A DNA stretch of 64,000 bases from Eunapius fragilis (lineage: Eukaryota; Porifera; Demospongiae; Spongillida; Spongillidae): contig OY811984.1 of NCBI GenBank assembly GCA_963681505.1, forward strand, positions 5,641,878-5,705,877. The letters are read 5' to 3'. Both the position numbers and the translations under genes were made by a program. The notes beneath the pieces were generated by a model. That model was given only the letters and a program-made list of their open reading frames with translations, was not told the origin of the DNA and did no database searches. Positions 1 to 64,000 of the stretch are shown here, in pieces. Each line of letters starts with the position of its first letter. Within the stretch, counting starts at the first letter, position 1.

Positions 1-713
1 CGTGCACCGTAGAGGCGCTATGCAATACCCTTCTCTGTTTCTTCACAAACTCAATGCCACACAACGCTAGGTAGTTGACAAAATCACGTACGCGGGTCCG
101 TAAATAGTTGATCCAAAAGTACGTCAAAAATTGGACTGGAATTTGTGAAATTTTGAGAAGTATACAAAGAAGCCTAGAAACTTGCTCCGTTACTTGAGTG
201 GCTTACCCGACTTCATTGCTCGATCGTGGAAGGTAATTGGTTGTAGAATGAAGTGCGATTGCCTAAATTCAAGCTACTTCGCGATCCAACGATATCAGGC
301 GCATTCAATTTATAGTAAAATTTTGCGAATGAATCTTGACTTTGTCTTTTGATGCACAATCACAGAATAGTAATTTTTATTTACTATAGGTTCAAGTTAA
401 TTACACTATAGAATTTCAGGAGATTTGGATGGTGTTCAAAGGGTGCTTTAATGGTCTAGGCGTTTTGTATTGGCCTGCTTGAAAACACAGATCATTTTAT
501 TTAAAAATACTATTTTTCTGCTTCAGCATAATAGATTTGCTTATATTTCATATCTACAAAGCTTAACCAAGTAGTTATTTTTTGTAACACAATTTTTTGT
601 GACAACTCTATTTATTACACACCCTATTCTTTGAAGCACATAGTTGTAAACCAAATCCACTTTTAAAGTGCTAACAGAGTAGTCTATGTTTATTGTTTTA
701 GATTTTTAATAAG

Positions 714-1800
714 ATGGTGCCCACATGGAGGTATTATAAGCCTTTTATTCATATTTTATTATGTGTATACGCATGCATGCAAAAAGTAACGTTCCAACCT
801 GCTTTGTTGCTATTCAGAATGAAGACTGTTCTTGATCTAGAGTGCCTCATTGAAGAATATAAAAATGATTTAAGTGAGCATGCTCCTGTATTAAGGAATG
901 GGTTAGTTTTGTATAATTAACCAATGACAACCCAAATGAAACAGCCAAAATAGTTGACAAACTAGCAACAGAGCATATCAACCTAAAGGCATTGTGCACT
1001 TCCATTCGTCGCTTGCTTCAAATTGTCAAGGATATGAAGAAGCACCTTTCTAGAGCTCGGGATGATATTGTTTTGTATCTAAATCTGCCATTTGGACTTC
1101 CATTTGATAATCCCCAAAGTACATGCACATATCCAACCTTTTCACGGCTTTCAGTTCATTCTGTACACAGCAGTCAACCAAGCACTTCCTGTCCCATGCC
1201 AACTACGCTTAGATCAGACTGCAGTAATTGTGGAAAAAGAAGAAGTGCAGTACGGCAATTGCTCACTTCAAATGAAGCTCTCAAGGCTAAGCTCCGAGTA
1301 CTTGCTGCTGTTAAAATGCAGAACTGCTATCTTAAAAAAAAAGTAAGTAGGAAGCCAACAATTAAAAAAAACTACGTTCTATAAATTGAAATGATGGCAA
1401 GTAATGCAATGGTTAAGAAGTTGACAGAGGAAAATGTATTATTAAGAAATGAAAGCAGTTCGGCTGAAGTGAGGCAATTTAAAAAAACCACTGGTCGAAT
1501 TGAGATATTCTTATCGCAGATTCAAAATAACTTCTAAAAATAGAGAACGTAATTTGAAAAGTATGAAAAACATAAAACAAACTATAGGAAAGTCAGGCTG
1601 CGTGCCAAGTGCATGAGCAAAGCATTGCAAAAATACAGGATCAACGACAAAAACGCATGAATCAAAAGAAGGAAGACAGTTTTAGAAGAAATATTGAAAG
1701 AAATTACATTCTTTTGCAGAAAATTTAGAAAATTTGGAGAAAGTGTTTCCAGAACTGTCTGAGGCTCAGAGAAGTACAATACTAACTGTTATGTCAGATA
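714..1800 (+). pseudogene. Decayed transposon-like coding sequence, unidentified
   Basis: Three coding-looking stretches follow one another on the plus strand in changing frames: roughly 820-900, 930-1350 and 1400-1800. Visible protein fragments include LKALCTSIRRLLQIVKDMKK, a serine-rich linker, a CxxC pair (SDCSNCGKRR) followed by a leucine/lysine coiled-coil-like segment, and FPELSEAQRSTILTVMSDSS. The frame changes and has internal stops (for example around 915-925), so it is not a working gene unless some breaks are very short introns. I do not recognise the family. The setting and AT-rich surroundings suggest a transposon protein. Bases 1-700 and 1800-2290 show no other feature. Confidence 0.4.
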
Positions 1801-2297
1801 GTTCATCCCTTAATGGCCTGTTTGGTATGTAAATGAACATAATGTACTCTATAATGGACACATCATTTTTGTGAAACCTTTAACAAAATCTAAAATTCCA
1901 AAAGTCATGTCACATAATGTTACAATTACAACATATGGGCTACTAGCAGATGATATTGCTGGTGACCTTAACTTAAGTGGTGGACTTAATCCGTGAACTT
2001 TTGGCATCATTTTATTGTCATTGCTAATGAGTTATTTAATAGTGACTTCATCTGTCTAGATTTTGCTTCATGTTTAACAGGTTTGAATCTTAATTAGTTT
2101 AACTGTGCGCATACGGATCATAATGACCTTCTTTGTTATTTTGACTTGTAATACATGAAAATCACATAATCAAGCAGTGTTAAGTGCATCTCTATGTATA
2201 ATACTAGTCAGAATATGTGTGTTATAATGTTTTGGTTAAGGTTGCGGCCCGTTGCGCACTTATAAATATCTCTGCATTGAATAGAAACACGACCGGG

Positions 2298-3315
2298 CAG
2301 TGGCGTAGGAACGATTTTAGGATTGGGGGGGCCAACTTTTTAATTTAAATGATCCATGAATGAAAAAAATATGCAAATCAGTGTATTTAGCTTGGTTACA
2401 CTCCTTTTCCAAAAAAAGGCACTTCTAGGAACAAAACTTCTCCTTCTGTTGGCTGATACGGGACGGTATCATCGTTGCAACAAAGCCCTTCGCATTTCTC
2501 ACTACCAGCAGAGTAGTCCTCAGACGGCAGGAGCGGGTAGTCTGGGGACATCATAGATAGTACAGCCATCAGTCGGGTCCTATCATAGATAGTACAGCCA
2601 TCAGTCGGGTCCTATCATAGATAGTACAGCCATCAGTCGGGTCCTATCATAGATAGTACAGCCATCAGTCGGGTCCCCAGACTAAGACGCGGGACGTTAA
2701 TACCTGAGGCTGATAACAATATACGCTAGGAATTAATTATATCCATGCAAAAGTCTTTTTTCATTCAAGGATCATGCAATTAAATTAAAAAGCCTGGCAG
2801 CGGTACCTTCCCGGTCTGTTTCAGCGGAACGCGCGTCAGTATTCATCCTCCCCTCCGTTTAGCATTAGCTTGTTCGATCACCCCAGGCGCGCCAACTAAC
2901 TCTCCTGAGCCTCGCTGTTCAGAGTGATTATTTTCAACGACTTCAAGTGAATTCTTGTACACTTTCGCTGGCTCTGCTATGGATAGAGAACTGGGAGAAA
3001 TGGTGGTGCCACAGTAAAATATGACAGAATCGATTTCATATTTGCAGCCAGAGCAACTGTTCAAACAGACACACGCGTACGTGCTGCGGTCAGTGTGGTA
3101 ACTGTGATTATAACCAATGTATTTCGAGTATTGAATTAATTTCTGCAGCGCGGGGCGAGCATGAGTGGCTGCGCAGATCAACTTTACCGATCGACGCATG
3201 GATTTATATTTAATAATGGGATTAGGATTGGGGGTGCCAGGCCCCCCCCAACTTTATGATTTGGGGGGGGGGGGGGGGGGGGGGGGGCACGGCCCCCCCG
3301 GTTCCTACGCCACTG
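2298..3315. mobile_element. Non-autonomous DNA transposon with CAGTGGCGTAGGAAC ends
   Basis: The left end reads CAGTGGCGTAGGAAC and the right end is its exact reverse complement. Both are flanked by the 5-bp direct repeat CCGGG (2293-2297 and 3316-3320), which looks like a target-site duplication. The interior has no convincing gene. It contains a four-copy 32-bp tandem repeat and a long G run near 3263-3287. CAGTGGCG-type ends are common in hAT-like and related miniature elements, but a 5-bp duplication does not fit hAT (8 bp), so I leave the superfamily open. Confidence 0.75.
2548..2682. repeat. 32-bp tandem repeat, about four copies
   Basis: The unit contains ATAGATAGTACAGCCATCAG followed by TCGGGTCC and repeats four times almost without change inside the non-autonomous transposon. 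Confidence 0.9.
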
Positions 3316-3625
3316 CCGGGACAGTTTTTGTTTTACGCATCCCATTCATTCGCGTACATTCCCGATCGTTTTTATTTTGATCTTTAAAATTACGTGGTAC
3401 TCACATGAAGATACATAATCGAACAAGTAAGATATCGTTGAAATGCGGAAATTTTGCTCTTTCCAGTGGTATACAATTTATTGCGAAAAAAATTAATTTT
3501 CAACTACCTAACAACGCACAATGATTCCATCCATCTTTAAATTGCATTCATTACGCGCAGCGCGTGACAGTGGGTATGACTTAATTTTAATTATGACATT
3601 CCACTGGCCACCGAGAGATTCTCCA

Positions 3626-3693
3626 GACCCTATTCTACGTAATCCATCCACTGCTATGGCGTGGGTCTGGATACAAGACTACATATGCCTATG
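3626..3693. repeat. Relic end of a transposon related to the 4137-9230 element
   Basis: Read on the minus strand, this stretch starts TAGTCTTGTATCCAGACCCA and ends AGGGTCTGG, with GGATGGATTACGTAG-like sequence between. That is the order of motifs found in the 86-bp inverted repeat of the large element 450 bp away, but diverged. It may be a solo end or the edge of an older family member. The rest of 3316-4136 shows nothing I can name. Confidence 0.55.
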
Positions 3694-4136
3694 AAAACAT
3701 GGCGCGTGTATTAATTGGAAAGCGTAATTTATCGTTTCAGGTGTGTCTTGAAGCCAGATGATTGCTGGTACTACTGCATATGTTTATAATAACATTAGAT
3801 GTAAGTATCTTGCAAGGCACATCGTTGAACATATATGGTGTCGATAATTAGGCTAGCCGCCATGACTACACCATATACCGTAACGCTCTAATTATCAAAC
3901 TAATTGTGTGGTAGTGGTTAAATGCACTAGTTAGTGACGTCACATCCGGAGTATAATTTTTAGCCGAGTGAAGCCGAGCAATATAATATGTCTCTCTATT
4001 TTGCGTTTGTGTTGGCCATTTTCATGGCTGTTGTACATAGCGGGTCAGCTGGTAAGTCTCGGTTGCATCTTTGTGTTGGGAACAGGAATGGCTATCTATT
4101 CGCATGAACGCATGCGCGCGTGCATCGTGCAACTTG

Positions 4137-4222
4137 TAGTCTCGTACCCAGACCCATGACGTCACAGCTGCGGATGGATTACATCACCGCTACGCTCGGC
4201 AAGGGTCTGGCAAACCGTACGG
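4137..4222 (+). repeat. Left terminal inverted repeat (86 bp)
   Basis: It is identical to the reverse complement of 9145-9230. It contains the palindrome TGACGTCA (a consensus CREB/ATF site) and a shorter internal inverted pair, CCAGACCC near the outer end and GGGTCTGG near the inner end, which could be a bipartite protein-binding site. It lies 106 bp upstream of the start codon of the DUF6589-like gene. Confidence 0.92.
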
Positions 4223-4328
4223 GAAAAATCTGTGTTCGTGTTTATCATGAATTTAATTTAACGTAGCCTATTCACTAACCACTTCCGACCGTGAATTAAC
4301 GCAATTTCTTTTTACTCGAAATTTCAAC

Positions 4329-7300
4329 ATGTGGAGTCCATATCAATGTCGGTGCTGCGGGACGGTGGTTACCAACCATAGGAACCGAAGGGTGCTGCAC
4401 TGTTACGCTGATGGCAACGAGGGTTCTTCCATTTATGGATATATGTTGCGTTTGGTTAGTACAGGAAACTTAAGTGCCAGAAATCGCGAACGCTTTGGAG
4501 AACTGGATATATCAGTAAAAGGTCTGGATAAGGTATACATATGTAAAGCCTGCTTCGTAGCTGTCGATAAAGCTATGAAACTTAATGAACAGCTTCGCAA
4601 TTTGACTGTTACCGTGCAGACAGCAGAGAATGTCATACTTTCAATGTTGACAAACCTTTACGTTGGAGGAGATGAGACATTAAGTATTGAAGATCCACAC
4701 GCTAATTCGCCTTGCACATCAACAAGTGTTCCAAGACTTCTATATCCATTGCTTCATGAGAAAACCAAAAAGAAATCTCCAGATGTTGTTGTAAGTTCAA
4801 TAATAGCTATCAAATATCTGGTAATGTTAGCAAATAATTTATTTTTAAGGTCACTGTCAAGTACAGAAAGGAAAGATCATATTCACTGAAAGGCACCCCA
4901 CAGAGAGTCACCAAAAGCATTGTTCGTGGTAATAGGCAAAGTGCGCTAAAGCAATTACTTGGCACATGTTCTATGCAAAAGTTTGCTGCACATTATATTA
5001 GCAAATTCATTCAGAAAGAATTAAAGTTCATGTGTTCTAACCAATTAAAATCTATGCTGAGGGATCATTCTAAATTAGCATTGGCAAATTTTTCATGGGA
5101 TTCAATTCTACTTGAACTGGAAAAGAGGTGCCCTTTGCTATTCACTGTTTTACGCAATTGTATACCTATATCTTCAAACCATTTACTGTGTGTAATCTTT
5201 TCAATTTTACTTAAAGGTTGTAACTCACATGTGAATCTTATGCAGTTTATAGTTTCAATTTTGATGTACACTGGACATACAGGAAAACTGGTAAGTAAAT
5301 TATGTTATGATCATGTATAATTGAACTCTATTGTTCATAACCTACTAGGCATTTACTAGGCTAAATAAGTTAGGATTGTGTATGTCACGGCAATCAACAG
5401 TAACACTGCTAGATGACATTGGCTATGAACATGATGAACTGGTTATTCAGTGGAGAAATTTCTTGTTTTCAAGAATCAATGTGCAAGCAGCACAGGTAAG
5501 TTACTTTGTCATGTGCATGTGCAAGAATACCACAATTTCATTTTTTGCAGTATGCAAAAACACACTGGATACAGCAGATTTGCGAAGATGATGATGAAAC
5601 ATCATCTGAAAGTTGCATGGAAATTCCTTCACCAGTTACTTCACCTTCTCCACCACCTTTTTCTCCTTTATTACTGAACTGTGGTGAGTATGACACAGAA
5701 GAAACAGTTAGTTGTTCAACGGATCATCAGTCAAGTATTGACAGTGAAGATGAACATGTTAATGCTGATCAAATGCCTGGACATGTGTCTGAAATAGATG
5801 AAACATTTGATGATTCAACAGAAGTACAATCACCTAACATAATGGAAGTTAAGGAATGTAGTCAGTCAGTGGATTGGAAGGGTTTCAAGATTGTAGGTGA
5901 CAATTTGGATAAAAATTACAAACCCAGGCATCAGACATTAACTCACCAAAATCAGTCTATGCATTTTTTTCAATCATTTGCAGTTATGGATCGCGTTAAT
6001 CTATCAGAATACTCTGATATTCCACCAGTTCAACATATTTCTGAACAAATAATCAAGAGCACCTTCATTCCTTCTGATGACGAACAAATCATTCTCAGAT
6101 CACATTTTGTTGTACTTATTGCTCGCGTATTAGTTGAATGTATCCCATGCTTCGCAAAGTTTAAAGACATAGTCCCTAAACATATAACTCATCAGCACTA
6201 CTCAGAAATGTGCACAAAGTCAAAAGTGGTATGTAATATAATAAATACATATCTCAATGATTATACAAAGTTCCTTCTACCAGGTGCCACTTGGAGTACT
6301 ACTAAAAAACGAAAACTTCTTGGATGAAATGTCTGACATTTTGGACCATCATAGTACCTATGTGCCCATGAAAGAAATTGTGGAAGAACAAGATGGAGAT
6401 CATTTAAAAATGCACTATTTCCATCATATTCTGTTTGGTGGGGATCAAGTAACAGCATCTCGTACAAGATCTGCAAAGAGAATGCGCCAAAATGCTGAAC
6501 TTGGGAAAGCAAAACTGCAGGGCTTCATACCAATCATAGAGGATTGGCATGCCAAAGTAGTTCTATTAGAGGTGAAGACTTTGTTATGCAAGAGCATGAT
6601 CATCTTAATGCCTGCAAATGTACTTATCTAACACTCTTATTTTTATAGGTGATATGGAGCAGACTTTACACCAAAAGTACCAGCATGGAAAAAGGAACTT
6701 TGCTGCAGTTGAAAAATCTAATTCATAGGACAAGTGTTCCAAGAGTCCCGAAAAACAATGTTCATGCTGCAGAAGATTTTTTGAATGTTGTTTTGAAAAG
6801 CCACATAATAGTTGCAGCTATGAAGCATTTTAGGTTGTGCACCCTTCAAGACTGTCCAGACCAAACATTTATTCCAGAAGACATATTGTTGCACACTGAT
6901 GAGGAGAAATGGCAGATATTGTCATCAGAAATTGAAGGCATTATAGATAAGCATGTTGATTTCTCACTACTATCTACCAACAAAACAAGTAATATTGATG
7001 GTGTGCTAAACTATGCACGTCATGTTCTTTCCCTAGGACTTCTCCACGCTGAATTCGATGATGCAATTCATGAAGGAGATGGTGTAAGAGTACTTCAGTG
7101 TTGGAAAATTTTCTTACCTTTATTTAAATGTGCCAATCGTAAAAATTACGCTATTGAGTCCCTCAATTTACTATGGCAATTCCATATAGCACTTTCACCT
7201 AGGCAAGCCATGCAACTTATGTGGTCCAGGTTTATTAATACTCAAGGAAAGCCTGGTTGCAATTTACCTTGTGATTTACATATGGAACACTTAAATAAAG

Positions 7301-7629
7301 CTTGTAAAAGTGCCATTTCAAGTCTAGGTGCAAATCCTACTAAGGAGTCCATCAGTCGAGTGGGGAAGTGTATTGGACCATTGGTTGCAATTACAAGTCA
7401 TTTTGATAGTGAGAGTAATATTGTTAATCTACATGGAAAGCATTCAGAAGCAGCAACACAGAAGGATATAGAAGTGATCGTAAAAGCTTTATTGCATGAA
7501 GATGTTTTTGGACAAAATGATGATCGAAAACACAAATCTTTTCAGAAATTGCCCACCAGTGTCTATATGAATATGACTCCTGAAGCATTGCTGGTGTACA
7601 TCAAGTCACAACTTGGTATTAGCTCATAG
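4329..7629 (+). CDS. DUF6589-like transposon protein (putative transposase), 998 aa
   Basis: Six exons (4329-4790, 4850-5290, 5349-5495, 5551-6228, 6284-6571, 6649-7629) join in one open frame of 998 residues. All five introns are phase 0 and 55-77 bp long. The N-terminus has a Cys-pair zinc-binding module (CRCCG near residue 8, CKACF near residue 75). An acidic Ser-rich linker follows, then FGGDQVTASRTRSAKRMRQN near residue 520, and a C-terminal block with ESLNLLWQFHIALSPRQA, WSRFINTQGKPGCN and DLHMEHLNKACK. From memory these C-terminal blocks are typical of proteins annotated DUF6589 in cnidarians, fish and fungi. The FGGDQ-T-R motif is a plausible part of an RNase H-like catalytic core. 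Calling it the transposase is inference from its place inside perfect inverted repeats. Confidence 0.8.
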
Positions 7630-7710
7630 GTTTGGAGTTTGTTGTACTGTACTGGATTACAATACATTGAGTTCATTCACTTTTATGTATCATGATGAAA
7701 GTAAAAAATA

Positions 7711-9058
7711 TTATGCACAACTTCCACACTTACAAACACGCTTACATACATCACAACATTTGCATCCATCAGCAGTTATGTTTAGCAATGATGCATCACA
7801 AAATTCAGAAAAAAGCACTTTTCTTCTGCACAAAGTTGTATTAGAACAATAATCTATCATAGCCTTTGAGGTGTGATGATTATCAGAAGGCGAGTAGTAG
7901 ACAACTGACCAAGATTGATGGCCATCACGTCCTGCTCTACCAGTTTGTTGAACCTGGCTCTCAATATCCTCTGCAGGACCCCAGTGAATAATGTGTCTTA
8001 CATTTGGGCAGTCAATTCCCATACCAAAAGCAGTTGTGGCCACAACTACTCTTAAAGTGCTGTCTGGGTCTGCAAATGACGATACAATGTGCTGCTTAAC
8101 ATAAGCATCAGTGCATCGTGTGTACATGTCAACAAGCCTGTATTTTGCTAAGTTTGGTTTCCCAGTAGGGTATGTGAAAGAAGTACCCAGAGCCTTTTCA
8201 AAGTGTTCATAAAAGGAAGCAACATCCAACAGTTTACGACAGTACACCAAAACCCGTTCAGCTTTATTCTTGTATTGAAGAAGCTCACATGCAATTTTCT
8301 GAACAATGGCACTTATTTGTGGCTTCTCTTTAACTTCATAATATATATTACTTTTGAGTGGAGGTTCATAAATAATGGCAGGATCATCCATGCACAGCCG
8401 AGAAATGACTTGCTGCCTCGTATCAGCTGTAGCTGTTGCTGTCAGTGCCATTATCCTTACATGGGAAGGCAGCAAACTTCTTATCATTCCTATATGCCTA
8501 AAATCCTTTCGAAACATATCACCCCTGAAAAAAGAAGGTATAATCCGGCGTTATTGAAAAGCCTAATACTCACCATGTTTTCACGCAGTGAGCTTCATCC
8601 ACAACCAGTGCTACTAAATCTTCTTGGTACTTAGAGGAGAGAAGCGCATCATGCCACTGTCTGCTTCGAAACAGTGCCTCTGGAGTTACAAACACCAATT
8701 GATATTCACCATCTGCGATTCTGCGCCTATCACTACTGGATACTTCCTCTTGATGGTTTCCAACATACTGTGTCAACAAGCCCAGTGCAGAATACTTGCT
8801 CACCTGATCCATCATCAGTGATACTAAAGGGGACACGCAGAGTACGATACATGTCCTCTCTTTCTTGCGCAAGCGGTCAAACACGTATGGCAGTAGAACA
8901 TAGCACAACGTCTTCCCATATCCGGTTGGTAGTATTACGAAACAGTCGCGACCCTTCACAAACGTTTTTATTGCCTCCTCTTGTTTTTCCTTGAGCCTCT
9001 CCACTCCCAGCGCAAGCTTAGCGTACGTTATGGCATCCTCAACTATATCGCCGTCCAT
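7711..9058 (-). CDS. Transposon-borne RecQ-family DNA helicase, 432 aa
   Basis: Two exons (9058-8574 and 8524-7711) are joined through a 49-bp intron that splits the Trp codon of DEAHCVKTW/GDMFRKDF, exactly at the canonical RecQ motif II. Visible motifs: Walker A PTGYGKT (residues 44-50), DEAH (154-157), LTATATADTRQQV (motif III), a VVVATTAFGMGID helicase motif V and QQTGRAGRDG (motif VI). A Cys-containing zinc region follows (CRRKVLFSEFC, then CKCCDVCKRVCKCGSC). It lacks HRDC and nuclease domains and is shorter than host RECQL/BLM/WRN. It ends 81 bp from the DUF6589-like gene and starts 86 bp inside the right inverted repeat. The likely role is unwinding or repair of transposition intermediates, which is inference. 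Confidence 0.9.
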
Positions 9059-9144
9059 TGTTATGATAACGTGACCCTATGTTTTGGGAAGTGACGTCAT
9101 AATTAAAAGCGCGCCTGCATTCCATCGAGTCACACACGTAAGAC

Positions 9145-9230
9145 CCGTACGGTTTGCCAGACCCTTGCCGAGCGTAGCGGTGATGTAATCCATCCGCAGC
9201 TGTGACGTCATGGGTCTGGGTACGAGACTA
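9145..9230 (-). repeat. Right terminal inverted repeat (86 bp)
   Basis: It is the exact reverse complement of 4137-4222, including the TGACGTCA palindrome. Its inner edge lies 86 bp upstream of the helicase start codon, so the repeat probably doubles as that gene's promoter. Bases 9231-9400 beyond it show no gene. Confidence 0.92.
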
Positions 9231-9429
9231 ATGGCTAGCTGCGCTATAGTAATCAAAGACCAGGCAGACCAGGTCGACTCGGCAAACGAATTCACATGCA
9301 AAGGAGTGCCGAAGAAGAGGAAAGCGTCAGCGATTACAGATTTCGTTACGTACCCCCTAGCTGGTCGGGAGGGGGGCACCCTCTCCCGGGGCGGCGCCAC
9401 TACTACTTTGCCCCACCTACAGCCACACC

Positions 9430-9507
9430 TTCCATTGTGCCCCCCCCCCCCCCCCCCCCCCCTCCCCGGCCCCCTTCCCAAATCCTAAATCCTGGATCCG
9501 CCACTGT
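9430..9507. repeat. Terminal fragment of a CAGTGGCGGATCC-type DNA transposon
   Basis: On the minus strand the segment starts CAGTGGCGGATCCAGGATTT, continues with a repeated GGATTTGGGA motif and runs into a C/G homopolymer at about 9438-9460. These ends resemble those of miniature hAT-like elements, and no matching left end was found nearby. It abuts the start of homology to Ig-receptor copy A. Confidence 0.5.
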
Positions 9508-10626
9508 TTTATAAGCCTTCAGTGATACCGTTCCTTTCCAGTGGCATTGCTGGCGTTGCTTTGTGCTATTACCATGGCAAGGCCAAGCTTGCTGCAGTTG
9601 AATCGAATGATCAACGCAGAGGTATTCTCTCGCACCCGCACGTGCGCGCGCGCGCACACACACACACACACACCATGCAACGACAGAAGTGCAGGCTCAG
9701 TCGCTTAGTGTTTACATTGACAACGTCCTGTACACCAATGGCAGCACCCTCTCGAGGGACCACGCTGCTCTTCCAGGGGCTCTTAGTGTGGCGCCGCAGG
9801 CGCCGGTTAAGAGCCAAGATGCGTTTATTAAGAGAGGAAAGGTTAGTTTCAATGAAGAGTGTCGGGAGGTAGGGACGGGTGCAATTTCATTTTGAGTGCG
9901 GATTCGGAGAGGGGGCGAAAAGTCGAAGGGCGTAGCTGGCCCTCCCTATCTTCGGCCCCCCCCTCCCTACCTAAGCCCTAATTTGTACTCCCTCACTCAC
10001 GCAGTCCTTCGGACAGCTTTTAGTAGCGCGAGTATCTGAGTGCAGACCAATCACTGGCCAGTCCTTTTCCTCCACGGCTATGCTCCCTGACTAGTGGGAA
10101 CTGCCGCCAACTATCACCAACATCATCACCATCACAACCTTGGCCATCTGGAAAGCTGCGTACCAACTACACCATCAGTGGTGTGGCTTCGGGTACCCAG
10201 TCCTTTGGTTGCCAGTATACATCTCCAGTATTGTTGTCAATGGTGGCTGTTACGTTCACTGACAGCTCAAGTAGGTGGTATGGGGGAGTACATGTGAGGG
10301 GGGGGGGGGGGGGGGATGTACATCCTTCACACACATGAGGTGGTTATTGAAGTACTCCTATCTGGCAGTGAATTATCCTCTGAACCCCAACTGTGCAGCT
10401 GGGTCGCCCACCGTTGCTACCAGTACCACCAGTACAGCCTCCTCCCCCACCATCACCACCATTGTCACCACCACCACCACCACTAGGCCCACCACTGCCA
10501 CTGGCAGTAAAGCCACCACCTCCACTGCCTCCACTAGGCCCACGAGTGCTACTGGCAGTAAAGCCTCCATTAGCCCCGCCTTCACTAATTCTAATACCTC
10601 CAAATCAACAAGTAATTCAGGTTTGT
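9508..10626 (+). pseudogene. Ig-like receptor copy A, disrupted
   Basis: The order matches receptor copies B and D: a signal-peptide exon (ending near 9577), a CA-repeat intron, an Ig-like exon (from about 9687) and a Ser/Thr/Pro stalk exon (about 10370-10620). The splice donor after the signal exon, present in copy B, is missing here (ATTACCATGGC in place of ATTACCTTGTCAGGTACG). The Ig-like exon has a small deletion near 9755 and about 250 bp of foreign sequence at roughly 9777-10026. No transmembrane exon was found downstream. A BEL/Pao element sits in the following intron. It is a dead copy. Confidence 0.75.
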
Positions 10627-10688
10627 GACAACTTCAAATTGTACATACATGTGTGCATGTACATGTACATACATGAATGTGTGCATGT

Positions 10689-10821
10689 TGTGCAAGATCT
10701 TTACAATCGCAGGATCACTGTAGATTTCGTACGCGACAATTCACGCGCACTTCTCGTTCAAAGGAATAATGAATCACGCGATACACATTACAATTATTAC
10801 GTAACAACTAAATATCAGACA
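10689..10821 (-). repeat. BEL/Pao LTR, left copy
   Basis: It is 133 bp long, nearly identical to 16635-16753, with TG...CA ends and the outer flank CATGT. Confidence 0.85.
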
Positions 10822-10840
10822 CTCCCCCTTGACTGGCATA

Positions 10841-11024
10841 GGGGCCGTTCATAAATTACGTCACGCTATTTTTGACCATTACGGACCCCCCCCCCCCCCC
10901 CCCCCCTCGTCACACATTATACCATACTGATGTATGCTTAATGTATACATCGTCACACTGGCTGATACCCCCCCCCCCCCCCCTCCCCCCCCCCTTCTGC
11001 GTGACGTAATTTATGAACGGCCCC
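10841..11024. mobile_element. Foldback element with GGGGCCGTTCATAAATTACG ends
   Basis: Both ends carry the same 26-bp inverted sequence starting GGGGCCGTTCATAAATTACG. The interior is mostly long C runs (10886-10906 and 10968-10994). It is inserted just inside the left LTR of the BEL element, so it is younger than that element or was carried with it. This end sequence resembles one I have met in other invertebrate genomes (memory only). Confidence 0.8.
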
Positions 11025-14000
11025 GTAGCTAGTCACAAGGGACATGGTTAACAAAGGGTTCAACCATTCAGTAGTACCTGTATCCTAAATCTGGCGGCCT
11101 GGGCTGCTGCTCTTCTAGGACAATGAGAATCCTTATCCTCCTCAATGATAGGATCAACCAAACGCTCTCCTTGGTCAGTGGCTGGTTCTTGCAATCCTGG
11201 AAGGTACAACATCAGTCTCAAGTGGATAGATGTGCTGAACTGGTCGCCTCAACAGTATTGGACGTCTATCACCTGATTGCACGTGTAGGGATGCCCCCCT
11301 TACATTTCCATCTGAACCATGTAGCAACTCCTCAACTCGACCCATTCGCCACAAGGACCATGGTTTGTTAGGCTCATGAATCAGCACTACATCTCCCACA
11401 GCGATAGCATTGTTGGTAGGCCTTGCTTGTAAGTTACGGTGACTCTCTCTCAATCCGGTGAGATACTCAGCCTTCCATCTTTCCCAGAAGTGGTGCAGAA
11501 TTCTGTTTAGATAGACCATCCGCTGCGTCAGGCCAGTTTTGTCAGGATTGGTTTTTTTCTGAAGTCTGGGTCTGTCTCACTGTTCACTGAATCAGGTAAA
11601 TTGAGCAGACGGCGACCAACAAGCAAGTGGGATGGTATGAGCCGTTCATCCACATCCTCTGATGACACATAAGAAACGGGGCGAGAGTTGAGTGTGGCTT
11701 CGACCTCCACCAGAACTGTGAACAATTCATCATGTGACAATCTGGCTTGCCCAACGACCTTCAGCAGGCATCTCTTAACAAGCTGAACCATCCTCTCATA
11801 GAACCCTCCCCACCACGGTGCCTTCTCCAGAATGAACATCCATTGCATGTGAAGGTTCTTGAAGTGCTATTGTGTCTCTGGCATGCCTAGGAGCGAGGTC
11901 ACCATCTTACTGGCAGATCTAAATGTCTTGCTGTTGTCTGAGACAATCTTGCAGGGAATGCCGCGCCTAGAAGTAAATCGCCTCAAGCATCGGATGAACG
12001 TTTCTGCTGTTAAGTCTGGAACTAACTCCAAATGGACAGCTCGAACAACGCAACAAGTGAAAAGACAGATCCATATCTTATCACCATTCCTCAAAAACAG
12101 AGGCCCAATGTAATCGACTCCAGTGAAACTAAATGGCAGTGACACTTGTGTTCTGAAGTCAGGCAAAGGAGGAGGAGGTGGTCCAACAATAGGTTTGGAG
12201 TTAAACCGTTTGCAAACCATACACTCATGTACCAGTCTCCGCACAAATTGTCTCCCCTTCACTATCCAAAACCTTGACCGCAGTTCAGTGAGGGTTGCCT
12301 TAACTCCACTGTGCATAACTCTAGCGTGGCAGTCTCTCACAATCAGCGTGGTGAAGTAGTTCGACTTATCCAGAAGAATAGGATGCTTGCTTGATTCGGG
12401 TAGGTCAGCATGATGCAATCTCCCCTTGCATCTCCAAACACCATCTTTGTCACAAAATACAGCAAGTTGTTGATAGTGTACATTAAACTTCTCGTCATGC
12501 ACAAAGGTTTGTGACAACTTGATCCAGCTCAACTCTGCATTAGCAATATCTACTGTGCTAATCATTGCTGTCATCTCTTCACTCTTTGCCCTTGACCTTA
12601 GAAGCGCAACAAACTTCATTACGAGAGCCGTCACCTTGAGAAGGCGCTTGAGCGTACTAAAGTCTTCACACTTTATGGCATCATCCAGACGAGCAGAAGC
12701 ATGGGTCAATAAGTTATGGATGCCTTGAGGGTGAGCCTCAGTCTTCAGTTCTGCCAAGCACTCCTCTGGGACAACTTCTGAAGCAGAATCACAGTTCAAT
12801 TGCTCAGATTCATAAATGGTTCATAAATGTGATAGGGTATCGTGAGCCACAATGTGCTCTCGGTCAGCTCAGAAAGATCGACTCCTCTTGAAGGAAGATC
12901 AGCCGGATTTGTTTCGCCAGAACAATGGTGCCAATACTTGGTAGGAATCAAGGATCGAATTTCATTGACATGATTTTGAACAAATTGTCTGCATTCTTTC
13001 TCATACCCCCTTATCCAGAACAGTGCAATTTTTGAGTCAGTATAACACACTGGTTCACCAAGTACTAACTCTGGTCCTAGGGCACTGGCTACACTGGATA
13101 ATAGTCGAGAAAGAAGAAGAGCAGCCAACAGTTCAAGCCTTGGTATCGCCTGCGTGTTCAGAGGGGTGACCCTTGTTCTTGAAACTACTAATCGTACGAC
13201 ACGCAAGTCTCATTTTCAGGTAAACAACTGCTGCATATGCCTTTTGTGAAGCGTCACAAAACCCAACGAGGTTGCAAGAAGTAGGCTTGTCAAGACCATG
13301 GAATTAGCAACGTGGAACATAGAGTAGTTGTGACTGTCGAAGACCCAACAGCAATCTATTCCACTTCTTCAGTAATTCACCATCTAAGTGAGCATCCCAG
13401 TCCAGCTTGGCAGCGCAAATAGCATCTTAAATCGCACTGTTACAGGCGAAACAAATCCCAGAGGGTCATAGAACCTTGTACATAGCCCAATAATGTTCCG
13501 TTTGGTGGGTTCTGTAACGGTAGCGATACTGTGAAGGTTGCTGATATCAAAGATGAGGACATCATCTCTTGGTCTCCACTTCACCCCCAACACCTTCGCA
13601 GTCTCAGAGTTGTCCGACTGTTCATGCTCCCCTAGGGTGGTCTTCGTGTAGGATTCATCGTCATGTGTAAGTAGGCCATCACCAATCTCTGTTGTGGATG
13701 ATGTTTGAGAAGAAATGTGAGCTTGAACAGCTGACGAATTGGAGATGAACTTCCTGGGGTTGAATCCCGCTTCAGCCATACACTGCCTGGACTTAGTGTA
13801 CAATTCAATAGCTCCTTCTTCACTGTCTGATCCACAAGTAAGGTCATGGACGTAGATTGAACGGATGAGCCTTCCTACAAACAACGGATCGCTGAGTCGA
13901 TAACCCTCCACATGACGTCTGATCGTGGCGTTCAACAGGAAGGGACTAGAGGATACGCCAAATACAACACGAGCAAATCGCAGTGTGACAAGTCTGGGTA

Positions 14001-16634
14001 GTGGTGCCGTGACGTCGTCAACCCAGAGGAATCTCAGTGCAACAGATACCATCAGAAACACCTTTTCAATATCTGCAGTCAATGATCCGAAAAACACGAA
14101 ACCGAATCAGTATGTCCAGTATGTTTTGGCCAAAGGTTGGACCAGCATACAAGCAACAATTTAAGGGATGGTCCAGTGCTCTTGGCGGAAGCATCATATA
14201 CAATTTGCATCTTGGTCGTCTGTTTGTCCTCCCTAATGACTGCATGATGGGGAATGTAGTGTGTTGCTCCAATCGGTCCATCATGAGGGTTTTCGACGAT
14301 TTCTACTATGCCACTCTTGATCTTTTCTCGAATAACAGCATCATACTGGGTCAAGACATGTGGCGTCTGGCGAAGTCGCTTAAGTAAGTTGAAGAGTCTC
14401 CTCTGGCTCAGTTCAAAGTTGTCAGGGAGCATGGGACGTGGTATCTTCCAAGGGAGACTCACACAGTACCGACCATCTTGAAATGAGATGCTCTCAACAA
14501 ACTTATCATACACAGAGTTTTCAACATCTACTATCCCAAGAGTGTCTAAATCCCAGAATGCTTGCAGCTTCTTTTCCAAGTCAGCGAGTCGATGGGGTAC
14601 CGAGTTGATGGATGTATCAACCTTCAAAACATGTGAGCAAGTCAGGCATGCCATTGATGGATCACGGTTAAGTCCAGGAACAGACCCAGAGAGAACCCAT
14701 CCTAACCTCGTCTCCATCTGTAGGCCCAGTGTTGCCACGCAGAATTCCTCCTGTGGCGAACTTCCAATACTGGTCCACTCCAATCAAGATACTCATCTTC
14801 AGTGCATCGCTTGAGTCCCATGAATCAGCTAGATCAAGTCCCTGTAGGTATGGAAACCGCTCAACTGCCCAATTTATTGGCTGTCAGATAGAGGCTCACA
14901 AATCATGGGAACACTAAACAAGGAAAGCTCGAAGTCCGTCCCCATCTTTGCCTTGAATTTGAGCTCCACAATATCACAGGTCTCCACCCTCTCAACTTGA
15001 GACCTGAACGTCTTGATTGACACTGCTTGCGACTGCTTCCTTGGTAACCTAAGAGAGTCTCTAAGCTTACTTGTGATGTTGGGCTATCTGGCTGCCGCTA
15101 TCGAGGATCAGTCTGATGACAGTGGTAGCATAGGGTCTATCAGCGGAGTACACAGTTGCAGTAGCTGTCTGCAGGAGGACAGGATTCTTCATGTCAATGT
15201 ACATGGACAATGTTGTCAATTGTGGTGATGACAGTGGCTGTGTCGGAGGGTAGTGCACCTGATGGACTTGTGCCTTGAGTCGTTCCGGAGCAGATGCTGG
15301 AATGGTGTCTTCCATTGCAGGTAGAACATCGAAGAGGAGATCTGCACTTCTTCGCCATGTGATATTTCTTCAGACACACTAAGCATCGTCCACCTTTCAA
15401 GAGTGCCTTTTTTCTTGCCTCCGGGTTACTCACTGTCCCACGACATGTGACTGCTCACAATAGCAGCAACCCTCAGTTGAAGGCGTCAGGAGTGCAGCTA
15501 CCGTAGGTTGCTCTCTGCTCTGTCTTTTATCACCCATACACAAACTTGCAGCTGCTCTCTCCCTGGCATCGATTTCCTTCTCAACTATCTTCATCACTGC
15601 GTCTAGTTTCCACTTATCCCAACAACTTCTCTGCTGACGGTGAGTCTAAGTTGCTTGTTCATGAAGACAGATGCCAACAATGTACCAAAGGATGACGATG
15701 GAATCCCAAGAGCATGCAAGCCTCGTACGTGAGACTCCATAAGGTTGTACAGCTGTCTGAGTCCCTTGTAGTTGTTCTGTGAAGCCACTGCCTCCAGGTT
15801 CATAAGCGTGTCCATGTGTGTGCTTACTATCGCCTGCTTGTTGCCAAAACGTTTCTTCAGGATAGTTATTGCCTCAGCATAGTTTGGGGATGAAAGTGTC
15901 AAGCCAGCTATTGCAGTTGCTGCAGGACCCTCTAACAGAGATCGAAGGTAAGTGAACTTGTCAATCGCAGATAAATCTGTGCTGTTATGGATAGCCGATT
16001 CATACGAATCCCAAAAGGTCATCCATTCTGTCAGTTCACCATCAAATCTCCTTAGTTCCAGTTTTGGAAGTCTCACCTTACTAGAGGTTGATCCTGGGTT
16101 GACAAGAGCTGCAGGTTCCGCGTTGCCAGGCGTGGTGTCACTTGAATCTCGAGTAGTTTCCGCTGTTCGCTGTTGTTGTTCACTCTGATTACCTGAAGAT
16201 GGTACTTCTGTGGAGGATGACGTGGTCGATTCCCGTGGTCGCGTATCGGTATGTCCATTCGCTGGAATGTTTTGCGCTGCACGTCCTCGTGGAGAGCTCA
16301 AATCCGAAAGCGCTTCTTGAATCTCCATCATCGTTGTCTCGATCAACTCTCTTGTTATGTCAGCTTGCTCAATTTCGTTGGCGATGTCATCTTGTTCTTC
16401 GGTCGCGACCAGAATTTCGCTATCAAGTGTTGAAATGATTCCGAGCTTTGTCTTTAAGTGACGTCAAATACTGGGTAAGCTTCGCTACGTTTATTTCGCC
16501 CTCCAGCATTTCCTGTGCCTGCGATGTAAATTATGCGTTTAATTAACGGAACCCCGATGATCGGCGCGTATCCGCTTCTTTTTCACGATTTCTTGCTCAG
16601 ACATACTGGTATAATCCCAGGCTCTAAAGGACCA

Positions 16635-16753
16635 TGTGCAAGATCTTTACAATCGCAGGATCACTATAGATTTCGTACGCGACAATTCACGCGCACTTCT
16701 CGAATAATAAATCACGTTATACACATTATTACGTAACAACTAAATATCAGACA
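16635..16753 (-). repeat. BEL/Pao LTR, right copy
   Basis: It matches 10689-10821 apart from a few substitutions and short indels, and is flanked on the outside by CATGT (16754-16758). Confidence 0.85.
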
Positions 16754-16758
16754 CATGT

Positions 16759-16881
16759 ACTTGTATGTATGCATGTATTGAGTGCCCAAAACTTTAAGGT
16801 TGGGTTATGGTTGAAGCATAAATGACTAGAACACCCAACTCAACGCTTACAACCTATCACAGCAAGACAGAGCGAACAGAA

Positions 16882-16933
<52 letters not shown>

Positions 16934-17420
16934 ATCTGTATCAACTTGCATTGACCTCCATTCAAATACCATTAAAACACTCTCACTACTCTGAAAGTGA
17001 ATCAATGAATCACAAAGTTTTCTTCTACTAAGAATGAGCTCAATTTGATGCCTGTTACACCAGTATCTGCATTTGTTATGGCAAAGATGTGAGTTCACCA
17101 AGTAGTTACTCAGGTCGGTAAACCATGAAGTTGAAAATTCATATCTGGAAATAACTGTATTCATCTGCTCTGCATTTCTTACATGCAGTTTTCTTTGCCT
17201 TTTCCTTTCAACAAGCTAGTACCATAAAGTACGTATGTATACATGGCGAGGGAGGTTTATTGGATGAGCACATCACATATTGTATGTGTCATCAATCACG
17301 TCAAATATACAGTTCTGCAGATTTACTTCTATAGCTTGTACTTCTCTCATAAGCTCTTTAGATAACCTTGTAGCTGTGCACAACACTGTATCAATATAAT
17401 CCCACACAGTCTGATTCACT
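16759..17420. repeat. Duplicated intron segment shared with copy B
   Basis: Sequence from TATGCATGTATTGAGTGCCC through the CA repeat (16884-16931) to CACAACACTGTATCAATAT reappears at 24250-24605 and 26010-26305. It is the continuation of the copy A intron after the BEL insertion and shows that A and B descend from one duplicated segment. Bases 17420-18360 show no recognisable gene. Confidence 0.85.
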
Positions 17421-18360
17421 ACAAGTGATGCGGAAAAAAGTCTGAATATCAAATGTCTGTGCACTATATTGCATTCCTCAAGTGCACATGCACTTACATA
17501 ATGTGTAGTAAGTCTCATATCATCCCACTTGAGTCCAACTGCCAGTTCAAATCTGTATCTATTTAGATAGAGCCATATCCTCGAATTTTTTTTCCAATAG
17601 AAAGAGCAACAGGGAATATTGTGACTGCTATCTTCAACAAATCATCTATCACATCAAGTTCTACATGAGGAGAGTCTGCAGCACAAAAGATGCACCTACA
17701 CTGGAACCTTTATAAGAAAAGAATCATGCCCTGTATAATTAGTGTACCATGGGTCATCAGCTGTTAGCCTGTCCAGGATGAATTCATTAGCACTGATTAA
17801 AGGTACACATCTTGCAGATAATTGTGACAGTGAATTTTTTTATTAACCTACCCCGAAATGTTTCTATAAGCATTAGTTTGAATTTAATTTGACTTTGATG
17901 TTGCTTGGATCATCATATGCACCTTAAAACGGCTGCTACTTCAGTTACTGGAATTCTTCCTGCATTATATATATATATTTTTTACACGTTGAAATAATAT
18001 GAATCTTGTTTGATTTTGCATTTTTAATTGTTTTGTTAAAGGTAATAACATTTTATTTCCGCAGCCTTCTTAATAGTTGCATGTAAATAAGGAATTGGTT
18101 TTGATTAAAAATCTTTCAGTTCTTATGTGGACACCCTGCAGTTTTTTTTTACATGACAAATACATTTCATTGCAAGACTCGAGTGTTGATGCTCATGCAA
18201 AGGTTGATGTGCTATTACACAATTCAAGGCAGTGGTAAAAAGCAGTTGTATCTATTATCTCCCTGAAAACACCCTGATAGTTTGTAGCAGAACATTTATA
18301 TTGTGATTAAATTGTACTGTCCACATCAGCGATAATATCACTTCAACAAAAACCGCTGGA

Positions 18361-19392
18361 TATAGTGAGATGGAATACACTTTCTTGTTTGTGTCAAAGG
18401 GTTGCATGTCATTGTACGATACCATTTGTCAATTTTCTATCCTTCTAAAGGAGTCTGCTGTTTACTTGTCTCCGAAAGCAAAGGCTGCAGGAAGAAAGGT
18501 TGTGATGCTACCACTGATCCTTTATGCTGATGACACCAGTGGGAATAAAAGTAAAAAGTGGCACAAGTTTGAAGGCTGGTATTTCCTTGCTGGCCTGTCG
18601 CGTCATGAGAATGCAAAGCCTGAGAACATTCATTTTCTATGCAGCTCTGACAGCATGTCTGCGTTGGACATGACAACCCTATTGTCGATGAGTTGATACG
18701 ACTAGAGAGGTGTGGTTGTCTATGATGCATATCAGAATGAGCATGTTTTAGTGATTGCTCCACTGCTATGCATCATATGTGACTATCCAATGGCACCCCA
18801 GTTGCTCAACCATTTTGGTGGTTCGGCTAACATGTATTGTGATTGTGTATGGTTCACAATGAGTGTATTTTAGTGTGTTTCCATATACATTATTCTATTT
18901 TCTAAAATGTAGGCAGAGTTGAGTCTCCACACTTGATTTGTGCTGAAAGAACCATACAAGACACTCTACAGCAGGTGGCAGTGATTCGTTCCCAACCAAC
19001 ACAACAATTGAGAGATGATCACCGTACGTTGTTTGGTGTGAGAGAGGACCCCAATCCAATGTTGCATATACCCATACAGGTGAGATAATTATGCACAACA
19101 CAGTACTGCTATCAATACCATTTGTTTATGCACATATCACATACTGCGGGGTGCTTCTTGAAACACGTAATGCCCACCCAGCTTGTCCAAAGGCAAAAGG
19201 CAGAAATACTAGCTCGGATCACTGCATTCTGCTTTTCTCGTTTTCGTGTTTAGGTTCATGGTAATGTATGCTACCATTACAAATCATTTGTAGGGAGAGA
19301 CTGTAAGGCCTGGTTTCAGATGGCTCTCTTTATCTTAAGTCCATACTTAGGAGAGGGAGTACGGAAAGTGTTACTGGCTTTGTTAAAAGTAA
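18361..19392 (+). pseudogene. DNA-transposon protein with DDTSGN...KWHKF motif, decayed
   Basis: The clearest part is 18370-18696, which encodes VVMLPLILYADDTSGNKSKK, then WHKFEGWYFLAGLSRHENAK and ENIHFLCSSDSMSALDM. Further pieces follow on the same strand: HVLVIAPLLCIICDYPMAPQ (about 18740-18800), a block near 18940-19080 with RTLFGVREDPNPMLHIPIQ, and VGRDCKAWFQMALFIL near 19290-19340 ending at a GT donor. From memory the DDTSGN-SK-W-K block belongs to a transposon protein family found in fungi and basal animals whose superfamily I cannot name with confidence. The frame changes after 18660, so this copy is dead. Confidence 0.6.
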
Positions 19393-20063
19393 GTGTGCAC
19401 TAGTTATTAATATTTAGTTAAATGTGATGCTTGCACGGGGGTTACGTTACATTGAAACGGTGGACAATAACCTACGCCCGCAATGAATTGGTAATTACCT
19501 AGCAACGACACCATTAAGTCCTTAGTTACCACATGCCTTTGTTTACGGCTTGGCACTTTGTTACTGCTTCACGTGGCACTTATAACAATGATAAGGTTAG
19601 TATTAGCATTCCATGCTCTACCAAAAGATGTCAACAACTTGGTACAACAGTTTCTTAGCGCTCGGATTTGTTGCTGGAGACTCGCCTATACGATTGCGGT
19701 AGGGTTCAGAAAAGGTCTTGGACTGAACTATCCGCCAGAGGGAATGGCTAAAGCCTTTGTGTGCACTTCATAGACAAGGCGAGCTACAATATTTTTGTAT
19801 TTTCTTAGGTGGCCATTGCTTTAGTGGCTTGATAAACCACTCGCGAAAGCCCTGTAAACTACCGCCATGTTATACATTTAATTAAAGGTACGGTGTGCTC
19901 ATGACGGACCAGTTTTTTTTTTCCTTTTGGCTTGTGGAGGTCGAAGGGACCGTAATTGTGGTGACAAGTTCAGAAAATGCTCCTGCATGACTCTTTTGAG
20001 CCTTTTCACCTTGTTTGGAATCCATCCTCACCTTCAAACTTCACACTATCACCTGTCCTGGGT

Positions 20064-21412
20064 TCACCAACTTGGCTCTTTGCTAACTGGTCTGTACCCA
20101 TACCAAGGAATGGAATCATCACTGGATACACTGTGAATGCAGCTGTCAGTCATCATCAGAGAATTAAACCGTGCATGGATGGCTTCAGCACCAATTTTTG
20201 CCTCTACAAGTTCTGTAGCATGATCCTCAAGCAGGTGCATTTTCACTGTTCGACGTACTGTTGGAAAGGCTGCAGTGAAAGCTTCCATAAATTCCCTGAT
20301 CGATAGGTCTATGTATAAAATGTAATAAATACACTTTAGATACATAAGGAATTGACCTAGGCGAGTGTTATCTTCTTTTTTTGACATGTGTACAGGTGAT
20401 GGCACGTTGCAAACAGTACCAATGTGGTGAACTTCTCACACCATTGCATTCTCCATAAGGGCTGGGCATTGTTCAGCAGTTTTTTACACTGAAGAGCACA
20501 GAGTTGCTATGTTTGATGGCTGCAGCAGTAAGAAATGGAGATTTTGATACAGGTTTGTATAAATTACTACCTGTAGTGCCCTGTTGACATGATTTCCAAT
20601 GAATGCCCCATCTCGTTTGCATGTCATGCATTTCACCAGTACATCTTGCAGCAACCTTAGTATCATCTGTGATGCTGGTTTGATAGTCTCTGGCGTCAGT
20701 TGATGTGGTGGAGAACAGAAAGGGCAGAACGTCTGTGCAGAAGCTGTTAATTGCTGTACCAAACATCCTGTACACACCAGAGTATCACATGACAGCTGTA
20801 CTGGTTGATCAAGAGTCTTCTGGCATATGACACATAACAGCATTTCAGCAATAGAAAGGACTTGGTTGGCAGATACTACTGGATGTTCGTTGAGTTTTTG
20901 TAGGGCAATCTGCTCAATGTGTTAGATAAGGTTCTTGGTTTGTGCTATGTCCATGGATTGTTTTGCAGGATACCTGCTTATCTTTGTCCAGCGACATTGT
21001 CTGTATGATGTGCACTCCTGCATATGAATATATATATATATGCATGTGTAAAGTGTTTGGCTGGTGATGGGGTTACAATGTTTACCTTGCAATTGTTGGC
21101 AGCATGCTTAGACCAGTCATAAACCTTTACCATGCATCTTGAAACCAAGTTAGCTTTTATTGCCTTAACAGCATGTTCCATCGATTGGTAATATGGCCTA
21201 CAGAAAGTATTTGGGAGGCTCATTTGCAGGTCGTTGGTGATATCAATGCTAAAGGCCCTTTGCAAATCGACTGCATGTGGAGTGCAGTCAAATACACGTT
21301 TAGCCTTCACTATTTCCTTTGCTTTCTTTATCTTGAAACCACAAACTCTGCAATGACTGCTCAGATCGCATAACCGGTCACCCTGCATCCTTGATTTATG
21401 TGGGCACACCAT
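20064..21412 (-). pseudogene. N-RAG-type transposon protein: RAG1-like zinc/RING N-terminus, decayed
   Basis: Three coding blocks run in order on the minus strand. Block 1 (21412-21095) has SSHCRVCGF, then FSIDITND with LPNTFCRPYY and VYDWSKHAANNC, the same order as RAG1's CRICG, FRIDV...HPTEFCHNCW and EWHPHTPSC. Block 2 (about 20850-20575) is a RING finger: LLCVICQKTLDQPVQLSCD, LVCTGCL, FCPFC, then ASQMILRLLQDVLVKCMTC, paralleling RAG1's segment after its RING. Block 3 (20290-20064) encodes TVKMHLLEDH and IHARFNSL, which is unlike the RAG1 core. The Asp/Glu catalytic region of RAG1 is not visible. At least one stop falls between blocks 1 and 2 (near 20932). It resembles the mobile N-RAG-TP proteins reported from molluscs (literature memory). 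Confidence 0.65.
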
Positions 21413-22016
21413 TCAAGTGATTCGTGTGGTTTGATGGCATAAAAGAGAGGCCAAGAAAGCAATGGCCACAAATAAAAACATGCTTAAGAGACTGTACTAG
21501 GACCACTGAATGTATGCTAATAAAGACAGCTCGAGCCCTCTGGCGGATTGGAAGCAAAAGCCCTCTCCAAGTAAGTCACCAAAATGGCTGTCTTTACGGT
21601 ACACCAATGCGCGGGACTTCTGATTTATCAAGAGGGTACTTTTTTATGCGGATTTGAATTAGTTTATTATGGCACTACTTTGTGAATAGGTTCATATAAT
21701 TCTTTTGGCATTTGGTCGTTGTGCGAAAGAACTATAAGCATGGAAAGACAACCGTTTTTTTTTCGACGAAAATATGAATGTACGATTACGTATACCGCAA
21801 TAGAACTATATGTTCTAATTATACAACTTAATGTCCGCGTCTGGACCACCGTGCTTGAAAGGCATCGCACACGAAGTCGTTGATGGGCCCGAAGCCCGTG
21901 AAGTTTTCGGGCTACTAGTATTTCTTTGGCCAGCTTCACTCGCAGAGTGTTTAAACGCGACCCTTCAACTTCCAGTACCGAGGCAATAGCACTCAGAACG
22001 ATACACTGTAGACATC

Positions 22017-22470
22017 TAGGGTAGCGTCAGGTATAGTCGCGAGGGGGGAGGAGTGTTCGCCACATTTCCTTTCAAACGGTTAACTTGGTTAAGCAACGTT
22101 GTGTTACAATCCACCTACCAACGTAATACAGGGGGGGGGGGGGGGGGGGGGGGGGGGTGAACACTGCAACCATACGTGGCGCAAGACCATAGATATTTGA
22201 AAAGACCAACCGCACTGGCGACTATACCAGAAATCCGCTTAATAATTGGATAAAACAGTTGTTTTCCTCGTACCGCTTAATTGGATAAAACAGTTGTTTT
22301 CCCTCGTACGGAGCACGTTTTTGAATAAACGAAGCGGTATTAGTACAGAGTGAGGGCTGGAGATCTCTTGGAATTAGGTATGTTTATATAATTATCCCTC
22401 TAGTTTGCTGTATATTCAAGACAACCGACATCGGTACTCGCGGGTGGCGAACACTACCTACGCTACCCTA
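22017..22470. mobile_element. Small non-autonomous element with TAGGGTAGCGT inverted ends
   Basis: Left end TAGGGTAGCGT is matched by ACGCTACCCTA at the right. A second inverted motif, GTGTTCGCCAC, lies just inside each end. The middle holds a long G run (about 22131-22157) and a duplicated TTGGATAAAACAGTTGTTTT segment (about 22240-22310). It has no coding capacity. The preceding stretch 21430-22016 shows nothing I recognise. Confidence 0.65.
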
Positions 22471-22718
22471 CAAGCTTAGAACACCTGGAGGTCAAATAGT
22501 TTACGGGAATCGAAACGCACATGAAATCCGTAATCTTTATTCTTTCCAATCCCTGTATTCCAATCTATGTTACCTTCCGCCGCCTATGGACCAGAGAAAA
22601 AGAATTAGACCTTGACAATTTCGGGCCAAGCTCCAAAGGACCTGTACAACGAGCATGCACCGTCAAATATAAAAGGGGTGTAAAACTGGCGGAACGTACA
22701 TGTAAATAAATTAATTTT

Positions 22719-22882
22719 CACAGGAAAAAGTTTCGTGTTCCCATCCTTGGATTTTGATCCATGTTCCCAGGTTTGCAGTTTTCTTTGCTAACCACATCTA
22801 AGGTACAATATTGACATAAGCCATTCCACCCTGGGAATGTGGATCAAAATCCAAGGATGGGAACACGAAACTTTTTCCTGTG
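22719..22882. mobile_element. Foldback (hairpin) element, 164 bp
   Basis: The arms starting CACAGGAAAAAGTTTCGTG run about 50 bp, continue through TTCCCATCCTTGGATTTTGATCCA and are inverted at the other end almost without mismatch, around a roughly 45-bp loop. Confidence 0.8.
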
Positions 22883-23280
22883 TTTCTGTGCACCGCGGTA
22901 CCCCCCGGGCCCGGGAGGACGCCCGGTACATAGACAGCAAGTCACGCGATGAAATAGCATTATAGCTGTATACTAACGTACGCGTGCGCGCAGGTGCGGA
23001 GGTATGCACCAGAATAGCTGAGCGGGCACATACCGCCAACAGCTTTTTATAGAATTCATTGTATTCCCAATCCCAATGAATCATTGAATCTTCAGCTTCA
23101 GCCTTTGGCAAAAAAAGTAGGAAGCGTTGTGATCGAATGAAGCATGTCGCCAAAGGTACTCTTCAGATGGCGAGGTAACATTCTGACGTGTCTACATTGA
23201 TAAGGATTAGCGCGCCTGTGATACTTCGTGTGTACACTGGTGTTACTTTATAAGTCTTCAGTGATACCGTTCCTTTCCAG

Positions 23281-23396
23281 TGGCATTGCTGGCGTTGCTT
23301 TGTGCTATTACCTTGTCAGGTACGCAAGGCCAAGCTTGCTGCAGTTGAATCGAATGATCAACGCAGAGGTATTCTCTCGCACCCGCACGTGCGCGC

Positions 23397-23444
<48 letters not shown>

Positions 23445-24369
23445 ACACACACACACACAACACCATGCAACAACAGAAGTGCAGGCTCAGTCGCTGAGTG
23501 TTTACATTGACAACGTCCTGTACACCAATGGCAGCACCCTCTCGTGTCGTCCAGGGGCCACACTGCTCTTCCAGTGCGAGTACCTGAGTGTAGACCAATC
23601 ACTGGCCAGTCCTTTCCCCCCACGGCTATGCTCCCTGACTAGTGGGAACTGCCGCCAACTATCACCAACATCATCACCATCACAACCTTGGCCATCTGGA
23701 AAGCTGCGTACCAACTACACCATCAGCGGTGTGGCCTCGGGTACCCAGTCCTTTGGTTGCCAGTATACATCTCCGGTGTTGTTGTCAATGGCGGCTATTA
23801 AGTTCACTGACAGCTCAGGTAGGTTGTATGGGGGAGTACATGTGAGGGGGGGGGGGGGGGATGTACATCCTTCACACACATGAGGTGGGTTATTGAAGTA
23901 CTCCTATCTGGCAGTGAATTATCCTCCGGGCTCCAACTGTGCAGCTGGGTCACCCACCGCTGCTACCAGTACAGCCTCCTCTCCCACCATCACCACCATT
24001 GTCACCACCACCACCTCCACTAGGCCCACCACTGCCACTGGCAGTAAAGCTACCACCTCCACTGCCTCCACTAGGCCCACGAGTGCTACTGGCAGTAAAG
24101 CCTCCATTAGCCCCGCCTCCAATAGCCCCACCTCCACTGGTCACACCTCCACTACCTCCACTTATTCTAATACCTCCAAACCAACAAGTAATTCAGGTTT
24201 GTGACAACTTCAAATTGTACATACGTGTGTGCATGTACATGTACATACATGAATGTATGCATGTATTGAGTGCCCAAAACTTTAAGGTTGGGTTATGGTT
24301 GAAGCATAAATGACTAGAACACCCAACTCAACGCTTACAACCTATCACAGCAAGACAGAGCGAACAGTA

Positions 24370-24435
<66 letters not shown>

Positions 24436-27401
24436 ATCTGTATCAACTTGCATTGACCTCCATTCAAGTACCATTAAAACACTCTCACTGCTCTGAAAGT
24501 GAATCAATGAATCACAAAGTTTACTTCTACTAAGAATGAGCTCAATTTGATGCCTGTTACACCAGTATCTGCATTTGTTATGGCTATGGCAAAGATATGA
24601 GCTCACCAATCGGAACCTACGCGAGTAGGTTCCATATAGGAATCCTGCAGTATCATGAATGTCATTAAAAAAACGTCACTCGCGTCTAGCGGGACAGCCA
24701 AGAGTCGGGTCATTTCGCTTTTAGTGGCAATCGAGCAATATCAAAAAGGAGAACAGTTCTGCGTTATACATATGTCATAAGACGGTGTACTTTTAGAGAA
24801 CAAAAATACTCGTCCCCATCGTCCGTACCCAGTCCCACCTAAAATTTCTCCTCCGTCGTCGTCTTCTTCTTCTTCTTCCTTCCGGAGAGTATAACTCACG
24901 ACAGGAACGTTTGTAAAGCACGCCATGTGTACCAATCGCTTCAGGATGTGTCCGCATGTTATCTTCAGGTATCTGTTAGACGCCTAACCGATCGGGCAAT
25001 TGGCTGAAGCTAGTAGTACCTTATTTGGTGTTGATCTACAAATAGCACATTACATCAGCTATCACAATGTTCATGACGCACCAGTATAACATAACCAGCG
25101 TTATCAAATTCGATGGTTTTACCATATAATCTCATGAGGACAATTCTGATTCCACTCGAGCATCTAAAAGTGGAAAGATCCAGATGCTGCCAGATCTGCC
25201 AAACGTGCGTATGTCAAGCGCGGTACCGAAAGGAAGAACAAAACGACCACCCAAAGGTACGTTTATACGGCATCGATAAATGTTGGATCGATAAATTATA
25301 AGCATGCATATGGTATATCGCTAAAATGGAAGGAATAGTTTAGTTACAGCGGTAGAGATACTGCGTCTCTCCGTTTTACAGTAATATGCGCTGTTTGAAA
25401 TGTGTGTATAACGCCAAAGTTGCTTACGTCAGTTTGGTCATGTATTGTGGTGCATGGTTTATCTGATTATAGCGTGAGATCAGTTTACTTAGAGTGCATT
25501 TATTCTTTGTACTATATGGCTTCGCTTTTAACCTTTATCAATCCTTTGCTCCTCAATGGAGATAGTCTGGGGACTAGTGTAATATTTGGTACACACCTCA
25601 ACAGAATTGCAGATTCTAATATAAATCTGTCATGCTCGCGCAAGTTGACGTTTATGCTACCTTATTCTATGCGTTTCAAGAACTAAATACAATACCAAAT
25701 GCACCAGAAAAATTTAGGAAACAAGTAATAAAAACATTCTCTACACGAGAAGGTTGGTGGTATATAGGAATCAAAGGTGAGATGGTGGTGTAAAAAGCAA
25801 GGGAACAAGGCTTCTGATTGAAAACGAAAAATGAAATAGACCTATATTAGCACGCACATTAAAATATGACAACATGCTGCTAATATAGGTCTATTTCATT
25901 TTTCGTTTTCAATCAGAAGCCTTGTTCCCTTGCTTTTTACACCACCATCTCACCTTTGATTCCTATATACCACCAACCTTCTCGTGTAGAGAATGTTTTT
26001 ATTACTTGTCAGTTATTCAGGTTGGTAAACCATGAAGTTGAAAATTCATATCTGGAAATAACTGTTTTCATCTGCTCTGCATTTCTTACATGCAGTTTTC
26101 TTTGCCTTTTCCTTTCAACAAGCTAGTACCATAAAGTACGTATGTATACATGGCGAGGGAGGTTTATTGGATGAGCACATCACATATTGTGTGTGTCATC
26201 AATCGCGTCAAATATACAGTTCTGCAGATTTACTTCTATAGCTTGTACTTCTCTCATAAGCTCTTTAGATAACCTTGTAGCTGTGCACAACACTGTATCA
26301 ATATGCACAAGTATATGTACAGTGCAATGCCTGACAAAGTAGGAAATTTCAAACTGTAGGTCATGTTATGTATATAAGAAATGGGTATTGAATTAAACTT
26401 CTTAAAGAAACCTTACATGTATTATTTTCCTACCTACCCTTCTACCTTCCCACTCCCTCCTCCCTCCCTCCCTCCTCCCTCCCTCCCTCCTCCTCCCTCC
26501 CTCCTCCCTCCCTCCCTCCTCCCTCCCTCCTCCCTCCCTCCCTCCTTCCTCCCTCCCTCCTCCCTCCCTCCTCCCTCCCTCCCTCCTCCCTCCCTCCCTC
26601 CTCCCTCCCTCCCTCCCTCCCCTCCCTCCTCCCCTCCCCTCCCTCCTCCCCTCCCTCCCTCCTCCCCTCCCCTCCCTCCTCCCCTCCCCTCCCCTCCCTC
26701 CTCCCCTCCCCTCCCTCCTCCCCTCCCTCCTCCCCTCCCTCCCTCCTCCCCTCCCCTCCCTCCTCCCCTCCTCCCTCCTCCCCTCCTCCCCTCCTCCCCT
26801 CCCTCTCTCCTCCCTCCCCTCCCTCCTCCCTCCCTCCTCCTCTCCTCTGCCTCCTCCCCTCCATCCTCCCCTCCCTCCTCCCCTCCCCTCCCCTCCCTCC
26901 TCCCCTCCCCTCCCTCCTCCCCTCCCCTCCCTCCTCCCCTCCCCTCCCTCCTCCCCTCCCCTCCCTCCTCCCCTCCCCTCCCTCCTCCCCTCCCCTCCCT
27001 CCTCCCCTCCCCTCCCTCCTCCCCTCCCCTCCCTCCTCCCCTCCCCTCCCTCCTCCCCTCCCCTCCCTCCTCCCCTCCCCTCCCTCCTCCCCTCCCCTCC
27101 CTCCTCCCCTCCCTTCCCTCCTCCCCTCCCTCCTTCCCCTCCCTCCTCCCTCCCCTCCTCCCCCTCCCTTCCTTTTCCTACACTGGCTCCACCCACTCTA
27201 AGTACTACCCTTATGCTCCACCCACTTCTAGACCCTCAGACTCTCATATATGTTGCCATACCTTCATTTCTACTTGGGATGCTGATCACCATCACCGTCA
27301 CCATCACATGGTGGCTCTGGAGAAGAAGTAGAAGAAACATGACTGTCTCTTACAGGTGGTTGACCAACAACTCCTTTGTGAACAGCATGTCCAAAAAATA
27401 G
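23281..27401 (+). CDS. Ig-like single-pass receptor, copy B, short tail (5' end not found)
   Basis: Exons: 23281-23319 (hydrophobic signal, ALLALLCAITLS), 23477-23818 (Ig-like domain, 114 residues), 23915-24196 (Ser/Thr/Pro stalk with repeated TRPTTATGSKA), 27232-27401 (transmembrane helix around FLLGMLITITVTIT, then a basic 26-residue tail ending SFVNSMSKK). The Ig-like domain has LLFQCEY and NYTISGVASGTQSFGCQY, an Ig-style Cys pair. An in-frame stop lies just upstream of the signal sequence and a good acceptor (CCTTTCCAG) precedes it, so a short first exon with the ATG probably lies further upstream. The intron before the transmembrane exon is about 3 kb and holds inserted elements and a large CCTCCCT repeat. 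The tail lacks the long tail's PPxY motif. Confidence 0.65.
24368..24433. repeat. CA microsatellite in copy B intron
   Basis: About 33 CA units. The same site in copy A (16884-16931) has about 24, so length differs between the duplicates. Confidence 0.9.
24608..25720. other. Insertion present in copy B but not copy A; no recognisable gene
   Basis: Comparison with 17098-17110 shows that copy A runs from CACCAAG directly into the sequence found here only after 26009. The inserted block starts near a short hairpin (GGAACCTACGCGAGTAGGTTCC, 24612-24633) and has no long conserved frame. It is probably an unidentified mobile element or local rearrangement. Confidence 0.55.
25721..26009. mobile_element. 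Foldback element, ACAAGTAATAAAAACATTCT family
   Basis: Almost the whole 289 bp is a near-perfect inverted repeat. The arm runs about 120 bp from ACAAGTAATAAAAACATTCT through GGTGGTATATAGGAATC to TAGACCTATATTAGCA, then returns inverted around a loop of about 30 bp. A relative lies at 42967-43245 and an end fragment near 53896. Confidence 0.88.
26440..27178. repeat. CCTCCCT / CCCCTCCCCTCCCT pyrimidine minisatellite, about 740 bp
   Basis: One strand is almost pure pyrimidine in 7-15 bp units. It lies in the intron just before the transmembrane exon of copy B. Long open frames across it (Pro/Leu/Ser or Gly/Glu/Arg only) are artefacts of the repeat. Such polypurine/polypyrimidine mirror tracts can form triplex DNA. 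Confidence 0.95.
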
Positions 27402-27944
27402 CTGTGAAGAGCAGGAGCCTCACAGGGTGCAGAAGCAGGAATTGGATAATATGTTTATTGAGTGCTACTGTTGTTGGCTGCACATTATTCCCTCATGCTT
27501 GTCTAAAGAAATTTATTTAATAAGGAGAGCATTTTAACATCCCATGGAGTACCCTAGTACACACTTGGAATGATGCTGGTTGCTGGTTGGGAGCTGTTTA
27601 GCGTATATATGTATGATCATTTTGCCAATTTGATCTTTCCAGAGACAGCAGTTTAGATTTGGGGAGCAGATAAATAGTCACAAGCAGTGGGCCACATGTG
27701 TCCTAAACAATTTTTATATCCATTGACGACTCGGGCTTGAAAATGTATTATAGTGTATGTTTGCTTTGTAGTCAAATACTAGCCAATGGAAATGCATAGT
27801 CTACAAAATTTTGATGGCCTAAACACATGTGATTCAACATTATACCAAAGTGGTCTTAATTCACCATGAGAGGGAGGAGGGAGGAGGAGGGGGGGAGGGG
27901 AGACAGGGTGCAAATATAGTTCATTATTTGCATTAATGAAACCA
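27402..27944. other. Intergenic spacer after copy B
   Basis: AT-rich sequence, likely including the 3' untranslated region of copy B. It contains one G-rich patch (27870-27905). No gene was seen. Confidence 0.5.
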
Positions 27945-28265
27945 GTGGCTCCACTACTCTTTAATAACCATAGGTGGTCGCTAAGCCAAAATTGGCGGAC
28001 TTGACAATGAGTTGCGTTATTGTTCTGTGTTGGGTGTATTTAACTGTGTCCATAGGCGTATTGGGTTAAGTCTCTTCTGCCTCAATTACGTATCAAGTTT
28101 ATTCACATACACATACACACACACCTCGCTGCATACCATCGCATGCAAAAACAGACGTGCAGGCGCTATCGCTGAGTGTTTACATTGACAACGTCTTGTA
28201 CAGCAATGGCGGCACCCTGTCCAGGGGCCATACTGCGAGTACTTGGGCGCAGACCAATCGCAGAG
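27945..28265 (+). pseudogene. Ig-like receptor copy C, decayed 5' fragment
   Basis: It matches the start of copy D from the CACTTAATAACCATG-like upstream segment through the signal exon to the first part of the Ig-like exon (GTGTTTACATTGACAACGTC and on to about 28265). Homology then stops inside the Ig-like exon, and no stalk or transmembrane exon follows. Bases 28266-28680 show no gene. Confidence 0.7.
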
Positions 28266-28744
28266 CCTGGGGCCGAGACCAGGTGGGCGTGTCTTTTGTG
28301 GATTCCATAGTCATGGGGAACTAGATAGAGTACATGTAATGGTTTTAGAAGGTAACGTTTGGACCAGTGTGGTACTTGGCAAAAGTAAACAAGTATTGGT
28401 GGAGAAATAAAGGTTTCGCAATCATGATGCCCAGCTCGATTAACAAATTACATCACTGCCTTATTACGTTTGGGCCTGGGTACGGGGCTCCATGGCCTTA
28501 GATGGGAACGCGTGACGAGTCCTTGCGTAGACGGCATAAAGCTTGTGACGGAAGGAAAGATAAGTTGCCTTAGACACAGCCGACGTTATTGAAAACGAAA
28601 ATGCCCTACGCTGCGCACGTCAAATGGCCAGGTAACGTTGGCACTTGAGTGTGGGGAAGAGAGAAGACAGAGAGAGAGAGAGCCAGTCCACTTAATAACC
28701 ATGGAGTTGGTTGCTAGTCCGAAGTCAAAAGGGGGGGACTTAGT

Positions 28745-31700
28745 ATGTGGGGGCACGTTCATGTGTGGTGTGGTGTGGTGTGTGGTTATGTAAGTTGGTG
28801 TTTCAAACCAACCGTCTCCCTTTGTCCGATAGTGTATTGGGCTCTGGTCTGCCTCGCTCGCATATCAGGTAACGTTTCCATAAGATATTCAGGATGATTT
28901 ACCCACTCTGGGGTTCTATTCATCTCCCACATAAAACCATACACGCACATATACATGTACACACATACATATACGCACGTACATGCAACGCACGCGCATA
29001 CACGCTCGTATCACACGTATCCCCACACATCCACAACATCGCTTGCAACAACAGAAGTGCAGGCTCAGTCGCTGAGTGTTTACATTGACAACGTCCTGTA
29101 CACCAATGGCAGCACCCTCTCGTGTCGTCCAGGGGCCACACTGCTCTTCCAGTGCGAGTACCTGAGTGTAGACCAATCACTGGCCAGTCCTTTCCCCCCA
29201 CGGCTATGCTCCCTGACTAGTGGGAACTGCCGCCAACTATCACCAACATCATCACCATCACAACCTTTTCCATCTGGAAAGCTGCGTACCAACTACACCA
29301 TCAGCGGTGTGGCCTCGGGTACCCAGTCCTTTGGTTGCCAGTATACATCTCCAGTGTTGTTGTCAATGGCGGCTATTACGTTCACTGACAGCTCAGGTAG
29401 GTGGTGTGGAATGCAACTGTGGTGTTAAACATTTGGAGTTGTGATGATGTGGTAATGTGATGGTTGTGTGATATGTGGTAATGTGATGTGGAGTGTGATG
29501 ATGTGGTAATGTGATGGTTGGTGTGATATGTGGTAATGTGATGTGGGGTGTGATGATCTGGTAATGTGACGGTGGGTGTGATCATATGACGATATGATAG
29601 GGTAGTCTGTATATTGGAATTCTATTCAATTTCTAAACGGTTCACCAACACATATCAGTATGTACATGTGGGGATCGTACGCCTGTCAAGTTACATCGGT
29701 GGTCTGTTATACAGCTAAGGGCGTTGAGCACACCAGCCCAAGGCAATGTCCTCTTGTCTGCTTCACTAACAGTGGTATGCTCTTTGGCTCATCCCCTCCA
29801 CACCTCCACACCTCCCACCACCTCCATCCCTTGCTTTCTCACCCCTTCCCATCTCCACTTCACATCATCGTTTGCCAACCCAGTGTTTAAAATGATTCAT
29901 ACATTCACAACCAAAAGATGGTTTTTTTAAAACGTTCACCTTGGGATGGCTCTGTTTGGCATTATGGTATGGACCTTTGAATTCTAAGTAAAACCACCAT
30001 CCACCTGTTCACTCTGCTCACCCCCCCTACCTGCCCACCTGTTCACGCTCCTCACCTGCCCACCTGCTCACCCCCTACCTGCCTACCTGCTCACCCTCCT
30101 CATCCTCCCATCTCCTCACCCTCCTATATGTTCACCTCCTCACCCTACCCCTCCCCCACTGTTGATGTAACACAAGGCTCTGTCATGTTCATTTGGTAGG
30201 GGAGGGAAGGGTGAAGGGGGAGGGAGGGGTAAAGGTGGGGAGTAAGGGGGTAAGGTGGGGAGGGAGGGGATGAAGGTGGGGAGGGAGGGGTGAAGGTGGG
30301 GGAGGGAGGGGGCAAAGGTGGGGAGGGAGAGGTGAAGGCGGGGGAGAGAGGGTAAAGGTGGGGAGGAAGGGGGTAAAGGTGGGGGAGGGAGGGGAGTGAA
30401 GGTGCATAATATTGTCAAGTTATAGGCATAGCTGGTTTGTGTCCCTTTACTGCAGACTGCTGGTTAAGCCCCAATGTCTATGTCAGATCCCCAGAATCCC
30501 CATAATTGAGGAAATAACTGAATTTGTAGCTTTTTGTTGCACATGTTCAAGTAATGAGTGCTGGGTATTGCCCATCTCTTTAGATGGTACTTGTTTGTCA
30601 TCTTTGCTATTTTAATTTGGCAGTGAATTATCCTCCGGGCTCCAACTGTGCAGCTGGGTCACCCACCGCTGCTACCAGTACAGCCTCCTCCCCCACCATC
30701 ACCACCATTGCCACCACCTCCACTGCCACCACTAGGCCCACCACTGCTACTGGCAGTAAAGCTACCACCTCCACTGGCCCCACCTCCAGCAGGCCCACAT
30801 CACCTCAGTCTGCCACGATCAGGACTTCATCATCTCCTCCCCGCTCCACCTCACCAGGTATTCCTCCTAGTGCACAAAGGTGACCCGCAGTGTGCTGAAC
30901 TATTTTAGGAGCAGTTCCTTCTCCCTCACATACCCAGTGGCAGTTATGTAGGGAGAGGCCATATTGGTATAGCATGGGGCTGGGAGGTCACATTGGTGTG
31001 GGGAGGGAAGCGTGGGGCTGGGAGGTTACATTGGTGTGGGGAGGGAAGCGTGGGGCTGGGAGGTCACATTGGTGTGGGGAGGGAAGCGTGGGGCTGGGAG
31101 GTCACATTGCTGGGAGGTCATGTTGTGGGGGTTAATACATATGTGTATTGCTGCTGTTTGCTGACTGGACATTTCCATCTCTACCCTTAACAGCCACTGA
31201 TGCATTAACAGGTGAGGGGCATTCAAGACAGGCACACATGCACACATACATGCCATGACACCGCATTCCTTTATGCATGTTTTCATGACGCATTAACAAG
31301 TGTTAAGCCTGGTGGTAAACATAGTCCTGGTACTTGTGTAGTTAACCTGGGTTAGTGGAAGCAGAGCTGTGTTCCTGACCACTTATTTTCATAGTACTAT
31401 GTGTACATGTACCTTTGGTGGGAATCCTTATGGAAACATTATCTTGTCAGGATGTTCTAGTGCCTTTACTTGGTACTCATTATATAGTTATGTGAAGGTT
31501 CTTACTCTGACACCTTCACCCCCTTAACCCCATCACTTCCACCTCTTCACCCTCTCACCCTCCTTCACCCCCTTACCCTCCTTCACCCCTCACTCTCCTT
31601 CACCCCCTCACCCTCCTTCACCCCCTCATGCACCCTCCTTCACCCCTCACTCTCCTTCCCCCTCACCCTCCTTCACCCCTCACTCTCCTTCAACCCCTAA

Positions 31701-32806
31701 CCCTCCTTCACCCCTCACCTCCTTCACCCCTTCACCCTCCCTCACCCCTTCACCCCCTCACCCTCCTTCACCCCTTCACCCTCCCTCACCCCCTCACCCT
31801 CCTTCACCCCCCTCACCCTCCTTCACCCCTCACCCTCCTTCACCCCCCCTCACCCCCCATAAAGACCTCAACCCTCTCATCTACACGGTGGTGGGTGTGT
31901 TTCTGCTTGGCGTCCTGGCCATCGTCATCATCATCACCTGCTGGATCAGGGCCAGGAGGATGTTCAACAGTCGCATGGTCAACCTGCGTACCACAGCCTC
32001 TCCCTTCGACTACCTGGACTACATCAACGACGGTGACCTCACCCCCATGACCACAACAGAGTTCATTATATCCATGCAGCAGCAGCGACCGCCGACTTAC
32101 AACCAGAGCCAGGAGCTTGAGGTGCTATCCAGCGATGGGAATCCTCCTCCCCTTCCGGCGAGGAACGGCACAAGGTAAACTATATTAGCACACCCCAATG
32201 TGCACCTCCGTGTGAACTTGACATTTTAACCATAGCTTTGTCATGACCTATAACCCTAACCTTGACATGAATTTGACCCTAACCGATACGGCCTTAACCA
32301 GTATGACCCTAACCTTGACATGAGTACATGTATGACCCTAACCTTGAGGTGCATATATATATAGTGCTAAGCTTTGTGTACACATGAACTTAACCATATT
32401 TGCGTTGTGTATAGATGACCTAAACCTTTTTTTTTGTGTGTGTGTGTCTGTGGAGTAGTTTGTAGGAACATGTGACCTGCTTTCCTTTTTGTTTTGAAAC
32501 AGATCAACTGAGCCGGGACAGGTCCAAGCGTCTTCCCCATCTAATGCAGCCCCACCTCTCACTAGGCACCCCGACGACGACGTCTCACCCGAAGAGGCAG
32601 AGGCTATTGAATCCAGGATCAACGTCGTGAACAGAAGGCTCGTCAGAGCGTCTAGGGGGCGGGGCCACAGCAGACACACCTCCGGTACGCAGACATCTGA
32701 TACCACGGCTTTGCTGACCAGTGAGAGGGATGCCTCACCCCCAGACCTGTTTGAAGGCCAGCCCCCATCTCAGTCGGAAGGCACACAAATGTCTCTACTG
32801 TTGTGA
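28745..32806 (+). CDS. Ig-like single-pass receptor, copy D, complete, long signalling tail (443 aa)
   Basis: Six exons join in frame: 28745-28868, 29055-29396, 30624-30857, 31194-31211 (an 18-bp microexon), 31865-32174, 32503-32806. The start is the in-frame ATG giving MWGHVHV, and a hydrophobic segment (VYWALVCLARIS) ends exon 1. The Ig-like domain nearly matches copy B. The stalk is Ser/Thr/Pro-rich. The transmembrane helix is TVVGVFLLGVLAIVIIITCW followed by basic RARR. The roughly 180-residue tail has DYLDYIND, RPPTYNQ (a PPxY site for WW domains), NPPPLPARNG (SH3-type polyproline) and an acidic/basic segment up to MSLLL. It is probably a cell-surface recognition receptor, and its ligand is unknown. 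The gene converges on SLC52, with 210 bp between stops. Confidence 0.8.
30195..30405. repeat. G-rich GGAGGGAGGGGTAAAGGTGG repeat in copy D intron
   Basis: Degenerate units of about 25 bp, almost pure purine on the plus strand, lie in the intron between the Ig-like and stalk exons. Confidence 0.85.
30960..31130. repeat. About 43-bp tandem repeat in copy D intron
   Basis: The unit GGGGCTGGGAGGTCACATTG plus GTGTGGGGAGGGAAGCGT repeats about four times. Confidence 0.85.
31505..31860. repeat. CCTTCACCCCTCACCCT pyrimidine repeat before the TM exon of copy D
   Basis: This pyrimidine-rich minisatellite sits in the same place, immediately upstream of the transmembrane exon, as the CCTCCCT tract in copy B, although the repeat unit differs. 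Confidence 0.85.
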
Positions 32807-33016
32807 ATTTATCGTGGGGTCTTCCTCCTCCCCATCCCCTCTCTTTGTGTGTGTTTGTTTGTAGATGATTAATTACAATTTATGTCCGTATGTGGTGATT
32901 TTTTTTTTAAAAGCATTTGATTATTTGAAATTAATACAAATTAAAAATGATACAAATAAGAAGATTGCAGTGATGCCTTGATTATGGTGGGTGTGGATGT
33001 GACCACCACAGGGTCC

Positions 33017-34770
33017 TCATGGCTGAAAGATATCTGTGTAGTAGACGAGGCCAAAGAATAGCGTGGCTCCGACGAGTGAGCCTAGCTGGTTCACAACTCC
33101 TCCCACTGTGAGGGCCAGGTTCTGGTTCTCACTGTACCCGTGGAGGTGGACCGTCACGCTGACCTTTGCGTAGGCGACCATGGCACTGATGACAACATTA
33201 ACCAGGACCTGGGAGGGATAGGCAGTGGGGTTCAATAAGACACAATGGAGGGGTGGGGTGGGAGTACAGAAGCAGTTGGGACATACAATGGATGCAAATG
33301 TAGAACTCGCTGCCACAATTATGCAGCTACAAAACCCCATAGACGGGGGCTACGTTCACACTAAAACCTCCCTTAAGGGTCTAACCTTGTCACGCTTTAG
33401 GAAGTGTTGACACCCACCCAAAAAAGGCCTAGGTGATGAGATCACATCCCATACCCCTACAATATTGCAGTAACATGTCCCCTCACAAACCTCACAATTT
33501 TGGCTACAACATTTGGGGAATGGCACAGGTACATTGCACATACATAAACACATTCCTCATAGCAAATGGGACTTACGACAATGACGCCGCCAATGGTATG
33601 GTTCACAAGGAACGGCTGAGGGTACATCATGGCCACCGTCAGCATGTACACGGATAGCAAGGCAGAGAGGTGCGTGAGCACCACCAGAGGGATCTCAGAC
33701 CTGGAGGGCACAAACATGTGAAAGAAGGAGGCGATTGGAGACGCGATGATGGCAAGGTTTACTCCAGTGTGGTAGTACACGTTGCCATAGGGTAGGAAGG
33801 CGTATGCTGATATGGAGGGGAGGACGCCGTTCGTGAGGAAGTTGATCGCTGCCAGGCACAGCAGGAGGGTGAACTTTGACCTCACCAACTTGGCAAGCTG
33901 GGGGAGGACTGGTGTGGAGACGACTGGCGCCTCTTTTTTCACCTCCACTCCGTTCTCCTGCTGCACTTGCCCGTGTCCCCTTGGCGCTGCTGTCATTTGG
34001 TTCCTAACGACGGGGAGGACGTTGATGAGGACGAAGGCAGCCCCGCACACAAGGGTCAGGAACGTGAGGAGGACGAAGTACACGGAGGGACTGAAGTTGA
34101 TACCGAGGGCCTCTCGCCCCGGGTAAACCCCGGGACAGCCCGACGCGTACTGGACAAAGCCCTGGGCGAGCGCTATGGCGCTGGGCAAGACCCCACTGAG
34201 CCCGGCTCCTATATAGAGAGCACTGATGTAGTCCTTGTGGAAGTGACGCATGAAGGGGAAGAACACGACGGAGGAGGTGCAGTCGACTGTCGCCAGGAAG
34301 AAGGTAAGGACGACGAGCGACACGCTGTGGAGGCCGCCGAAGATGGACGTCCTTCTGTACCAGAACAGGGCGAGTAGGATGCAGGCCGTGGTGCCGACCA
34401 GCACCAGTACGGCCACCGTAACCACCTCCAAGAGGTACTGGTTCCACCGACGACGCGCGAACACGGCCTTTATTACGGTATAGAGCAGCGGGCCGACGTT
34501 GGCGAGCTGGATTACCACCACCAGAACGGAGGGGAGCTTGTCGCACTCTGGTAGCGTCTGCACCAGGATGGATATCTCGCCCCACACACCGTTGATGGCG
34601 ACCCAAGATCCCATACCGAAGGCGCAAAACAACGCGTACCCTAGCAGAGACGGGGGAAGCTTAGAGCGCAGGCGAGCCAACACGTCTCTTGCCCCAGCTT
34701 TCCGCACCGCCTTTCTCTCTGCATTTATGCTGCCTTCGTTGCGAACAGAGTCATCGATTCGCGGTTCCAT
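33017..34770 (-). CDS. SLC52A: Riboflavin transporter, SLC52 family (461 aa)
   Basis: Two exons (34770-33577 and 33208-33017) join through a 368-bp intron. The start is the ATG at 34768-34770 (MEPRIDDSVRNEG), the first ATG in frame. The protein has about eleven hydrophobic segments. Family blocks include FGMGSWVAINGVWGEISILV near residue 50, FLATVDCTSSVVFFPFMRHF, GLSGVLPSAIALAQG, INFLTNGVLPSISAYAFLPY and, in exon 2, VVNQLGSLVGATLFF. Human SLC52 proteins are about 445-470 residues. It should carry riboflavin across the plasma membrane, the step that feeds FMN and FAD synthesis. It is head to head with SAMHD1. Confidence 0.9.
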
Positions 34771-34843
34771 GCACGGCAAGAGCTAGAGAGATACAGCCCA
34801 TTTGAGGCACGTGATAACGCATTACATAACGCCACTAATAATT
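34771..34843. promoter_or_regulatory. 73-bp bidirectional promoter between SLC52 and SAMHD1
   Basis: The two start codons face away from each other across only 73 bp, which must hold both 5' ends and any core promoter unless transcripts start inside the opposite gene. GGCACGTGATAACG contains an E-box (CACGTG) at 34808-34813. No TATA box is evident. Confidence 0.6.
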
Positions 34844-36865
34844 ATGGCTGCGGACGAGAGCACATGTACACGCAAGAGGAGATTCGGTACCGTTATCACG
34901 CCAAACGTGGAGCAGCTAATGGCTTCAAAGCGTCCAAAGCAGGGCACGTTTCCTGGCAACTGTAATTTGACCTCGTGGTCGAAGGAGGAAGTTGTACGCT
35001 TCCTGCAGCAGCGCAACCTGCCAGACACCACCGTCCAGGCCTTTATAGGTGAGCTCCAGTTCATTTGCCCAGCTTGCTACGATCGGAGTTTGCTCTGCAG
35101 ATAACCAAATTGAAGGGCGCCATTTGCTGCAATTGAACGTCAGTGATCTCAAGGCAATGGGCATCACGTGAGTTCCATGTGGCACACTTGGTAAGATCTT
35201 ATAACCCCAACCTCGATACCAGTTCTGTGAGTATTCAAAAAGATGTCATGGCCTTGTTGGGAGGTCTTAGGGCAGAGGAAGTAGCACAAAGACAGAAGGT
35301 GTGTTCAGTTAGCTTACATCGCTTAGTGTGAGCACATACATGTGGCTGGCTGCCTGCATCATCCAGAATTTTTAACAGGGGCCAGTTTAGTTAAGTTGCT
35401 GTGTGTGTGTATGTGTGTGTGTGTGTGTGTGTATGTGAATAAGTGGAAGTCAAACAGCCATTGCACAGGTGTTAGTTTATATCAGGTGACCATGTGTTCT
35501 TATATTAAGGTGTTCAATGACCCAACCCATGGCCATATCGAGCTCCACCCACTGCTTATCAGGATCATCGACACACCACAGTTTCAGCGATTGAGACATA
35601 TAAAACAACTTGGTAAGGCTACAAAGATGAAGGGGTGTGGTTTGTAAGGGAGTTAAAGTATGATCAAAACAGGTTATATTATATGACAGTGACTATAACA
35701 GCTGACTGATGATGAATGTATAATTTTAATAATAAATCAGCACCCTTGGCACAGTAGTCTGTATAGATTTACAGATCAAACCAAGAAGTCCCATTTGAAT
35801 CTTAATAGCTCACTGCTACTGATATTTGCGCCATGCCCCTTCACACCCTCTCCATCCACCCTCACCCTTTCCATCCATCCATCCCATCCTCTCATCCACC
35901 CTCCCACCTTCTCCATCCATCCATCCCACCCTCTCATCCACCCTCCCCACCTTATCCATCTATCCTCCACACCCTCTCCATCCACCCTCCCCACCTTCTC
36001 CATCTATCCTCTCCATCCACCCTCTCCACCCATCCTCCCCACCTCCCCACCCTCTCCATCTACCCTCCACACCCTCTCCATCTACCCTCCACACCCACTC
36101 CATCCATCCTCACCACCCTCTCCATCCATTCTCCCCACCCCTGTCACCACATTCCAAGTTCATCAACAGTTGGATGGTATGGGGAAAGGGTTAGACGGTG
36201 TGAGAATTGTGGGAGGATGGATGGAGAGAGTGTGGAGGAGGGATGGAGAGGGTGGGGAGGATGGATGGAGAGGGTGTGGAGGATGGAGAGGGTGTGGAGG
36301 ATGGAGAGGGTGTGGAGGATGGATGGAGAGGGTGGGGAGGATGGATGGAGAGGGTGGGGAGGATGGATGGAGAGGGTGGAGAGGATGGATGGAGAGGGTG
36401 GGGAGGATGGATGGAGAGCGAGTGGTATAGCTTAAAGGGGCTCGGTAATTCATTAGATTCTGATTGTTGTTGAGAAAGGTCTGTGGATATATTTCTTTAA
36501 CCCCTTTGTGGTCAACAGGGGTAGCGTACTACGTGTTTCCAGGGGCATCGCACAACAGGTTTGAGCATTCCATCGGGTAAGGAAGTGGTGGATATAGCTT
36601 GAGGTATGCGACGTCTGTGAGTGTGGTGTTCCTAGGGTGTGCCACCTGGCAGGACAGCTGGTGGAGACACTGCAGAGGAAACAGCCTGAGCTGGGGATCA
36701 CTGATGCTGACATTCTGTGTGTCAAGATGGCTGGGCTGTGTCATGACTTGGGTGAGTCTAAATGCCAAATTGAGTCAACCATTTTACATTTTATGTGGTG
36801 CGTATGTGTGGATGGCATGTGTGTATGTTTGCGTGTGTGTGTTTGTGTGTGTGTGTGTGTGTATT

Positions 36866-36911
<46 letters not shown>

Positions 36912-39380
36912 TTGCGTGTGTTGGGCCTTTCAGGTCATGGACCATTCTCGCACATGTTCGACATGATTTTCATACCGAGGGTGAAACCAGACTCTAAATG
37001 GAGGGTAAATATGGTGTAATGTAGGGATGGCTTTGGTGCTGGTAGCCATGGGGGGTGGTTAGCGTGATTTGCACCCTTGTCACCAACCTCTTGTCACCAC
37101 CTCTCTCATCACCTCCCTCATCACTTCCCTCATCGCCTCCTTCATCACCTCCCTCATCACTTCCCTCATCACCTCCCTCATCACCTCCTCATCACCTCCC
37201 TCATCACCTCTCATCGCCTCCCTCATCACTTCCCTCATCACCTCCCTCATCACTTCCCTCATCACCTCCCTCATCACTTCCCTCATCACCTCCTCATCAC
37301 CTCCCTCATCACCTCCCTCATCACCTCCTCATCACCTCCCTCATCACCTCCCTCATCACCTCTCATCGCCTCCCTCATACCTCCTCATCACCTCCTCATC
37401 ACCTCTCATCACCTCCCTCATCACCTCCTCATTGCCTCCTTCATCACCTCCCTCATCACTTCCCTCATCACCTCCTCATCACCTCCCTCATCACCTCTCA
37501 TCACCTCCCTCATCACCTCCTCATCACCTCCCTCATCACCTCTCATCACCTCCCTCATCACCTCCTCATCACCTCCCTCATCACCTCCTCATCACCTCCC
37601 TCATCACCTCTCATCACCTCCCTCATCACCTCCTCATCACCTCCTCATCACCTCTCATCACCTCCCTCATCACCTCCTCATTGCCTCCTTCATCACCTCC
37701 CTCATCACTTCCCTCATCACCTCCTCATCACCTCCCTCATCACCTCTCATCACCTCCCTCATCACCTCCTCATCACCTCCCTCATCACCTCTCATCACCT
37801 CCCTCATCACCTCCTCATCACCTCCCTCATCACCTCCTCATCACCTCCCTCATCACCTCTCATCACCTCCCTCATCACCTCCTCATCACCTCCCTCATCA
37901 CCTCTCATCGCCTCCCTCATCACCTCCCTCATCACCTCTCATCACCTCCCTCATCACCTCCCTCATCACCTCTCATCGCCTCCTTCATCACCTCCCTCAT
38001 CACTTCCCTCATCACTTCCTTCATCACCCCTCATCTCCTCATCACCTCCCTCATCACCCCTCATCACCTCCCTCATCACCTTCACAAGCTGTCCTTCCAT
38101 ACCCTTAATTCCCCCTCCCACCTCCTCTCCCCAATTCCCCACCTCCTCTACCCACTTCCACAACCTCCAGCACGAGGAAGCGTCAGTCGACATGTTTGAT
38201 CACATGGTGGAAGTGAATGGGTTAAAGGAAGAATTTGAGAGGTGGGGTCTTGGAGCACACGACATCACCTTTGTCAAAGAGCAGATAGCTGGACCTCTGC
38301 AGCCGATGGATGATGACCAGGTTGGTTGGGACTGATACTTACAGGAATATGGTTTGATCCCTCCCACCTCATTTCCCCTCACAAGAGCCCCAGTGGTTCC
38401 AGGGTGTGGCCTTACACTGGAAGGCCTGAGGACAAGGGGTTTTTATATGAGGTGAGGCTTAGTGGCAAGGTTGGGTAAGGTGAGGCTTAGTGACAAGGTT
38501 GGGTGAGGTGAGGCTTAGTGACAAGGTTGGGTGAGGTGAGGCTTAGTGACAAGGTTGGGTGAGGTGAGGCTTAGTGACAAGGTTGGGTAAGGTGAGGTTT
38601 AGTGGCAAGGTTGGGTGAGGTGAGGCTTAGTGGCAAGGTTGGGTAAGGTGAGGTTTAGTGGCAAGGTTGAGTGAGGTGAGGCTTAGTGGCAAGGTTGGGT
38701 GAGGTGAGGCTTAGTGACAAGGTTGGGTAAGGTGAGGCTTAATGGCAAGGTCGGGTGAGGTGAGGCTTAGTGGTAAGGTTGGGTGAGGTGAGGCTTAGTG
38801 GCAAGGTTGAGTGAGGTGAGGCTTAGTGGTAAGGTTGGGTGAGGTGAGGCTTTAGTGACAAGGTTGGGTGAGGTGAGGCTTTAGTGACAAGGTTGGGTGA
38901 GGTGAGGCTTAGTGGCAAGGTTGAGTGAGGTGAGGCTTTAGTGACAAGGTTGGGTGAGGTGAGGCTTAGTGGTAAGGTTGGGTGAGGTGAGGCTTAGTGG
39001 CAAGGTTGGGTGAGGTGAGGCTTAGTGGCAAGGTTGGGTGAGGTGAGGCTTAGTGACAAGGTTGGGGTAAGGTGAGGCTTAGTGGCAAGGTTGGGTGAGG
39101 TGAGACTTTAGTGGCAAGGTTGGGTGAGGTGAGGCTTAGTGGCAAGGTTGGGTGAGGCTTAGTGGCAAGGTTGGGTGAGGTGAGGCTTAGTGGCAAGGTT
39201 GGGTGAGGTGAGGCTTAGTGGTAAGGTTGGGTGGTGGTTTTTCTAATCTTCGATTTGGGATTGTAGATTGTGGCGAACAAAAGGAATGGTATTGATGTGG
39301 ACAAGTGGGACTACTTTGCACGGGACTGCTACTGCTTGGGGATGGCTAATAACTTTGATTGGAGGTACACTGTGTGCGCT

Positions 39381-39418
<38 letters not shown>

Positions 39419-42103
39419 ATGTATGTATGTGTGTGTGTATGTATGTATGTATGTATGTATGTGTGTATGTTGTATGTATGTATGGATGTATGTATGTATG
39501 TGTGTATGTTGTATGTATGTATGGATGTATGTATGTATGTGTGTATGTATGTTGTATGTATGTATGTATGTATGTATGTATGTATGTATGTAGTGTGTAT
39601 GTTGTATGTATGATGTATGTATGTGTGTGTATGTATGTATGTATGTAGTGTGTATGTTGTATGTATGTATGGATGTATGTATGTATGTGTGTATGTATGT
39701 ATGTATGTGTGTGTGTATGTTGTATGTATGGATGTATGTATGTGTGTATGTATGTTGTATGTATGTATGTGTGTATGTATGTATGTATGTATGTATGTAT
39801 GTATGTATGTGTATTTGTGTGTGCTTGCATGTTCAGATGTGTCTGCGTTACAACCATCTCGTCAGGAGGTACTTGGCCTTCGCTCGTGTGCTGGAGGTTA
39901 ACAACACTAAGCAGATTTGTACCAGAGACAAGGTATTGTGGTGGTGCCTTTGAGTGAGGGGAGGGGCTAGAACATGGAGGGAGAGACCTCACATTGAGGG
40001 GCGGGCCCATTCTGCAGGAGGTGACCAATCTGTATGAGATGTTCCACACACGTAGCTCCCTGCATCGCAAAGTCTACCAACACAAGACAGCAAAAATAAT
40101 TGAAATCATGTGAGTTTTTTATGACATTGTCTATAGTTTGAATTCCAATTTAAGGCATTGGTATTGTATTTTGCCCACTGCAGACTCCAGATTTTTTTTT
40201 TTTTGTGTGTTGTATGAACTATCCAATGTGACAAGCTTCACAGTTTGTCCATTGCATTCCTGCTAATCCTGTCCTGGGACTGCATGGAAAGTGGTGGGCT
40301 TTAAAAGGGGTTGAAAGCGAGCTCATGGAAGGGGACCATTTCTTTGGGGTCTGGGTGTGTGCATTCATTTTGTTGTTTGCTCCCTTCCTACACACTCCTC
40401 CCCTCCCAGTAATGGATCCAGGTAGTGTGGGGGTGGAGCACGGGGCCAGTGCATCCCCGCCACTTTAGAACCGTCTTCTCTGCCATTGTAATGTAATGAA
40501 TTTCAGTAGCACTTACAATTAGGCTCTGAAGTAATTAAATATAATATCGATCTTTTCCCCCATTCAAAATTTCTGGATCTGCCACCCTCCCTCCTCTTCT
40601 CTTCCCTCCTCTCCTCTCCTCTCCTCTCCCTCTTCTCTCCTCTCACTATTAACTCCCCTCCCCTTTCAAAAAAATCTTAGTAAGCCTTGGAAACACTTGG
40701 AAACAAATTGGAACACAAGTTTTTTTAAATTTTCAGTGCTTAGCATTGTACATGTACTTTACAGCCATTCTTACACATCTTCAATTGCACGTTTGCTCAA
40801 CAAAGCACTGAATTTATAATTAGCCATAAATTCCTACGGCAAGTGGCAACTTCTTTCGCTTGTTCTGAAAGATGATTAGCTGGTCCACGTAACGTATTGA
40901 GAACTAGAGAGAAAATGCCGGTTGCTGTAGGAAACGTACAGCTAATTACAAATTCATTGCTCAGTTGTGCTAGAACGGAATATGCAATTGTAACTATCAG
41001 AAAATTGATCAGAAAACTTGAAAATCGTGTGTTCCAAATTCTTGACAAGTCTTGGTTTTTTGTAGGGACCCCTATCTCCCTCCCTCCTTCCCTACACTCT
41101 CTCAACCTCATATTACTTCTCATCTTCTGAAGGATCACAGAGGCCCTTTTGAAGGCCAACGATCACCTGCTGTTGCCTGGGAAACATGGGTACTGTTGCC
41201 TTCAACTGTATACTCCTAAGATTTCATTTTGCTGATGCCCAGTCCGGTCAAGATGGCAGATGCAATCCACGACATGGTGGCATATACGCGCTTGACAGAC
41301 AGCGTGACAGAACTCATCCTACTGTCCACAGATCCAAAGCTAAAGGAGGTATATTAGTTCATGCAGTCACATGTATTGTGTGTTTGCATGTATTTGACCT
41401 GGTCCATTGGACCTCATTGCTGTGGGTCCATTGGACCTGATTACATCAGTCCCAGGACCTGCTCCACAAGGTGGAAAGAAGGCAGCTTTATAAATGCATT
41501 GGACAAACCCAACCAACAGTTCAGATAGATCAGGTATGAACCTGCTGTACTGTACTCAATCATTGACCCCTCCATACCTCCTTTCCCCCTCCCACTCCCT
41601 CCCTCAATCCTTATCTAGACTGACTCTGCTGTCATTGCACAAGCAATTATAAACTCTCTAAGTACTGATGAGCTGGAGGGACTCCCCCCACTTACCACTG
41701 ATGACATCATAGTCTGTGTGAGTGCTGTATAGAGGTGCCTAATAATGGGTGTGGTCTATCTTTTTAATTGGGTTTCCCCTCTCTCCCCCCCTCCCCCCCC
41801 CCCCTGATGCAGGTAATCACCTTTGACTATGGAATGAAAAAAGACAACCCAGTTGACCACGTTCGTTTTTATACAAAGGATTGTCCAGAGAAGGCAGTGT
41901 CCGTTCGCAAGGACCAGGTATGACATGCAATCCCCTGTCCCCCTCACCCCTCTGTCCTCCTCACCCCTTTGTCCCCATGCCAACACTTGCCACTCCCACA
42001 GGTGTCCCAGATGCTGCCACACAAGTTTGCTGAACAGCAGGTCCTTGTTTACTGCAAAAGGAGAGATCATTCCAGTCTCAAGGCAGCGTGGAAGTAAGCT
42101 GTT

Positions 42104-42148
<45 letters not shown>

Positions 42149-45100
42149 TGTGGTGTGCTAAGTCTACTTACATGTACATACATGTTTTCTTTTGAAGGTA
42201 TTTTGTCAGCTGGTGCCGCAAGCAGAAATGTATCACACCAAGGGTATGTTGACACCAACAAGGGTGCATTCGTAAGCAATGTTACACCAACAAGGGTGCA
42301 TTCATAAACAATGTTACACCAACAAGGGTGCATTCGTAAACAATGTTACACCAACAAGGGTGCATTCATAAACAATGTTACACCAACAAGGGTGCATTCG
42401 TAAGCAATGTTACACCAACAAGGGTGCATTCGTAAACAATGTTACACCAACAAGGGTGCATTCGTAAGCAATGTTACACCAACAAGGGTGCATTCGTAAA
42501 CAATGTTACACCAACAAGGGTGCATTCGTAAACAATGTTACACGAACAAGAGTGCAAGCAATGTTACACCAACAAGGGTGCATTCGTAAACAATGTTACA
42601 CCAACAAGGGTGCATTCGTAAGCAATGTTACACCAACAAGGGTGCATTCGTAAACAATGTTACACCAACAAGGGTGCATTCGTAAGCAATGTTACACCAA
42701 CAAGGGTGCATTCGTAAACAATGTTACACCAACAAGGGTGCATTCGTAAGCAATGTTACACCAACAAGGGTGCATTCTTAAACGTTACACCAACAAGGGA
42801 GCATCAACCCAAGGACTAAAATAATTTATACCCCTTCAAGAATGTAGAATTTCACATTGTCCAATTATTAAAGTGAGCTGTCCCAAGATGGGCATATAGA
42901 TGATGGTGTATGGCTGCCAACAGAGTTATCAAGTTTTGATCAACACTTTCCTGTTTTTATTTATTAACAAGTAAAGAAAAACATTCTCTAACGAGAAAGT
43001 TGATGAGATATAGGAATTGGAGGCAAAGGTGGTGAAGGGAACAAGATTTTGGGAAAAGAAAAATGAGACAAAAATCCTATATTAAGCACTTCTTTTGGTT
43101 CTGTTACATTTACATGTGCTAAATATAGGATTTTTGTCTCATTTTTCTTTTCCAAAAATCTTTTTCCCTTCCTTTTTACACCACCTTTGCCTCCAATTCC
43201 TATATACCATCAACTTTCTCGTAGAGAATGTTTTTCTTTACTTGTTTCCTCTATTTTTTTTGTCGAAGAATAATACATATCATTACAAACATGCTATAGA
43301 GCCCACTTGTCATTGCCTAGCAACGTTTTTCAAATTTAAGCATCTGCCTAATTAGAGCAAAAGCCATCAGCCCACGAGTGTAGAACTGTTTTAAATTGAT
43401 GCATACCTTGATAGAATGCTTTTTAAATGTGTATATAATATATTACAGTGATGTACAACAAATACTATATATAATTACTATTAATAAAAATATGCACTAC
43501 GTATATTAAAAATATATGTTCCTCGACCTCTAGCTGTTCGGCCCCCTCGGCCTCTACGTGGACCATAAGGCCTGTACCGGCCGCGGGTCCTCCTCCTCGA
43601 GAGGCCACGGGTTCTCCTCCCGGGGCCGCGGGTGGATGTCCTCCCAGATAGCCCAGATAGCTTTGCATGAGTATAAGAGAGGTGTCATAGAAATAAGGTT
43701 CTGAGCTAACGCTGTGATTCCTTTCACCATGTAATAAGTCACTGCATGTAAGCTTCAGTGCATTTATATCACAAACAGTTTTTTAGTAATGAGCCTGCAT
43801 GCTGTCTCCGAAGCTGTAAGAGTAAAGCATTCCCACTAATCTTACTGCTAAATGACCAGCTCTAGTAAGTGCCTTTTGTGCCAACCAAGAATGGATCTTG
43901 CTAAAGGCATCATTTAACTGATCTACCAATGTGTTATAAATGTGAATAGCTTTTTCAAGGCCACCCTTGTACTCTATTTGTAAATTATCATTGGGTTCAT
44001 ATAAGGAGTATCTATACAACGGAATAAGCAGTACATATGATGGTATAAGCACAAAACATACAATACACATAACCTCATACATGTTTAAGAGCTTGCAATT
44101 GCTTAGCAACGTTATACCACATCATGCATGTCAGCTATAAACCAGTACAACACTGGCGCTTATAACATGCTAGAAACACATAGTTGGGTGCGGAATAAAG
44201 CCTGGTACCAAGATTTAACATATTTATTGCCTAGCAACACAATGTTTACAGTTATGTCACCATTGCAGCTGCTCTACACAGAAACGCGCACAAGCCATGC
44301 CCAAAACACACACCGTGCGTAACTCACCTTTGGGTGGTAGTCTTTTTTTTTGTGGTAGCGTGTTCACTCCACCTCACGCTTCCCTTCCGGATGCTTCTGA
44401 TATATTGCCCTTTTCGCTGAACGCGCAGCAAAAGAGTTTCTCCAATATGCACTCCTTTTGGAAACCCGATTGGTCACTGAATTCCGCTGATACTTTTGCC
44501 TCTTTGAAGCTCATATCTCGTCGGAATTCTGTTCATAACGCTGCCTCTTAGAAGCTCGGCTCGATTCAAGGCCTGCTCTGTAGCTGTCATGAACAGACGC
44601 CCACTTTTTTTCAGGATTGCTCTGTAGTTGTCACGAGTAGACGCCTGCTTTTTTTTCAGGATCTGCAATGTGGCTGTTGCAAGCAGACGCCTGCTTTTTT
44701 TTCAGGATCTGCAATGTGGCTGTCGCAAGCAGACGCCTGCTTTTTTTCAGGATCAGCATTGTACCAAACGCAGGAGGACTCTAACTCATTGTCTCGATTT
44801 TGGAGGTATTCCTCTCGTCGTTTAGCTCTCCTCTTTTGTTGACGTGAAGGCATTTTGAAAAAAACAACTTCGCTAGCCAAAAGTGGTGAACAAAACTGCG
44901 ATCAAATGAAATCCCACCTGTTTATAACTGCACAATTCTAAATATACGTGAATATCGCCATGGGAATGCTTAATATAGCACTCCATATTATGTAATGATT
45001 ACTTATATCAGTATCATGCTTTATTGATATATCTGATACCTGAAGATGTCCTTCCAGGAGATTCTAAAGCGATTGATATAATTTACGCTCTTTAAAACGA

Positions 45101-46085
45101 TTCCTATCCGGAGTTATACTCACCCGAGAAGAATTAGAAGATGATGACGACGACGGAGAAGAATTGGCCTGGGGGCGAGATATAACACGAGCTTTTTTTG
45201 TTCTCTTAAAGCAAACAGTTTGAAGACTGGAACAAAACATTAAAATGACCGTCTTTGCCTTCTGGTTTGATAGCAACAAAGAGCTACATCCGTTTCTTGG
45301 TATCTGAGTTATGTGCTGGTCGCGTTTTAAAAAATGATATTCACAACCTGGGTCGATCCCTATATAGGAACTACTAACGTAGTTTCTGATTATTACTTTA
45401 TGCATATATTGTACATAGTTTTATCAAATATATTATTGTTGTTCAAGACTCTTTATTTAGTATGAGGGGATGATTACCTACTGTTGGTGGTACTTGGGAT
45501 GAGGCTACTCTGAGTGTGTAGGAGGCACTTCAGTACTAAATTGATAATAACTATATGCAGAACAGTTGACTTAATGCATGCTATCCGCTGGCTACTACAT
45601 GCTGGCTATGGTGACCACTACATGCTGGCTATGGTGACCACTACATGTTGGCTATGGTGACCACTACATGCTGGCTATGGTGACCAATATATGCTGGCTA
45701 TGGTGACCACTATATGCTGGCTATGGTGACTACTACATGCTGGCTATGGTGACCACTACATGCTGGCTATGGTGACCACTACATGCTGGCTATGGTGACC
45801 ACTATATGCTGGCTATGGTGACCACTACATGCTGGCTATGGTACCTTATTATTATTATCATGTTGAGAAGAATTGTCTTTAAAAGGCTCAAACTCACTGA
45901 TTTTGTGTGATATCATTTTCTAGGGAGATGACAGCAAGATGCCAAGGCATTGCGGGCCGGAGGAGGAGGAGCCTGGCTACACCCCCTACGGCACTCCGTT
46001 TGGCACACCTGCAAAACCTGATACTTCAGCAGTTCAGCACTTGGACCAGGATGAAGTGACGAAGAAACTACTGTTCTTCCAGTAG
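34844..46085 (+). CDS. SAMHD1: SAMHD1-type dNTP triphosphohydrolase
   Basis: About 18 exons spread over 11.2 kb match human SAMHD1 in order. The N-terminus has basic clusters (RKRR, SKRPK) like the human nuclear signal. A SAM domain ([20 protein letters not shown]) spans exons 1-2. The HD domain starts [20 protein letters not shown]. Metal-site residues are visible: His in SHNRFEH, HD in AGLCHDLG (36720-36750), and Asp in WDYFARDC (near 39311). Later exons give [36 protein letters not shown] and [17 protein letters not shown]. The last exon (45923-46085) encodes [14 protein letters not shown] and ends KKLLFFQ. The enzyme hydrolyses dNTPs to nucleosides and triphosphate and acts in nucleus and cytoplasm. 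Introns are inflated by minisatellites and foldback elements. Confidence 0.92.
35400..35440. repeat. TG microsatellite in SAMHD1 intron
   Basis: A short TG tract with TATG interruptions precedes the exon at about 35510. Confidence 0.85.
35830..36425. repeat. Inverted minisatellite: CTCTCCATCCATCC arm and GGATGGATGGAGAG arm
   Basis: The left 320 bp repeat CTCTCCATCCACCCTCCCCACC-like units. The right 230 bp, after a short spacer, repeat the reverse complement (GGTGGGGAGGATGGATGGAGAG). Together they form a long imperfect foldback within a SAMHD1 intron. Open frames over it are repeat artefacts. Confidence 0.9.
36790..36915. repeat. TG/TTTG microsatellite in SAMHD1 intron
   Basis: TGTGTGTTTG units lie directly after the exon with the catalytic HD pair and before the exon encoding HGPFSHMFD. 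Confidence 0.9.
37080..38095. repeat. CTCATCACCTCC minisatellite, about 1 kb, in SAMHD1 intron
   Basis: 12-bp units (CTCATCACCTCC) alternate with 11-bp and variant units, with higher-order blocks repeating around 37440 and 37680. Three overlapping open frames across it are artefacts of unit length and composition. Confidence 0.95.
38430..39235. repeat. 28-bp minisatellite in SAMHD1 intron, about 28 copies
   Basis: The unit AGGCTTAGTGACAAGGTTGG plus GTGAGGTG varies mainly at GACAAGG/GGCAAGG/GGTAAGG. Confidence 0.95.
39380..39835. repeat. TATG microsatellite in SAMHD1 intron, about 450 bp
   Basis: Mostly GTAT units with GTGT interruptions. Tyr/Val/Cys/Met-only or Tyr/Ile/His/Thr-only open frames across it are artefacts. 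Confidence 0.95.
40408..40583. repeat. Remnant DNA-transposon ends (AATGGATCCAGG / CTGGATCTGCCAC)
   Basis: Weakly inverted ends resembling GGATCCAG-type miniature elements flank AT-rich sequence in a SAMHD1 intron. Both ends are diverged. Confidence 0.4.
40664..41066. mobile_element. Old foldback element in SAMHD1 intron
   Basis: TTGGAACACAAG...AAATTTTCAG near 40708-40737 is matched in inverse near 40995-41040. GCACTGAATTTATAATTAGC (40805-40824) is matched in inverse by CTAATTACAAATTCATTG (40942-40959). The same inner sequence occurs in the foldback element at 52718-53175, so the two are related. Confidence 0.65.
42235..42805. repeat. 32-bp minisatellite in the last SAMHD1 intron, about 17 copies
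   Basis: The unit ACACCAACAAGGGTGCATTC plus GTAAACAATGTT varies chiefly between AAACAATG and AAGCAATG. It starts directly after the donor of the exon encoding [12 protein letters not shown]. Confidence 0.95.
42967..43245. mobile_element. Foldback element, ACAAGTAA...ACATTCTC family
   Basis: This 279-bp inverted repeat has ends ACAAGTAAAGAAAAACATTC and an inner arm ATATAGGATTTTTGTCTC. Ends and layout match the element at 25721-26009, with roughly a quarter of bases changed. Confidence 0.85.
43465..44109 (-). other. Unidentified coding-like sequence inside SAMHD1 intron
   Basis: Minus-strand 44109-43783 gives a 108-codon frame with a hydrophobic segment ([18 protein letters not shown]) and a helical region. 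Downstream, 43680-43500 can be read as an Arg/Gly-rich stretch ([18 protein letters not shown]) and is unusually GC-rich for the neighbourhood. No family was recognised. It could be a nested gene or transposon remains. Confidence 0.3.
44474..44850 (-). pseudogene. Transposon-type protein with ADPEKKQAS repeats, decayed
   Basis: The frame starts [20 protein letters not shown] and then repeats a 15-residue unit, [15 protein letters not shown], about four times, ending with [20 protein letters not shown]. Units are about 45-49 bp and differ in the length of a T run, so the frame shifts between copies. I recall similar basic starts with ADPEKK repeats at the N-terminus of sponge transposon proteins. 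This copy is broken. Confidence 0.5.
45064..45405 (-). other. Hypothetical frame in SAMHD1 intron
   Basis: A 113-codon minus-strand frame has a Ser-rich stretch ([15 protein letters not shown]) and a basic C-terminus. GT at 45122 and AT-rich surroundings could mean an exon of the same unit as the ADPEKK-repeat sequence. No homologue was recognised. Confidence 0.25.
45595..45845. repeat. 25-bp minisatellite CTACATGCTGGCTATGGTGACCA in SAMHD1 intron, about 10 copies
   Basis: Near-perfect units alternate between TACATG and TATATG. The array ends about 80 bp before the last exon. Confidence 0.95.
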
Positions 46086-46155
46086 ATATGGTAGCACTCA
46101 CCATATCTACTGTTCTTCCAGTAGATATGGTAGCACTCACCATATAGTACTCGCC
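46066..46155. repeat. Hairpin and duplication at the SAMHD1 stop codon
   Basis: CTGTTCTTCCAGTAGATATG, which includes the last codons and the TAG stop, is repeated about 40 bp downstream. Between the copies, AGTAGATATGGT and ACCATATCTACT form a 12-bp stem around a GCACTC-like loop starting at the stop codon. Confidence 0.8.
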
Positions 46156-46804
46156 ATATAATGAGAGCTGCTTTAAATCACTTGCCAGACACTCTTGTAC
46201 CCTCATTGATCAATGTGATTATTTATCAAACATAAATCCACACCAGTGAGCATCAGAAATTTGAGCATCCTATTAACCATATACCACCTTATGTATGGTC
46301 CACCTTATACCACCTTATATATGGTCCTTATGTATGGTCCATGCAAACAGTATTATGGCTAGCACCGGGTGGATTTGAGGGGGGATTTGAGGGGGGGGGG
46401 GGGGGGGGGCTACAGATCACTTGGTGACCCACAATTTATTTGATGGGATAATTGATCAACAGAATCAATTAGGGATCAGCCTGGCTGTACAATATGGACT
46501 TGTCCCCAGTCCTTTCCATGCATTTGCATAATGATACATTCTGCATTTAGGTGAAGGTGCAGCAGTACTTTATTAGCTCGTCCCTAGCAAAATCAAGCCT
46601 TCATCCTTTCCAGTATACGATATTTCAGACTACTACAACCATCTACAGGTATTGCTTACAAGGCACTATAAAAATTTAGAAGCCACTCAAAATAAATGGC
46701 GGAGGCAGCAATATTTTCTACACCCACGCCTACTAATTAATTCACTTGTGCTCCAATTATAGCAATGTGAAATACAGGCCAGGGGACTGACGTCAGCGTG
46801 GAAG
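46156..46804. other. Intergenic region between SAMHD1 and FEM1
   Basis: It holds SAMHD1's 3' untranslated region, a CACCTTATGTATGGTCCA short repeat (46285-46340), a G run (46390-46410) and the FEM1 upstream region. No other gene was seen. Confidence 0.6.
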
Positions 46805-48754
46805 ATGGCAAACGTACTCCATAAAGTGCGCCGTCGTTTTGTCGACCCCCTAAGCCATGTTTTGCACTGTATCGAGAAGGACAACGTAGAGGAACTAAAG
46901 GGACTACTGGTCGATGTGAAAACCAGAGAACTTTTTCAGGCGCGTCTCCTAGCCAGCAAGGCGGAGAAAGACCAATCACCCATCGTCATTTCCATTCTCA
47001 AAAGTGCCGAAAACTGTTTTAAATACATTGTGGGCAACCATTCCGTAAACCTGGAACAGGAAACGTCGGCCGTGATCGAAGGCGGGTACCCCGTTGCCGG
47101 AGCAACCCCGCTCTGGACGGCCTCGACCCTGGGGAAGCTGTCCTTCGTGAAGGAGCTAGTAGGGCGTGGAGCGGACATCGACCACACCACCCAGTCCAAG
47201 TCCAGCCCCCTCAGGGGCGCCGCCTTCGACGGTCACTGTGACGTGTGCAAGTACCTCATCGAACTAGGGGCGGACATAGACAAGCCGAACCAGGTGGGGC
47301 AGAGCCCGCTCACCATCGCGGCCGCCATGCGCAAGGTCGAATGCGTCAACCTCCTCATCGCCAAAGGCGCCAACGTCAAACACCGGGGTCACAATGGCGA
47401 CACCCCGCTCCACGTCTGCGTGGAGTCGGGCTCCGTGGAGATAGCGAAGATACTGGTCAAGGCCGGAGCCCTGAACTGCGCCAACGACGTAGGGTTCACC
47501 CCGGCCATCCTCGCGTGCTGCTACGGGCACGCCAAGGTGATGGCGTACCTGGAGGAGACGTTCAACCTGGCACCCGTGGAGCGCTACAACTGCCACTGTC
47601 TCCTAGCGGCCAAGGATATCCTCAGTTCGAACTACAGCGGCGCGGAGAAGTGGCTCAACATGGCCGTCGCCGTGAGGCAGAAGCACCGGAAGGAGTTTGC
47701 CAACTTACCCAAGGCCCACAAGATCTACGCCGGGATAGAAGAGCCAGCGAGAAAGGAGGACGTGGCGTACATCATGGGGGACGAGACGCGCATGTTCTAC
47801 CTCAGCGCCATCATCTGCGAACGCGTTCTAGGTAAAGTGCACCCGACGACCGCCTTCTACATACGCATCGGCGGGGACATGGCGCTGGCGGAGAAGGACT
47901 ACGCCAAGAGCCTCGACCTCTGGCAGAGGTCCCTGGAGTTTGACGAGGCTGCGAGGATGGCCTACGAGCTCCAGATCATCGAGGACCTCCTCTTCTGCGT
48001 CCGCGGTTTCTCCATCATGGCCGAGAACGGGTTCATCCCCAACATCGAGCAGCATTTCAACTGGGGGTTGAGGGAGTACCGCCTTGCACACGACAGCAAG
48101 ATATCGGAGAACGACGTCGTCTTCTGCCTGGCCCGCATGCTCGCCACGTGGATCAAGGTGGCCGACCACATCAAGGACCAAAAGCGGCGTGAGGCCGAGG
48201 ACGAGCTGATACACAAGGCCGGGAAGAAGCTGATCGAGATATCCAAGGACAACCCGTGCCCGCTTCTCGTCTCCTGCCTCCAGAACCTGCCCACCGACAG
48301 CATGGGGGCGGCCAAGGACATCGCCTGCAACAAGCTACCCCTCAACAGGGTCCTGTCCCTCCTCCTGGAGATGGGCTGCCAAATACAGTGCGAGGACGCC
48401 GAGGGGAACTTCCCCCTCCACCTGGCCGCCAGGCTGCAGGAGGACAGCGCCCTCTGCTGCGTGAGGACCCTGCTGGAGTACGGGGCGCACGTGGACGCCG
48501 TGAACCACGAGGGCAAGACGGCGCTCGGGGTGGCTCTGGCCCTGCCGCCCAACTACGCCAACGACAGGACAGGCATTATACAGGAGCTGGAGGTGGCGGG
48601 GAGGAGGCAGATGTCATTGCAGTGCATCTCTGCCAGGGCCGTGTTGGAGTACCGCTTTGAGTACCACACCATCTTCCCTCATAGTCTCAACTGTTTGGTG
48701 TCCTGGCACGAGAAGGATAGCAACGTAACTGCATCAGAGAAGGCCACCTCGTGA
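46805..48754 (+). CDS. FEM1: FEM1 homologue, CRL2 ubiquitin-ligase substrate receptor (649 aa)
   Basis: One uninterrupted exon codes for 649 residues, near the 617-669 of human FEM1A/B/C. N-terminal ankyrin repeats are clear: GATPLWTASTLGKLSFVKEL (residues about 99-118), SSPLRGAAFDGHCDVCKYLI, GQSPLTIAAAMRKVECVNLL, GDTPLHVCVESGSVEIAKIL and GFTPAILACCYGHAKVMAYL. A helical region follows (KLWLH-like DLWQRSLEFDEAAR). Two further ankyrin repeats (GNFPLHLAARLQEDSALCCV, GKTALGVALAL) precede a VHL-box-like end (SLQCISARAV...PHSLNCLVSWH). FEM1 proteins read C-terminal degrons, often ending in Arg, for cullin-2 ligases. Its coding sequence is much more GC-rich than flanking DNA. Subtype A, B or C cannot be assigned by eye. 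Confidence 0.88.
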   Translation: MANVLHKVRRRFVDPLSHVLHCIEKDNVEELKGLLVDVKTRELFQARLLASKAEKDQSPIVISILKSAENCFKYIVGNHSVNLEQETSAVIEGGYPVAGATPLWTASTLGKLSFVKELVGRGADIDHTTQSKSSPLRGAAFDGHCDVCKYLIELGADIDKPNQVGQSPLTIAAAMRKVECVNLLIAKGANVKHRGHNGDTPLHVCVESGSVEIAKILVKAGALNCANDVGFTPAILACCYGHAKVMAYLEETFNLAPVERYNCHCLLAAKDILSSNYSGAEKWLNMAVAVRQKHRKEFANLPKAHKIYAGIEEPARKEDVAYIMGDETRMFYLSAIICERVLGKVHPTTAFYIRIGGDMALAEKDYAKSLDLWQRSLEFDEAARMAYELQIIEDLLFCVRGFSIMAENGFIPNIEQHFNWGLREYRLAHDSKISENDVVFCLARMLATWIKVADHIKDQKRREAEDELIHKAGKKLIEISKDNPCPLLVSCLQNLPTDSMGAAKDIACNKLPLNRVLSLLLEMGCQIQCEDAEGNFPLHLAARLQEDSALCCVRTLLEYGAHVDAVNHEGKTALGVALALPPNYANDRTGIIQELEVAGRRQMSLQCISARAVLEYRFEYHTIFPHSLNCLVSWHEKDSNVTASEKATS

Positions 48755-49325
48755 GGGGGCACTTGGTTTTTCCTACCTCATGCCCCCCCCCCTTTTTTTT
48801 TCTTTCCCATGTGCAAAAAAAAACTGTTAAAATTATGTGATTGTGCGGTTCTATGTTTGGCTGTCATGACAACAGTGCTGTGGGGTTTTGGAGCTCTATA
48901 CCTGCCTGATGGTTGGCACGTGTTTTGTACCATCTTAGTCCATAGTGTAAACTGAATGACAGGATTGGACCATCTGTGTGGGGATGGGGGTGGAAGGTGT
49001 GGGAATGGCTGGTGGTGACTGAGATTTGGAGAGTAGCTTACCGAATAGCTGACTTCCAGAGTGCTCAAATGAAGAGAGGGAATAGAAGTTTGGCACCCCA
49101 CTGGTGAAGTCAAGCAGACCTTTAGAGTTCTCTAAGGTAAGTCGGTTCATTGCTAGTTCTGTCCAAGATGGCTTCTTTGGAGCAGAAAACTGCGCCAAGC
49201 AGAACCTGAAGGAGGTAGAGGTAGGGGTGTGGGTGGAGGGAGGAGGTAGGGTGTGGGTGGAGGGAGGAGGTGTGGGTGTAGGGGTGTAGGTAGGGAGGGT
49301 GTAGAGGTGTGAATATCTGGAGCTC
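48755..49325. other. Spacer between convergent FEM1 and the RGS gene
   Basis: It contains C and T runs (48783-48800), a GGGTGTGGGTGGAGGGAGGA short repeat (49215-49300) and a TTTAGAGTTCTCTAAG hairpin near 49121. No gene was seen. Confidence 0.5.
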
Positions 49326-52300
49326 TCACTTCTTCCAGTAAACGGTGAGGATGGAAAAGATGTTCAAGGCAGCCTCGTGGAAGAGACCCCGAGTTATGTG
49401 TCCTTGGGCCACATTTCTGATGATGCGTTCCACTATTTCTGAAGATGCATTGATCTGCGTAAGAATGTGTAGTCAGAAGGTCAAGAGCATGTAGGATATT
49501 GGCTCACCTGGACTTTGGGGACAACAACAGAGTCTATATAGCAATTGACTATAGCGGTAACTTTCTTGTGTATGATGATGTCATCCTCAGGTACATGGTA
49601 CCCACTGACCTTGGAAGCACTCAGCATATCAAAGATGTCTTTGTACCTAGTGGATACAGGGGTAGGGAGGAAGTGCAAGGAGGGAGGGTGGGGTAAGGAG
49701 GGAGAGTGCCTGGTGATGGGGGACATACCTTTCCACTTCAGCCCAAAATGACAGGTCATTGAGAAGCTTAGTTACTGTCACCATTTTTTTACCAACCATG
49801 ATTTTAGTTCCCTCACGGGAAATGGCACCTATGAGGATGAGGGATGGGAAAAGGAGAAGAAAGGGAAGGAGGAGGTGAGGTGGGGGAGGGAGGGATGAGA
49901 TGGTGAGGTGGAGGAGGTGAGGTGGGGGAGGGAGGGATGAGATGGTGAGGTGGAGGAGGAAGGAAGGAGGAGGTCAGGTGGGGGAGGGAGGGATGAGATG
50001 GTGAGGTGGAGGAGGAGGGAAGGAATGAGATGGTGAGATGGGGGAGCGGAGGGATGAGGTGGGGAGGGGAGGAATGAGATGAGGTGGGGGAGGGGAGGGA
50101 TGAGATGGTGAGGTGGTGGGGAGGGAATGAATGAGATGGGGAGGTGGTGGAGGAGGGAAGGGGAGCGCGGGGAAACATTTACCTCTAATCACCTCTCTAC
50201 GCAAGAACTGGTGGAACTGCTCTGCACTGACGGGGTTCATCAGTCCTCGTCTAAAGTTGACTACCAGGTGCGCAAACATCCTCCATAGCTGCTTCTGTCA
50301 TGTTATTAGGGTGGGGGGAGTTAGCATAGAGTTGACCCCCCCCCCCACAATCCCCTCTTCCTCCAACTCTCACAGTCCTCTCCTTGCAATGAAAACTCCT
50401 CTTGTGTTCGATAGCTTCCTGGACCACCAGAGATGAAGGTTTCTTGTCCTGCTCCTCATCAGCCCTGAGGTAGTCCAGGTAAGGTTTGTACCAAGTGCTC
50501 TCCATGTAGTCTGCTATCATGGCCTGTGCGGTCAGAAGCTTTGCCATAGTGAGCCTTCCTGCCCCCAGGAACTCTGCCACTTGAGACCCCACCACTGGTT
50601 GGTGGGTGCAGTACCATACATATAAAGACAAGTGTACGATCAATGCCACTTTTGCCCCTCCCCCCAAATGATGACCACACCCACTTTTCTCAGCTTTCCT
50701 TCCGAGGAATCGTTGTTCGATTTTGGCCACGTGATGTTTTAAACTACTTGTTTTGGTGATGGCTTTTAGTTCCTCCACTGCCAACCAAAACTGCAGCCTG
50801 GCCTGGGAGTTGTTCTCCTTTGTACCGAGGAAGTACTCAAAAAACTTGAGCTGCTGGGGGTCCTTTAGAATGTCCATGTAACCCCTGTATAAGTGTCATA
50901 ATGTCATGTGACCCTGTACAAGTGTCATAATGTCATGTGACCCTGTACAAGTGTGTCATAATGTCATGTGACCCTGTACAAGTGTGTCATAATGTCATGT
51001 GACCCCTGTACAAGTGTGTCATAATGTCATGTGACCCCTGTACAAGTGTCATAATGTCATGTGACCTGTACAAGTGTGTCATAATGTCACGTGACCCTGT
51101 TGTGTCATAGTCATGTGACTCCTGTACAAGTGTGTCATAATGTCATGTGACCCCTGTACAAGTGTGTCATAGTCATGTGACCCCTGTACAAGTGTGCCAT
51201 AATGTCCAAATTACTCCCTGCTGCACAGTGTGTCATGTCCTACAATAAGACTGCAGATATACGTTACCACGGGGACACTTGCCTCGGGTGAGGAGGCCTC
51301 TTGATGCTCAAGATGTTTGCCGGCTTTGTCACGCACAGTATCACACGCCTGCTCTTGCGTAGGTCCTGCCTGTGTGCGCTGTAGATGGTGGTGATCAAGG
51401 GATTGGACACTACCTCCGCAAGCCTTGTGTCCAGGACCCCATCATTGCTCTGAGGTCCCACTGGGGTGGTGGTCACTGCAGCGTTCAGTACTGTCTTGGT
51501 GCTACCTTGCCACTGCCTTGATGGAAGGTGGGATATGCCTGGGAGTATGGGGGCGTGCAACCAGCACAACAAAAAACGTGATCATAAGGCTAGCTGTTTT
51601 GAAAAAAAAAAAAAACATTACAACCGGTGATTGCTGTGGCTACCTGGGTACTTGGCTGCTTCAGACAACTTTAGAGACCTCCAAACTGCACCCATGTCGC
51701 TGGAACCAAAGGCAAGGTGGGGTGCTTCGTCCAAGGTGGTGGTACTTAGCGAGGTCCTGACTTTGTCCTGGTATGACAGAGGATGTCCACACAGCATTAC
51801 CTCCATCACCTTTTGTAGAGAAGCAGGTCCTTAACACACACAGTGGGGGCCATGTTTAGTCCAGCTACCCTTACACAGCTTTTAATGAAGTCATTGTTGT
51901 CTAGCAATAAATATTGCTTCCACATAGGCAATAGCTTCTAAAAATAGAAAAATTTAAAAAATTTAAAATGAGCACCCCTTTTTAAAAAATAGAAATGTAA
52001 CTACAACTCATCCCTTCCTGGATCTCGTGATGTACCTCAATGACGTGCTCCTGTGCATTGAGGAGCAAGTTCTGCCCAAGTCCTTTCCTTAGACGGGTGC
52101 CCAGGCTGTGCGCCAACAACTTGGGCAGGTCCACGCGGTGTCTTGCACCATCCTCAACGAACAGTTGTAGGAGTTCTGCTACAGATTGCGCAACGGGTTG
52201 TTGCGCCTCAAAGCTGGTGAGGTAAGGACAGTCCCCCGCGGACACCCTGGTCTTGTACCACCTCTTCATCTCATCTTGGATTATGATAAGTTCCACAGAC

Positions 52301-55245
52301 CACCAGAATAACACGTAATCTCGACCCTTGTGGGAGACTGTGCTCAGATATCTCAAGAAAGGGTTGCCGGCCGTGAAGTCAGCCCTTATGGAAGCGCACA
52401 GAAGAGGGTACAGTTTGATGCCATGCTGGCTCTTGGTCACTGTGCTGACAATTTCTAAAGAGGACGTCTTTGGAAAGAGCAGCTCAGCACTGGTAGTGAA
52501 CATGGGCTTAACCAACAGGTTCCCAGACTCTGTTTTTTCAGCCAAATCGCTTTTTGTAATCATTTCCACCTTTTTCACCTTCATAAAATGTTTTTAAAAA
52601 GTAATGCAGTTAATTAATGTAGTGGTGGTAATAACATTATCATTGTCCCTTTCATTAATAAAGACCCAGAAGGTGGAGCCGGCACATTGGTAGTTATGGC
52701 AATTTATTATCTATATATATTTGGAACAGTGTCCAGCAAAATCACCCTTATGATACTTTCCAGGACAAGCAAAAGAAAAGTAACGCTTGCATTGAAATGT
52801 ATTATAAATTCAGTGCCTAATAATTTTATGATGGATAGTCCAATTTAGGATGCGTAAGGACCATTTGATAGAAGCTCTTCGGAGTTCATGGAAAATGAAA
52901 AAATTTGAAAACTTGAAAAACTATCCAGAAGGCATAAATTACCCTTCTGGATAGTTTTTTGAGTTTTCAAATCTTTTCATTTTCCGTGAACTCCAAAGAG
53001 CTTCTATCAAATGGTTCTTACGTATCCTACATTGGACTATCCATCATAAAGTTATTAGGCACTGAATTTATAATTAGCCATACATTTCAATGCGAGCATT
53101 ACTTTTCTTTTGCTTGTCCTGGAAAATTTGATAAAGTATCATAAAGGTGATTTTGCTGGACACTTCCAAATATATTTATATATTATCTGTGCTTGTATGG
53201 CAGACTCAGTTTGGTCCCTGTGCAGGCAAACTCACGTGCACTACTGCATGGTGTAACTTAGAACAGCATATCTATTGTTGTCAATAATTCAATCATACAT
53301 GTATGTTTTTGTATTGCCATTGTATATTTCCTTATTTCATTATAGATGATTTCACTGCTTAATTCAAATCCCACTAGGGAAGCAACAGGGAGGTTTGTAC
53401 AGCACAGTTGGCAGAAGAAGGCACTCCTTCTGAATGACCCTATTGTGAGGACCAAGAGTACCCCTAGCTGTAGACATGCTTGGGAAGGAAAGCTCAGCAT
53501 AACATTGCTCTCAGCCCTCAATAAAGACTTGTCAACCAGTTTAAGAAGAAATGGATAATAAATTACATGCACCTTTATTGATTTTAGCAAGTATACTACT
53601 GGCAAACAAGAAATGATAGTGGACATGTGTATGAGGTGGAGTCCAGTCTCTGTGGTCGATTAAACATGAGCTTGGCTTGACATTGCTTATGTTGTGCTGA
53701 GGTGCTTTGGTGTCACGCGGTGTTCAGATGGCGTGTGTATATTTTACTTGGGAGCTCATTTTTTATGTTTTATGAGCTGACGCCAGGTCTACTATCGCAT
53801 TCTGCTTGGACCTATGTGTGATCTAGCCTAGTAGGCAGCCATGCAGGTGTATCTACTTGCAATAGGTGATGCATGTATTTCATACAATATTAATAATAAG
53901 AAGTAACAATAGTCTCTATGAGAAAGTTGGTGGTATACAATGGAATCTACCAATAGCCTTATATACATCGAACTTCGACTGGGCTGGGGAACGGGGGAAC
54001 GTATATGCCCTTCGTTCCCAGCCTATTTAGTTAGAGAGTTATTTTTTGACTTGTGTTATCTTTGGATTCCAGTATTATTTTTTTCCATACTTTTCAGCAT
54101 TATAGTATACTGATCGTACTACTAACGGATCGCACCTTATCAACGTCTCCTGCACTCACGACTGCTAAGAGCCTTCCACAACTCCCGGCTGGAGGTAGTC
54201 TTCTTTGGCTGGCCGTACAAAGCTGCTGCACCTCTCGCGGCTGCCTGCTGTCTTTCATTGCATCGTGGACGGTGATTATTTTTGGCAGGTGCAGGCCTTT
54301 CGGGCAACCCTCGGCGATAGTAGGCAGGGGACATGCTTCCGACATCCTTCGTACGTGGCAAGGAACGTTCTGGATTGTCATGCTATCAACGTACCTCTTC
54401 AGCCAGTACGAGCGCAAGCTTTGGAGGGCCGCCAGCTGCACGTGAGATAGCGCCCTGATCCTCGCTGCGAGGTAACTCCCGCCTTTCGAAGTGTTCCCGC
54501 CTTCAGAGGGACTCCCCCTGAAGGACAATACCATCTGCTTCACCTCGTGCTTTAGCGGAAACAGGGCACCGTCGTTGAGAAACGTGGAGTTGATCTTCGC
54601 TAATATCTTATCCCTCGTGGGCGGGTCGCCCGCCGCTCGCTTCAGCCTCTCTACGTCCATCCAAAAAATGCACGAGGAGTCTCCTTCCGTCGCGAAAAGG
54701 AAGTGCCTAAAGCGATGCATACCGTGGACCGTCCTGAGCGTATCACGTGTGTTTGATGTTAGCACTGAGTAATGGGAGAGAAATGTATACAACGCATCCA
54801 TGAAGTCTAGCTGCATATAACAATGGCACGTCCGTATGCCCCGAACCTTCGTTGTCCTCCACCAAGCAGCAGGATAGCCGATATTCGTAGCAGAGGTCAG
54901 TATCCCAAAAGAGCGGCAGCCTTTTCTCGTGCACCCACCCAAGGATCGCCTCATCTTCCGTAAACTATATTTTTAAATGGCAATTATATCAGAAGCAACA
55001 TCTGAAGAAAAAGTGTGTGCGATTTACATGGTACGTAGATGCGACTGACGGCTCGATAACCCACGTCTTCTTGTGTGCACAATACGTGAGCCGTCTTGAG
55101 AAAACCTAAGACAATCAGACACGGTAAAAAGGCATTGCAAAATTGACCTTACTGGAAGGCAAAGGTAAGTATTCAAATAATCTCGAAGGGCGACGTCTTG
55201 CTGCAAGGCAACTCTGAATTCTCCAAGTGTCGGTAGGTCCCCCAT
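49326..55245 (-). CDS. Multi-RGS-domain protein, RGS22-like
   Basis: The start is the ATG at 55245 (MGDLPTLGEFRVALQQDVAL) and the end the TGA at 49326 after FSILTVYWKK. Three RGS-like segments are visible. RGS1 is near 54770-54100 (MHRFRHFLFATEGDSSCIFW). RGS2 is at 52450-52040 (LCASIRADFTAGNPFLRYLS, then FWWSVE). RGS3 is at 50877-50280 (KFFEYFLGTKENNSQARLQFW, MIADYMESTWYKPYLDYLRA). C-terminal exons follow (49830-49733, 49651-49508, 49455-49326). Three RGS units and the order fit RGS22, a cilium/testis-linked G-alpha regulator in mammals. The family call rests on layout more than close identity. Between GWVHEKRLPLFWDTDLCYEY and the first RGS unit the frame changes near 54890, explained either by a very short intron (about 40 bp) or by a frameshift. 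Confidence 0.6.
49835..50165. repeat. GAGGTGGGGGAGGGAGGGATGAGATGG repeat in RGS gene intron
   Basis: Purine-rich degenerate units of 25-50 bp in an intron near the 3' end of the RGS gene. Ser/Pro/His-only frames across it are artefacts. Confidence 0.9.
50880..51205. repeat. 30-33-bp minisatellite in RGS gene intron, about 10 copies
   Basis: The unit TGACCCCTGTACAAGTGTGT plus CATAATGTCATG varies by one or two bases and short deletions. Confidence 0.95.
52718..53175. mobile_element. Foldback element, about 460 bp, in RGS gene intron
   Basis: Arms of over 200 bp run from TTTGGAACAGTGTCCAGCAA through GCCTAATAATTTTATGATGG and AGAAGCTCTTCGGAGTTCA to a loop near 52937, then return in inverse with a few mismatches. 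The inner motif GCACTGAATTTATAATTAGC is shared with the element at 40664-41066. Confidence 0.88.
53896..53945. repeat. End fragment of the ACAAGTAA foldback family
   Basis: AGAAGTAACAATAGTCTCTA followed by TGAGAAAGTTGGTGGTATA matches the outer arm of the elements at 25721 and 42967. The partner arm is missing. Confidence 0.5.
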
Positions 55246-55394
55246 CAGTGCAATCCCCAGCTCCGCCTACGCACGCGCTTGGTGCGCGTCCGCTATTCTG
55301 GACTACGTCATAGCTACCCAATCGGAACGATCTACAAATCAGCTTCAAATCTCCTTAGTAAAGCGCACCATTTTTACTTTTGTGTACATGAAGA
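55246..55394. promoter_or_regulatory. 149-bp bidirectional promoter between RGS gene and Derlin-1
   Basis: The start codons diverge across 149 bp. The segment includes GC-rich sequence (CTCCGCCTACGCACGCGCTT) and CTACGTCATAGC, a half CRE-like site. No TATA box is evident. Confidence 0.55.
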
Positions 55395-57002
55395 ATGGAT
55401 GTACAGAGTGACATTTCTGCATGGGTTTCACGTATCCCTAAGGTCACCAGATGGTGGTTCTTCTCTGCTTTCTTTTTACCCCTCACCACAAAGCTGGGCA
55501 TCATCAGTCCTATGTACCTCGTTCTATTACCTGAAGCGGTTAGTGGTTTTCAGGTGAGTTACGCCGTGTTGTTTGCTTTGTGCTACCTTTGTGATAAAAA
55601 AGACGTCGTGTTTTTTGTTTGTGATTACAGATTTGGAGATTCGCTACCTGTTTATTGTGGTTTCCTGTGAACTTCAGATGGCTGATGATGCTTTATTTTC
55701 TCTATAGTTACTCGTCTATGTTGGAGACAGGTAGGTGGACGCTTCTGTTTTGAAATGCACCTTAGGTGGCATGCTTGAAACTTCAATGCATGTATGATGA
55801 TAACACATGTCCATGGGTTTTTGCAATGAATACTGGTACGCCCATCTAGGATTTATTTTTGTTGCCTGACCTGAAGGGTTAGTGTATACTAGGTCTTACT
55901 GTGAGGAAGAGGAATGGGCCATTCCATTTAATGACCGTACAGGGGTACGGATGATACTACATTAAATCACCCCGGGCAGTTAATAAATCCTCCTGGATAT
56001 TACGAATATCAAAGTTAACCACCGTTAATAACTATTTTTCCATCTGTACCCCTGTACGGTCATTGAATGGAGTAGCCCAATGGCGTTTGTGGGTTATATT
56101 GATTTTGTGCCATTGGTGGCTCTCTGTCTCTCTCCCTCTGGTGGGGCACTTCAGGCATCTTCAATGGAACACCAGCGGACTACATCTTCATGCTGATCTT
56201 CAACTCATTCTGCATAGTCGTATCCTCTCTAACGCACCAGCCAAACATCGTACTGTTATTTCCCCTTGTGTTCCTTTGGGCTCCACACCTCTTCTCTCAC
56301 ATCCCCTTCCACACCTCTGCCATCACACTCATCACCTTGTCACCTCCTTCATGCTCCAGCCTTCTCACCCTCTTTTAGGATGATACCATTTTTTGCACGA
56401 GCATTGCTCTCAATATCTGGGGTTTTGCCATGCGTACGCATGGTCCTGCTGTTATGTGAGCCATGAGATTCAAGTAATATGTTGTATTCCTTAACCAGCA
56501 CCTAGCTGATTGGCTATGTGGTTAACCTTCCAGTGAGTCTCAACATGTGCATTCAGACATAGTCGCATTTAGTAACCTCAAGCAGCTTGTAATGTTACTT
56601 ACTTTGGTCCCACCAGGTTCTTGGCTCCGCCCTCATTTTCTCTGTACTATACATGTGGTGCCAGGTGAACAGGGAAACCATAGTAACCTTCTGGTTTGGT
56701 ATACAAGTGAAGGTGTGTATGCATGAGTGTCCCTGGTATTGTGAAAAATAAACTTAGGTACCTCTGTCGGCAGGCCATGTACTTTCCGTGGGTCCTTTTC
56801 TTTTTCTTCTTCATCTTGGGAGATGAGTAAGTAGTACAAGTGCATGTGTTATACTCCTAATTAATGCTACCTTCTGCAGCTGGGTCACTATGATCCTCGG
56901 AATTGTGGTCGGACACCTGTATTACTTCATCACCGATACTTGGCCACAGTACTATGGAGGGCGTCAGTTCATCTCAACGCCTCAATTCCTGTTAGTATAC
57001 CT

Positions 57003-57047
<45 letters not shown>

Positions 57048-57236
57048 TGCACACACCCCTGCTGCGGGCCTTCTTATTTTAAAGGTATGCATACATGCAT
57101 GTATGTGTATGTACGCATGTATGTGTATGTATGCATGCATGCATGTATGTGTTATGTATACATGCATGTGTTATGTATACATTCATGTATGTGTATGTAT
57201 GCATGCATGTATGTGGTATGTATGTATGTATGTGTG

Positions 57237-57281
<45 letters not shown>

Positions 57282-57479
57282 GCATGTGTTAACCTATCAA
57301 CATTATGGACTTACACATGTCCATTATCCTGCATTGTGCACAAACGTAGGCAAAACTGGTTCCCGAGCAATCGTCGCATTGCAGGATTTGGTGTTCCCCC
57401 AGCAAGCCGGCGACCTGCCGGAGAGGGGGAATTGAGACGCGGGCACAGCTGGGGACAGGGTCAACGTTTAGGGGACTGA
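55395..57479 (+). CDS. DERL1: Derlin-1, ERAD membrane protein
   Basis: Seven exons join in frame: 55395-55553, 55631-55730, 56155-56249, 56617-56712, 56774-56826, 56880-56990, 57350-57479. The start MDVQSDISAWVSRIPKVTRW matches the family N-terminus. Next come the Trp-Arg motif in IWRFATCLLWFPV, SSMLETGIFNGTPADYIFML, FSVLYMWCQVNRETIVTFWF, AMYFPWVLFFFFFILGDWVT, VVGHLYYFITDTWP and GGRQFISTPQFL. The cytosolic tail ends FGVPPASRRPAGEGELRRGH and SWGQGQRLGD, the SHP-box type that binds p97/VCP. Derlins are rhomboid pseudoproteases in the ER membrane that help move misfolded proteins to the cytosol. The final exon fixes the call to Derlin-1 over Derlin-2/3. Confidence 0.92.
55916..56078. mobile_element. 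Small foldback/MITE-like element in Derlin-1 intron
   Basis: GGGCCATTCCATTTAATGAC with CGTACAGGGGTAC at the left is inverted as GTACCCCTGTACGG...CATTGAATGGAGTAGCCC at the right, about 163 bp overall. No coding capacity. Confidence 0.8.
57001..57290. repeat. TG and TATG microsatellites in last Derlin-1 intron
   Basis: A TG tract at 57007-57044 and a TATG/TGCATG tract at 57085-57285 surround an otherwise ordinary intron. Confidence 0.9.
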
Positions 57480-57589
57480 GAATGAGTGGCACAGTGGGGG
57501 AATGTCAGACATCATCGTCTTCTGTTTGTACCACCTGTTTGCTGCAGATTTTTTTTGTATGAATGACGTTGGTAAATTTTTTTCACTGC

Positions 57590-57750
57590 TAAATACGAGG
57601 ATGTGCCATCACTGTTAAATACTAGGATGTGCCGTCACTGTTAAATACTAGGATGTGCCGTCACTGTTAAATACGAGGATGTGCCGTCACTGTTAAATAC
57701 GAGGATGTGCCGTCACTGTTAAATATGAGGATGTGCCGTCACTGTTAACC
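57590..57750. repeat. 26-bp minisatellite, six copies, 3' of Derlin-1
   Basis: The unit CTGTTAAATACGAGGATGTG plus CCGTCA varies at one or two positions. It lies between the convergent Derlin-1 and ARL2BP genes. The rest of 57480-58279 has one 67-codon minus-strand frame (57982-58185, containing YCKLCVERDSLEV) that I cannot place. Confidence 0.9.
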
Positions 57751-58279
57751 GATTAACGCCGGAATATTTTTGTTTAACTAAAGTAGAATTGTTCAAAATC
57801 AATAAAATGAGGCAGCAGAGGAATATTAGGTAGGAAGGGGTTTCAACAATATAATCTGAAGCCATGAACATGAATAACTTCAAATTAGTATAATATTTCA
57901 AAGGATCTGGAAGAATTCTTTGGTAACAGTAAACGGCTTAATTATTATTAATGCAGATGTGTGTCTCTTGGCAGTAATCAGTTAAAGGTGAGGGTGGTTT
58001 GTGTTGCTGTTATGGGTGATGGAGGAGCAGAGTACTGGTTCTTCCATCTTGATGTTACGACTATCAACGTCATCAGTGCTAAATGTCTCTAGCACAACAA
58101 AATTGTGTACAAGTGCATTTGGATTTACTTCCAAGGAATCTCTTTCAACACATAACTTGCAATAGTTAGGCCCCTCTCCCCCCACTTGGCTTATAAATGT
58201 GGATGAAAGTGGAAGTTCAGTTACAGCACTTGAGAGATGAAAGGGTTAATCATAACACAGAGCAGTCAGAACAGGTTAA

Positions 58280-59199
58280 TTAGTGAGCTGGTGCTGGTTT
58301 CTTCATGGAGTTGACAACGAGAAGTCCCATGTCTGTAGTATGACCTTCCTTCTCCTGTGTGCATAACATAGACATATTGGCTAGCTGTTGATGAAAGTGT
58401 AGTGGCTCCAGCAAACCTAATCTTGATTTTGATACTCCCACATCTTCCCAATATGATATCCCCACATCTCCCACCTGTTTCCCCAAATCCCCCTCCCTGA
58501 TATCCAACTGTCCTGGGAAACTTACAGCTTTGTAATCCAAGAACATCTGCTTGAACAGTAAAAAGTCTGTGAATGTGAATAGCATATCGAGGATTTCCTC
58601 TGGTGCTTCATCACGCCGAGATCTACACAACAAAAATGACTGAAACACCTCCCTTACCGACTTTGCATTTACAACCACCCCCAACCCCTGCAAAGTTTAA
58701 TCTTACCACCCTTATATCATTTGCCTTCCCCGGTCACCCATAGGTCAAAGTACAAGCCTCACTCTAATGTCTTCATGAATTGGTCCATTGCAAACTCAGG
58801 AAAAAGGCCTTTCAGCTCTTTCTCAATATACTTCTCCACCAAATTTGTCTGTAAAACAGAATTGCTAACATACAGGATGGCAGTCATACTGCTTCTCTTA
58901 CATAACGCTGGAATATGTCAGTGTAAATAAGCTGGTTCTCTTCCTTGTCCTCAAAGCTATGGTAGTGCTCTTCCATAAACCCCCTCTGAAGATCAAGGAA
59001 GTTGCTGCCTGAGGTCAAAGGACACAAATCATGTGACCTACATGTAATAGCACGCATACTAACACATGTAATACCACACGCACACATGCACACTGAAGCA
59101 CACATGGTAGCAGCCTGAACTAGACCCTCGACCAGTCATATGAAAGTGAGTCATGCATGCATTCGATCACACACACACACACACATACACACACACACA

Positions 59200-59232
<33 letters not shown>

Positions 59233-59777
59233 CACAAAAGACTTTCACATCCAGCACAGGGAAAAAAGACCGTGAACCAATTTTTGATTTCATAGATGAT
59301 TTAAAATCACCAGAATTCTTACACACATGTATCCAATCATCTACAATAAATTGATTTGAAACGTTTTTTTTCCCAGGGCCTATAAAATGTGACTATTATT
59401 TGACTTACAAAACTGACCCATTACGTCTGTAGCCATGACCACATATGCATACTTATTGACTAGACATGCTTGAGCACCACTGAGTTAGGTCTCCAATAGA
59501 TTAACAGTTCACCATACTGAGAATTATATCCTGGATACATCCGATTGTTTCGTCAAACACCGCATCTTCTTTGCTCCCTTCACTGTACGTGGCAAAACGG
59601 AAAGCTCCAGTAAAAAGCAAAAACCAACATGTGAAGAGTACATCATGAACTCACAAAGCGGAAGCCAAGTCTTCCTCCGCAACGTTCGGGCATTCTGAAA
59701 AGTACCGGGAATTTCAGCATAATAAGACGGACAACACACACAGAAGTGGCAAGCCTATACTTACCGCTCTCAGCCAT
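58280..59777 (-). CDS. ARL2BP: ARL2-binding protein (BART)
   Basis: The start ATG is at 59777 (exon MAES, 59777-59765), spliced to CPNVAEEDLASAF, then EGSKEDAVFDETIGCIQDII. Further exons give SNFLDLQRGFMEEHYHSFED plus KEENQLIYTDIFQRYV (about 59010-58900), LVEKYIEKELKGLFPEFAMD (near 58850-58770), APEEILDMLFTFTDFLLFKQ plus MFLDYKA (near 58620-58528) and EKEGHTTDMGLLVVNSMKKP to the stop at 58280. Each block aligns with human ARL2BP in order (LEDIIMDDEFQLLQRNFMDK, FTDFLAFKEMFLDYRAEKEG). It binds GTP-loaded ARL2 and ARL3 and works at mitochondria and cilia or basal bodies. It is head to head with the DM13-DOMON gene. Confidence 0.92.
59166..59232. repeat. CA microsatellite in ARL2BP intron
   Basis: CA units with two ATA interruptions. 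Confidence 0.9.
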
Positions 59778-60156
59778 AGGGTGGCCCGCCTTTTCCGCCC
59801 TTGTTTGCGAGAGCCCGTGATAGCCCGTGACGTCACTACAAGAGACTGGTGCATGCGGGTAAATGGATTTTATTACATGTACATGTACCGTAAACAGCAC
59901 AATTTGTTTCGCAGCCTTGTCATTCGTGAACAACCACAGCGGGAAATTATATGCACGCACTTGAAAGACAACAAATGCATTCGGAAAAGCCATAGATACC
60001 AAAGTATCTATGGAAAGACGTGTCAAATACAATATAGCTACTATGGTGAATTGCACGTCAATCTAGGACATGAATACAGATACATCAATACGCCTAGTCA
60101 GAAGTGTCCCTATTAGGAAATAATATAGCGAGTCTTGACCCTGATCGGTTGCGGTG
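59778..60156. promoter_or_regulatory. 379-bp divergent promoter region, ARL2BP / DM13-DOMON
   Basis: Both start codons point away from this region. It contains GCCCGTGACGTCACTACAAG, whose TGACGTCA is a perfect CRE palindrome (59828-59835) about 50 bp from the ARL2BP start, and a short inverted pair CATAGATACCAAAGTATCTATG near 59990-60011. Confidence 0.5.
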
Positions 60157-63807
<3,651 letters not shown>

Positions 63808-64000
63808 TGTGTCCTGTTGCATATGTGTGGTTTGTAGTGAGAGTGATAATGATGTTCTGATAGACCTATCACATTCACAGCTAGTGACTTGCAAGATATA
63901 TAAAAATGATCTTACGTAGCACATGATGAGTTGTGATCCGTGAGCACCTGAGGAAAATATCGAAATGAGATAAAATTAATGGACATTGGAAACCTTGAAT

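Follow-up and report, generated by a model that had tools for sequence, protein, structure and literature searches.

AcademH is reportedly a lineage of the Academ superfamily, and is the subject of a 2020 paper by Kojima (Mob DNA 11:15) whose title names animals and fungi. According to excerpts of PMC10045372, AcademH transposons generate target duplications of 9 or 10 bp and AcademX transposons duplications of 3 or 4 bp, and the contrast is linked there to the helicase and the nuclease. KolobokH and Kolobok-1_CCri are described, in excerpts of PMC9587614, as RecQ-carrying DNA transposons of the TTAA superfamily.

The locus considered here, in the freshwater sponge Eunapius fragilis, occupies positions 4137–9230 (5,094 bp) of the window, by which we mean the whole 64,000-nucleotide stretch of DNA that was analysed; it comprises two intact convergent genes between inverted ends. 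Most probably, it is a young AcademH-type cut-and-paste transposon, probably still mobile, in which gene 1 supplies the transposase and a RecQ helicase travels with it.

Anatomy and copies of the element

The terminal inverted repeats lie at 4137–4223 (plus strand) and 9144–9230 (minus strand), and the right is the perfect complement of the left; the earlier note had already seen that they are identical throughout, although each measures 87 bp and not 86 bp. The left repeat starts TAGTCTCGTACCC, and the same end is found in the other long copies. The predicted gene models bear out the two convergent spliced frames of 998 and 432 aa that had been proposed, with a gap of 81 bp between their stop codons (7630–7710). 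The introns of both genes, as predicted from the sequence, are of the GT-AG type, and the frames have no internal stops; moreover, the window sequence is free of N.

The surroundings of the transposon contain further features. The decayed right end of a related element is seen at 3639–3683, approximately 450 bp to its left, with two mismatches in 18 bases (0.05 matches are expected at three or fewer mismatches); no partner for it was found in the window. By eye, a signal-peptide-like exon (MSLYFAFVLAIFMAVVHSGSA) can be discerned at 3991–4053, with a GTAAGT donor after it, and the transposon may, therefore, sit in intron 1 of a host gene for a secreted protein. On the minus strand at 11867–16463, there are open frames that, again by eye, resemble pieces of a BEL/Pao-type retroelement, including integrase-like and gag-like stretches.

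The genome searched comprises 218,937,333 bases in 24 contigs, and the 87-bp end has at least 45 matches in it. A chance origin of the element can be ruled out, because the unit recurs at five other places with 99.6–99.96% identity over the aligned parts. Together with the window copy, these make up six nearly identical long copies, the others being on contigs C3, C5, C6, C4 and C1. Relative to the window copy, those on C3 and C5 have, respectively, two and three mismatches over 5,094 bp; the C6 copy has two mismatches and 64 extra bases at its left end; the C4 copy has one mismatch and a 20-bp deletion, with gene 1 alone open; and the C1 copy has 10 mismatches and insertions of 861 and 4 bases, with both genes broken. 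Both genes are intact in the window, C3, C5 and C6 copies. At the left end of the C6 copy (L063), 68 bp from the start of the end precede a second end, which is nearly complete, and the extra bases look like the product of template switching in repair. A copy on C8 has an internal deletion that fuses the starts of the two genes; at its other end, the sequence is N. Additionally, three tiny, almost palindromic copies (L067, L068 and L069, of 126, 122 and 110 bp, respectively) consist of two ends joined. The 110-bp copy retains approximately 60 bp of one end and 49 bp of the other, and so the ends alone would suffice for movement, provided that the same transposase was responsible.

Target duplications

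Among the 12 copies with both ends read, 10 are flanked by a perfect 9-bp target duplication; the copies were found by exact end letters, which placed older ones outside the scoring, and a 9-bp flank match has a chance of approximately 4e-6 per copy. The duplications comprise GCTTGCATG, CCTTGCGCC, ACCATAGAT, TCCACGAAC and GGGGCGCTT at five of the six long copies, the window copy being the exception; GCCTGATAT, ACCCTACGT and GCCTGGGGC at the tiny copies; ACAAGACAT at a 133-bp relative that is nested in the C1 copy and has the first 18 bp of the end in common; and CCCCACGAA at a copy belonging to a second family (see below). The flanks of a diverged C7 copy (L066) are alike only in part, and its duplication is imperfect. 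A letter common to the duplications was considered (nine of the ten have C at position 2) and set aside, as the strands are not in register with the element and there is no matching G at position 8.

Near-identical copies with 9-bp target duplications indicate that the family moved recently, in keeping with the earlier proposal that the element is young enough to be active. When the flanks of the C1 copy were joined, two paralogous places matched across the junction with 96% and 93% identity, a result that speaks for insertion accompanied by a 9-bp duplication. The C4 copy was discarded as a further case: 12 of 26 matches span the junction, and the aligned one (C4:711625) is no clean empty site, because six junction bases are missing. 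The earlier note had asked whether there are empty sites with TA or longer duplications; the duplications found are of 9 bp.

The window copy is without a target duplication, its flanks (tgcaacttg on the left and atggctagc on the right) being unrelated. The right flank (9231–9350) lies inside a dispersed repeat that matches 14 other places; the four members that were read extend further to the left than in the window, and the left flank forms no part of the repeat. The window copy has, therefore, lost or exchanged its left neighbourhood. Joining the two flanks gave 16 matches in the genome, two to the flanks themselves and 14 to the right flank only, and formed no empty site; the right-flank match at C8:9424389 reaches five bases into the left side as well. 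A search beside element ends elsewhere in the genome for the partner junctions of the two flanks found no exact match. The likeliest cause of the missing duplication is a deletion after insertion, or recombination between copies.

Proteins encoded by the element

Gene 1 (4329–7629, plus strand) has six predicted exons (4329–4790, 4850–5290, 5349–5495, 5551–6228, 6284–6571 and 6649–7629) and encodes the 998-aa protein that we propose to be a DDE transposase. Its sole Pfam match is to DUF6589 (E=3.5e-55, residues 518–937), and its N-terminal region contains a CxxC...CxxC arrangement. The proposed catalytic residues are Asp467 in GDNLDKN (codon 5899–5901), upstream of the part covered by the Pfam model; Asp630 in GGDQ (codon 6443–6445); and Glu885 in CDLHMEH (codon 7285–7287). 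Asp630 is present in 16 of 16 aligned rows, and Asp467 and Glu885 each in 11 of the 11 rows with a letter at the position. Between the second Asp and the last Glu, transposases of the hAT, P, MuDR, Kolobok and Dada group have a C/DxxH motif; in DUF6589, an ExxH motif lies in this interval: His665 is found in 15 of 15 rows, and Glu662 in 13 of them, with Ser in the remaining two.

Structure models were considered for two DUF6589 relatives, which have 43% and lower identity to the window protein, and the best alignments of both are to transposases of the P element and hAT. The agreement lies in the fold, whereas sequence identity to the P-element and hAT (Hermes) enzymes is approximately 10%. 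Duplications of 8 bp are usual for these two groups, and no helicase partner is known for either. A Foldseek search without VIA returned no significant match. Given the match of the relatives' models to these transposases and the conservation of the D-D-E residues, DUF6589 is very probably a DDE transposase, with catalysis being predicted; the RNase H-like core anticipated in the earlier note, and its assignment of the transposase function to this protein, are borne out to that extent. With one relative as query, no DUF6589 locus was found in viral contigs. Four metagenomic relatives (P0001, P0007, P0013 and P0016) bear the name 'L1 cell adhesion molecule like protein' in their source and are apparently misnamed.

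Gene 2 encodes a protein of 432 aa on the minus strand in two predicted exons, assigned from Pfam matches and motif reading: exon 1 (8574–9058) carries the Walker A and DEAH motifs, and exon 2 (7711–8524) motifs III–VI and a Cys cluster. All nine of the RecQ features looked for are present, as had been claimed for the helicase motifs: KQEEAI, PTGYGKT, VSPLVSLMMDQ, VDEAHC, ALTATAT, VLVYC, VVVATTAFGMGID, QQTGRAGRDG and the C-terminal Cys cluster. The protein, thus, combines the helicase motifs with the zinc-binding Cys cluster by which a RecQ helicase is recognized. Pfam reports DEAD, Helicase_C, ResIII and RecQ_Zn_bind, and no match to a winged-helix or HRDC domain; the nearest solved chains are RecQ helicases, e.g. 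1oyw (E=1.7e-46). In a tree built without host RecQ, the transposon RecQs are spread over several groups. At six places (C7:4644843, C1:5404245, C4:439015, C4:529980, C4:3047594 and C4:11890775), RecQ residues 4–80 alone are matched, at 66–69% identity; perhaps these are non-autonomous elements that retain the helicase-side end.

Probable assignment to AcademH

The claim that few cut-and-paste elements carry a RecQ helicase overstated the novelty of the locus, as AcademH and KolobokH are both helicase-bearing DNA transposons (excerpts of PMC10045372 and PMC9587614). Like AcademH as it appears in the former, the sponge element is an animal DNA transposon with a helicase (here of RecQ type), 9-bp duplications and a DDD/E-type transposase, the last being predicted from the relatives' fold and the conserved D-D-E residues. 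We file it as a probable new AcademH family, on a comparison with AcademH by description, because the helicase and the 9-bp duplications agree with what these excerpts report of AcademH, and the TTAA of Kolobok is excluded. The element looks like an addition to a transposon lineage that is known from animals and fungi, and not like a new kind of system; what is new here is the link between DUF6589 and DDE transposases, the conservation of the convergent layout and the availability of a young family suited to questions about the helicase.

A wider generalization can be put forward tentatively, and we regard it as rather doubtful: DUF6589 would be the catalytic domain of widespread helicase-partnered transposases, of which the sponge would have a two-gene variant, the genes being always separate, convergent and co-evolved, and RecQ acting in trans, either in setting the 9-bp stagger or in its repair.

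It is unlikely that the element belongs instead to a separate, undescribed superfamily that acquired RecQ and whose 9-bp duplications are convergent with those of AcademH. The fold is, admittedly, closest to the P element and hAT, and the likeness to AcademH is drawn from description. Moreover, the word DUF6589 was not found in a literature search whose scope excluded Repbase and most subscription papers, and the string PF20231 retrieved only papers with unrelated titles. However, the helicase, the 9-bp duplication, the animal host and the length of the element all agree with what literature excerpts report of AcademH and Academ.

Linkage of the two genes

The genome search gave at least 116 matches for DUF6589 (102 of 215 candidates scored) and at least 120 for RecQ (97 of 1000 candidates scored); among the matches listed, these merge into 90 and 86 loci, respectively. 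No match to DUF6589 was found in 14 control genomes. A convergent RecQ lies within 5 kb of 67 of the 90 DUF6589 loci, against 0.46 expected by chance, and so the pairing is no accident, although many of the paired loci are copies of the same families and, therefore, not independent events. At one further locus, a rearranged C22 copy, the RecQ is on the same strand; the 68 paired loci draw on 66 distinct RecQ loci, two being counted twice. Conversely, for 20 of the 86 RecQ loci, several of them short pieces, no DUF6589 was found within 5 kb among the matches listed.

The pair is also found in a second multicopy family, five copies of which end in the same TAGTCTCG letters; the one read at both ends is 5,301 bp long, with 104-bp ends at 99% identity. 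It has the same convergent genes, whose proteins are 36–45% identical to those of the window. Across seven families, the distances of the two proteins correlate with r=0.62, a value reached by 19 of 5040 relabelings; a correlation of 0.94 over nine loci was rejected in favour of this one, as it is inflated by near-duplicate pairs. Codon agreement between families is 0.31–0.49 at position 3, 0.49–0.81 at position 1 and 0.63–0.79 at position 2 (where matches overlap, some codons may have been counted twice); agreement is higher at the first two positions than at the third, and selection has, therefore, kept both proteins.

The earlier note's two-gene mobile element is supported, as both genes are found side by side in other copies as well as in diverged families. 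Neither of the outcomes that it had named as contrary, i.e. genes that never co-occur elsewhere or ends that belong to an unrelated short element, is borne out by the pairs and copies across the genome; capture of host DNA within such a short element was dropped as an explanation, as the second family likewise has both genes enclosed by matching ends. At 22 of the 90 DUF6589 loci, many of them fragments, RecQ was not found within 5 kb among the matches listed. These loci would suit a helicase that is a mere passenger, captured from the host and without a part in movement, as would the end-only copies, which moved with 9-bp duplications and for which the helicase was, therefore, dispensable in cis. 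Nevertheless, the convergent pair is retained at most loci and in diverged families, and both proteins are under codon constraint, whereas a useless passenger should decay; this linkage and constraint make a passenger role less likely, and we consider it improbable.

A KolobokH-like or Kolobok-1_CCri-like element, which would share the RecQ partner and, with Kolobok-1_CCri, its position on the complementary strand, is highly improbable, as excerpts of PMC9587614 give TTAA-specific duplications for Kolobok, whereas the copies here show 9 bp of varied sequence, and place the RecQ of KolobokH downstream of the transposase domain, whereas here it is a separate gene on the opposite strand.

Proposed mechanism and implications

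For the AcademH-type transposon that we favour, the following scheme can be proposed. Gene 1 would encode a DDE enzyme of RNase H-like type, in which a long helical insertion precedes the catalytic Glu; it would bind the 87-bp ends, excise the element and join it to the target with a 9-bp stagger, repair of which would give the 9-bp duplications. Gene 2, which travels with the transposase gene, would provide a compact RecQ-type helicase of 3'-5' polarity that most likely unwinds DNA ends, or the self-complementary ends of the element, for repair of the gaps and the donor break. The partial end repeat of 64 bases in the C6 copy may reflect repair synthesis at the ends, as may the end-to-end derivatives. 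The earlier note's proposal that RecQ acts at excision or target sites is, like this role, conjectural.

DUF6589, a Pfam family of unknown function, gains a likely identity as a DDE transposase. Moreover, the young sponge family offers near-identical intact copies, copies in which the helicase is broken and tiny end-only copies, and these are material for testing what a RecQ helicase contributes to a cut-and-paste transposon. The family could also help to test whether the helicase explains the duplications of 9–10 bp as opposed to 3–4 bp within Academ, a link suggested in the excerpts of PMC10045372.
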